45,889 bases of DNA from Bacteroidota bacterium (GTDB taxonomy: Bacteria > Bacteroidota > Bacteroidia > J057 > JAJTIE01): contig JAJTIE010000017.1 in the NCBI GenBank assembly GCA_021300195.1, positions 1 to 45,889 on the forward strand. Direction: 5' to 3'. A model generated the notes under the pieces. The model saw nothing but the letters and a program-made list of their open reading frames with translations. It ran no database searches and was not told the origin of the DNA. Position numbers and translations under genes: made by a program. Numbering within the stretch: position 1 is the stretch's first letter; each line of letters opens with the position of its first letter. This document shows positions 1 through 45,889 of this stretch, in pieces.

Positions 1-79
1 CTTCGGCCAGCTGTAGTACGCTCAGCCGCTTGTGCGCTACTTTCTCGGCGGGGTCTTTGGTGGTTATTCGTGTCTTCAT
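1..79 (-). CDS. Transposase N-terminus (probably IS481-like), cut by window edge
   Basis: Only the first 26 codons are in the window, reading leftward from an ATG at 77-79. The peptide begins MKTRITTKDPAEKVAHKRL and continues into SVLQLAE. A basic N-terminus followed by 'A.KRLSVLQLAE' resembles the helix-turn-helix start of IS481-type integrase-catalytic-domain transposases, where the next residues are usually 'ALGNVSKAC'. That continuation and the DDE catalytic domain lie outside the window, so the family is inferred from a short stretch. It could also be another HTH protein. It sits beside an AT-rich gene-free stretch, as expected at a mobile-element edge, but no terminal inverted repeat was found. 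Confidence 0.5.
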   Translation of the reverse strand, partial: MKTRITTKDPAEKVAHKRLSVLQLAE

Positions 80-500
80 GACTTAACTTTTTTCTAAATT
101 TAATAAACTTAAATCGTTATGCATGAAGACTAGCTGTACATATAAAATATTAGTTCCAAACTATCGCCTGCAAAATTAGCCATTAAGACAAATGCCTTGT
201 CTGCCTAGACGAAAAGCCAAATAGTTTAGACAGAGGCTTGATTTATCAATCTCCTAACAGCGTGTGGGCACTGCTGCTATTTGCATACGTACTGTAGCGG
301 TATTTTGGGCTGAACGAATCAAACAGAGAACTGGACGCCAGGAAAAGGATTAGGTATCAGAAAAAATACTTGCTTATAGTTAGGCATTTATGCCTATTAA
401 AGTCTCTGAAACCACGTACCGCACCCCCAGGATCGTTCATATATTTAGGTGGCGCTAGGCCGGTCGGGCTTGGCCGGCCCCTTGCTTCCAGTCCCACAAC
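80..500. other. Gene-free stretch, AT-rich left half
   Basis: No convincing coding sequence lies here. The ORFs on the plus strand from 370 are antisense to the DUF1801 gene or lack codon structure. The left half (about 80-400) is AT-rich compared with the rest of the window. A 6-bp GC-only inverted repeat (GGCCGG 458-463, CCGGCC 474-479, loop 10 nt) lies just beyond the stop of the 501-875 gene and could end its transcript, but it has no T-run. Confidence 0.6.
171..178 (-). promoter_or_regulatory. Candidate -7 element (TAATTTTG)
   Basis: TAATTTTG on the minus strand matches the Bacteroidota -7 consensus TAnnTTTG and points toward the partial transposase gene, about 90 nt upstream of its ATG. 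No TTTG -33 box lies at the expected spacing. Confidence 0.3.
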
Positions 501-875
501 CTATCGCAGCTTGCTGGCTTCCAAGATCAGAATGCTCTCCTGCACCAATGCAAGCACTAGTTCATCCGCATGGCCGCAATGCTCATACCATACCAAATAC
601 CGAACCTGCTTTAGTTCCTCCCCGACCAGAATACCTGGCATAGGCACGAGCAAGTACCCACTGGCAAAGCCAAGCTGAACAAGTGGGGGGCCGCCTGGGT
701 GGGCGGGGCAATTGAGGAAGAACAATCTACTCCCTCCCAGATAATAGTAGGGTAGCTGATAAGCAGTCCGCAACTCAAGCCGAGGGTCCGCGTGTCGCAG
801 CAGTTCATCCAGCTGGTAGAGGCGCTCCTGCTGCCAACCCAGCTGCCTTGCGCCAAAGTCATCCAAGATGCTCAC
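501..875 (-). CDS. DUF1801 (YdhG-like) domain protein
   Basis: A 124-residue cytoplasmic protein that is almost entirely a DUF1801 domain. The family core is visible: 'LPYYYLGGSRLFFLN' near residues 41-55, then the strand around 'VQLGFASG', the 'GEELKQVRYL' segment and a C-terminal helix ('ELVLALVQESILILE'). The molecular function of DUF1801 is not established. Some relatives (YdhG) are described as frataxin-like or iron-related. The GTG start at 875 overlaps the stop of the upstream sugar transferase by 4 nt (GTGA), so the two are translationally coupled and this is the last gene of a five-gene minus-strand run. Nothing in the sequence links it to glycan synthesis except that coupling. Confidence 0.8.
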   Translation of the reverse strand: MSILDDFGARQLGWQQERLYQLDELLRHADPRLELRTAYQLPYYYLGGSRLFFLNCPAHPGGPPLVQLGFASGYLLVPMPGILVGEELKQVRYLVWYEHCGHADELVLALVQESILILEASKLR

Positions 876-2266
876 TTACCCTTACGCTTCAGCACAATCT
901 CTATGGTATACAGCAGGATGCGAATATCCCAGCTTAGGGACATGTTCTCCAGATACAAGAGGTCGTACCGCATGCGTTCAATCATCTCATCCACGTTGCT
1001 GGCATATCCATAGCGTACTTGGCCCAGGCTGGTAATGCCCGGCTTTACTTTCAGTACATTCAAGTATTCGGGCGCCTGCTCGGTTATCTGGTTTATCCAG
1101 AACTGCCGCTCGGGCCTAGGCCCTACCAGACTCATATTCCCGATAAGCACGTTCCAAAATTGCGGTAACTCGTCCAGCCGGGTCTTGCGGAGAAACCGGC
1201 CAACAGGCGTAATACGGGGATCCTGGTCTTGGCTCAGTGCCGGACCTGCTTCTTCAGCATTCGTAATCATGCTGCGAAATTTATAGATGCGGAAAGGTTT
1301 TCCATTCTGCCCGATTCGCTCCTGGCTGTAAAACACAGGGCCACGGCTGCCAAACTTGACCACACAGGCCAGGATAAAATACACGGGGCTAAGCAGTACC
1401 AAGGCAAAGAGACTGGCAAAAATGTCCATCAATCGCTTTTGAAAAGCAGCGAACGGTTTCTGGAAAGAGGAGTCTATCTCCACCAGCGAATAAACCATAT
1501 CGCTGCGAATATGAACCTTACCTAGTAGAGTATCATACATCTCTGGCACTGCCGCCACAAGCACCTGGGCATTCTGTAGTGCTTTCATTACCTGCAAGTA
1601 CTGCCTATGGTCGGGCTCATCGAGCGCGAGTAGTACTGCCTCGGCCTTGTATTGCTCTATCATCTGAGGCAACCCCCTTAGCCTACCCAACAACGGCAAG
1701 CCGGGTAGCACCGCGTGGTCCACATCCAGCTGCACGCAGCCAAGAAGCCGATAGCTAGGCCCTTTGGCATATTGATCTATCTCAACAATGAGTTGCTGCA
1801 TCCGTGGCCCCGTGCCCACAACCAGGGTAGGAAGTTGAATCCTTCCCCGCTGCAAGCGGCCGTGGATGCTGGTAGTAATGGCAAATCGGCTAGTACCAAT
1901 CAGGACGGATTGCACCAAAAAATAATATAAGATTGCAAGCTGCAAGTCCGCGTAATTCTGAAATGGATCATCGAAAAGGAGAAAGAACGCTAGCACCACT
2001 ACCCCCAGGATGTTGGACTCTAGCAGTAGGCCAAGCTCCTTGGTCCGGCTATCGCGATAGGTATCCCGGTACAGTCCAAAGGCCTTATATAGACCCAGCC
2101 AACCAAGGCCTACCGCTATGCACTTCAGGATCAGCGTGCCATTGAGTTCACTCGCATATCCGCTTGAAAACAGACTACTGCGCAGATACCACACCAGCAG
2201 CCAGCTGAATGCGCTCAGCACAAAGTCAGAAATCAGGTAGGGTATTCGAAGGCGAGTACGTCGCAT
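872..2266 (-). CDS. Polyprenyl-phosphate sugar-1-phosphate transferase (WcaJ/WbaP-type)
   Basis: A 464-residue initiating glycosyltransferase of exopolysaccharide or surface glycan synthesis. It transfers a sugar-1-phosphate from a nucleotide sugar to undecaprenyl phosphate at the inner membrane. Four N-terminal membrane segments lie at about residues 9-29, 45-63, 78-98 and 108-127. A cytosolic nucleotide-fold domain (about 145-245, 'VVGTGPRMQ') follows. The catalytic bacterial sugar-transferase domain (about 272-464) starts with a re-entrant hydrophobic helix at 279-303 and carries KFRSM (329-333), [10 protein letters not shown] (360-369), SLVGPRPE (379-386) and KPGIT near 407. Length and domain order are normal for the EpsE/WcaJ family. 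The sugar cannot be read from the sequence. It follows a lipoprotein gene by 11 nt and overlaps the DUF1801 gene. Confidence 0.92.
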
Positions 2267-2277
2267 TCAGGTAAATC

Positions 2278-3147
2278 TTATTGGAAGTGCAAAATTCGAA
2301 TGTCATCCAGATACAGACTGCGATCGGATCCGTCTGATATGGCAAAAAGACGGGCCCGAAATCTGGCACCGGGAAATCCGATAGACAAATAGTTGGTCAA
2401 GTCAAAATAGGCGGCTCTCCACTGCCCGTCATCCGTATAGCCATCGGTCATGAGCAGTAGGGGCATCTCCCCGTCGGTGATGCCAAAACCCTCGGCTACC
2501 AACGCAAAAGCGAACCTGATATTGCCCCGAAATTTCACCTCGGCCCACACAGGGCTGGTGCCACGGGGTAGATCGAGGGTACCGGTACTTACTACGTCGA
2601 AATAGGTCCTATCAGCATCAAAGTGCACCACGCCACAGGCTGCTCCCCGAAAGGGACCGAGGGTGGTGCGCCTTAGGTTTGCAGTATCCAGGCGCGTGGG
2701 ATTAAAGGGTTGCAATGCCTGGTCCTGTCTCTCAAAGTTTTCGTCATAGGCATATTCAATCAGGGTATCCGGGAAATAACGAAACACAGGCTGAAAGCTC
2801 ACAGACTGGCCCAGAGATAGCTGCTGCCTCAGTGTATCAAACCGCATAAATGGATAGGCAGCATGAGACTGGCTGTCGAAGTTTCTCCACACACCGGCTT
2901 GGGCAAAAAGCTTGTTTCTTCCTGCCTCCTCTACGCGGACAAAGGGCAAGCGGGTGGGAGGCACAAAGGTGCCATAGTAGTCATTACCCTGAAAGAGCCA
3001 CACATCTGGTACCACATTCTGGAATGTATCGCCATCCTCCACCAGCAGGGGTGCCTCCAGCCGGGCAAAGGCGGGGGCTGGCTCCTCGGGATTTATGGCG
3101 TCGCAGGCACACAACAGGGCTAGCCAGACGAATAGGCCATACCGCAT
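2278..3147 (-). CDS. Predicted lipoprotein, unknown function
   Basis: I do not recognise a named family. The 289-residue protein starts with a type II signal peptide: a hydrophobic stretch ending in LCAC, with the lipidated Cys at residue 15, so it should sit on the outer or inner membrane facing the periplasm or surface. The rest looks beta-rich. The C-terminal part ('FDLTNYLSIGFPGARFRARLFAISDG', read in pieces, ending 'SLYLDDIRIL') resembles the edge of carbohydrate-binding-like beta-sandwiches, in which a 'YLDDI' strand is common. Its ATG shares one base with the TAA stop of the dehydrogenase gene (TAATG at 3147), so it is co-translated with it. The position between a sugar dehydrogenase and an initiating sugar transferase suggests an envelope-glycan role, which is inference. 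Confidence 0.75.
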   Translation of the reverse strand: MRYGLFVWLALLCACDAINPEEPAPAFARLEAPLLVEDGDTFQNVVPDVWLFQGNDYYGTFVPPTRLPFVRVEEAGRNKLFAQAGVWRNFDSQSHAAYPFMRFDTLRQQLSLGQSVSFQPVFRYFPDTLIEYAYDENFERQDQALQPFNPTRLDTANLRRTTLGPFRGAACGVVHFDADRTYFDVVSTGTLDLPRGTSPVWAEVKFRGNIRFAFALVAEGFGITDGEMPLLLMTDGYTDDGQWRAAYFDLTNYLSIGFPGARFRARLFAISDGSDRSLYLDDIRILHFQ

Positions 3148-4121
3148 TAGGCCGGGAAAGGGTTGATTTTTTCCAGAATCTGATGGGCTACATCCAGCGC
3201 ACGGTAGCCATCGTGAAAGCTAACCGGAGGCTGCTGGCGCGTGTGGATGGCAACAGCAAAATGCTTTAACTCCTCCTGAATGGCATTGGCCTCGGGCACT
3301 GGGGGATGGCTTACCTGCAGATACCGAGTAGCCCCCTTTACCTCGAAGGCGAAGGGAATGCCAGACTGTGCCGGCTGGTCACCTATCTGGTATATCTCGG
3401 TTTTACGCTCCAGGAAGTCGAGACTCACATAGGCATGCTGCTGAAACATACGCATCTTTCGCATGTTTTTTACGCTAATCCGGCTGGCCGTCAGGTTTGC
3501 TACCGCTCCATTGTGAAACTCGATACGGGCGTTGGCAATATCCGGCGTATCGGTAATAACAGCTACACCACTGGCACTAATGCGCTTGACTGTGCTCTGT
3601 ACCAGGTGTAGTACAATATCAATGTCATGTATCATCAGGTCCAGCACCACCGATACATCTGTGCCCCGGGGATTCCACTGTGCCAGGCGATGCCCCTCAA
3701 TAAACATGGGGTTCATGGGCTGGTCCTTCATGGCCAGCATACAGGGGTTGAAGCGCTCCACATGCCCTACCTGAGCCACCACACCGGCCTCCTTGGCCAG
3801 GGCTACCAGCCTGCGTGCTTCCTCCACGGTATTGGCTATGGGCTTCTCGATGAAGATATCCTTGGACTGGCGGATGACGTAGTTGCCAATATCAAAGTGG
3901 CTGAGTGTGGGGGTTACCACATCCAGGGCATCCGCGGCCTGCACCAGCTCTTCCAGGCTACTCCAAGCCTTCAGCCCTAGCTCGGCGGCTACGGCTGCTG
4001 CCTGCTGTGCGCTCTGGTCGTAGAAGCCCAGTAGCTCATACTCGGGCAGGTCCTTGAGTATACGCAGGTGGATCTTTCCCAGGTGCCCGGCCCCTATAAC
4101 TCCAATCTTGATCTTCGACAT
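3147..4121 (-). CDS. Gfo/Idh/MocA-family NAD(P)-dependent sugar dehydrogenase
   Basis: A 324-residue oxidoreductase. The N-terminal Rossmann fold carries GVIGAGHLG (residues 7-15), followed by EKP (92-94), the family's nicotinamide-proximal lysine motif, GHVERFNP (119-126) and MIHDIDI (163-169) in the substrate domain. The GH.ERFNP block is typical of members acting on nucleotide sugars, such as UDP-GlcNAc 3-dehydrogenase (GnnA)-like enzymes, and the neighbouring sugar transferase agrees. The exact substrate is inferred only. The longer reading frame begins at a TTG (4133). I chose the ATG at 4121 because MSKIKIGVIGAG is the standard start just ahead of the first beta strand. It lies 43 nt after the coiled-coil protein gene and shares a base with the lipoprotein gene. 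Confidence 0.88.
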   Translation of the reverse strand: MSKIKIGVIGAGHLGKIHLRILKDLPEYELLGFYDQSAQQAAAVAAELGLKAWSSLEELVQAADALDVVTPTLSHFDIGNYVIRQSKDIFIEKPIANTVEEARRLVALAKEAGVVAQVGHVERFNPCMLAMKDQPMNPMFIEGHRLAQWNPRGTDVSVVLDLMIHDIDIVLHLVQSTVKRISASGVAVITDTPDIANARIEFHNGAVANLTASRISVKNMRKMRMFQQHAYVSLDFLERKTEIYQIGDQPAQSGIPFAFEVKGATRYLQVSHPPVPEANAIQEELKHFAVAIHTRQQPPVSFHDGYRALDVAHQILEKINPFPA

Positions 4122-4164
4122 AATAAATGGCAAATAGAGGTAGTTCCTGTTGTCCGCGCGCCTG

Positions 4165-5154
4165 TTACTTAACGTGTATCACCTGCTTTTCCACTACATA
4201 GTAGTAGTCCTCTTCTCCATCGCGGCGCAGCATCCACAGCACGGTATTGTTCCCCCTCTGTAGTTCCAGTACATCGGGCAGGTTATAGGTAACGCACACT
4301 TCTGTCTCCTCGCGCTTGTATTGAAAGCTCTGCTTGGCTGTATAGGCCTTCTCGCCATCGGTGGTGGAGAAATAGCCACTGCCCATGGAGGGGGTATGGT
4401 ATATCTTTCCGTCTGGGCCATATAGCAGCATGTACAGGGTTTTCAGTCCCACTTCGGCTACATCGTTTTTCACCAGGGTCAGGCAGCCCTTGAAGCCACG
4501 CATCCGGCGCTGCTTCAGCTGGGGCCCCAGCTCCTCCTTACCACGGCTATTGATGCTGTAGGTCTGTACCCCGCCTGCCTTCAGCATGCTGGCTACTTTT
4601 AGCTTCTCGCGCTGTACAATGTTCTGGCCCTCCAGGGTATAGGTCAGCGTCTGCAGGCTATCCATGCCTGCTGTCAGCTCTGTAATGCGGCCTTCCTTCT
4701 GCCGCAGCACATCCTCCAGCTCCTTTATCTTCTCGCGATACTTTTCGTTGTAATAAGCCAGCTGGCGATACTTGCCCTCATACTCCTCCTTCAGGCGCTT
4801 ATCCAGCGTACCCTCATCTATCGCCTTTTGCAGGCGCACCTTTAGGTACACAATCTCCTCATTCAGCTTCTTCACCATCTCCCGCTTCTCCTCGTTGTCC
4901 AGCTGGGCCTGGCCTAGTGCGCGGTCCAGCTCTTCCACCTTCAGGTCCAGCTGCTCCAGTTCTGCCTTCAGGTCATCGTTCTGCTTTTCCAACTTGTTGT
5001 TATCAGCCTGTATGGTCTCCTTTTGGGTAAAGGTGTAGATAAGCAGGGCACCAAGGATAACCAGCAGGGTAGCCAGAACGTACGGGAAGCTGCGATTCTT
5101 TTTGGGCCTCTTCGGATCCCCGGACGGGGGGGCCAATGGTTGTGTTTCCTCCAT
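4165..5154 (-). CDS. Single-pass membrane protein with long coiled coil
   Basis: I do not recognise a named family. The 329 residues show a proline-rich and basic cytoplasmic N-terminus (1-22), one membrane helix (about 23-42), a long charged coiled coil (about 45-185, heptads rich in L, E, K and Q), and a C-terminal beta-rich periplasmic domain (about 195-329) that ends in 'YYVVEKQVIHVK'. This layout suits an envelope scaffold or sensor. It is the first gene of the five-gene run ending at 501. The ATG at 5154 follows a TAATTTTG element by only four bases, so the start is firm if that element is the promoter. A role in polysaccharide synthesis is suggested only by the downstream genes. Confidence 0.8.
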   Translation of the reverse strand: MEETQPLAPPSGDPKRPKKNRSFPYVLATLLVILGALLIYTFTQKETIQADNNKLEKQNDDLKAELEQLDLKVEELDRALGQAQLDNEEKREMVKKLNEEIVYLKVRLQKAIDEGTLDKRLKEEYEGKYRQLAYYNEKYREKIKELEDVLRQKEGRITELTAGMDSLQTLTYTLEGQNIVQREKLKVASMLKAGGVQTYSINSRGKEELGPQLKQRRMRGFKGCLTLVKNDVAEVGLKTLYMLLYGPDGKIYHTPSMGSGYFSTTDGEKAYTAKQSFQYKREETEVCVTYNLPDVLELQRGNNTVLWMLRRDGEEDYYYVVEKQVIHVK

Positions 5155-5158
5155 AAAA

Positions 5159-5166
5159 CAAAATTA
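5159..5166 (-). promoter_or_regulatory. -7 promoter element TAATTTTG, 4 nt before the ATG
   Basis: TAATTTTG matches TAnnTTTG exactly and is followed by TTTT and then the ATG at 5154. If transcription starts at the usual short distance, the mRNA begins at or next to the start codon. No -33 TTTG is present at 19-20 nt upstream. Confidence 0.6.
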
Positions 5167-5221
5167 AATGCATTCGAGATTCCCTGTGTAGTCGGGGCAG
5201 AAATCTTTCGACAAAGCTACC

Positions 5222-5256
5222 AAAAAAAAGATCGGCCACCCCTGTGTGGCCGATCT
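5222..5256 (-). terminator. Rho-independent terminator of the T9SS cargo gene
   Basis: A perfect inverted repeat, GATCGGCCAC (5230-5239) and GTGGCCGATC (5246-5255), extended by one A-T pair (5229/5256), gives an 11-bp stem with a 6-nt loop. On the minus strand it is followed by eight Ts (A-run 5222-5229 on the plus strand). It lies about 30 nt beyond the stop of the gene at 5288 and is the clearest terminator in the window. Confidence 0.92.
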
Positions 5257-5287
5257 GTTCTTGGTGCTTTACAGCAGTAAACCAAGC

Positions 5288-8200
5288 TTACTGCTTAACA
5301 ATCTTCTTCAGGGCTACTCCCTGGTCCGTCTGTATACGTACCAGGTAGATGCCGTCGGGGTAGCTTTGCAGGTTTACATCGTAGGTGTATTCGCCTACAG
5401 CATAGCTCTGCGTGCGTGCTACCGTGCGGCCCTGCAGGTCCATTACTTCCAGGCCAACCGTGGTAGGCTCATCAAAGTAAGTGTCTATGCTCAGGCTGCC
5501 ACTGGTGGGGTTGGGATACACGCGTACCAGGCTGCTAAAGTCCTTCAGCTGGCTGGCGCGGCTTACGGGCAGGCAGGTGGTAGGCTGAGTACCATTGGCA
5601 GCGGTGGTAAATACCACGCGCAGGGTGTCGCAGCAGCCCTCTACACCCGGCTGGGTGCTGCTGGGCGGGGCCGAGCAGGTAACCAGCGAGATGGCGCGTG
5701 TACCGGTATTTTCCCAGTAGAAGTCCAGAATATCCGTGCCCTGCTGGCTTACAGAACCCAAAGTACCATCGGCAATTTGCAGCCGAGTGTTATTTGGCTC
5801 AGGTAGCCAGTACTTATGGGTGATGGGGGTAATGCCGGCGGTGGAGGTATTCGTAACCCGTACACGGCAGGCAGAAGACATGGACAGCGTCTGCGGGATG
5901 TTGCTCGTGAAGCTTACGCGGGTGCTATCCCACAGCGTTACGGTCTTTGTAGCCTGTGCCGGGGCATTATCCGGTATACAGTTTAGTGTCGCCTCGTCTT
6001 CGGGCCGTGCCTGTAGCACAAGCTCGGTGGTATGTGTTTGCAGGTAAGTACCCTCCTGAGTATTGGGAAACAGGGGACCGATGGCCGGGTTTTTATTCTC
6101 GCGCACAAAGTTGACCGCATTTCCGCCAAAACCCGCAGTGCCATACGCACTCGGCTTAGCCGTTACCTCCCATCTGTACACGGCGTCATCAAAATTGCCC
6201 GTTGCGGCGGTAGCGCCATTCAGGACGAAGGTAGAGCCGTTCCGATTGTAGAGGCAAGCCGTGGAGGGCTGGGCATTCAGATTGGCCTGCAGATCTGCGG
6301 ATGTGATATTCCACACACGCAGCTGGAGCGTCTGCTCTGTAAAGCAACCCGTATTGTTGTTTGTTACCCGTGCGGTGTATTCGTCGCTCTGTGTTACCAA
6401 TATCGGGCTGGGGGTGGTAGTGCTGGCAACAAAGGAGACCCGATTGCCTACCGGGCCGCGAAACCACTGTACGGCATATCCATCCGGGTTTCCGGCGGGC
6501 ACAATACTCACGTTCATACCAGCTGCACCACACACCTGGTATTTGCCATTCACCGGGGCGATGGCAGCACCACCGCCTACGGCTGTTACGCTCAGGCTGG
6601 TGGTGGGCACGGGCTGAATCAGTATCTCTGTGTCGTCCGTCACCGAGTTGCAGCCAGCAACGGTAGAGGTTACTACCACACGGACGTTGTGGTTGTATGC
6701 AGTTGGGCTCACAGCGGGGCTGTACACCAGCGTACGCCCCTGATTGGCGGGACCATTGGTGGTACTGAATCCCACCAGGCCTGGATCTCCCAGTGGCAGA
6801 TAAGGACCTGTTTTGCCTAACTGCACACTCCAGCTGAAGGTATAGGTATTGCCACCTACATTCTCGAGCCCCGTCTCTATGGTTACTCGCTCGCAGGCCT
6901 GTATCAGGTTTGAGGCAAAGACATTGTTATTGCCTCCGTTCACAACGACGCGCCTGCTGCAGAGGGTGTTGTTCTGCAGCTTTCCATCGTTGTCGCAAGA
7001 CACTATGGCGCGCATCTCGTAGGCGCCGGTGGTAGCAAAGTTGGCAAGTCCATTAGCGGGCACAGCACCCTGCCAGTTCCGCAGCCCGGTCTGGTTTGCA
7101 GGTGTATTGTCAAAAACAACATCCAGTGTGGCGCCTACGGCCAGCGCACTAGCAAGCTTCAGGCGCCGGATGCGGTAGGTGGCCAGGTCATTGTTCACGA
7201 TATAGGCTACTGAAATGGAATCCAGCGTGCTGGTACCACTGTTCCTCACCCGGATGGTAACGGGCTGAGTGCCCACACCGCAAATGTTTTCGCCGGGGGC
7301 AACAATGCTGACAATCTCCAGGTCGCGGGTAGTGGATTCAAATTCGGCGTCGGTGTAGTTGCGGTCGTCTATGTAGTAGAATTTTACCGGCTGGTCCGCA
7401 TTGCCATCGGGGGCCATAAAGACGGTGGGCTGCTCATAGGTGCCGCTGGTACCCAGCACGGTGGGTGCACAGGTGGGGAAGTAGATTTCGTTCCGGAACG
7501 TGATTCCTGAGCCAGTTGTCTCGCTCTTTACATCGGTAGTGGATTCGTCCGATACGTCTCGTGCGCGGCCATACAGGTTAGGCTGCATGGCGGTTGCAGC
7601 CCGGTTGCGGGTTGTGTCATCCACCCAGCTGTAGAACACTTTGTCTCCAGCTTCCGTACGGCTTATCTGCGGGTAAGGGCCGAATGCGAGCTGATTATTG
7701 GAGTTCTTTACAACCCCAGACTGCTTAAACAGTGCACTCACAAACTGGGGAGTCCAGCTGCACCCACCATCATAGGTGGTGATATCCCACAGGCCTGGTG
7801 CTACCGAAGGATAGAAGCGAAAATCTCCGAACGCAGCATCTGTGGCGGCATTTGCCTTTACACCATTAATGGACGTACTGTCTGCAGCCAGGCGAATCTC
7901 GGTGAGCATGTGTGGATTTCCGGCTTCGTCTACCACGATGTCAAATGACAGGGGAAGTGGAATACGAGTGGAGGTTACCGTAGAATCCTGCCCCTTCGAA
8001 CCCGTAACCGTGAAATTCCCGGCCAGGGAGTCGGTAATGGAGCTGTATTCGCTGAGGTGCACAATATAGGGCCCGGTCCAGTTGGTACCACCGTCTTCAG
8101 TTTTGTAGAGGATTGGCTTGGGCGCTACATCATTTGGGCGGCTATCGCTGCGCACCAGGGCCACCAGGGCCAGCCAGCCTACACGGCCATCGGGCGAGAA

Positions 8201-9175
8201 GGCCATGTTGGGACCCTCCAGAAAGCTGATACGTATGTTATTGTTACTTCTTAAGCGCACATACGGTGGCTTGAAAGAACGATAGTAGGCATACGCCACC
8301 GAATCGTTCGAGGTATTATACGTACCCCTGAACAGGAGCACGCTGTCCAGCGTAGTACCACTGTTGTTGCCCGAAGGGCGGAAGGCCAGATCCGCAAACC
8401 AAACGTGCTGGTCTACACCGCCCATGGTCTTGCTTACCGTCAGCCCACCAGGTAGTAGCACATTATTGCTGTTGTTGTTGTTACTTAGGAAGCCAAACTT
8501 TGCGGTAGAGCGTTTTGCGCCCGAACCAAATGGGGTAGCATTGGTGGAGCCATTGGTAAGAGTAGACTGAAGGCCAGTTGCGTTGCCCCACAGGTAGTTG
8601 CCCCAGTTAGTGCCATCCGTAGCCGGAGAGATCCACGCAAAGTGGCTACCATCTACCGTGCCCGTATTCTCGGGGTCGAAACGGACAACCTGCGGATAGC
8701 GCGCCCGGGCCGTATTGGGGTAGGGCACAGGGTTCAGCGGGCCGGCATTTTGTATCCAGCTGGTACCCCCGTTGGTAGAATAGGCGATGCGCGAGATCCC
8801 GTTGGAGGTAGTGCCAGGCGCAGGCTCCGGACTGATCTGGTCTACGTTCTGGCGGTGAATGAACGCCACTACAGCGGGGCTATTGCTGGCAACAACCTGG
8901 CTCTGGCGATTCTGTATAATGGTATAGGCATTGGAAGCGGAGCCGATTAACCGAAACGCACCAGCCTGGGTTTTATCCAGCCCTGTTGCCTTGTTTAGCA
9001 CCGGTGCTACCGGCGGCCCCAGCTCTCTGCTCATCTCCGCACGCAGGTAGTCGGCTTGCCAGTTTCGAACTGGTTGTGGGCCCGCCTTCCCAATATTGCT
9101 GAGCGGGCGCGCATCTTGCGCCCTGGCCGTGGCCCCAAGCGAAAGAAGCAAGAGAAGTAGATACTTCCGTCTCAT
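5288..9175 (-). CDS. Secreted Asp-box protein with type IX sorting domain
   Basis: A protein of about 1295 residues exported by Sec and then by the type IX secretion system. The start at 9175 (M-R-R-K-Y-L) gives a clean signal peptide ending near 'ATARAQ'. An ATG two codons earlier (9181) is equally possible, and the longer frame from 9217 would put a polar 14-residue tail ahead of the signal. The N-terminal half holds three BNR/Asp-box motifs, STNGGTSW, TEDGGTNW and TYDGGCSW (about residues 133, 359 and 467), typical of sialidase- or sortilin-like beta-propellers. The middle contains CARDB/PKD-like beta-sandwich repeats. The last 75 or so residues are a type A T9SS C-terminal domain with VYPNPTSG, 'VMDLQGRTV' and a final KKIVKQ. 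No complete sialidase active site is evident, so the function may be adhesive. It ends at a strong terminator and is monocistronic. Confidence 0.88.
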   Translation of the reverse strand: MRRKYLLLLLLSLGATARAQDARPLSNIGKAGPQPVRNWQADYLRAEMSRELGPPVAPVLNKATGLDKTQAGAFRLIGSASNAYTIIQNRQSQVVASNSPAVVAFIHRQNVDQISPEPAPGTTSNGISRIAYSTNGGTSWIQNAGPLNPVPYPNTARARYPQVVRFDPENTGTVDGSHFAWISPATDGTNWGNYLWGNATGLQSTLTNGSTNATPFGSGAKRSTAKFGFLSNNNNSNNVLLPGGLTVSKTMGGVDQHVWFADLAFRPSGNNSGTTLDSVLLFRGTYNTSNDSVAYAYYRSFKPPYVRLRSNNNIRISFLEGPNMAFSPDGRVGWLALVALVRSDSRPNDVAPKPILYKTEDGGTNWTGPYIVHLSEYSSITDSLAGNFTVTGSKGQDSTVTSTRIPLPLSFDIVVDEAGNPHMLTEIRLAADSTSINGVKANAATDAAFGDFRFYPSVAPGLWDITTYDGGCSWTPQFVSALFKQSGVVKNSNNQLAFGPYPQISRTEAGDKVFYSWVDDTTRNRAATAMQPNLYGRARDVSDESTTDVKSETTGSGITFRNEIYFPTCAPTVLGTSGTYEQPTVFMAPDGNADQPVKFYYIDDRNYTDAEFESTTRDLEIVSIVAPGENICGVGTQPVTIRVRNSGTSTLDSISVAYIVNNDLATYRIRRLKLASALAVGATLDVVFDNTPANQTGLRNWQGAVPANGLANFATTGAYEMRAIVSCDNDGKLQNNTLCSRRVVVNGGNNNVFASNLIQACERVTIETGLENVGGNTYTFSWSVQLGKTGPYLPLGDPGLVGFSTTNGPANQGRTLVYSPAVSPTAYNHNVRVVVTSTVAGCNSVTDDTEILIQPVPTTSLSVTAVGGGAAIAPVNGKYQVCGAAGMNVSIVPAGNPDGYAVQWFRGPVGNRVSFVASTTTPSPILVTQSDEYTARVTNNNTGCFTEQTLQLRVWNITSADLQANLNAQPSTACLYNRNGSTFVLNGATAATGNFDDAVYRWEVTAKPSAYGTAGFGGNAVNFVRENKNPAIGPLFPNTQEGTYLQTHTTELVLQARPEDEATLNCIPDNAPAQATKTVTLWDSTRVSFTSNIPQTLSMSSACRVRVTNTSTAGITPITHKYWLPEPNNTRLQIADGTLGSVSQQGTDILDFYWENTGTRAISLVTCSAPPSSTQPGVEGCCDTLRVVFTTAANGTQPTTCLPVSRASQLKDFSSLVRVYPNPTSGSLSIDTYFDEPTTVGLEVMDLQGRTVARTQSYAVGEYTYDVNLQSYPDGIYLVRIQTDQGVALKKIVKQ

Positions 9176-9436
9176 AATCATTTTTACTTTAGAATTTAAA
9201 CCGTGAAATTGATGCAATTAAAGTGTGTGAACAAGCACACCCTAGCAAAGATCATAACAAGTATAGCGCATTCGGGTGAATTAAAATATTCACGGCTGCA
9301 ACTTACCCAAAAATTCACATTTCGCCAGTACACGTGTGTAGCTATCCACACTAGCTGCAGAGTGGTGGATGCCCGCTGTAGATAGAATATATATACAATA
9401 TACCTAGCAGGCAGACAACTACACAGCCGGGGGCCG

Positions 9437-9444
9437 TACCTTTG
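9437..9444 (+). promoter_or_regulatory. -7 promoter element TACCTTTG, 5 nt before the GTG
   Basis: An exact TAnnTTTG match precedes the GTG at 9450 by five bases (CACCT). It should drive the TPR-barrel-HU/SPOR-GldB run. It lies at the downstream end of an AT-rich 270-bp gap between divergent genes. No -33 box is seen at the standard distance. Confidence 0.6.
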
Positions 9445-9449
9445 CACCT

Positions 9450-12400
9450 GTGCGCACAGCCACCAGCCTCTCGTACCTACGCATTGGGCTAGCCTGCTCC
9501 GTCATCGTTCTTGCCTCGCAGCTGCCTACCGCCCTGCGGGCACAGCAGTTGCCCGCATTTTATGAGGCCCAGGCCACCTATTTTGATGCGCTTTCGCTGT
9601 TTCAGAAGGAAAGCTATGCGGCGGCCTACGAGAAGTTTCGCACTTATCTGGGCGAAACAGGCCAAGATGACCAGGCACCCCAGCTGCAGCAGCCGGCAGC
9701 CAGCCTGTTGCTGTCCGACGCACGCTTCTACGAGGCACTATGCAGTTTCTATCTCCTGCGCAGCAATACGGAGCTGCTCTTCACCCGCTTTCTACAGGAT
9801 TATCCCCTGCATGCCAAAAGCACGCTGGCCCACTTCTACAAGGCCAAGCTTCTCTTTATAAAGCGCTACTACAGCCAGGTTTACCCGGAGCTGGAGCAGA
9901 TGAACTGGCAGCAGCTGGACGAAGCCCAGCAGGCCGAAGCCAGCTTCATGCAGGGCTTCAGCTACCTGGATGCAAGCAAGCTGGACCAGGCCGCACAGGC
10001 GCTATACCCCCTTACGCAGCAGCTGGGGCCCTGGCACGACCAGGCAAACTACTACCTGGCTATCGTATACTACCGGCAGCAGCAGTATGCCGAAGCCTTC
10101 CGGCTCTTGCAGGCCATCGAGCAGGCACCCAGCTACCAGGCCAAGGTACCCCTATACATAGCCGGCAGCCTGGTGGCCCTGGGCCAGTACCCGCTGGCCG
10201 AAGACTATGCCGATAAACTACAGGCACGCAGGCTAGAGTGGGAGCAGAAGCCCCTACTGTACCGGGAACTGGGCACCGCTATTTATGAAAATGGCCACCT
10301 ACAGAAGGCTCTGCCCTACCTGAGCCACTATGCCGAGGCTGCACCGTCGCCGCAGGATCGTGCCAGCCTTTTCCGGCTGGGCCACTGCCACTATGCCGCC
10401 CAGCAGTACACTGCCGCCACCCGGGTGCTGGAGCCCCTGCTAGCCGGACAGGACAGCCTGGCCAGCGCAGCCAGCTACTACCTGGGTTTCTGCTACCTGC
10501 AGCTGGAGCGACGGGAGGAGGCTCGCCTGGCTTTTCAGACTGCCTACGCCGCCCGGCTGACGACGCCCTTTACCGCCGATGCCCTATTTGAATACGGCAA
10601 GCTATCGCTGGCCACCCAGTACTACACTGCGGCAGAGCAGGCCCTGCGCAGCTACCTGGCCAGCTATCCCACCGCCCCACACACCGAAGAGGCAAACCAG
10701 CTGCTGGGTGAGGTGCTATACTACGGAGGCTCCTTTGCCGAGGCGGTACCCTATTTTGAGAAAAGCCCGATCCAGAATATCCGAACCCGCAAAACCTACC
10801 AGCGCGTGTGCTACTACCACGGCCTCTCGCTGCTGGAAAAGGGGAGTGCCCGGGAGGCCACAGCATTCCTGGAAAAAGCCGTACAGGCCTCGGCAGATGC
10901 CGACTTCACCCAGCGTGCCCGCTTCTGGCTGGGCGAAGCACTGTTCTACCAGAAGCAGTATGAACCAGCACAGCGCAGCTACCAGCAGTTTGTGCACAGC
11001 ACGGGTGCCAGTGGCATGGCCTATTATCCCCAGGCCCTGCTGGGCCTGGGCTGGTGCCAGCTGCGCCGCCAGGCCTATGCCGAGGCGGCCCGCACCTTCC
11101 AGGGTCTGCAGCAGGTACACCGCCTGGCCCAGCTGCAGCCACAGCTGTACCGAGAGGCCGTGGTGCGCCGCGCAGACGCCCTCTTCCTGCAGAAACAATA
11201 CAAGGACGCCAACTTCCTGTATGCCCAGCTGGCAGATAGCACGGGCTACCTGGCCGACTATGCCCTGTACCAGTACGCCCTGTGCCAAAGCCGCATGGAG
11301 CAGCACAAACGGGCCATTGCAAAACTGGAGCTATTCCTGAAAAAGCACCCCAATAGCCCCCTGAACCCCGAGGCACTGTATGCGCTGAGCGAGGAGTACC
11401 TAAGCTGGGAGCACAACGCCAGCCAAGCCAGGGCTTATGCCAACCGCATACTCAGCTCCTACCCGGGTAGCGGCTTTGCAGCACGGGCCCATGTGCTCAT
11501 TGCACAGGCAAACCTGAACCTGGGGCAGGAGCCGGAAGCGATTGATCACTACCGAACCGTACTAGCCCAGTATGGCAACGAGGAAGAACCCGTACGAACG
11601 GCATTTGCCGAACTGAAGCACCTGCTAGGCCCCAGCCAGATAGACAGCCTACTGACTGCCTACGAAAAACAATACCCCGGGGGGCAGACCTTCCTGGACG
11701 ATGCCAGCTTTGCAGCAGCCCGAGACCTGCTACTCATCGACCAGCAGTATCAAGCTGGCGTGGCACGCCTCAGCCGCTTTATCCGCCAGTACCCAAACAG
11801 CCAGCACCTGAATGAAGCCCTGCTACTACGGGGCGAGGGCTACCAGCAGCTGGACTCTACCAGCCTGGCCCTGGCAGACTATGAAGCACTATTTGCCCAA
11901 AGCAGGGTGCCGCCCGAGCTGCTAACACGCGCCCAGCTGCAAGCTGCCTACCTGTACCTGGCCACAGACGCTGGCCGAAGTGCCGAACTGTACAGCCTGG
12001 CAGCCCGCCAGGCAGCCAATAAAATAGACAGTGCCCAGGCCCTAATCGGCTGGGCCGAAGCCCAGGTACGGCTAGGCCAGCCAAAGGAGGCCCGGGCCGT
12101 GCTAAATAACATCTATGGCATGCGCGTGCTACCCGCCTACACCCGGGCTAAAACAGGCCTGATACTGGCAAAACTGGAAGACCAGCTGGGAGACAGTGCC
12201 CAGGCCCTAAAGCTATATGAGGACGTAAGCCGGCTAGAAGCCGGAGCCCTGAGGGCCGAGGCCCTGTACTACACCCTGGAGCTACACTACCGCCAGGGAG
12301 CCTATACCAGGCTAAGAGACAGCCTGTATGCCCAGAAGGCCCTGCTGCGAAACCAGGACTACTGGCAGGCCAAGGCCTACCTGCTGCTAGCCAATGCCTT

Positions 12401-12668
12401 CTGGCAGCTGGAGCAGCACCAGCAGGCACTGGAGACCCTGCGCTCCATTGCCCTGCACGCCCAAGACCCCGGCCTGAAAACGCAGGCCAGCCAGCTGCTG
12501 GAGACGCGGACCAAGGCCCTGGAAGCCCTGCAGGCCGAAAATGCCGCACGCCTGCAAGAAAAAGCAGCGGCAGAAAAAGCCAAACTGCTGAAAGAAGAGC
12601 GTGCCGATCCGGTAGAAGAAGTTTCCCCCAAAGACCCCCGACTCGATGAGGCCAAGCCCAGAAAATAA
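9450..12668 (+). CDS. Large periplasmic TPR-repeat protein
   Basis: A 1072-residue exported protein built almost wholly of tetratricopeptide repeats. The start is a GTG at 9450. Residues 1-31 form a signal peptide ending 'ALRAQ'. From about residue 35 to 1010 there are many TPR-type helix pairs with the usual small-large alternation (for example 'YAAAYEKFRTYL', 'AEEALR'-like A/Y patterns and 'ALYALSEEYLS'). The C-terminal 60 residues are a charged Ala/Glu/Lys coiled tail. TPR arrays bind protein partners, and in Bacteroidota such long TPR proteins are often encoded directly before an outer-membrane barrel, as here. I infer a periplasmic scaffold for the barrel encoded next, with which the gene overlaps by 23 nt. 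No enzyme domain is visible. Confidence 0.85.
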   Translation: MRTATSLSYLRIGLACSVIVLASQLPTALRAQQLPAFYEAQATYFDALSLFQKESYAAAYEKFRTYLGETGQDDQAPQLQQPAASLLLSDARFYEALCSFYLLRSNTELLFTRFLQDYPLHAKSTLAHFYKAKLLFIKRYYSQVYPELEQMNWQQLDEAQQAEASFMQGFSYLDASKLDQAAQALYPLTQQLGPWHDQANYYLAIVYYRQQQYAEAFRLLQAIEQAPSYQAKVPLYIAGSLVALGQYPLAEDYADKLQARRLEWEQKPLLYRELGTAIYENGHLQKALPYLSHYAEAAPSPQDRASLFRLGHCHYAAQQYTAATRVLEPLLAGQDSLASAASYYLGFCYLQLERREEARLAFQTAYAARLTTPFTADALFEYGKLSLATQYYTAAEQALRSYLASYPTAPHTEEANQLLGEVLYYGGSFAEAVPYFEKSPIQNIRTRKTYQRVCYYHGLSLLEKGSAREATAFLEKAVQASADADFTQRARFWLGEALFYQKQYEPAQRSYQQFVHSTGASGMAYYPQALLGLGWCQLRRQAYAEAARTFQGLQQVHRLAQLQPQLYREAVVRRADALFLQKQYKDANFLYAQLADSTGYLADYALYQYALCQSRMEQHKRAIAKLELFLKKHPNSPLNPEALYALSEEYLSWEHNASQARAYANRILSSYPGSGFAARAHVLIAQANLNLGQEPEAIDHYRTVLAQYGNEEEPVRTAFAELKHLLGPSQIDSLLTAYEKQYPGGQTFLDDASFAAARDLLLIDQQYQAGVARLSRFIRQYPNSQHLNEALLLRGEGYQQLDSTSLALADYEALFAQSRVPPELLTRAQLQAAYLYLATDAGRSAELYSLAARQAANKIDSAQALIGWAEAQVRLGQPKEARAVLNNIYGMRVLPAYTRAKTGLILAKLEDQLGDSAQALKLYEDVSRLEAGALRAEALYYTLELHYRQGAYTRLRDSLYAQKALLRNQDYWQAKAYLLLANAFWQLEQHQQALETLRSIALHAQDPGLKTQASQLLETRTKALEALQAENAARLQEKAAAEKAKLLKEERADPVEEVSPKDPRLDEAKPRK

Positions 12669-14361
12669 GCCGCGTGCCCTGGGCCACCTGCTAGGCCTGG
12701 CTGCCCTGCTGTGGCTGCCCCTGTGCAGCCTGGCGCAGTATAACCCCCTGGCAGGGCGAGATACCCTGACCCTGGTGCGCGAGCGCATAGAAAGCCTGCC
12801 CCCCAGCGCAAAGCCCACCTTCAGCATACCCCAGCCCGATCTCAGCTTTGACGGGCAGGGCCTGCAGTTCCAGCCAGACTCTATTGCCTATGCGCCCCGG
12901 GCCGGGGCATTCCCGGTGGGGTACGAGGCTGTGCCCAAACCCGTGTGGGAGCGGCTGAAGAATAACTACCTGATGGTCGGCCTGGGAGCCTATATCACCC
13001 CAGTCTTTCGAGCCTATGTAACGAATGGACGCAGCACCAAAACCCACTGGGCACTACAGGCCGAACACTTTAGCAGCCCAAATGGACACACAGACTACGC
13101 AAACTTCAGCGAGCAGGACGTACAAGCCAGTGGGCGGATCCTGCGCGAGCGTTACAGCCTGTTTGGCCGGGCACACTTCGCCTACCAGCAGCGCAACCAC
13201 TTTGCCGATACGCTGGTAGACCGCTGGAAGGCCAACGAAAACTCCGTAGACCAGGTGGCCCTGGAGCGCCAAATCCGGCAACGCTTTTTTGTGATCGAGC
13301 TGGAGGGCGGAATAGAGAACAACAAGCGGGATGCGCGCCTGGACTACCGGGCTCCCCTCCAGCTGAAAAACTATACCGACCGCCGGGGCGTACGCGAGTG
13401 GCACCTTGGCACCCAGCCCTACCTGAACTACCGCATATCCGACCAGTGGCAGCTGAAGCTGGAAAGCACCCTGCAGTATGCAGCACTGGAATTCAACAAC
13501 CTGGATACAAACCGCTACCAGGCTGTGGTGCAGCTTAGCCCCATACTCAGCTACCGGCAGGGGCCCCTGCGCCTGGCGGCCGGCCTTGGGCTGGGATATG
13601 CCAGCCTGACCGACAGCAGCAGCACCCGCGTATACCCACAGCTGCAGGCATCCTATCAGCTTCTGCCCGCCATCAGTCCCTATCTCGTCATCGCGGGTGG
13701 CATGCGGGCCCTGGACCGGAGCCGGATGATGGCGGATATGCCCTACCTGCGCGAAGACCAGTGGGTGCGACCCTACAGCGAAGACATCAACGTCAAAGCC
13801 GGCATTCAGGGCCATGGCCTGGGCCTGCACTACGACCTGGCCGCCACCCTGCGCAGCCTAAAGGGGCTGCCGGTATACTTCGGCACTACACAGGCGGGCG
13901 TATACTTTGGCCAGGAGCTGGCACCCGGCTACTTCTTGTACCTGAGCGAAAAGAGCTTTACGGCGGCCGGGCTGGAAGCCCAGCTGGGCTATACGTACAA
14001 AAGCTGGGAAACCCAGCTGCGGATGCAGTACCAGTCCTACACACTAGACCGGCTTCCCTACTATTTCCAAATGCCTGAATGGCAGGCCCAGCTACGCACC
14101 AGCTATCTGTGGGCCAATAAGATACGCGGCACCCTGCTGCTAAACCACTATGGCAGCAGAACAATGGGGCTAAGCCCGGAGGGCAACCCGATAGAGGCCG
14201 ATGCGTACCTAGACCTAAATGCCGCGTTTGACTATGCGATTTCGCAGCAATTTTCCGTATTTTGTCAGTTCAACAATCTGCTGGGCAGCGCTTATGAACG
14301 ATGGATCGGCTATCGGGAACGGCCGCTGGACTTCAGACTAGGAGGAACGGTAAGTTTCTGA
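12646..14361 (+). CDS. Outer-membrane beta-barrel protein (TonB-receptor-like barrel)
   Basis: A 571-residue protein with an N-terminal signal peptide ending 'CSLAQ' (about residue 31), a short linker region, and then alternating amphipathic strands from about residue 100 to the end. It terminates in 'FRLGGTVSF'. A final aromatic residue is the standard outer-membrane barrel insertion signal. There is no recognisable plug domain or TonB box, so it is not a complete TonB-dependent receptor. Strands such as 'LRMQYQSYTLDRLPYY' and 'NQFNNLLGSAYE'-type endings resemble receptor barrels. The ATG at 12646 lies inside the end of the TPR gene, pointing to coupled translation and probable physical partnership. 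Its ligand is unknown. Confidence 0.85.
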   Translation: MRPSPENKPRALGHLLGLAALLWLPLCSLAQYNPLAGRDTLTLVRERIESLPPSAKPTFSIPQPDLSFDGQGLQFQPDSIAYAPRAGAFPVGYEAVPKPVWERLKNNYLMVGLGAYITPVFRAYVTNGRSTKTHWALQAEHFSSPNGHTDYANFSEQDVQASGRILRERYSLFGRAHFAYQQRNHFADTLVDRWKANENSVDQVALERQIRQRFFVIELEGGIENNKRDARLDYRAPLQLKNYTDRRGVREWHLGTQPYLNYRISDQWQLKLESTLQYAALEFNNLDTNRYQAVVQLSPILSYRQGPLRLAAGLGLGYASLTDSSSTRVYPQLQASYQLLPAISPYLVIAGGMRALDRSRMMADMPYLREDQWVRPYSEDINVKAGIQGHGLGLHYDLAATLRSLKGLPVYFGTTQAGVYFGQELAPGYFLYLSEKSFTAAGLEAQLGYTYKSWETQLRMQYQSYTLDRLPYYFQMPEWQAQLRTSYLWANKIRGTLLLNHYGSRTMGLSPEGNPIEADAYLDLNAAFDYAISQQFSVFCQFNNLLGSAYERWIGYRERPLDFRLGGTVSF

Positions 14362-14402
14362 AAAACGAGCTAAGCCTGTGCGATGACCGAAACCCCAACG
14401 CC

Positions 14403-15593
14403 ATGAATGCCGACCACACTGCCTATCTACAGCTTGCCTTTCGCGAGCTGGCGCACTTTTCGCTTCCCGGCATTGGTACCCTGAACAAAACCCTGGCAGG
14501 GGCGCGCATAGATGCGAACTCAAACATCATCTATCCACCTACCGAACGCTTCGAGTTCACCCCAGGCACAGAGAAGTACAAAGATTACTTTGCCCAGCTG
14601 CTGGTACGCCGTGCCAGGCTGGACGAAACAGCCGCCGAACAGGCCGTTCAGCGCATCGTGCAGGAGATCCGCCACTCGCTGGACGACACCCGCGCGTTTG
14701 ATGTGCCTGGCATCGGCAGGTTTGTACAGGCTGGCAATCAGCTCAGCTTCGAATTGACCAGCGAAGACCCCACCCTCCAAACCTTTGGGCTTAGGCCTGT
14801 TTCTATCTCCGAGGTAGGCAAGGAGCAACTAGAGAAAGTGCAAGAAAAACGAGAAAAGGCCCAGAGCAGCAAAAAGAAGAACGAGAAAAAACAAAAGTCG
14901 AAGGCCGACACGAAAGCCCGGGAGCAAAAGACACCCGCTGCCAAACAGACAGCCACTGGAGCCGGACGCAGGGGCAACAGGCGGATACGGCTGCTACTGG
15001 CAACACTGGCCGTGCTACTGGTGGGCCTGGGTGCACTCGTCTACCTGAACCGACACGAACTGGAAAAAAGCCTGGAAAAACAACCCGTAGCTACAGCGGA
15101 AGCAGACAGCCCGGCGGAAGCGGTAGAGAACCCCGCAGAAACATCTAGCCCAACGACAGAGGAGCCAGCAGCCACAGTGGAGGCCAGCAAAGCGGCGGAA
15201 ACAGCAACACAAGCCAACGTGCCGGAGGAGCCTAAGGCCCAGACAAACACCACGAAACCTAGCCGGAAATTGCAGCCAGCACATGGCCGACCCCAAAAGG
15301 CTCCTGTAATCAACGAAAAACCGAGTAATACCCCTATCCAGACAGGTAATCTGAATGCCACCGCCCCTGCCACCGCCTACCAGCTGGTACTCAAGCAGGT
15401 ATACAACAGCGAAGCCAAAGCCCGAGAAGAGGCCACATTCTGGCAGGAGTATGGCGGTACGCTGATCCGCCAGGGGCAGGGGTATACCATCCTATTCTAC
15501 ACCAGCAAGAGCCTGGCTGCCGTACGGGCACGGCAGAAACAGATGGAAAGCAGCGGCGATCTGTACGTTGGGCAGAGCAAGATTATTCCCTAA
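14403..15593 (+). CDS. HU (CCDC81-type)-TM-SPOR protein
   Basis: A 396-residue bitopic inner-membrane protein. Residues 1-130 form tandem CCDC81-like prokaryotic HU domains. Landmarks are 'FSLPGIGTL' in the first and 'FDVPGIGRF' in the second, each followed by the beta-arm region. A very basic Lys-rich linker (about 135-190) precedes one membrane helix (about 197-218), so the HU part is cytoplasmic by the positive-inside rule. An acidic Pro/Thr-rich periplasmic linker leads to a C-terminal SPOR domain (about 318-396, 'YQLVLKQVYNSEAKAREEA' to 'LYVGQSKIIP'). SPOR domains bind denuded septal glycan strands, and HU-fold domains typically bind DNA. The frame is open from 14301, but the ATG at 14403 begins the HU domain directly. 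It follows the barrel gene by 41 nt. Confidence 0.85.
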   Translation: MNADHTAYLQLAFRELAHFSLPGIGTLNKTLAGARIDANSNIIYPPTERFEFTPGTEKYKDYFAQLLVRRARLDETAAEQAVQRIVQEIRHSLDDTRAFDVPGIGRFVQAGNQLSFELTSEDPTLQTFGLRPVSISEVGKEQLEKVQEKREKAQSSKKKNEKKQKSKADTKAREQKTPAAKQTATGAGRRGNRRIRLLLATLAVLLVGLGALVYLNRHELEKSLEKQPVATAEADSPAEAVENPAETSSPTTEEPAATVEASKAAETATQANVPEEPKAQTNTTKPSRKLQPAHGRPQKAPVINEKPSNTPIQTGNLNATAPATAYQLVLKQVYNSEAKAREEATFWQEYGGTLIRQGQGYTILFYTSKSLAAVRARQKQMESSGDLYVGQSKIIP

Positions 15594-15633
15594 TCCCGCG
15601 CACGGACCTGGGTAAGGACTAGAAAAACAAGAC

Positions 15634-16857
15634 ATGAAGGGCGGAGCAAAGAACGGTATACGGCAATGGACCCGGCGTCGGGCTACTTTTTTGCTGCTAG
15701 CCGTGTTTGGAGGGATACTGGGCAGCTGCGAAAGCAACAATCCTGCCGGCGCAACAGCCGAAGGAGCGGGCGGCCTGCGGGTGCAAACCGAATGGGTGCA
15801 CTTTGAGCAACTGATGGATAGCCTGAACCAGGCACTGGCAAAGCGGATAGACTGCCAGCTATGGTACCAGCAGCATGTGGCCCCCCATCGGCGGATCCTG
15901 GCGCACTGGCTATGGGGCGGCGCACAGCAGGACATGACCGAGGATGAGTTGGCCCAGCTCAGCTATCGTATTGATAGCCTGGTGACCCGGCACCCTGCCC
16001 AGGCCGACCACGACCTGGGACGCATGCTATGCAGCTGGGTGCAAGACCCCCACACCCCCAGGCTGCTAGACAGCCTGCAGGCCCACCTAAGCCCAAAACT
16101 GCGGCTGGAGCAGCAGCTGCAGCCAGCACTAAACAAGCTACGGACGCTTTTCCCGAATGAAATACCCGGACGGGCCAAGCTGGGCACCATTGTAATGGGC
16201 TACGACCCGCGCCTCCCACTTAGCTACACCTACCCCAAGGATGAACTGATGACGGCTGTGCTGGATAGCACGCTGTATGTAATGATTGGGCTAGACTACT
16301 TTGCGGGGCCAGACTTCCCCATTCTGCACCCCGAACTATTGCAGAGTGCCTACTTCCGCCAGCGCTTTGCGCCCAGATATGCCACCAAGCGTATCCTGGA
16401 GGGCATTATCTCCAACCTCGTACATCCCCCCCGGCTGGTGCCAGCAGGCAGCAGCCAGCCGCCAACGTTTCTGGCCCACATGCTACACGAGGGCATAGAC
16501 CTATACCTGCTACACCAGCTGCTGCCTGGGCTGCCGCTACAGGACCTGCTGTACTGGGATGCCAAGCAGCTGGAATGGGCACAGGCACAGGAACCCCTGC
16601 TATACAAGCACTTCCTGGGCTTGCTGTTCGAAACACAGGCGTATAAGTTTACCGACTACCTGTACCCCCGGCCCAGTGTGCAGATGCGGGGTATTCCGGG
16701 TGGGCAGGCTGCGCCGCCCTATCTGGGTGCATATATTGGGTATCAGATTATTTCTGCCTACCAGGCACAGCATCCAGGCCGGCCACTTGCCGAGCTGGTA
16801 GCCCAGCAAGACTGGCAAAAGCTGCTGAAGGAAAGCGGCTACAAGCCCGCGCTGTAA
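15634..16857 (+). CDS. gldB: Gliding motility lipoprotein GldB
   Basis: A 407-residue lipoprotein with a type II signal peptide (LGSC, lipidated Cys about residue 32). Family-specific blocks of GldB are present: 'YVMIGLDYFAG' (about 210-220), 'RILEGIISN' (about 252), 'TFLAHMLHEGIDLY' (about 279-292), 'QLEWAQAQEPLLYKHF' (about 309) and the C-terminal 'GAYIGYQIISAYQAQHP' with 'LLKESGYKP' at the end. GldB is required for gliding in Flavobacterium and is anchored on the envelope. Its biochemical role is still unclear. The HEGID sequence resembles a metallopeptidase HExxD, but this is not proven to be catalytic. It is the last gene of the plus-strand envelope run, 40 nt after the SPOR gene. It meets the PP2C gene tail-to-tail across 140 bp with no clear terminator. 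Confidence 0.9.
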   Translation: MKGGAKNGIRQWTRRRATFLLLAVFGGILGSCESNNPAGATAEGAGGLRVQTEWVHFEQLMDSLNQALAKRIDCQLWYQQHVAPHRRILAHWLWGGAQQDMTEDELAQLSYRIDSLVTRHPAQADHDLGRMLCSWVQDPHTPRLLDSLQAHLSPKLRLEQQLQPALNKLRTLFPNEIPGRAKLGTIVMGYDPRLPLSYTYPKDELMTAVLDSTLYVMIGLDYFAGPDFPILHPELLQSAYFRQRFAPRYATKRILEGIISNLVHPPRLVPAGSSQPPTFLAHMLHEGIDLYLLHQLLPGLPLQDLLYWDAKQLEWAQAQEPLLYKHFLGLLFETQAYKFTDYLYPRPSVQMRGIPGGQAAPPYLGAYIGYQIISAYQAQHPGRPLAELVAQQDWQKLLKESGYKPAL

Positions 16858-16997
16858 TTAAGGAGAAAGAGCCCTGCTGACTATAGCACCGGCAGAAAGC
16901 GTGGGCCATGAATGTGGGTAAACAACAGAAACCGCCTGTTTTATTGCCGAATCCTGGCAAAGGCAAGTCGTATGGTTTGCACCCGCCGTTGACGCCA

Positions 16998-18734
16998 CTA
17001 CCATTCGAAAGCGAAGACCATGATGTCGTCGCTGTTTTCAGTCCGGGCTTCGTTCTTCCAGGCTGTAAAACTGCTCTTCATGGCCTGGAACTGCTCGTTC
17101 AGGCTTAGGTGGCTATTGGATAGAAGTACATCGCTAAAGCGCTTGGATGAAAATTTTCGGCGCTCGGGTCCGCCTATCTGGTCGGTAATTCCGTCGGAAA
17201 ACAGGAATACCCGATCGCCCCTTTCCAACTTTAGTGTCTGGTTGGTAAAGGAGCTGTGCGCTATCAGGCTTCCTCCTATGGGCTGGCGGTCGCCCTTCAG
17301 CTCGTTCAGCTGGCCGTTTCGCAGGTGGTACAGGGGGCGGTAGGCACCGGCAAAGTCCATAAGTCCGGTCTCTGCATCGATGCTGACGAGCGCAATGTCC
17401 ATTCCGTCATGGCCGCCCGTCTCGTCTTGCCTCAGGCCCTTGCGTACGCTTAGGTCCAGTTCGGCCAGTATAAGCCTGGGATTCACAATCTCCTGCTCAT
17501 TCACAATCTGGTTCAGCAGGTTGTAGGCCATCACGGTCATAAAGGCACCCGGTACGCCATGGCCCGTACAGTCTACTGCAGCTACCAGTATGCGTCCCTT
17601 CTTCTTGTTTACCCAGTAGAAGTCGCCGCACACGATGTCTTTGGCTTCGTACAGGATCTCGTGCTGGGGCAGATGCTGGCCAATAACGTCCTCGGCGGGC
17701 AAGATGCTGTACTGAATACGCCTGGCATACTCTATGCTGTCGGTAATGCTGCGGTTTTTGTCCTCCAGTTCGCTGGTGCGCTCTGCCACCTTGGCCTCCA
17801 GCTTCTGGTACAGGTTACTATTGGCCAGGGTAGCAGCAGCATGGCGCGAGAAAAGATCGAGAAACTCCTGCTTTAGGGCATCGAAGTGGTCCTTTCGGTC
17901 GCTCTCTAGGTACAGCACAGCCATTACATTACCCCCACTATTTTCAATGCGGTGCACATACACCCCGCGTGTGCGGTGTGTGTGCACATAGCTATCCAGC
18001 CTCCAGGTGTCGTCTCGGTAGGCATTGGGGAGGATCAGGGGCTCCTGTGTATCGTTGGCATAGGTAAGGACTGGGGCTGGCAGGTTCTCCACCAGCTCGC
18101 TTTGATCCAGGTACTTCAGGTCCAGCTCTCCCTCCGGGTAGTAGGCCTGCACGGCATAGCGCAGCATGTTGTGGTCAAAGAGCAGGATGACACCCTTTTT
18201 GCTCGCCGTCTTGCTGGTGGCCAGCAGGATGATGCGCTCGAGCGAGCTATTGATGTTTACCTCCTCTGCCAGGATCTGGCCACAGAGGTTTAGGTCGGCC
18301 AGCATGTTTACCCGTGCATCCAGCTCCTTATCCAGCACATAGCTTTTTGCCGCCTCTTCTATGGTCATTTGCAGGTCCTTGCTGTCCCACGGCTTAGCCA
18401 TGTAGCGGTACAGGTTGGCATGGTTCACGGCATTGCCCACGGCATCGGCACTGGCCTGGCCCGTAAGCAGGATCTTGCGGATGCGGGGGTTTATTTTGTT
18501 GACCTTGATCAGGAATTCATCTCCTTTCATACCCGGCATCAGGTGGTCGGATATAACAATGGCGATCTCGTGGGTATTATCCTGCATAGACTCTTGCAGG
18601 TAGACGAGCGCATCCTCGGCGTTATCGGAAATCTCCAGGGCAAACCGGTCTCCAAGCCCGAGTTTTAACTCCTCGCGCAGGCTGTTGAGGACGGTAACCT
18701 CGTCGTCCACGCACATGATGACCATTTTATCCAT
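16998..18734 (-). CDS. Response regulator with GAF and PP2C (SpoIIE-type) phosphatase domains
   Basis: A 578-residue cytoplasmic signalling protein. The receiver domain (1-125) has the acidic pair D10/D11, phospho-acceptor D63 in 'ISDHLMPGM', T91 and K114, so it looks phosphorylatable. A GAF-like sensor domain (about 150-315) and a coiled-coil linker (about 318-350) follow. The PP2C/SpoIIE phosphatase (about 350-577) has metal-binding aspartates in 'VCGDFYW', 'AAVDCTGHGVPG', 'DGMDIAL' and 'FLFSDGITD'. Such proteins dephosphorylate Ser/Thr proteins, often anti-sigma-factor antagonists. Phosphorylation of the receiver would set the output. The upstream gene on the same strand is a histidine kinase lacking its own receiver, 103 nt away, and is the obvious partner. 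No anti-sigma or STAS gene is in the window, so the target is unknown. Confidence 0.92.
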   Translation of the reverse strand: MDKMVIMCVDDEVTVLNSLREELKLGLGDRFALEISDNAEDALVYLQESMQDNTHEIAIVISDHLMPGMKGDEFLIKVNKINPRIRKILLTGQASADAVGNAVNHANLYRYMAKPWDSKDLQMTIEEAAKSYVLDKELDARVNMLADLNLCGQILAEEVNINSSLERIILLATSKTASKKGVILLFDHNMLRYAVQAYYPEGELDLKYLDQSELVENLPAPVLTYANDTQEPLILPNAYRDDTWRLDSYVHTHRTRGVYVHRIENSGGNVMAVLYLESDRKDHFDALKQEFLDLFSRHAAATLANSNLYQKLEAKVAERTSELEDKNRSITDSIEYARRIQYSILPAEDVIGQHLPQHEILYEAKDIVCGDFYWVNKKKGRILVAAVDCTGHGVPGAFMTVMAYNLLNQIVNEQEIVNPRLILAELDLSVRKGLRQDETGGHDGMDIALVSIDAETGLMDFAGAYRPLYHLRNGQLNELKGDRQPIGGSLIAHSSFTNQTLKLERGDRVFLFSDGITDQIGGPERRKFSSKRFSDVLLSNSHLSLNEQFQAMKSSFTAWKNEARTENSDDIMVFAFEW

Positions 18735-18781
18735 GCCTTGCGCTAAGCCGTTAGATTTACGCTCAAAATTGCCACAATAAA

Positions 18782-18789
18782 CAAAAATA
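18782..18789 (-). promoter_or_regulatory. Candidate -7 element TATTTTTG
   Basis: An exact TAnnTTTG match, 48 nt upstream of the ATG at 18734, in the AT-rich gap before the REC-GAF-PP2C gene. It implies a leader of about 43 nt and that this gene can be transcribed separately from the kinase. The -33 box is weak (ATTG at 18814-18817, spacing 24). Confidence 0.45.
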
Positions 18790-18837
18790 TAGGCAAAGCT
18801 CGCCCGGCTGGCACAATAAAGTAAGCTGCCGACCTGC

Positions 18838-20943
18838 TCATACCTGGATCTTCTCCTCCTCGCTGGGGTCCTCCATTTCCCCCTCTCGCATAGCAGGCAG
18901 CTCTATGGTAAAGGTCGAGCCTTTGCCTGACTCAGAATCCAGGCGGATGGTGCCTCCATGCTTTTCGATGATCTTTTTGCAGATGTCGAGCCCCAGGCCG
19001 GTGCCCTCTCCTTTCTTTTTGGTGGTAAAGAAGGGTTCGAATATCTTTTCCCGAATGTCCTCGGGTATGCCGGGGCCATCATCCTGTATCCGCACCTTCA
19101 CGCGCCCATCCTCTTCCCACAGCTTCAGGTCCAGCAGCCCCTTTCCGCCCATGGCCTGCACGGCATTAGCGATAATGTTGGTCCACACCTGGCCTAGCTC
19201 ATCTCCATTGCCCAGCACAGGAGGCACGAGCCCGAAGCTTGTGTGCAGCTCTATGCCATGCTTTATTTTATTATGGTAAAGCACCAGTATGGTCTCCAGG
19301 CTTTCCTGCATGTTTATCGGTATCAGCACATCATCATCCTGGCGGCGGCTGTAGTTTTTCAGGTTAAAGACGATTTTGTTTGTTTTAGTAATGGCCAGCT
19401 CTATGTTCTTTGTGTTATTGTACATGGCACCTAGCTGGTATATCAGGCGGCTGAGTGCATAGGGATCATGAGCCTCAAAGAGTGGCAGGTATTTCTCCAG
19501 GTCTGTGCGGAAGCCTGCATCGATCAGGTTACGGGCCACTTCGTCCGCGTCCTCTACATCTTCACGCTCCAGGATGTTGATCATTGTCTTTCTCAGCTCC
19601 CGCTGGGCATTCAGGGTCATGTGCTCGGCAGGGCTATCTCTCAGGTCTCTCTGTAGGGCTGCCCACAGCCCCCGCTGCTGCTCATCCAGGGTGTTTACCA
19701 GCGGGGGCAGTTTATTCAGCAGGTCGGGCAGGTTTTCCTTAATGTTTGCAATACTACTCTTGATAGCGCCCAGGGGGCTATTGATCTCATGGGCTACGCT
19801 GGCCACCAGCTGGCCCAGTACGGCCATTTTCTCGCTCAGGATCATCTTGTTTTGCGTGCCCCGCAGCTCCGTCAGGGTGTTCTGCAGGGCCTGGGTGCGT
19901 TCATGCACCATTCGGTCCAGGTTCGCATTCATGTGCTCTAGTTGGCCATTGGCCAGGCGCAGCTTCTCCTCCGCCTCTCTCATTTCGGCCTGTGCCTTTT
20001 TTAGCTCTTTCACCGTGCCCCACAGTTTTTCCTCCTGTCTGCGCAGGTTTCGGTTACTTTCCTTATTCGTTGCCTCTTGCTCCCATAGCTTGTGCAGGGT
20101 ATTTCCTACCACATTTGCCATCTCGTTGAAGCTCCTCACCAGGTCTCCTATTTCATCCTTGCCCTCATAGGCTACGGGTTCTTCCAGCTTACCATTCCGG
20201 ATGATCTCCCTGGTGGCCCTGCGCACTTCCTGCAGGGGGGCAAACACGTTTGCCTCCAGCGCCTTGGGTATGCCTTTGCTGGCCTTATACATCTGCCAGA
20301 TCAGCGTGATAGAAATAAGCCCGGAAACAGCCAACAGGATCCAGGCAACGGTGGTGGTTCGGTCCTGTCTGGCTGCCTGCTCTACAGCCAGGGCCTCTGC
20401 CAGCAGCTGTGCGATCGGGGGTTTTGCGCCCTCAAATGCGATCCGGGCTTGCTCCATTTCCACTACGGCAGCGTCATGCTGCCTGATTCCCTGTGCGGTT
20501 CTACTTTTACCCGTCCGCCTCAGCGCTGTTACTTGTGCGTCCGCCTTCGCATAGGCATCCGCCTGGCGCTCCAGCACAGTCAGGTAGCTTTCCAGCTTTG
20601 CATAGGCCGGCGCATCGGGCTCTGCGCTCTGCTGCCGTGCTGCTGCCAGGGTGCTGCGGGCAGCAGCCAGGGTGCCAGGCAGGCTGTATGCAGCCGTGTC
20701 CGGTGGGGTGCCGGGGTCTGCGCCGGCTGCAGCCACAGGGGCACCAGGCTGTAGCCGGGCTTGCCCTACCAGTGCATCCAGTTTTCCGAGTGCCTGTACG
20801 GTGGGGACGGATATCCCCGGTGACCGGAACACTTGTATGATAGCCGCTCCCCCCAGCAGGCTAAGCAGGAGCAGGAAAAGTGCCCATATAGACATTTTGC
20901 GAACCTGAGTGTCTATCAGCTGATGAATCCTTGTCTTTGCCAT
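18838..20943 (-). CDS. Membrane sensor histidine kinase (HAMP, HisKA-like, HATPase_c)
   Basis: A sensor kinase of about 701 residues with ATG at 20943. Other possible starts are ATG 20979 and TTG 21018. It has two membrane helices (about 18-39 and 198-218) enclosing a helical, Ala/Gln-rich periplasmic domain. A HAMP segment (about 230-285) and coiled coil follow. The phospho-accepting H is near residue 385 in 'ASVAHEINSPLGAI'. After an unusually long helical stretch of about 200 residues comes the ATPase domain, with N-box 'NIIANAVQAM', G1 'DDGPGIPE' and G2 'GTGLGLDICKKI'. The long spacer with 'NKIVFNLKNYSR' is shared by a known kinase subgroup in Bacteroidota and cyanobacteria. There is no receiver domain. 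It lies between a 2-hydroxyacid dehydrogenase and the REC-GAF-PP2C gene on the same strand, and the latter is the probable phosphorylation target. The signal is not readable from the sequence. Confidence 0.9.
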   Translation of the reverse strand: MAKTRIHQLIDTQVRKMSIWALFLLLLSLLGGAAIIQVFRSPGISVPTVQALGKLDALVGQARLQPGAPVAAAGADPGTPPDTAAYSLPGTLAAARSTLAAARQQSAEPDAPAYAKLESYLTVLERQADAYAKADAQVTALRRTGKSRTAQGIRQHDAAVVEMEQARIAFEGAKPPIAQLLAEALAVEQAARQDRTTTVAWILLAVSGLISITLIWQMYKASKGIPKALEANVFAPLQEVRRATREIIRNGKLEEPVAYEGKDEIGDLVRSFNEMANVVGNTLHKLWEQEATNKESNRNLRRQEEKLWGTVKELKKAQAEMREAEEKLRLANGQLEHMNANLDRMVHERTQALQNTLTELRGTQNKMILSEKMAVLGQLVASVAHEINSPLGAIKSSIANIKENLPDLLNKLPPLVNTLDEQQRGLWAALQRDLRDSPAEHMTLNAQRELRKTMINILEREDVEDADEVARNLIDAGFRTDLEKYLPLFEAHDPYALSRLIYQLGAMYNNTKNIELAITKTNKIVFNLKNYSRRQDDDVLIPINMQESLETILVLYHNKIKHGIELHTSFGLVPPVLGNGDELGQVWTNIIANAVQAMGGKGLLDLKLWEEDGRVKVRIQDDGPGIPEDIREKIFEPFFTTKKKGEGTGLGLDICKKIIEKHGGTIRLDSESGKGSTFTIELPAMREGEMEDPSEEEKIQV

Positions 20944-21060
20944 GGCACCGTTGGTTTTGGGTGGAGATAAGGGATACATGGAAGCCCGCGCTGGCCTCCG
21001 TGCAGTCGAACTTTTCAAAGTACGAAAAAAAGCGGGCCCCTACGCAAGCTGGGCACAGGT

Positions 21061-22002
21061 CTAAATCTCTTCTCCGGCCAGGTATCTGCGCACTATTCCG
21101 AGGGTTTGATCCACAAACCGCTGCTCGGCCTGCCAGCTCCAGCCGGCTATGTGGGGGGTAAGGATGACGGAGGGATGGGCCTGTAGGGCCTGCATCTGCC
21201 GCTGCTGCACAGCCGTTAGCCGATCCAGCTTTTCGTTCTCCAGCACATCCAGGGCCGCACCCAGCACCCGCCCACTGGCCAGGGCGGATAGTAGGGCCTG
21301 TGTATCTACCACAGGCCCCCTGCTGGTGTTTACAAGCCACAGCGGTTGTGCAAAGCCAGCCAGCCGGCGGGCATCTAGCCAGTGGTGGTTGGCCGGGTCT
21401 AGCGGGATATGCAGGCTGAGCACCTGGCACTGTGCCTGCAGTGCGGCAAGGGGTGCGGCCTCGGCGTAGGCATCGGCATAGTCGGCCTGGTCTCTGTCGT
21501 AGGCCAACACGCGCACCCCCAGGCCTGCCAGCCGGCGGGCAAAGGCCCTGCCGGTGTGGCCATAGCCCACAATGCCCACTACCTTGCCGCCCAATTCTTC
21601 GCCCATATTGGCCTGGCGCAGCCACTGGCCCCTCCGCACCTCGGCATCGGAGCGGGGTATGTGGTGTAGCAGGCCCAGCAGCAGGCCCAGCGCATGCTCG
21701 CCCACTGCATCGCTATTAGCCCCCAGGGTAGGCACCACCCGGATGCCGGCTGCCGCCAGGGCTGGCAGATCCAGGTGGTCCAGGCCTGCGCCGGTGCGGA
21801 TAACCAGGCGCAGCCGGGGGGCCTGCCGTAGCTGATCGGCTGTAAGGGCCAGCTTGCTCCGCAGCACCAGCACCTCGGCATCGGCCAGGGCCAGGGTCGC
21901 CTCTGTGCCGGTGCAGTCGGGCACATAGCGGTAGGTAAGGCCTAGCTGCCCCAAGCCCTCTATCATACTATCCAGGTATCGGTCTATCAGAACCACATGC
22001 AT
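21061..22002 (-). CDS. D-isomer-specific 2-hydroxyacid dehydrogenase
   Basis: A 313-residue NAD(P)-dependent enzyme that oxidises a D-2-hydroxyacid to the 2-keto acid, or the reverse. The NAD-binding fold has GIVGYGHTG (about 143-151). The catalytic set is Arg in 'NTSRGPVVD' (about 228), Glu in 'VLENEKL' (about 255-257) and His in 'LTPHIAGWS' (about 284). Relatives include D-3-phosphoglycerate dehydrogenase (SerA). There is no ACT domain, so the serine-pathway assignment is only possible. The frame is open from 22071, but I chose the ATG at 22002: MHVVLIDRYL begins the first beta strand, and a TACCTTTG element ends four bases upstream. It is the first gene of the run with the histidine kinase. 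Confidence 0.88.
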   Translation of the reverse strand: MHVVLIDRYLDSMIEGLGQLGLTYRYVPDCTGTEATLALADAEVLVLRSKLALTADQLRQAPRLRLVIRTGAGLDHLDLPALAAAGIRVVPTLGANSDAVGEHALGLLLGLLHHIPRSDAEVRRGQWLRQANMGEELGGKVVGIVGYGHTGRAFARRLAGLGVRVLAYDRDQADYADAYAEAAPLAALQAQCQVLSLHIPLDPANHHWLDARRLAGFAQPLWLVNTSRGPVVDTQALLSALASGRVLGAALDVLENEKLDRLTAVQQRQMQALQAHPSVILTPHIAGWSWQAEQRFVDQTLGIVRRYLAGEEI

Positions 22003-22006
22003 GCCA

Positions 22007-22014
22007 CAAAGGTA
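22007..22014 (-). promoter_or_regulatory. -7 promoter element TACCTTTG, 4 nt before the ATG
   Basis: An exact TAnnTTTG match on the minus strand, followed by TGGC and the ATG at 22002. It supports the shorter start of the dehydrogenase and suggests a leaderless mRNA. It lies back to back with the plus-strand element at 22054. Confidence 0.6.
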
Positions 22015-22053
22015 AGGGTCCGACGCAAGTACGGGTAGATCGGCCCGAATGTG

Positions 22054-22061
22054 TATGTTTG
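22054..22061 (+). promoter_or_regulatory. -7 promoter element TATGTTTG
   Basis: An exact TAnnTTTG match, 18 nt before the GTG at 22080. It probably drives the DUF3078 gene with a leader of about 13 nt. It is divergent from the element at 22007-22014, so the two promoters occupy about 55 bp. Confidence 0.5.
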
Positions 22062-22079
22062 CAGCAAGCATGACTGCCC

Positions 22080-23114
22080 GTGCGAATCGCCCTGCTTATA
22101 AGCTCCCTTGTTTTTTGCCTGGCTGGGCAGGTGCCTGGGCAGGCCCGGGCGCAAGACACTACGCTGCTGGAAATAGATGACCTGGTGAAAGTGGTAGACA
22201 AGCTAGACAGCCAGGGCACACACATCGATACCGTAACGTACTGGACACTGGGGTGCAAGGCGAACCTGAACTATAGCATGGTTACGCTGGAAAACTGGGC
22301 ACAGGGGGGCGAAAGCTCCATTGCCTTTTTGGGCACCGTAAACACCTTTGCCCGGTACAAGCGCGACCGCATCCGGTTTGAGACAACCCTGGATGCCAGC
22401 TACGGCATTCAAAGCCTGGGCGAAACGGGCGTGCGCAAGAATGAGGACCGGATGGACCTGAACATGACCCTTGGCTATGCCACTACTCCGGTGCTCAACT
22501 ATTCTGCCCTATTTAATTTTCGTTCGCAGTTTACGCCCGGCTATGCGTATCCCAATGATTCTGCTGTTGTTTCGCGCTTCTTCTCGCCTGCCTACATCGT
22601 CGTTTCCGCAGGCTTGGAATACAAGCCCTTTCCGTACCTCAAGTTTAACCTGGCTCCCCTGTCGAGCAAGCTGACCCTGGTAACCAGCCAGCAGCTAGCC
22701 AACCAAGGGGCCTTTGGGGTAGAGCCTGCCGAGCGGGACGGAAGTGGGCGCATTGTGAAACCTGGCAAGGTGTTTCGCCAGGAAACAGGGGCCTCTTTCT
22801 TTGCGCGCTTTCAGCGGGAGGTGGCAAAGAATGTGGTGATAGACCAGAAGTTGGACCTCTTCAACGGCTATGCACAAGATAACCCGAGAAGCCGCGGAAA
22901 AGTGGACGTAAACAGCGAGACCAGTATCCAGCTAAAGGTGAATCGCTTCTTAAGCGCTAGCATCTTTGTGCAGCTTATTTATGACGAAGATGCCGAGGTT
23001 CCGCTGTATGAGCGGCGGGGTGGCCAGCGGGTGCAGGTGGGTACTGGGCCACGCACCCAGCTCAAGCACGTATCGGGTGTGGGCCTGAGCATGACTTTTG
23101 AAGAAAGACGCTGA
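22080..23114 (+). CDS. DUF3078 outer-membrane barrel protein
   Basis: A 344-residue DUF3078 protein, a family restricted largely to Bacteroidota. Residues 1-24 are a signal peptide ending 'GQARAQ'. The DUF3078 hallmark block 'NYSMVTLENWAQGGESSIA' (about 68-86) is followed by 'RIRFETTLDASYGIQ' and 'KNEDRMDLNMTLGY'. Alternating amphipathic strands continue to the end, indicating a small outer-membrane barrel of unknown cargo. The start is a GTG at 22080. An ATG at 22070 is in another frame. The stop codon is followed immediately by a nested stem-loop (23115-23164). Confidence 0.88.
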   Translation: MRIALLISSLVFCLAGQVPGQARAQDTTLLEIDDLVKVVDKLDSQGTHIDTVTYWTLGCKANLNYSMVTLENWAQGGESSIAFLGTVNTFARYKRDRIRFETTLDASYGIQSLGETGVRKNEDRMDLNMTLGYATTPVLNYSALFNFRSQFTPGYAYPNDSAVVSRFFSPAYIVVSAGLEYKPFPYLKFNLAPLSSKLTLVTSQQLANQGAFGVEPAERDGSGRIVKPGKVFRQETGASFFARFQREVAKNVVIDQKLDLFNGYAQDNPRSRGKVDVNSETSIQLKVNRFLSASIFVQLIYDEDAEVPLYERRGGQRVQVGTGPRTQLKHVSGVGLSMTFEERR

Positions 23115-23164
23115 TGGGCCAGAGGCTGGGCCAGGAAAAGAGGTGGCCCGCCTGCGGTGGCCCA
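23115..23164 (+). repeat. Nested inverted repeat directly after the DUF3078 stop codon
   Basis: Two copies of TGGGCCA (23115-23121, 23127-23133) face two copies of its reverse complement (TGGCCC at 23144-23149 and TGGCCCA at 23158-23164). The outer pair gives 7 bp and the inner pair 6 bp with a 10-nt loop. There is no T-run, so a terminator is only possible. It ends 5 nt before the promoter-like TAACTTTC of the next gene. Confidence 0.5.
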
Positions 23165-23169
23165 ATCCA

Positions 23170-23177
23170 TAACTTTC
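23170..23177 (+). promoter_or_regulatory. Near-match -7 element TAACTTTC, 4 nt before the GTG
   Basis: One mismatch from TAnnTTTG (final G is C), followed by GTCT and the GTG at 23182. The spacing matches the exact elements elsewhere in the window, which supports the GTG as the start. Confidence 0.35.
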
Positions 23178-23181
23178 GTCT

Positions 23182-23553
23182 GTGAAATACCGTACTTACC
23201 TGACGGACGGTAAGCGTATCCGGTACATTCACCCTTTTCCCAATCGACCCATGAGGTTTTACAAAAGCACTGTACACTTCAGTATCTCGAAAGGTTGGAT
23301 GCTTTTCAAGATGACTTGGATGAGCCTACTTTTCATCAGCAGCGGGGTTTTCTTCTCCGATTACGTTCTGCATACGGAAACTACTCCCGTGCATAGGGTT
23401 GCCCTGATTGCCGGGGCCTGTATGTTTTTTGGGCTGGGCATTGCCAGCGTATGGGTGCAGATCGGCCTGCTGCGCAGCAGCCGTCGGCTTAAGAAGCTAC
23501 GCAAGGGCGGGGAGCATCAACCAGCACCCTGGGAAGAGAGCCATGCCCTGTAG
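23182..23553 (+). CDS. Small two-helix membrane protein, unknown function
   Basis: I do not recognise this 123-residue protein. It has a basic/aromatic N-terminus (1-40), two membrane helices (about 45-62 and 74-96) separated by a short loop containing 'YVLHTETTP', and a basic, polar C-terminus (about 97-123). Both ends are positively charged and probably cytoplasmic. A shorter form could start at ATG 23251 (residue 24), but the promoter-like TAACTTTC exactly four bases before the GTG at 23182 favours the longer form. It lies downstream of the DUF3078 gene and convergent with lpxD. Confidence 0.6.
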   Translation: MKYRTYLTDGKRIRYIHPFPNRPMRFYKSTVHFSISKGWMLFKMTWMSLLFISSGVFFSDYVLHTETTPVHRVALIAGACMFFGLGIASVWVQIGLLRSSRRLKKLRKGGEHQPAPWEESHAL

Positions 23554-23611
23554 CGAATATCAACAGACAGGAAGAATATCTGCGAAGTGCCTATTAAAAG
23601 ACCCGAATAAC

Positions 23612-24595
23612 TTATTCGTCTAGCCGCTGTATCAAGCCCGGCAGTTTAGACAAGCTGGCCTGCTGGCGCAGGTGCTTCTTGTGCTCGGCAGCCGGGCTGC
23701 CCATGTATATCTTACCGGGGAGCACGTCGCTAATCAGCCCACTCTGGGCCAGGATAACCGAGCCAGCACCCACCACTATGTCGCTGGGGATACCTACCTG
23801 GCCCCATATGGTCACATCGTCCTCTATGGTGCACACGCCTGCAATACCCACCTGTGCGGCTATTAGCACCCGTGCACCAATGTTGGTATCATGGCCTATC
23901 TGCACCAGGTTGTCTATCTTGGTATACTCGCCTATGGTGGTGTCTGCACTCACGCCCCGATCTATGCAGGTACCGGCACCTATGTCTACATGATCCGCTA
24001 TCAGCACCCGGCCCTTGGTCAGCATCTTGTCTCGGCCATAGGGGCGCTTCTTGAAGTAGAAGGCTTCGCCGCCTATTTGTGCGCCTGCCTGTATGGTGCA
24101 GTGGCTGCCCACCACGGTATAATCGCCCAAATACACCTGGCTGTAGATGCGGGTATGTGCGCCGATGCGTACATGGCTACCTATTACCACATTGTGGCCA
24201 ATTTCCGCCCCCTCGCCTATCTCCACGTCCTCGCCCAACACCACATGCTGGCCCAGGTGGGCGGTGGGGTGTACGGCCTGTGCACCTCCCTGCTGGGTAA
24301 GGCTGAGGGTGGGCTGAAAGTACTCGGTAAGGCGGTTGTAGTCGCGAAACGGATCGTCGCTGAGTAGCAGGCCCTTGCCAGCAGGTGGCTCTGTGCGCTC
24401 ATTCAGCAGGATGGTGGTGGCAGCACTGGTTAGTGCCTTGTTGAAATACTTCTTTACGTCCACAAAAGTAAGGTCGCCCGGCTCTACTCGGTGTATCTCA
24501 TTGATGCCCAGAACGGGATGATCTGCGGGACCTATATATTCGATGTTCAGGATGGCTGCCAGGCTGGCCAGCGTTTGGGGGGGCACTATTTTCAT
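23612..24595 (-). CDS. lpxD: UDP-3-O-acylglucosamine N-acyltransferase (LpxD family, Bacteroidota paralogue)
   Basis: A 327-residue left-handed beta-helix acyltransferase. In lipid A synthesis LpxD adds the second hydroxyacyl chain, from acyl-ACP, to the 2-amino group of UDP-3-O-acylglucosamine in the cytosol. An N-terminal uridine-binding domain (about 1-100) precedes about ten hexapeptide coils ('IGEGAEIGHNVVIGSHVRIG' type) and a C-terminal helix. The catalytic His is H235 in 'QIGHDTNIG'. The segment 'IGGEAFYFKKRPYG' marks the second, shorter LpxD paralogue of Bacteroidota rather than the one next to lpxC-fabZ, so its acyl donor or acceptor may differ. The ATG at 24595 lies 12 nt after dcd. 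Confidence 0.88.
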   Translation of the reverse strand: MKIVPPQTLASLAAILNIEYIGPADHPVLGINEIHRVEPGDLTFVDVKKYFNKALTSAATTILLNERTEPPAGKGLLLSDDPFRDYNRLTEYFQPTLSLTQQGGAQAVHPTAHLGQHVVLGEDVEIGEGAEIGHNVVIGSHVRIGAHTRIYSQVYLGDYTVVGSHCTIQAGAQIGGEAFYFKKRPYGRDKMLTKGRVLIADHVDIGAGTCIDRGVSADTTIGEYTKIDNLVQIGHDTNIGARVLIAAQVGIAGVCTIEDDVTIWGQVGIPSDIVVGAGSVILAQSGLISDVLPGKIYMGSPAAEHKKHLRQQASLSKLPGLIQRLDE

Positions 24596-24607
24596 ATGCT
24601 TCTTCTT

Positions 24608-25144
24608 CTAGAATTTGTTCTTCCACATCATGCTTTCTACCGGCCTTTCGGTACGCTCTGTGTACTTTGCGCTCTGCTTGGTATTGTATCGGGTGCGAAC
24701 CTCGCCACGCACCTCAAAGTAGATGAGCTGGCCAATGGGCATGCCCTCGTATACCCGAACAGGCATGGAGACGGAGATTTCCAGCGTCCAGTTATTGCAA
24801 AAACCCACATCCCCCTTGCCAGCCGTGGCATGGATGTCTATACCCAGCCTGCCTACGGAGCTCTTCCCCTCCAGAAAGGGCACGTGGCGGTGGGTCTCGG
24901 TATACTCTTGGGTTACACCCAGATACAGTGTATTGGGCTGCAGCACATAGCCCTCGGGGGGTATAATGAGCTCCACAGTTGGGTTGTGCAGCCGGGCATC
25001 CAGCTCCTGGGTAGTATACACAGCCAGATATTTAGCCAGGTGCACATCGTAGCTGTTGCTACCCATACAGGTGGGGTCAAAGGGGCTGATTACAATGTCC
25101 CCCCGCTCCATACTAGCCAGTATTTCCGTATCAGCCAGGATCAC
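24608..25144 (-). CDS. dcd: dCTP deaminase
   Basis: A 178-residue dUTPase-fold enzyme that converts dCTP to dUTP (some relatives carry on to dUMP), supplying dTTP precursors. Conserved blocks are 'GSNSYDVHL' (about 28-36), 'EGKSSVGRLGIDIH' (about 91-104) and 'TAGKGDVGFCNNWTLEI' (about 106-122) with the catalytic Glu in WTLE, and the late 'IGQLIYFEV'. Length is slightly short of E. coli Dcd (193) but normal for this branch. It starts with GTG, whose bases overlap the TGA stop of the DivIVA-like gene (GTGA at 25141-25144), so the two are translationally coupled, and lpxD follows 12 nt later. Confidence 0.92.
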   Translation of the reverse strand: MILADTEILASMERGDIVISPFDPTCMGSNSYDVHLAKYLAVYTTQELDARLHNPTVELIIPPEGYVLQPNTLYLGVTQEYTETHRHVPFLEGKSSVGRLGIDIHATAGKGDVGFCNNWTLEISVSMPVRVYEGMPIGQLIYFEVRGEVRTRYNTKQSAKYTERTERPVESMMWKNKF

Positions 25145-25911
25145 AGATCTTCGCTTAAAGACTCAATGATAGCGGATTTATCCGAATGTTGGATTGCCTG
25201 ATCGAAAAAAGAGCTACCCTGCCGCTTTTGCGCCACCGGCCTGGGTGTCGGCTTTTCGGGCAGTATCGGGTCTTGCGGAGCAGCCATCCGGATAGGCTCC
25301 AGGCTGGGCACCGCTTCCGGTTTTGGGGGTACCTCGGGCAGCGGCTCCGGCCTGCGGGGTGCCTCGGGGGTAGGGGTAGGAACAGGCGCTACGGTTGTCT
25401 GCACCTCCTGTATAGCTTCCGCTGTGGGCGATAGCGGCAGGTCAAGGGGTTGGCTGCGCCCAATCAGGTTGGCCTCGTGGTGCTGGAGCTGATCCAGCTC
25501 ATTCTTCAGGAATGCCCTGAGCTGACCCATAATGGTAGCCCTTTTCTCCAGCAGATCCTGTAGGCGCATTTCTTCGCGCTGGCGCTCCAGCTGGGCCTCC
25601 GCGCGTATCTCCCGGGCCTGCTGCTCGGCGGCAGCCAGCTTCAGCTCTGCGTCTCTGCGTGCCGCATCCATGGTAGCCATGCTGCTCTGCTCGGCCTGGT
25701 AGAGGGTCTTGCGCATGATCTCCTCCATATCTGTGTAGCTGCGCAGGCTGGCCTGCGTACGCTCCAGCTCAGATTTCAGGCGGCGGTTATCCTCCAGCAC
25801 CTGTTCCCACTCTGCCGAGAGCGACTGCAAAAAGGCACGCACTTCATCGGCATTGTAGCCGCGCATTGCTTTGCCAAAGTTGTGTTGACGTATTTCAATG
25901 GGAGAAATCAT
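25141..25911 (-). CDS. DivIVA-domain coiled-coil protein
   Basis: A 256-residue cytoplasmic protein. Residues 1-32 carry the DivIVA signature: 'MISPIEIRQHNFGKAMRGYNADEVRAFL' read in pieces, with the G-Y-N-ADEV-AFL crossover motif. A coiled coil runs from about 30 to 150. A Pro/Glu-rich disordered region (about 165-230) and a short amphipathic tail follow. DivIVA proteins recognise negatively curved membrane and recruit partners for division or polar growth. In Bacteroidota their role is little known. The coupled dcd and nearby lpxD suggest a housekeeping cluster and not a dedicated division operon. Promoter not identified; the gap to the upstream glycosyltransferase is 59 nt. Confidence 0.85.
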   Translation of the reverse strand: MISPIEIRQHNFGKAMRGYNADEVRAFLQSLSAEWEQVLEDNRRLKSELERTQASLRSYTDMEEIMRKTLYQAEQSSMATMDAARRDAELKLAAAEQQAREIRAEAQLERQREEMRLQDLLEKRATIMGQLRAFLKNELDQLQHHEANLIGRSQPLDLPLSPTAEAIQEVQTTVAPVPTPTPEAPRRPEPLPEVPPKPEAVPSLEPIRMAAPQDPILPEKPTPRPVAQKRQGSSFFDQAIQHSDKSAIIESLSEDL

Positions 25912-25970
25912 GATACAAGGGCTGGATGGGGTAGAATATGGCCATTTCCGGCTATAGCGGCGGCAGGTAG

Positions 25971-27512
25971 TTATTCAGAGGATGCCCGCAGGAAATAGAC
26001 GGGCATGTGGCCAATGGTGTCTGGCTCATAGTGCTGCTGTAGCCACAGCAGCCGCTGCTGTAGCTCGGGCATATGGCCTACAGGGTCCAGTATGGCCTGC
26101 GGGCGGGCACGTAGCAGTTCGGCATAAAAATCGGCCAGGCTCTCGGGCCTGCTTATCGGCTCGGGGCGCTTCAGGTTTTCCGTTAGCCAGGTCATTCTGG
26201 CCCGCGCCATATAGAAGTTCATGTACTTTGTCTCGCCCCGCTGCTTCAGTGCAGTATAGAGCTCTGGCCTAAAGTCTACTACCCAGATACCACTTATCCC
26301 GCGCGACCGAAGGGCACTATCCAGGGCCTGTATGTTCGGGTCGGGCTGTAGACGGGTTCTCAGGCCGTGCATCCACCCAGCTGGGGTCAGTTTCGGCTCT
26401 GCCAGCCGAAACAGCCGCTCAGTGCGTGCCAAAGGGTAGCTGGCATATAGTACAGTAGTAGCCGCCAGGGCGAGCAGCAGTACGGCCGGGCGCAACCAGC
26501 GGGGCACCAAGTTTTGCAAAAAATAGACGAAGTAAAAGGTGAGCGGCGGGAGCACCAGCAGAAAATAGTGTAAATACATGCGCCAGCCACCCAGGGGGAT
26601 GGAGAGCAGGCTGGCAATCAACCACCAGGCCATGATGGTCTCCATCCGACGCTGGCGGATAGCAAGGCTAAAGTAGTGACCCCGCAGGTACAGGAAGCCC
26701 AGCAGGGCCACCAGCAGGGGGACACCCCACACCTTCAGATATTCTACAAAGCCCCAGCCGTTTACCTGGCTATCGGGGTTCTGGGCAGCCAGCAGGTAGT
26801 CCAGGTTATACAGCAGGCCCTGCTGAAAGAAAGCCACCAGAGAGCCCTGAAAGTAAAGTATGAAGACGGCGGCCAGCAGGATCCATAGCGCACCGGCCAG
26901 TAGCACGAGCAGCTCTCGGAACCGGCTGGCAGCAATGCTGAAGTACGAAACCACAAAAGCCAGGGCCAGCAAGATGCCCTGATACTTAAGCAGCACCAGC
27001 GAGGCAGCCATAGCCCCAATGGCAAAGAGCCGGCCCCAGCTGCGCTGCTCCTCGATGAAGTAGTCTGCCAGGAAGCGTGCCATCAGCAGGCACAGGATCA
27101 GCATGGGCAGCTCTGCGTTTAGCTCCAGGGTGTACCAGGGTCCATTTAGCCAGCAGGCAAAGAGGAAGGCAGGCAAGGCGGTTTCGCGCGCACTAAAGCG
27201 GTAGCGGTTGTAGAGCGAACCCATGAGCACTGCTGCCCAAAAGGCCAACAGGATGGCCAAGATGCGGATGGCCCACAGCGCATGGCTGCCAAACAGGGCC
27301 ACCACGGCGGCATACACCCAGGGCAACAGGGGGGGACGGTTATCCCACACCTCCAGGTACAGCGGATGGCCCTGCACCATGCGCTGGGCGGCCGCCAGGT
27401 GAAAAGACTCGTCGGTAGCGTAGTACTGGGGGTCGAAGGCGGGCCAGCGGAGCGCAACTGTAAGGCCCAGCAGCAGCAGGAGCAGCAGTGGGTTGCGAAA
27501 GCCCCGGATCAC
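25971..27512 (-). CDS. GT-C (family 39 / ArnT-like) integral-membrane glycosyltransferase
   Basis: A 513-residue polytopic protein with about ten to twelve membrane helices in the first 360 residues and a soluble C-terminal domain (about 370-513). The first periplasmic loop carries the acidic pair in 'YYATDESFH' (D34, E35), the usual catalytic position of lipid-phosphate-sugar-using GT-C enzymes such as PMT and ArnT, with 'NRPPLLPWVYA' following. These enzymes move a sugar from a polyprenyl-phosphate donor to protein, lipid A or glycan on the outer face of the inner membrane. The acceptor is unknown. A GTG start at 27512 lies 3 nt after the ppiD-like stop, so the two are co-transcribed. Confidence 0.82.
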   Translation of the reverse strand: MIRGFRNPLLLLLLLGLTVALRWPAFDPQYYATDESFHLAAAQRMVQGHPLYLEVWDNRPPLLPWVYAAVVALFGSHALWAIRILAILLAFWAAVLMGSLYNRYRFSARETALPAFLFACWLNGPWYTLELNAELPMLILCLLMARFLADYFIEEQRSWGRLFAIGAMAASLVLLKYQGILLALAFVVSYFSIAASRFRELLVLLAGALWILLAAVFILYFQGSLVAFFQQGLLYNLDYLLAAQNPDSQVNGWGFVEYLKVWGVPLLVALLGFLYLRGHYFSLAIRQRRMETIMAWWLIASLLSIPLGGWRMYLHYFLLVLPPLTFYFVYFLQNLVPRWLRPAVLLLALAATTVLYASYPLARTERLFRLAEPKLTPAGWMHGLRTRLQPDPNIQALDSALRSRGISGIWVVDFRPELYTALKQRGETKYMNFYMARARMTWLTENLKRPEPISRPESLADFYAELLRARPQAILDPVGHMPELQQRLLWLQQHYEPDTIGHMPVYFLRASSE

Positions 27513-27515
27513 GGC

Positions 27516-29729
27516 CTAGAATCGATAACGATAGTCCTTTATGCCTGCCGCATCCTTCAGCCCCTCCAGGGCACTGCGTTGATACTCGCCCTGCTGGCGG
27601 CTCTGCAGCTGGCTGCGGTGCTGCTCTATTACCTCGTCGCTCAGTTTATCGGGCTGTGTTACACGCCTTACGTATACCAGATACACGCCTGCCTCCCCCT
27701 TTATGGGCTTGGACAGCTGGCCGGACTTGAGCTGCGTAAGCTTGCCGATCAGGACAGGATCCTGGGTGCCCTGTATCCCGGGAGAGTCGAAGGTAATGCC
27801 TGCCGCTGTGCTGGCAAAGGCACCGGGACCGAAAGCCGTAGCCACGCGGGTCAGGTTGGTGTCGATCTGTATCTTGCTCATGCGAGCCAAAATGGCAGCA
27901 GCCTTCTTTTCAGCCAGCACCTTGGCCTTCACCCGCTCTTCCACCTTGGAGAAGGCAAGGTAGCCCTCCGGCTTCCGCTCCTTCAGGGAAAGGACATAGT
28001 AGGCAGATTCGGTCTGTAGTACGTCGGCACGAACGTCGCCATCCACACGCTCCTCGTCCAGTGCCCAGCGGATAATCTCCTTGGCCTGATCGCCGGAAAT
28101 ACCCTGCGCTATGTAAGACTGACCGGAGAATAGGGGCTGACTCTGCTGCGTGGTATAGCCCAGTTTCTTGGCCTTTTCAGCAAAGGGTACGTCCGCTTCC
28201 TTCAGGGTTTCGGATATAAGGGCATCGGCCTGGCGCTTTAGGCTGTCCAGCGTTTGGTCGCTGGGGCGTATGTCTGCGGCAATGGTAGATAGGCGAATGG
28301 CGGAGGTATTTCGCTCTTGCACTTCCAGAATCAGGTAGGCTCCGGGCAGGGCTACCGGGCCGATAATCTGGCCTTTTTGTGCGCTGCGCACCGCTTCATC
28401 TATTGCCGCAAACTGGCCGTAGCGGTGCCAGCCAAGCTCCCCGCGATCCTGAAAAACGGAAGGGGCTTCATTTTTGCTCTGGTCAAACAGCAGCTGCTGG
28501 AAGTTTTCGGGTGTCGTCTCGGCCCGCAGGGCTTCTGCCTTTTTCAGGGCCTCGGCCTTTCCGGTCTGGGTGGTGTCGCGTATGGCCACCATCATGTAGC
28601 GCAGTTTTACAAAGGGGCGATCGGTCCGCTCTTCGCGTCCGGTCAGTTTCATGATGCGAAACTGGCTACCCATCTGCACGGGGCCAAGCAGTGCACCGGC
28701 TTGCTGGCCTGCTATCAGGTCTTTTACCTGCTGGTCCAGCTCTTCGCTGTTCTGCCAGCCGTTTGCAAAGCGTACGGAGCTCTGGTTATTTAGCTCCGCA
28801 AATGCCGAGTCATCAGCGGCCTGCTGCCAGCGGGCCTGTAGCTGCTGCAGCTGGCCACGTAGCAGGGCCGAGTCTCGGGCAGTAGCCGTGGTGGGGAAGC
28901 GCACAAAATCTACAAGAGCCTCATCCCGATCCTGAGCATAGCGCTCCAGGTTGTTGTTGTAGTAGGCCTGCAGCTCGCTCTCCTCTATCGGGAAGAGCGA
29001 ATCGGCCAGGGCGCTATAGGTTACGGCACAGTAGTCCACATCATAGCGGGTGTTGGCCTCCAGGTAGTCTTGGCGGGCGTGGGCCTTGCTTACCAGTCCA
29101 CCCATCTTCAGCAGGCTGCCATAGGCCTGCTGTACATGCTGGCGCTCTACATATAGCTTCAGGGCCTCGTAGTAGCGCTGGCGCTGGTAGTACTGCTGCT
29201 GCTGCTCGGGGGTACTGTTGGGGGGCAGTTTTTCATTTACGCGCTGGCGAAACTCGGCACCGCTGCCAAAGTTGCTGGTGATGATCGGGTGCGGATCCTG
29301 GCCGTAAAACAGCTCGGCATACTGGCGAGGCGTAAGCTTGTTTACCAGCACTTCTCCACCGCCGTTCCGTGCGCTGCGCTGCCAGCGCTCGGCATCGGTG
29401 TCGAAGAGGCCCACGGCCTCTACCTCGCGGCCTATCACAATCTGGTCCATCAGCTGCTGCCACACGCGGGGCTCCAGCTGCTCGGCTGTCTGGGGCTGGT
29501 TGGGGTTTAGCGCTTCAGATAAGCTCTGCTCTACATCCACCATGCCAGCATAGTATTCCTGGGGGATTTTTTCGCCGTAGGCTTCGCCAATCTTGTCCGC
29601 ATCACCGCTGCCAAAAAAGCTCCCAAAGCTGGATATGGCATCCTGTGCCAGAAAGAGCACCATGGTTGCGCCCAGTACAACAAGCATCAGGCCTGTTTTG
29701 CTTCTGATTTTATTAATAACTCCTGCCAT
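27516..29729 (-). CDS. SurA/PpiD-type peptidyl-prolyl isomerase foldase
   Basis: A 737-residue periplasmic chaperone anchored by one N-terminal helix (about 14-31, 'LMLVVLGATMVLFLAQ'). Like PpiD it starts with 'INKIRSKTGLML'. The SurA_N-like chaperone module occupies about 35-230, followed by a parvulin (rotamase) domain around 345-470 with the landmark 'FQDRGELGWHRYGQF' and a second degenerate parvulin-like segment around 500-640. The C-terminal segment ends 'YRYRF'. It assists folding of exported and outer-membrane proteins, which fits this cargo-rich region. Length is larger than E. coli PpiD (623) but ordinary for Bacteroidota. It is first in the run to GT39, DivIVA-like, dcd and lpxD. 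Confidence 0.9.
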   Translation of the reverse strand: MAGVINKIRSKTGLMLVVLGATMVLFLAQDAISSFGSFFGSGDADKIGEAYGEKIPQEYYAGMVDVEQSLSEALNPNQPQTAEQLEPRVWQQLMDQIVIGREVEAVGLFDTDAERWQRSARNGGGEVLVNKLTPRQYAELFYGQDPHPIITSNFGSGAEFRQRVNEKLPPNSTPEQQQQYYQRQRYYEALKLYVERQHVQQAYGSLLKMGGLVSKAHARQDYLEANTRYDVDYCAVTYSALADSLFPIEESELQAYYNNNLERYAQDRDEALVDFVRFPTTATARDSALLRGQLQQLQARWQQAADDSAFAELNNQSSVRFANGWQNSEELDQQVKDLIAGQQAGALLGPVQMGSQFRIMKLTGREERTDRPFVKLRYMMVAIRDTTQTGKAEALKKAEALRAETTPENFQQLLFDQSKNEAPSVFQDRGELGWHRYGQFAAIDEAVRSAQKGQIIGPVALPGAYLILEVQERNTSAIRLSTIAADIRPSDQTLDSLKRQADALISETLKEADVPFAEKAKKLGYTTQQSQPLFSGQSYIAQGISGDQAKEIIRWALDEERVDGDVRADVLQTESAYYVLSLKERKPEGYLAFSKVEERVKAKVLAEKKAAAILARMSKIQIDTNLTRVATAFGPGAFASTAAGITFDSPGIQGTQDPVLIGKLTQLKSGQLSKPIKGEAGVYLVYVRRVTQPDKLSDEVIEQHRSQLQSRQQGEYQRSALEGLKDAAGIKDYRYRF

Positions 29730-29775
29730 ATTCCGGTATGTAAGCCGCTGAACGGGTATTCGGGTAAAGTGAATG

Positions 29776-29806
29776 CAAAAATACAGGAAAAGCGGGTTTG
29801 TACAAG
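29776..29806 (-). promoter_or_regulatory. Bacteroidota-type promoter of the PpiD-like gene
   Basis: TATTTTTG at 29776-29783 (minus) matches TAnnTTTG. CTTG at 29803-29806 is a near-match -33 box with the ideal 19-nt spacing. The implied start near 29770 gives a leader of about 40 nt to the ATG at 29729. This is the only element in the window where both boxes are present. Confidence 0.6.
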
Positions 29807-29953
29807 CCGCCGACTTAGATGGCTTTATATCGTGCGCGAATGGTAATAAAACGGGTTTGAATGGGCTACCAAGCCTGCCTGTTGCCGCCGACTACTAGCC
29901 GATGCCGTGGGCGGCTACGCTGCCAGCAGGTGGGGGGTGCGGGTTATGGGGTG

Positions 29954-31237
29954 CTACACGCTGCGATAGCGATAGCCCATCATGGTTACATCATCTATCT
30001 GCTCATCGTCGGCTTTCCAGTCTTTCCACACCAGGTTGAAGAGGGCGCGCTGCACACTCATTTTTTCGTGGTGGTTCTCCATTACCAGCTGCTTTAGCTT
30101 TTTGGTGCCAAACTTTTTCTGGTCGGGCCCGCCAAACTGATCCACAATACCATCCGAGAACATGTAGAATACGTCTCCATCCTGTGGTTCGATAAGCTGG
30201 GTGGTAAACACGCGCTCCTCCTCCAGCTGCTCCCCGCCTATGCTCATCTTATCCGGGTCCACCACATTCAGTGCGCCCTGGTGTACCCAGAAGAGTGGGC
30301 GGTTGGCACCTGCGTACAGCACCTCGTCGTCAAACTTGCTGATGACCACGATGCTCATATCCATGCCATCGCGGCTAGGGTTTCGGCCCTCTTCCTCTTC
30401 ATCTTGCTTCAGGGTAGCCCGCACCTCCTTGTGCAGCTCGCTCAGGATGCGGCCGGGCTGATAAATGCCCTGTTGTAATACAATCTGATTCAGCAGGTTA
30501 TTGGCAATCAGGCTCATGAAGGCGCCGGGCACGCCATGGCCCGTACAGTCTACTATGGCGCAAAAGACCTTGTCTACTGTGCGCTTGAACCAGTAGAAGT
30601 CGCCCGAAACCACGTCCTTGGGCTTGTATATTATAAAGTAGTCGTCCCACTCATCATCCATTTCCTTCTTGCTGGGCAAGATCATCTTCTGTATGCGGCG
30701 CGCATACTTGATGGACTCGGTCATCTCTATATTCTTGAACTCAACCTCTTCTTTTTGGGTCATGAGTTCAGAGATGTCGTAGGCAATGCTGAAGTACTTA
30801 ACCACCTTTCCCGCTGCATCCAGCACTGGGGCTATCAGGACATCTACCCAGTACGTCTGGTAGTTTTTCTTGCGGTTCTGTAGCTCGATGCGCCAGGCTC
30901 TGCCAGCGGTAATGGTGTTCCACAGGTCGGTAAACTTGCCAAACTCCGTATAGGAGCTTTGCAGGATGCTTACCTTTTCTCCGATCAGTTCTTCTCTGCT
31001 GTACGCGCTAGCTCGGCACAGCTCATCGTTTACGTCCAGGATAATCCCCGCCAGGTCTGTCTCCAGCCACATGGGGCTGGGGTTGAATTTGGCCAGGTGC
31101 TCGCCTGTTTTATCGATGATTTGGTGTACGTTTTCGGGCTGACCTTCCTTCTTGAGCAGGAGTAGATCGCTCAAAAGTGCAGCTTTACCCTGGTGCGACT
31201 GCCGAAGAAGCTGCTGAATGTGGTCGTAATCGTACAT
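29954..31237 (-). CDS. PAS-PP2C (SpoIIE-type) phosphatase
   Basis: A 427-residue cytoplasmic protein. An N-terminal helical region (1-50) leads to a PAS domain (about 48-165; 'FNPSPMWLETDLAGIILDVN', 'REELIGEK', then the PAC-like 'VVKYFSIAYDISE'). A coiled linker follows, then the 'SIKYARRIQKMILP' element typical of Bacteroidota SpoIIE-like enzymes, and a PP2C domain (about 205-425) with metal-binding aspartates in 'VSGDFYW', 'AIVDCTGHGVPG', 'DGMDMSI' and 'YMFSDGIVD'. It shares the catalytic layout of the gene at 16998-18734 but has a PAS input instead of REC-GAF. An in-frame GTG at 31309 exists; the ATG at 31237 gives the natural N-terminus. It lies 110 nt downstream of pheS. Confidence 0.9.
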   Translation of the reverse strand: MYDYDHIQQLLRQSHQGKAALLSDLLLLKKEGQPENVHQIIDKTGEHLAKFNPSPMWLETDLAGIILDVNDELCRASAYSREELIGEKVSILQSSYTEFGKFTDLWNTITAGRAWRIELQNRKKNYQTYWVDVLIAPVLDAAGKVVKYFSIAYDISELMTQKEEVEFKNIEMTESIKYARRIQKMILPSKKEMDDEWDDYFIIYKPKDVVSGDFYWFKRTVDKVFCAIVDCTGHGVPGAFMSLIANNLLNQIVLQQGIYQPGRILSELHKEVRATLKQDEEEEGRNPSRDGMDMSIVVISKFDDEVLYAGANRPLFWVHQGALNVVDPDKMSIGGEQLEEERVFTTQLIEPQDGDVFYMFSDGIVDQFGGPDQKKFGTKKLKQLVMENHHEKMSVQRALFNLVWKDWKADDEQIDDVTMMGYRYRSV

Positions 31238-31347
31238 GAGTAGCGTATGGTGAGCGATCGGGGTGCCCGCAGGGCTGTGTGCAGAAGAGTAGGCTGGCGG
31301 CCTGAACACTGGCTAAACAGCCTGCCGGGCTGGCTAAAATTATGGAA

Positions 31348-32370
31348 TTATTGGATGCGGGCGAACTGGTGTAGGAAGCGGATATCATTCTGGCTATACA
31401 GCCGCAGGTCGGGCACGCGGTACAGAAGCTGTGCGATGCGCTCCACGCCCATGCCAAAGGCAAAGCCGCTGTACACATCGGGGTCTATCTTGCAGTTTTC
31501 CAGCACCTGGGGGTCTACCATGCCACAGCCCATTATTTCTACCCAGCCCGTGTGCTTGCACACGGCACAGCCTTCGCCGCCACATATCAGGCAGCTCACA
31601 TCCATCTCGGCGCTTATTTCGGTAAAGGGAAAATAGCTGGCCCTTAGGCGTATACGCTGGTTTGGGCCGAACATGGACTTTACAAAATAGCCCAATGTTT
31701 GCTTCAGGTCGGCCAGGCTAACGTTCTTATCTACCACCAGACCCTCTACCTGGTTAAAGTAGCAGTGTGCGCGGGCGCTGATGGTTTCGTTTCGGTACAC
31801 GCGGCCCGGCGCCAGTATGCGTATGGGGGGCTGCTGGCGCTCCATTACCCGCACCTGCACGCTGCTGGTGTGGGTGCGCAGCAGCCAGTCGGGGTTCCGC
31901 TGCAGGAAGAACGTGTCCTGCATGTCGCGGGCGGGGTGGTTGGGCTCAAAGTTCAGGGCGCTGAAGTTGTGCCAGTCGTCCTCTATCTCTGGCCCGGCCT
32001 CCACGGTGTAGCCAATGCGGGCAAAAACATCGATGATTCTCCGCTCGGTGTCGTAGATGGGGTGGCGGGCGCCCGTTCGGTAGGGGCTGGCGGGCAGGCC
32101 CAGGTCCTCGGGCTGGCCCTGCACCGGGGCATGGGCCTGCAGCTGCTGCTGTGCCTCGGCATAGCGAGCCTCCGCCAGCTGCTTCAGTTCATTCAGCGGC
32201 TTGCCTAGCGGAGCCTTATCGGGCCCAGGCAGCTGCCTAAAGGCCTCGAACAGGGCGGCGATGGCGCCCTTTCTGCCTGTGTACTGCTGCTTGAAACGCT
32301 CCAGAGCGGCGGTATCGGATAACTCGGCTGCACACACGGCTTTCTCGAGTTCTTTTATCTTATCTAACAC
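31348..32370 (-). CDS. pheS: Phenylalanine-tRNA ligase alpha subunit
   Basis: A 340-residue class II synthetase subunit. With PheT (not in the window) it charges tRNA-Phe with phenylalanine. An N-terminal coiled-coil arm (1-85) is followed by the catalytic core with motif 2 'PGRVYRNE' (about 187-194) and motif 3 'GFAFGMGVERIA' near the end. A Cys-rich insert, CLICGGEGCAVC (about 264-275), followed by 'KHTGWVEIMGCGMV', has the spacing of a zinc knuckle and is known in PheS of this phylum. Translation starts at a GTG (32370), preceded at four bases by TTTTTTTG. It is transcribed toward the PAS-PP2C gene. Confidence 0.95.
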   Translation of the reverse strand: MLDKIKELEKAVCAAELSDTAALERFKQQYTGRKGAIAALFEAFRQLPGPDKAPLGKPLNELKQLAEARYAEAQQQLQAHAPVQGQPEDLGLPASPYRTGARHPIYDTERRIIDVFARIGYTVEAGPEIEDDWHNFSALNFEPNHPARDMQDTFFLQRNPDWLLRTHTSSVQVRVMERQQPPIRILAPGRVYRNETISARAHCYFNQVEGLVVDKNVSLADLKQTLGYFVKSMFGPNQRIRLRASYFPFTEISAEMDVSCLICGGEGCAVCKHTGWVEIMGCGMVDPQVLENCKIDPDVYSGFAFGMGVERIAQLLYRVPDLRLYSQNDIRFLHQFARIQ

Positions 32371-32374
32371 ATCG

Positions 32375-32382
32375 CAAAAAAA
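32375..32382 (-). promoter_or_regulatory. Near-match -7 element TTTTTTTG, 4 nt before the pheS GTG
   Basis: One mismatch from TAnnTTTG (second base T). It is followed by CGAT and the GTG at 32370, the same spacing as the exact elements at 5159 and 22007. Confidence 0.35.
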
Positions 32383-32531
32383 CGAAATTCTGCTTTAGAT
32401 CGAGACATGGGGGCGTGGCAACCCGGATTCGATTGTCGAGCGACAAAAACCTTGAGTATTAAAACGGGCATGCCGAAGTAACAGCACAACTGACTTGTGC
32501 AAACATGCCTCCTTTAATGTGCGAACTAACT

Positions 32532-34103
32532 TTAGAGGAGAGACGTCCCGTCCCTTGAATCTGAGCCAGCAGGCAGAACAACCGCTGTATCGATTCGATC
32601 AGGCACCGTCCAGCGCTTCTTTATGTACCAAAATAGCCACAGACATGGTAAAAATAAAGCGGCACCTATCCCGTAAAACCAAGTCTTCATCCAAGGACCG
32701 TGAAAGTTTAACCACAGCTGTGACTGATAATGGTTGGGAGTCAATCCTTCTGACCACTCGTTAATGTAAACCCAGAAGCCAGAGAAAATAATGCCCAATC
32801 CAAGTAGTAGCGCAGTAAAAAACAATTGCCTCTTATGAGAGATCGAAATGGATTGAATTACTAGAAGGCTGAACAAGGGAATAAAAAATGTAATTCTCCG
32901 AGATTCACTGTCTAGTAAAAAAACAAAGAAGAGGCCTGTTACTAATATAAGTGAGTTATTAAGTTGTGAAATTTTTTTGTAGAAATTTTTATTAAAAACA
33001 AGGATCATCAATACAAATGAACCGTAATATAAAAAATGGGCCACAAAAGAGATTCCAGGGTTAACAAGCGGGATAAAGAACAAAATAGCAGGAAGATTCC
33101 AGAGTTTACCGCCCTTTAGATCAAGGATAGATTTTTCGCTACCTGAAGAAATTGAGTCAATAATTATTGACCTAAACAAAACCATGGCCAGCAAACAAAC
33201 AAATACAATTGCAATCTTTTTCTGAAATTTGAAAGAAGCCATTGCAGTCAGCATTAATTGAGACCATTTTTTGTGAAGAAAAATCAAATAGCCAACATAA
33301 ATTACAAGCGAAAGGGGCAGAAGATAGAAATTAACAGGTTCTGTGTGCGAAAATGGAGGCCTCCTATTTTGATTAAAAAGAGTATAAACATAGTAAGCCC
33401 AAAATAGAGTGAAACAAAGAATAAATGCAAACATCAGAAACTTATATACGATCGTCAACCTACTTCGAAGACTGTAATTATATTTGTCTGATTTGTCAAG
33501 ATCTAGAAACAAAATTAATGGAAGAACAAACAGAAATGCGGCCGGATGTGAGAATAGAATAAGAAAATAGATGCCCAGCATCATCCAAGTTTTTGCCTGA
33601 ATTACATGGAAGTATACTGCGGTAATAACTAACATGCTAACAAAAATATCCGTAAAAAGAGGGTCATAGCCAAATACCCGAAAAAATGAAAAATTCAGGA
33701 AACATACAATTAATGTCCACAATATTTGAACATTATTCATGCCAAAATGAGCCCCGAGTTTTCTAATAATCAGAAAAATTATTGTCATCCATAATGCGTT
33801 CAAAAACAAATGGGTCTGTGTCATGGATTTTACATCTCGGGTTGAATCCACTAATCCTACCTGAGAGAATGCCTTCTCTGCATAATGCGCTATTCGGGGT
33901 AAGAGCATTCTGCCAAGCCAATAGCTCTCGAATTTTCTATCCCTAAATTCTTGTTCACTTGAACGAGCCATGGTATAGTAGAGAAATCCATCTGAACCCA
34001 CCCCTCCATTGATAATTTGCTTTTCAGAATTAAGGTTATACAGCAAAAAAACTGCTATGTATAGACCAAAAAATAGGCCAATTTGATAATTAGAAATTTT
34101 CAT
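32532..34103 (-). CDS. AT-rich polytopic membrane protein, GT-C-like
   Basis: I do not recognise a named family. The 523 residues contain about twelve hydrophobic segments separated by short basic loops and a short polar C-terminus. The first external loop has 'GVGSDGFLYYTMARS' (about 35-49), with an acidic residue placed as in GT-C glycosyltransferases ('..DG..YY..'), so a lipid-linked-sugar transferase is plausible but unproven. Base composition is strikingly AT-rich between about 32760 and 34100 (sampled lines around 30 percent GC), with A/T-ending codons (ATT, TTT, AAA) unlike its CTG/GCC-rich neighbours, while the last 70 or so codons look native. This suggests recent transfer. It is flanked by 161 bp (pheS side) and 245 bp (fumC side) of non-coding DNA. 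Confidence 0.75.
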   Translation of the reverse strand: MKISNYQIGLFFGLYIAVFLLYNLNSEKQIINGGVGSDGFLYYTMARSSEQEFRDRKFESYWLGRMLLPRIAHYAEKAFSQVGLVDSTRDVKSMTQTHLFLNALWMTIIFLIIRKLGAHFGMNNVQILWTLIVCFLNFSFFRVFGYDPLFTDIFVSMLVITAVYFHVIQAKTWMMLGIYFLILFSHPAAFLFVLPLILFLDLDKSDKYNYSLRSRLTIVYKFLMFAFILCFTLFWAYYVYTLFNQNRRPPFSHTEPVNFYLLPLSLVIYVGYLIFLHKKWSQLMLTAMASFKFQKKIAIVFVCLLAMVLFRSIIIDSISSGSEKSILDLKGGKLWNLPAILFFIPLVNPGISFVAHFLYYGSFVLMILVFNKNFYKKISQLNNSLILVTGLFFVFLLDSESRRITFFIPLFSLLVIQSISISHKRQLFFTALLLGLGIIFSGFWVYINEWSEGLTPNHYQSQLWLNFHGPWMKTWFYGIGAALFLPCLWLFWYIKKRWTVPDRIDTAVVLPAGSDSRDGTSLL

Positions 34104-34248
34104 TTTCTTAGATTTACATCGAAATAGAGACCGTTAGTGGCCATAATTAAACACTGGGCATCCTATATGTAGAGCACCTGTGTCTTCGGCTTCTGGTTAC
34201 AATCTTCATGCTCTAAGCCTCCTTCTCTATAGTGGATTTTATGGCACA

Positions 34249-34308
34249 ATAGGCAAGAGGTAGCCTATGCCTGATAGATTGAAGCCCTAAGGTATTCGCT
34301 TACTTCAA
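34249..34308. repeat. Two adjacent hairpins between fumC and the AT-rich gene
   Basis: ATAGGC (34249-34254) pairs with GCCTAT (34263-34268), loop 8 nt. A second element pairs TTGAAG (34279-34284) with CTTCAA (34303-34308) and TAAG (34288-34291) with CTTA (34299-34302), with a 3-nt bulge and a 7-nt loop. Neither has a T-run. They lie 40-100 nt past the fumC stop and could form its 3' end or a leader of the next gene. Confidence 0.35.
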
Positions 34309-34348
34309 GCTTGTCTAAGCTGGCAGCTGTCCCTCCTATACAGAAAAT

Positions 34349-35791
34349 TTATAGCTCGCCCACCATATCTGCGGGCACCACGTAGCGGGCAAACTCCGCT
34401 TCGGTCAGGTAGCCCAGGGCCAGAGCGGCCTCTTTCAGGGTAGTGCCCTCTTTATGCGCCTTCTTGGCTATGGCCGCGGCTTTGTCGTAGCCGATGTGGG
34501 TGTTCAGGGCAGTTACCAGCATCAGGCTGTTGTTCAGGTGCTTGTCTACCATGGGCAGATTGGGTGCTATGCCTACGGCGCAGTGGTCGTTAAAGCTGCT
34601 TACTGCATCGGCCAGCAGGCGTGCACTGGTCAGCACATTGTGGATGATCAGGGGCTTGAATACGTTCAGCTCAAAGTGGCCATTGCTGCCACCCACGCTC
34701 ACAGCCACGTCGTTGCCCATTACCTGGGCACACACCATGGTCAGAGCCTCGCACTGGGTGGGGTTCACCTTACCGGGCATAATGCTGCTGCCTGGCTCAT
34801 TTTCGGGGATCAGGATCTCGCCTATGCCGGATCGGGGGCCGCTGCTGAGCAGGCGGATGTCGTTGCCGATCTTCATGAGCGAAACGGCTACGCGCTTGTA
34901 GGCACCGTGTAGCTCTACCAGGGCATCGTGGGCTGCCAGGGCCTCAAACTTGTTTTCGGCAGAAACAAAGGGCAGGCCAGTCAGCTCCGCTATCTTCTGG
35001 GCCACCAGGGGCGCATAGCCCTTGGGGGTATTGATGCCGGTGCCTACGGCGGTGCCACCCAGGGCCAGCTCGGCCACGTGTGGCAGGGCATTGCGCAGGG
35101 CAGCCAGGCCGCGGTCCAGCTGGGTTACATAGCCGCTAAACTCCTGGCCCAGGGTGAGGGGGGTGGCATCCATGCAGTGGGTACGGCCTATTTTCACCAC
35201 CTTCCACATCTCGCGGCTCTTCTGGTGCAGGGTGCCACGCAGCTGCTCCAGGGCGGGCATCAGGGCCTCTACGGTTATTTTGTAGGCGGCTATGTGCATA
35301 GCCGTGGGGAAGGTGTCGTTGCTACTCTGGCTTTTGTTTACATCATCATTGGGGTGTATGGGGCTTTTGCTACCAACCTGGCCACCCAGCTGCTCTATGG
35401 CGCGGTTGCTCACCACCTCATTCACGTTCATGTTGCTCTGGGTGCCGCTACCCGTCTGCCAGATAACCAGGGGGAAGTGGCTGTCCAGCGCACCGGTCAG
35501 GATTTCATCGCACACGGTAGCAATGGCCTGGGCTTTTTCCGCAGGCAGCACGCCCAGCTGGGCATTGGCCTGGGCAGCAGCCTTTTTCAGGTAGGCAAAG
35601 GCGTGAATAACCTCGATAGGCATGCGATTTTTACCACTAGCCTGGCCGATCCGGAAGTTCTCCAGGCTACGCTGGGTTTGTGCGCCCCAGTAGCGATCTG
35701 CGGGCACTTGCACTTCGCCCATTGTATCCTTCTCAGTGCGGTAAGCTTGCGTTTCAGACAGATTTTTAGACATGGTATTTGGCGTATACAT
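34349..35791 (-). CDS. fumC: Class II fumarate hydratase
   Basis: A protein of about 480 residues that interconverts fumarate and L-malate in the TCA cycle. The fumarase/aspartase signature '[11 protein letters not shown]' is clear, as are '[14 protein letters not shown]', '[11 protein letters not shown]' (substrate loop) and '[16 protein letters not shown]'. Class II enzymes are iron-independent homotetramers. The frame is open from 35827. I favour the ATG at 35791 because a TAACTTTA element ends five bases upstream. The ATG at 35773 ([12 protein letters not shown]) would give 474 residues, closer to the usual 460-470, and cannot be excluded. No clear terminator. It appears monocistronic. 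Confidence 0.95.
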
Positions 35792-35796
35792 GCCCG

Positions 35797-35804
35797 TAAA
35801 GTTA
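35797..35804 (-). promoter_or_regulatory. Near-match -7 element TAACTTTA, 5 nt before the fumC ATG
   Basis: One mismatch from TAnnTTTG (final base A). CGGGC separates it from the ATG at 35791. The spacing fits the leaderless pattern seen elsewhere in the window. Confidence 0.35.
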
Positions 35805-35908
35805 GGCAATGGCGCATAGGGGTGCAACGCTATCTTCCTGGATCTTACACCCGCCCGGGCGGCTACCTGCCCTGCTGCTGCTCCCCGGGGGGCCTCCGCG
35901 CTGCATGC

Positions 35909-36067
35909 CTAACCAAGCAGCAGCCAGGCGGCCAGGGCACAGCCAAGTGTGAACAGCACAAGTCCGATTCCGGTACGATTCAGGCCCATCCTGCGCCGGT
36001 GGTACGTGCGTTGCCATTGCACCTTTGCGTTGTCGCATTCCATCTGTAGCAGGTTCCGGGGTTCCAT
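35909..36067 (-). CDS. Possible small tail-anchored membrane protein
   Basis: A 52-residue reading frame from an ATG at 36067: a polar, basic N-terminus (MEPRNLLQMEC..., then 'YHRRRMGLN') and one C-terminal hydrophobic helix (about 33-51, 'GIGLVLFTLGCALAAWLLL'). The frame stays open upstream to 36298, but that would overlap the bshA start on the other strand, so the short form (or one from 36157) is more likely. It sits between bshA (divergent) and fumC (same strand). There is no family match I can name and no exact promoter element, so it may not be real. Confidence 0.4.
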   Translation of the reverse strand: MEPRNLLQMECDNAKVQWQRTYHRRRMGLNRTGIGLVLFTLGCALAAWLLLG

Positions 36068-36282
36068 TGCTCTACTCAAATCAAAACGTCTATCGGTCCA
36101 AACTACGTATCCCCAGCAATTATGGTGCCAGGTGCCCGCCGGATGGTTTGTATTCATGCCTGAATCGCCTGATAAAAAACCTGTATTCACAAAATCTGCA
36201 TCTGTGAGCACGCGGTGCCGGTGGTAGCTGATATTTACGCAGCTTTTGAAACTTTTTTGGGGCGCAGCAGGCTCTTCTGTGT

Positions 36283-37458
36283 ATGGAGTCTTTGCCACAC
36301 AGGGCGCTCAGGATTGGCATGGTCTGTTATCCCACCTATGGGGGCAGTGGGGTGCTGGCCACCGAGCTGGGCAAGGCCCTGGCCCAGCGGGGCCATACGG
36401 TGCACTTCATCACCTATAAGCGGCCTGTGCGCCTGGAGGGGTTCAATGAGCATGTATTTTACCACGAGGTGTATGCAGAGGATTATCCGGTGTTCGACTT
36501 TCTGCCGTATGAGAGTGCACTAACTAGCCGCATAGTGGATGTAGCCCGCTACGAGCAGTTGGATGTACTGCATGTGCACTATGCCGTACCGCACGCCAGC
36601 GCCGCCTACCTGGCGCACCAGATACTGAAAAGCATGGGCCAGTACCTGCCCATCGTAACCACCCTGCATGGCACCGACATTACCCTGGTAGGCAAGGAAG
36701 CCAGCTACGAGCCTGTGGTAACCTATAGCATAAACCAAAGCCACGGGGTAACGGCTGTATCTCACTACCTGAAACAGGCCACGTATGAGAACTTCGAGAT
36801 AAAACGAGACATAGAGGTGATCCACAACTTTGTGGACCTGGCACGCTTCCGCTCCAACCGGGCGGAAAACAAACTGCGCCAGGTGCTAAGCCCATGTGGC
36901 AATACGCGCGTGCTAATGCACGTGAGCAACTTCCGCCCAGTGAAGCGGGTGCACGATGTGCTGAGCCTTTTTGCACGCCTACGCAAGGAGCTGCCAAGCA
37001 AGCTGGTGTTTGTGGGCGATGGCCCCGAGCGCCCGGGCCTGGAGCGGCGGGTGCGCGAGGAACACTTGTCTTGCGACGTGCTGTTTCTGGGCAAGCAAGA
37101 GGCGGTGGAAGACATACTGCCCGCCGGAGACTTGTTCTGCATCCCCAGCGAGCAGGAGAGCTTTGGCCTAAGTGCCCTGGAAGCCATGGCCTGTGGCATG
37201 CCCGTGCTGGCCAGCCACGTGGGCGGCCTACCCGAGGTGGTAGCCGATGGCATAAGTGGCAGGCTGGCACCCGTGGGAGACCTGGATGCCATGCTGGAGG
37301 GCGCGCTAGACATACTGGCCGATGATGCCCGGCTGGTAGACTACCGACTGGCGGCCTATGCCCGCGCGCAAACTTTTTCGCTACCCTTTATCGTTAACCA
37401 ATATGAGGCGTGTTATTTTCGTGCCGCCTCGTTGGCTGCGGTGCCCTCTCCCTCCTGA
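36283..37458 (+). CDS. bshA: N-acetyl-alpha-D-glucosaminyl L-malate synthase (bacillithiol pathway)
   Basis: A 391-residue GT4-family retaining glycosyltransferase that joins GlcNAc from UDP-GlcNAc to L-malate, the first step of bacillithiol synthesis. The BshA-specific N-terminal block 'IGMVCYPTYGGSGVLATELGKALA' (read in pieces, about 11-34) and 'HVHYAVPHASAAYLA' (about 95-109) are clear, followed by 'TTLHGTDITLVG' (about 126-137). The C-terminal UDP-binding fold has 'HVSNFRPVKR', 'FVGDGPER' and the E-x7-E motif in 'EQESFGLSALEAMACG'. Bacillithiol is a low-molecular-weight thiol used in redox and detoxification in Firmicutes and many Bacteroidota. bshB and bshC are not in the window. The DUF4834 gene follows by 29 nt. 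Confidence 0.95.
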   Translation: MESLPHRALRIGMVCYPTYGGSGVLATELGKALAQRGHTVHFITYKRPVRLEGFNEHVFYHEVYAEDYPVFDFLPYESALTSRIVDVARYEQLDVLHVHYAVPHASAAYLAHQILKSMGQYLPIVTTLHGTDITLVGKEASYEPVVTYSINQSHGVTAVSHYLKQATYENFEIKRDIEVIHNFVDLARFRSNRAENKLRQVLSPCGNTRVLMHVSNFRPVKRVHDVLSLFARLRKELPSKLVFVGDGPERPGLERRVREEHLSCDVLFLGKQEAVEDILPAGDLFCIPSEQESFGLSALEAMACGMPVLASHVGGLPEVVADGISGRLAPVGDLDAMLEGALDILADDARLVDYRLAAYARAQTFSLPFIVNQYEACYFRAASLAAVPSPS

Positions 37459-37487
37459 ACTCCGGGGGTGTCCTACTGATACTTACT

Positions 37488-37784
37488 ATGGGCTTGCTCA
37501 AGTTTATTATTGTAACGCTGATTATCTACCTGAGCCTACGGGTGCTGTGGCGGATATTTGGTGCGCGCATACTAAGGTATCTGCTAAGGCGTGTAACCCG
37601 GAAGATGGAACAGAACTTTTGGCAGCAACAAAACCAGCAGCAGGCCAGGTATGACCGCCACTATGAGCAAGAGCTAAACCTGAACGCTGAGGTAAAGCTG
37701 AAAGTACCCCATCGGGAAAAGCGGATGAAAAGCACCAAAGGAGCAGGTATAGAGGACGTACCCTACGAAGAAATACCGGAGTAA
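37488..37784 (+). CDS. DUF4834 small membrane protein
   Basis: A 98-residue protein of the Bacteroidota DUF4834 family. One N-terminal membrane helix (about 3-22, 'LLKFIIVTLIIYLSLRVLW') is followed by a basic amphipathic stretch with 'RRVTRKMEQNFWQQQ', a polar linker and the family's acidic C-terminal signature 'IEDVPYEEI'. The function is unknown. The frame is open from 37410, but the ATG at 37488 starts directly before the membrane helix, as in relatives. It probably shares the bshA transcript. Confidence 0.82.
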   Translation: MGLLKFIIVTLIIYLSLRVLWRIFGARILRYLLRRVTRKMEQNFWQQQNQQQARYDRHYEQELNLNAEVKLKVPHREKRMKSTKGAGIEDVPYEEIPE

Positions 37785-37803
37785 CGGACGGGGTGTGGGT
37801 GTG

Positions 37804-37828
37804 GCCGCCCTGAAAGGCCGACGGCGGC
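37804..37828. terminator. Weak GC hairpin between convergent genes
   Basis: GCCGCC (37804-37809) pairs with GGCGGC (37823-37828) across a 13-nt loop, in the 54-bp gap between the ends of the DUF4834 and FAH-family genes. It could act in both directions, but neither strand has a T-run. Confidence 0.3.
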
Positions 37829-37838
37829 ATCGGGCAGG

Positions 37839-38450
37839 CTACTTAATATAAAAATCCAGTAGCTTCCGGCCATTTAAGAAGCCCTCCAAGTGGTCGCCTA
37901 TCTGCACAGGGCCCACACCGGCAGGGGTTCCGGTAAAAACAAAGTCGCCAATTTTAACCAGAAAGTACCGGCTAGCGTGCTCCATGATCTGCGGGAGGGT
38001 AAAAAGCATCTCGTCGGTATGGGCCTTCTGCCTTGTCTCCCCATTTACCCGTAGCTCAAAATCCAGGCGATATGGATCGGGGAAGGCCTCGAGCGGCAAC
38101 ACCTCACTTACCGCCGCACTGTCATGAAAAGCCTTGGCCTTCTCCCAGGGTAGGCCCTGCTGCTTACAGGTTTCCTGTACATCCCGGGCCGTGAAGTCAA
38201 TGCCCAAGCCTACCCCATCTATATAGGGTAGCGCATGCCGGGCGGAAATGTACTTTCCCTTTTTCCCTATTCGATAAAAGACCTCGCACTCATAGTGTAC
38301 CGCCTGGGTCCACTCGGGTATATAGAAGGGTTTGTTTTCTCTCAATAGGGCACTATCTGGCTTAATAAACAGCACCGGCTCACTGGGTACAGTGGCACCC
38401 ATCTCGGCAGCATGCTGGGCATAGTTTCGCCCTACACAGATAATCTTCAT
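37839..38450 (-). CDS. FAH-family hydrolase (acylpyruvase-like)
   Basis: A 203-residue single-domain fumarylacetoacetate hydrolase family protein, the size of FAHD1/YcgM acylpyruvases, which cleave C-C bonds of 2,4-diketo acids or decarboxylate oxaloacetate with a divalent metal. It starts 'MKIICVGRNYAQHAAEMG' with the family's 'VGRNY..HA.E' opening. 'FIKPDSALL' follows, then metal-binding acidic residues in 'VHYECEVFYRIG' and 'GVGLGIDFTARDVQ', and the oxyanion-region 'FTGTPAGVGPVQIGD'. Its ATG overlaps the TGA of mtnC by 4 nt (ATGA, 38447-38450), so it is coupled to the methionine-salvage genes. A role in handling 2-keto by-products of that pathway is inference. Confidence 0.88.
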   Translation of the reverse strand: MKIICVGRNYAQHAAEMGATVPSEPVLFIKPDSALLRENKPFYIPEWTQAVHYECEVFYRIGKKGKYISARHALPYIDGVGLGIDFTARDVQETCKQQGLPWEKAKAFHDSAAVSEVLPLEAFPDPYRLDFELRVNGETRQKAHTDEMLFTLPQIMEHASRYFLVKIGDFVFTGTPAGVGPVQIGDHLEGFLNGRKLLDFYIK

Positions 38451-39142
38451 ACGGCGGCCGGTTCTATTTGAGTAAAGTCGGCTGCCGTATGGTGCAGGTG
38501 GCTGGCCACGGTGCCGGGCCGAACCAGCTGGCAGGTACGCATGCCTGTAGCCCGGGCAGCATCCAGCTCTGCCTCCACATCACTCAGGAAGAGGACCTCC
38601 GACCCCGCCAGCCCTACATGCTGTAGAATGCGGGTGTAGCTGTCTGCTTCCTTTTTGGGCCCGATGGTGGTATCGAAAAAGAAGGAGAACAGGGGCGTAA
38701 GGTCTCCGGCCTCGGTGTGCGAAAAGTATAGGCGCTGAGCATGAACCGAGCCGCTGCTGTAGATGCCGAGTGCATAGCCCGCTGCCCTCCAGGCTTGCAG
38801 GCAGCTTGCCACCTCGGGATACAGGTGGCTTATAAAGTCTCCCCGATCGTAACCTTCTTCCCAGATTAATCCCTGCAAGCTTTTCAGGGCTGTATGCTTT
38901 CTGTCTGCCCGCAGCCACTGTTTCAGGTGGTCTACGGCCTGTGGCAGATCTGGCCGGGTACCTGTTTCCTTCTCCACCGTGCAGGCAGCATCATTCAGCA
39001 GGGCCTGCACCACAGCCGCCTGCCCATGGCGTAGCAGATAATCATCCATGTGCTGGAGGGCGTAGGGAAAAAGCACGTCGTGCACAAAGGAAACCGAACT
39101 GGTGGTGCCTTCAATATCGGTCAGAATAAGCTGGAGGGCCAT
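38447..39142 (-). CDS. mtnC: Enolase-phosphatase E1 (methionine salvage)
   Basis: A 231-residue HAD-superfamily enzyme that enolises 2,3-diketo-5-methylthiopentyl-1-phosphate and removes the phosphate to give the acireductone. The E1-specific start 'LTDIEGTTSSVSFVHDVLFPYA' (about 7-28) contains the HAD nucleophile region D-x-E-G-T, with Glu in place of the usual second Asp. 'GIYSSGSVHAQRL' (motif II), 'DTTIGPKKEADSY' (motif III Lys) and 'FLSDVEAELDAAR' (motif IV) follow in order. Length matches the family (about 225-230). It is the third mtn gene of the run, 25 nt after mtnD and coupled to the FAH gene. Confidence 0.95.
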   Translation of the reverse strand: MALQLILTDIEGTTSSVSFVHDVLFPYALQHMDDYLLRHGQAAVVQALLNDAACTVEKETGTRPDLPQAVDHLKQWLRADRKHTALKSLQGLIWEEGYDRGDFISHLYPEVASCLQAWRAAGYALGIYSSGSVHAQRLYFSHTEAGDLTPLFSFFFDTTIGPKKEADSYTRILQHVGLAGSEVLFLSDVEAELDAARATGMRTCQLVRPGTVASHLHHTAADFTQIEPAAV

Positions 39143-39167
39143 TTGTAAGGAGAATCAGAGCGGATTG

Positions 39168-39701
39168 TTATGCCTTAGGGTCAGCCTGGTAGCGCTGGGC
39201 CAGGTCGCTACCCGTATAGTGGGGCACCCAGCCGGTAGGGTCTATAAAGATTCGGATGGCCTTCACGTAGGGTACGGGCTCCAGGTCGAACCAGTGCCGG
39301 GTGTGCGCAGGCACGCTGATGAGGTCGCCGGCCTCGCACTTTACACAGAACACGGGGTTCCCCTCCAGGTGAAACCAGAAATACCCACAACCTGCCACAA
39401 AGAAGCGAACCTCATCTTCGGTATGGGTATGCTCTGCCAGGAATTTATTTCGCAGCTCCGCCAGGTTTGGCATCTCCGGATAGATATTGATCACGTCGGC
39501 CACCTGGTAGCCATTGGCCTCCATATAGGGCCGGAGCACGGGCTCATAGGCCGTCAGTACTTCTTCCTGGGTAGCTTCCCGGCGTATAACTTGGCTGGCC
39601 TCCCAGCGGTCGTGCCAAACGCCTCGCTCATTCAAATACGCCTGGATCTCAGCAAAGGACCGAAGGGTCTGCCGCGTGTCGGGTATGTGGAGGTTTGCCA
39701 T
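39168..39701 (-). CDS. mtnD: Acireductone dioxygenase
   Basis: A 177-residue cupin that oxidises acireductone to 2-keto-4-methylthiobutyrate and formate when iron is bound (a nickel form gives an off-pathway product). The metal ligands are visible: H91, H93 and E97 in 'HTHTEDEVRFFV', and a later His in 'HTRHWFDL' (about H136). 'IRIFIDPTGWVPHYTG' is the family's C-terminal block. Length is normal. It lies 33 nt after mtnB and 25 nt before mtnC in an unbroken minus-strand run. Confidence 0.96.
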   Translation of the reverse strand: MANLHIPDTRQTLRSFAEIQAYLNERGVWHDRWEASQVIRREATQEEVLTAYEPVLRPYMEANGYQVADVINIYPEMPNLAELRNKFLAEHTHTEDEVRFFVAGCGYFWFHLEGNPVFCVKCEAGDLISVPAHTRHWFDLEPVPYVKAIRIFIDPTGWVPHYTGSDLAQRYQADPKA

Positions 39702-39734
39702 ATAGAATCCATTAAACGAGTAAACGGTAGATAA

Positions 39735-40328
39735 CTAAAAATCGAGCCTCAATGCACAGGCGAACAAAAATTCCAACACTTCCGTTTGCCTTTTCGCAGC
39801 TGCCACGCTGCCCGCCCAGGTATACATACCATGGCCGCGGAGTAGAAAAGCATGCGTGTGCGGATGCAGGGTCAGGTAGTGGCCTACTTCCTCGGCCAAG
39901 CTCGGTATATCTTGGCTATTGTCAAAAACAGGCACGATCTCGCGGTGCGCGTGGGTGCTCACACCCTCCAGTCCCTTCAGCATTTCATAGCCTGTAAGTA
40001 CCACGGCATTTTCTGCTCGCATACTCAGCACGGTATTCGTTACCGTATGGGTGTGCAGCACACAGTTCGAAGACGGATATAGGCGGTAAAGTAGGGCATG
40101 CAGGGCTGTTTCGGCACTTGTTTTTATTTCCGGATCGGCTACGGGCCTACCCTGCAGGTCCGTTTCTATCAGGTCGATTTCCCGAAAATACTGCTTATCC
40201 ACCCCGCTCCTGCTGATAAAAAGGCGATCGGGCCGGTGAGGCACGCGCATGCTGTAGTTGCTGCTGGTAGCAGGCGCCCAGCCCTGAGCGTGCAAGAATG
40301 CAATGACCTCCAAAAGCTCCGTATTCAT
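39735..40328 (-). CDS. mtnB: Methylthioribulose-1-phosphate dehydratase
   Basis: A 197-residue class II aldolase-fold zinc enzyme that dehydrates 5-methylthioribulose-1-phosphate to the 2,3-diketo intermediate used by MtnC. The start 'LHAQGWAPATSSNYSMR' is characteristic. 'KTSAETALHALLYR' holds the catalytic acid, 'CVLHTHTVTNTVLS' supplies two zinc ligands (H92, H94), and 'HAFLLRGHGMYTWG'-like 'HGMYTWAG' supplies the third. Its ATG overlaps the stop of the membrane-protein gene by 4 nt. mtnA, mtnK and mtnN/mtnP, needed to feed this step, are not in the window. Confidence 0.95.
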   Translation of the reverse strand: MNTELLEVIAFLHAQGWAPATSSNYSMRVPHRPDRLFISRSGVDKQYFREIDLIETDLQGRPVADPEIKTSAETALHALLYRLYPSSNCVLHTHTVTNTVLSMRAENAVVLTGYEMLKGLEGVSTHAHREIVPVFDNSQDIPSLAEEVGHYLTLHPHTHAFLLRGHGMYTWAGSVAAAKRQTEVLEFLFACALRLDF

Positions 40329-41764
40329 ACTGTCAGATCATTAGTAGTTAATCTTCGCTGCTCGATCAGCTGTCTCTGTTTCATTCTGAAGCTAACAGAG
40401 ACATTTCGTCCTTTGTGATACAAGATATAAAGACCGGTGATGAGAAAGGGTAAAGCGGGTATCTTATAGCGAACCAGGTTGCCAAAGTTTCCGCTCGATA
40501 TTCCTACAAAGATGCCAAATAATAGACTAGATATGAAAGCAAAAATCAGATACGGATCCTTATAGATGATGCGAAAGGCACGGCCCAGCCCCACGTACCA
40601 GAGAACGAAAAGAATGAATCCGAGAACAGCGGCACTCTCCAGGGCTGCCATAAACATAAGAGGATTTTTGGCCTCCCACATCCAGGGCCTCAGATAGGTA
40701 GCAACCAAGGCCGTAGGTGCCACCGAAAGTAGGCCGAATAGGTCGGGCTCATACTTGGGTATATGATATGTGCTGCCTGTTGTACGCGTGTAGTAATAAG
40801 ACTGCTCCAGATCATGTTGTTTCCCCTGCGCCTCCAGCAAAAAGTCAGCCAGTGTATTCTTATCCGTGGAGACCAAGCTAAGTATAAAAAAGGCAGATAT
40901 AAGTACCAGGGGCAAAAGAACCGGACTTAATACGGCAAGACTATTTCTCCTTATAGTACTTTGGATCGTTGATTGGTAACAAAATATGAACATGGATGGA
41001 ATAAAAGAATAGGCAATGTATGGCTTAATATTTAGCACAGTATAGGCGCAGAGAACAACTATAAGGACAAGGAAAATCTTCCTAAATTTGCTGCAAAAGA
41101 AATAGAAAAGTGCATAAAGGAATATACCCATTGCACCTAAAGTAATAGAGTCTTTTAGAATTCCACTCCCCCAAATGATCGTGGAAGGTGTGAGATAAAT
41201 GAACAACACTATATTTTGCTGGGCCATAGGATATAATCTAACAACAACCCGATAGAGACACCACAACCCTAAATGACTAAAGAAGGCCATGTATAGGGCT
41301 AGTCCAAAATAGGTCTGGATAGAAAGCAGGCATAATGGCACCAAGAGTTGCACAACAAAAAATGCCCTTTCGTCATTCATATAGATAACCCCAAAAACGT
41401 CGTGTCTGGACCTTATCTGCAATAAAAATTGCCTTGCTTCCAGGCTATTTAGATCCAGGCTCCCCCAAAGCCTCAGACCACTAACAGGATCTTCTAGCAA
41501 GACGGATGATATCGCCTGAGCGCCCTGAAAATAGACGTAGGTATCTCCCCCTTCATAGTACAAGGCATAGATAATACCGAGGAGAAGCGCACCTGCGGCT
41601 TTTACAAGAAAGCCACGGACAAACCATTTTCTAGAAATGGGATCACTCTTGTATCTATTTCGGGCAACTAGCTGACAAATAAAAAGCAGAAAACCAAAGA
41701 TGACCGGAGTTGCAACAAACTCCATCGGTCCTCCTAAGTATACTTTTAGCAGATGCACGCTCAT
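40325..41764 (-). CDS. Polytopic membrane protein between pyrG and mtnB (polymerase/GT-C-like)
   Basis: I do not recognise a named family. The 479 residues have about ten hydrophobic segments, a long loop around residues 90-130 ('GGDTYVYFQGAQAISS' precedes it near 70) and another around 310-350 rich in Tyr ('SYYYTRTTGSTYHIPKYEPD'), and a basic cytoplasmic tail. 'LTPSTIIWGSGILKDSI' (about 190-206) and the closing 'YKIPALPFLITGLYIL' recall Wzy or O-antigen-polymerase-like proteins, which is only suggestive. Its base composition is visibly less GC-rich than pyrG or mtnB. The ATG at 41764 is 5 nt after the pyrG stop and its own stop overlaps the mtnB start (ATGA), so it is embedded in the operon although its topic looks unrelated. 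Confidence 0.75.
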   Translation of the reverse strand: MSVHLLKVYLGGPMEFVATPVIFGFLLFICQLVARNRYKSDPISRKWFVRGFLVKAAGALLLGIIYALYYEGGDTYVYFQGAQAISSVLLEDPVSGLRLWGSLDLNSLEARQFLLQIRSRHDVFGVIYMNDERAFFVVQLLVPLCLLSIQTYFGLALYMAFFSHLGLWCLYRVVVRLYPMAQQNIVLFIYLTPSTIIWGSGILKDSITLGAMGIFLYALFYFFCSKFRKIFLVLIVVLCAYTVLNIKPYIAYSFIPSMFIFCYQSTIQSTIRRNSLAVLSPVLLPLVLISAFFILSLVSTDKNTLADFLLEAQGKQHDLEQSYYYTRTTGSTYHIPKYEPDLFGLLSVAPTALVATYLRPWMWEAKNPLMFMAALESAAVLGFILFVLWYVGLGRAFRIIYKDPYLIFAFISSLLFGIFVGISSGNFGNLVRYKIPALPFLITGLYILYHKGRNVSVSFRMKQRQLIEQRRLTTNDLTV

Positions 41765-41769
41765 TGGCC

Positions 41770-43443
<1,674 letters not shown>

Positions 43444-44697
43444 CTATGCCTGTATCGGATCTTTCAGTTTTTCCAGCACAATCTGGTTGCGCGTCAGGTC
43501 TTCCAGTGTTTCGGCCTTGCGAATCAGGTGCGCTTCTCCCCCGTATAGCAGCACCTCGGCAGGGCGCAGTCTGCTATTATAGTTACTACTCATTACATAG
43601 CCGTAGGCTCCTGCATTGTGTATAGCCAGGATGTCGCCCTCGCGCACCTCATTCAGTGGGCGGTCTGCACCCAGTGTATCTGTCTCGCATATGTATCCCA
43701 CTACGGTATAGATGCGGGTAGTGCCCTTCGGGTTGCTCACATTTGTTATCTGGTGGTAGGCATCGTATAGCATAGGGCGAATCAGGTGGTTCAGTCCGCT
43801 ATTAACTCCTACAAAAACGGTGCTCACCGTTGTCTTGATCATGTTGGCCGACACGAGCAGATAGCCCGCCTCGCTCACCAGAAACTTTCCGGGCTCAAAC
43901 CATAGCTCCAGCTCGCGCCCATATTCTTCGCAGAAACCACGAAACCGCTCGGCAATCTTTTTGCCAAGGCGCTCTACATCGGTGTAAATATCTGCGGCCG
44001 AGTAGGGCACACGAAAGCCTGAGCCAAAGTCCAGGTACTTCAGGTCCGGAAACTCAAAGGCAGCCTCCAGCATTACGTCGGCAGCTGCCAGAAACACGTC
44101 CGCATCCAGGATATCCGATCCGGTGTGCATGTGTAGGCCGTCGATACTCATGCTGTGTGCCTGTACAATGCGTAGGACATGGCGCAGCTGGTGGATGCTG
44201 ATACCAAACTTACTGTCTATATGGCCGGTGCTGATCTTGCTATTTCCGCCGGCCAGTATGTGGGGGTTCAGGCGGACACATACGGGTACGCTACCCCCAT
44301 AGGCGTGGCCAAACTGCTCCAGGATGGTGATGCTGTCGATATTGATGCGCACACCCAGCGCTGCAGCCTGCTGATACTCGCTGAACGAGACCGCGTTGGG
44401 CGTAAACAGGATCTCCTCGGGCGCAAAGCCTGCCTGAAGGCAAAGCTCAATCTCCTGGATAGACACGGCATCTATACCACTGCCGCAGTTTCGGAGCAGC
44501 CGAAGGATATTCAGGTTCGAGAGGGCCTTGCAGGCGTATTTTATATGCAGGTCTACACCCGGAAAAGCAGCCTTCAGGCGCTGGTATTGCGAAGTGATTT
44601 TCTCCGCATGATACACATATACCGGGCTGCCATACTGCTTTACGATTGACAGGGCAGGCACGTCTCCTATTACATACTGTCCGTTTACAAGTTCCAT
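43444..44697 (-). CDS. lysA: Diaminopimelate decarboxylase
   Basis: A 417-residue PLP enzyme that decarboxylates meso-diaminopimelate to L-lysine, the last step of lysine synthesis. The alanine-racemase-fold N-terminal barrel has the PLP-lysine motif in 'IKYACKALSN' (about 53-62), 'GLHMHTGSDI' and 'LDFGSGFRVPY'. The C-terminal domain has the active-site Cys in 'VVGYICETDTLG' and 'NAGAYGYVMSSNYN' for substrate and PLP contacts. The open frame begins with a TTG at 44703. The ATG at 44697 (MELVNGQY) is the likely start. It ends 13 nt before the pyrG promoter element, so some readthrough into pyrG is possible. No promoter element was recognised. Confidence 0.95.
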   Translation of the reverse strand: MELVNGQYVIGDVPALSIVKQYGSPVYVYHAEKITSQYQRLKAAFPGVDLHIKYACKALSNLNILRLLRNCGSGIDAVSIQEIELCLQAGFAPEEILFTPNAVSFSEYQQAAALGVRINIDSITILEQFGHAYGGSVPVCVRLNPHILAGGNSKISTGHIDSKFGISIHQLRHVLRIVQAHSMSIDGLHMHTGSDILDADVFLAAADVMLEAAFEFPDLKYLDFGSGFRVPYSAADIYTDVERLGKKIAERFRGFCEEYGRELELWFEPGKFLVSEAGYLLVSANMIKTTVSTVFVGVNSGLNHLIRPMLYDAYHQITNVSNPKGTTRIYTVVGYICETDTLGADRPLNEVREGDILAIHNAGAYGYVMSSNYNSRLRPAEVLLYGGEAHLIRKAETLEDLTRNQIVLEKLKDPIQA

Positions 44698-44833
44698 TAC
44701 CAATACACAGTTAAACTAAACACCAACCTGGCGATGCCCCTGGCACAAGCATGCCAAAGGCGGCGCAAATTTCCGGATTTTTTTACCGGTATCAAAAGAC
44801 CCTGTCCGTAGGGGACGAAATGCTTGTTTTGGC

Positions 44834-44841
44834 TACTTTTG
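44834..44841 (+). promoter_or_regulatory. -7 promoter element TACTTTTG, 3 nt before the ATG
   Basis: An exact TAnnTTTG match followed by TGT and the ATG at 44845 of miaE. The closest spacing of the leaderless set. It rules against the TTG at 44824 as the start, because that codon would be upstream of the promoter. Confidence 0.6.
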
Positions 44842-44844
44842 TGT

Positions 44845-45426
44845 ATGCTGGGCCTAAGGCTAAAAACCGACCTTCGCTGGGCTGCGCTAGCCGAGCACAA
44901 CCTGCAGGCGCTCCTGGTAGACCATGCCTACTGCGAGCAGAAAGCTGCCAGCAGTGCCATTTCGCTGATTGTGCACTTTCCGGAGCACGCCCCACTGGTG
45001 CAGGCCATGAGCCGGATAGCGCAGGAAGAGATGTTGCACTTTGAGCAGGTGCACCAGAAACTGCTGGAGCGGGGCTGGAAGCTGGGGCGCGAGCGAAAAG
45101 ACCCCTATGTGCACGACCTGATGGCCTTTGTACAGAAAGACAAGGGCCGTAGCCAGCTGCTGCTGGACCGCCTGCTGTTTGCCGCCATGATAGAGGCCCG
45201 CAGCTGCGAGCGCTTCCGCCTGCTAAGCACAACCATAGCCGACCAAGACCTGCGCAGCTTCTACCACGAACTGATGGTAAGCGAAGCCAACCACTATGTA
45301 ACCTTCCTGGACCTGGCACGCACCTACTGCGGACGCCAGGCCGCAGACAGCCGCTGGCAGCAGTGGCTGGCCTACGAGGAGGAGGTCATCACACGGTATG
45401 GCCACGCCCCCACGATGCATGGCTAG
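44845..45426 (+). CDS. miaE: tRNA-(ms2io6A37) hydroxylase, MiaE
   Basis: A 193-residue ferritin-like non-heme diiron enzyme that hydroxylates the isopentenyl group of ms2i6A at position 37 of tRNAs. The four-helix-bundle metal ligands are visible: Glu near 'LVDHAYCEQKAA', 'AQEEMLHFEQVH' (E-x2-H), 'MIEARSCERF' (Glu on helix 3) and 'SEANHYVTFLDLA' (E-x2-H). Length fits the family. The ATG at 44845 starts MLGLRLKTDLRW. It diverges from lysA and is probably monocistronic. A short 7-bp hairpin (45429-45444) follows the stop. Confidence 0.93.
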   Translation: MLGLRLKTDLRWAALAEHNLQALLVDHAYCEQKAASSAISLIVHFPEHAPLVQAMSRIAQEEMLHFEQVHQKLLERGWKLGRERKDPYVHDLMAFVQKDKGRSQLLLDRLLFAAMIEARSCERFRLLSTTIADQDLRSFYHELMVSEANHYVTFLDLARTYCGRQAADSRWQQWLAYEEEVITRYGHAPTMHG

Positions 45427-45428
45427 CC

Positions 45429-45444
45429 GTCTATTTTAATAGAC
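45429..45444 (+). terminator. Short AT hairpin after miaE
   Basis: GTCTATT and AATAGAC form a perfect 7-bp inverted repeat separated by only two bases, 3 nt after the miaE stop. It is AT-rich and lacks a T-run, so termination is doubtful. Confidence 0.3.
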
Positions 45445-45514
45445 AACCCTGGGCCTGTAAGGGGCCGCCATTTGGATAGGCTAGAGGAAGTGGGCCGCTG
45501 AAAATCATCTGGCA

Positions 45515-45522
45515 TGCTTTTG
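45515..45522 (+). promoter_or_regulatory. Near-match -7 element TGCTTTTG
   Basis: One mismatch from TAnnTTTG, 38 nt before the ATG at 45561. It is the only candidate promoter for the secreted protein at the right edge. Confidence 0.3.
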
Positions 45523-45560
45523 GCAGCAGCTTGAAGGTAGAAACCTGAGCATCAGAAATC

Positions 45561-45889
45561 ATGAAGGCTATCAACTCAATTCCCGTACTGGCGCTGGCCG
45601 CCCTACTCGCCCTGGTCAGCTATCCGGGCCAGGCTAAAGCAGACGTAGCGGGCGGGTGCTACGAGACCCAACGGATATGGAAAGAGGGCTACTGGCGCGT
45701 GAGCAGCCGTGGCCAGGTATGGATACCGGGCCGCTGGATAAGCAGGCAGGTAGCCGTACCCTGTCCACCCCCTGTCTACCCGGCTCCGGGTGGCCGTCCG
45801 GTGGTAGTTAGGCCCCATGATTACCCACCAGCTGCCCCCGCCCCCAGCATGGGCCCACAGGAGTATCAGGCTGTGCTGGCCCAGCTATC
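45561..45889 (+). CDS. Secreted protein, N-terminal part, cut by window edge
   Basis: The first 109 codons of a gene that runs off the window. Residues 1-28 are a Sec signal peptide (MKAINSIPVLALAALLALV..., cleavage near 'GQAKA'). A short domain follows with 'GCYETQRIWKEGYW' and 'WIPGRWISR', giving a two-Cys, Trp-rich pattern like YXWxPGxW repeats of envelope proteins. A Pro-rich linker (about 70-97) leads to 'SMGPQEYQAVLAQL', which resembles the beginning of a DUF4476 helical domain. That assignment needs the missing part. It is encoded 134 nt after miaE. Confidence 0.65.
   Translation, partial: MKAINSIPVLALAALLALVSYPGQAKADVAGGCYETQRIWKEGYWRVSSRGQVWIPGRWISRQVAVPCPPPVYPAPGGRPVVVRPHDYPPAAPAPSMGPQEYQAVLAQL

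Follow-up and report, generated by a model that had tools for sequence, protein, structure and literature searches.

The upstream regions of four genes in the window analysed here, the whole stretch of 45,889 nucleotides from a Bacteroidota bacterium (contig C17 of a 2.67 Mb assembly in 71 contigs), raise the question of whether an exact TAnnTTTG element lying a few bases before a start codon gives rise to a leaderless mRNA and, if so, whether such elements define a promoter class of their own. The elements and the genes that follow them are:

5159-5166, minus strand: -7 element TAATTTTG, 4 nt (TTTT) upstream of ATG 5154 of gene 4165-5154
4165-5154, minus strand: gene for a coiled-coil protein without confident Pfam family, predicted leaderless mRNA
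9437-9444, plus strand: -7 element TACCTTTG, 5 nt (CACCT) upstream of GTG 9450
9450-12668, plus strand: gene for a TPR-repeat protein whose N terminus resembles a signal peptide; GTG start, leaderless mRNA predicted
22007-22014, minus strand: -7 element TACCTTTG, 4 nt (TGGC) upstream of ATG 22002
21061-22002, minus strand: gene for a D-isomer-specific 2-hydroxyacid dehydrogenase (PF00389/PF02826)
44834-44841, plus strand: -7 element TACTTTTG, 3 nt (TGT) upstream of ATG 44845
44845-45426, plus strand: gene for a MiaE-type tRNA hydroxylase (PF06175), start backed by aligned orthologous N termini

On re-reading the window, the coordinates, spacers and start codons of the four elements all proved correct, and the dehydrogenase gene was found to start at ATG 22002, not at the ATG 22071 of the longest open reading frame. 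The original prediction had put the number of such cases expected by chance at 0.03, and the same value at 3-5 nt is returned when the 60-nt upstream regions of 30 called genes undergo dinucleotide shuffling, as opposed to the four observed (Poisson p = 3e-8). TAnnTTTG shows no overall excess in the window (18 matches vs 18.5 expected) and the signal therefore resides in its position. The reported absence of a -33 box at normal spacing was likewise borne out, with TTG present in the -33 zone of none of the four (0/4). A further exact TAnnTTTG occurs at 5212-5219, 57 nt from ATG 5154, and gene 4165-5154 may thus possess tandem leaderless and leadered promoters. At the other end of the window (43444-45426), a PLP-dependent decarboxylase gene and the MiaE gene form a divergent pair, and this arrangement is retained on contig C70 of G001, a genome of the same family.

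The spacing seen in the window recurs across the genome. The sample comprised 1.2 Mb, or 45% of the genome, taken in 20-kb stretches and with a GC content of 58%; in it, 969 genes were called by codon-usage scores with a simple caller that picked starts blind to promoters. Enrichment over shuffled upstream regions, which the original prediction had anticipated, is marked: 47 genes carry the exact element at 3-5 nt, compared to 1.1 in shuffles. Denoting by k the number of nucleotides between an exact TAnnTTTG and the start codon, the counts per distance for the 969 genes are 9, 23, 14, 6, 6 and 1 for k = 3 to 8 and 2, 2, 0, 2, 0 and 1 for k = 9 to 14, followed by 0 to 5 per distance up to about 50 (these counts stem from a first run, and the figure of 47 from a re-run gene set). 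The profile thus rises sharply at 4-5 nt, thins out at 9-14 nt and continues as a wide leadered group from 15 to 50 nt, with 60 observed vs 2.3 in shuffles at k = 3-8 and 84 vs 13 at k = 15-50. The thin zone is marginal (p = 0.03) and unclear in G063, another member of the class, where the spacings show a decaying tail, and hence we do not claim the gap as general.

Rearranged control motifs yielded no peak comparable to that of TAnnTTTG in the genome sample, and the one-mismatch variant TAnnTTTA gave a small one (6 at k = 4 and 7 at k = 5), as would be expected of a degenerate -7 box. Chance and AT-richness are therefore refuted as sources of the signal by the shuffles and the rearranged motifs. 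When degenerate boxes are allowed for in a mixture model, 16.7% of genes are assigned to k = 3-8, 2.9% to k = 9-14 and 24.5% to k = 15-50, with none at k = 0-2. Over the whole genome, TAnnTTTG-N4-ATG occurs 80 times and the reversed control pattern 16 times; the corresponding figures are 15 vs 22 for N12 and 19 vs 10 for N25. ATG starts are overrepresented in the leaderless set (56/59, p = 0.016). No sequence family dominates this set, 55 of its proteins spanning 102 Pfam families, and this diversity rules out mobile or repeated elements as the source of the signal. As for Shine-Dalgarno (SD) sequences, which the original prediction held to be lacking, SD-like motifs do not rise above chance (17 of 959 genes vs 22 in shuffles); no match to a 16S gene was found in the assembly. 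One protein has its closest named relatives, at 64-66% identity, in a Microscillaceae MAG, Thermonema and uncultured Bacteroidetes, which suggests no more than a lineage near Cytophagales. A separate observation concerns locus L047 (14212-16887), which encodes an 892-aa protein with D-Ala-D-Ala ligase matches at residues ~2-220 and 584-881, as though it had arisen by duplication or fusion.

The best explanation for the four elements, and one that we regard as very probable, is that they are ordinary primary-sigma -7 boxes yielding leaderless or near-leaderless mRNAs. The leaderless reading of the original prediction is supported by the genome-wide enrichment at a fitting spacing, by the lack of an SD signal and by conservation between orthologues. 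According to this reading, the elements would be the usual -7 boxes of the Bacteroidetes primary sigma factor, set unusually near the start codon. The start site of F. johnsoniae promoters lies 4-5 nt after the -7 box (PMC6847099) and, since this distance matches the peak at k = 4-5, the peak would put the start site on the A of the ATG, with the -7 to start-site distance being borrowed from Flavobacterium. Transcription would begin on the first base of the start codon at spacings of 4-5, and within a few bases of it at spacings of 3 or 6-8. A spacing of 3 combined with a distance of 4-5 nt would, however, place the start site inside the codon, so that genes like that of MiaE would need a shorter distance or another start. 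The 5'-terminal AUG, or occasionally GUG, would presumably be recognised directly, without SD contact; both the 5' termini of the mRNAs and the way in which ribosomes enter are inferred here. Genes would come in two standard arrangements, with ~17% leaderless, ~25% with the box at 15-50 nt and few in between. About one in six genes (~17%) thus appears to be leaderless or nearly so in this genome, and such genes make up about 40% of its detectable promoters, as predicted from promoter-to-start spacing. Among the individual genes, that of IF-2 (L059:10758-13634, contig C10) has an exact -7 box 7 nt upstream of its ATG, and at 8 nt in G001. IF-2 favours leaderless translation, and its own predicted near-leaderless mRNA is for this reason worth a look.

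Comparison with related genomes points to conservation of the arrangement. Within the 648 kb of G001 that were examined, 7 of 13 orthologues of leaderless genes carry an exact element at k = 3-8, whereas among other genes the count is 2 of 118 (p = 5e-7). An eighth pair has its box 3 nt from an ATG that lies a little upstream of the aligned codon. Some orthologues among the rest have a box with one or two mismatches in the same place, and one conserved leaderless pair uses a GTG start in both species. The MiaE box is found at k = 3 in both this genome and G001, and at k = 4 in G003 and G009, which belong to another family of the same order, and the upstream DNA has otherwise diverged. Elsewhere in the order, any exact element up to 75 nt from the MiaE start lies at 16-65 nt, with none between 5 and 15. 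To judge from these alignments, the arrangement is selected, with orthologues retaining the element while the surrounding sequence diverges.

Other accounts of the same pattern have to be weighed against the reading of ordinary boxes yielding leaderless mRNAs. Bacteroidetes start regions are AT-rich (PMC3155529), as they are here at -6 to -14, and the enrichment could be conceived as arising from the AT-rich composition of translation initiation regions, with no relation to promoters; yet dinucleotide shuffles of the very same regions yield 1.1 cases where 47 are observed, and neither rearranged nor reversed motifs show comparable enrichment, which leaves this account hardly credible. It is also quite unlikely, if somewhat less so, that the starts were mis-called and that the true start codons lie downstream, behind ordinary short leaders. 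Start calling from DNA is uncertain and some calls could be wrong, but calls made blind to promoters still converge on one fixed spacing, and the start codon of MiaE falls at the same residue in nearly all aligned orthologues.

A further account builds on the distinct promoter class suggested in the original prediction and has the leaderless genes driven through a separate sigma factor or in a way that does not depend on a -33 box. It could draw on the lack of a -33 box in all four elements and on modest preferences of the leaderless set relative to the leadered one, for C at -9 (p = 0.004) and for C/G over A/T at -13 (p = 0.002), both uncorrected, which may instead reflect stronger core boxes or local composition. 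The account fails, however, on the leadered promoters, which are also devoid of a -33 box: TTG occurs in the -33 zone of 7/59 leaderless and 17/84 leadered promoters, with a background of 16%, so that the missing box marks no class. Aligned logos of leaderless and leadered promoters share the TAnnTTTG core, the avoidance of G at -10 and -9 and an AT-rich stretch at -16 to -19, and the promoters of F. johnsoniae themselves show little at -33 (PMC6847099). General housekeeping genes such as valS, cysS, infB and purK are among the leaderless ones, and nothing points to a regulon. RpoD_Cterm has one match in the genome, and the primary sigma factor is of the usual Bacteroidetes type without region 1.1, as judged from the likely N terminus of RpoD, which leaves no room for that region. 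Both the -7 element TAnnTTTG and a primary sigma without region 1.1 are thus found here, as in sigma-A(Bfr)-type systems. The -33 element TTTG of such promoters is absent from leaderless and leadered promoters alike, and it was not treated as defining because it is scarcely detectable in F. johnsoniae as well (PMC6847099). We consequently deem a separate promoter class improbable, albeit less so than the two preceding accounts.

The leaderless arrangement varies widely among other genomes of the class. The same pipeline, which returns 60 leaderless (k = 3-8) and 93 leadered (k = 15-59) promoters here, gives 40 vs 17 in the G063 sample, 28 vs 20 in that of G059, 7 vs 24 in G001 and 0 vs 29 in G092. 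The larger stretches of G063 and G059 came from contigs known to hold pattern matches, and their leaderless share is therefore maybe somewhat high; still, whole-genome counts of TAnnTTTG-N4-ATG, which are independent of the choice of stretch, agree (178 vs 23 for the control in the 2.2 Mb of G063, and 356 vs 75 in the 2.9 Mb of G059). Both genomes have a stronger leaderless signal than that of the window. Among 100 members of the class, 40 exceed the control (p < 1e-4), and 23 of these 40, in 17 of 62 families, also exceed the leadered pattern at k = 25. The k = 4 pattern is not enriched in most genomes of other classes of the phylum. Overall, the leaderless share of detectable promoters ranges from 0% to ~60% among the Bacteroidia genomes sampled.

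On the strength of RNA work on three members, leaderless mRNAs have come to be seen as a minor contributor in the phylum. Our analysis suggests otherwise: we consider it likely that leaderless mRNA is a major way for genes to start in Bacteroidota, and the foremost one in some lineages, with a share running from none to ~60%, and that it has been repeatedly gained or lost, because the share spans that whole range between lineages of one class. The backdrop to these gains and losses is one in which SD sequences are hardly used, and the result bears on how start codons are chosen in SD-less Bacteroidota. If it is true for this genome, G063 and G059, lineages range from almost none to mostly leaderless and, with the same box and the same lack of SD sequences across the range, they would provide a natural experiment on leaderless translation. 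In these lineages, the spacing of the -7 box should guide start-codon annotation and expression design.

Among known systems, the closest likeness is to the sigma-A(Bfr) promoter of B. fragilis, F. johnsoniae and F. psychrophilum (PMC6847099, PMC9723704), with which the promoters studied here share the TAnnTTTG core, the avoidance of G at -10/-9, a weak or absent -33 element, AT-richness near -18 and a sigma factor without region 1.1. They depart from known cases in the large share of elements located 3-8 nt from the start codon. The predicted transcripts are of the same kind as the leaderless mRNAs described in other Bacteroidetes, also hosts without SD sequences, and the difference lies in their proportion. 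In B. thetaiotaomicron 3.7% of 5' UTRs are under 10 nt (PMC7366714), F. psychrophilum has 5.5% leaderless transcripts (PMC9723704) and 13% in F. johnsoniae have leaders of 10 nt or less (PMC6847099), whereas we predict ~40% of detectable promoters here and ~60% in G063 and G059; the former shares are RNA-measured and the latter promoter-based, and they represent different quantities. Leaderless mRNAs nonetheless appear to be far commoner here than reported for well-studied members of the phylum. A previous survey, which relied on a sigma-70-like motif and cautioned that other promoter types would be missed, predicted leaderless genes for just 1 of 37 Bacteroidetes/Chlorobi genomes, where they made up 2.4% (PMC3160421). 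No paper with a phylum-wide spacing profile for the TAnnTTTG promoter was found in a search that left out most subscription journals. In Actinobacteria and Deinococcus-Thermus, that survey predicted leaderless genes from TA-like signals ~10-12 bp before the start, at average gene shares of 19% and 39% (PMC3160421), comparable to the one obtained here. As in those groups, a fixed short distance from box to start is combined with a mixture of leaderless and leadered genes, but the promoter motif and the sigma factor are different and there is no SD alternative here. This genome would present a known kind of transcript in an unusually high proportion.
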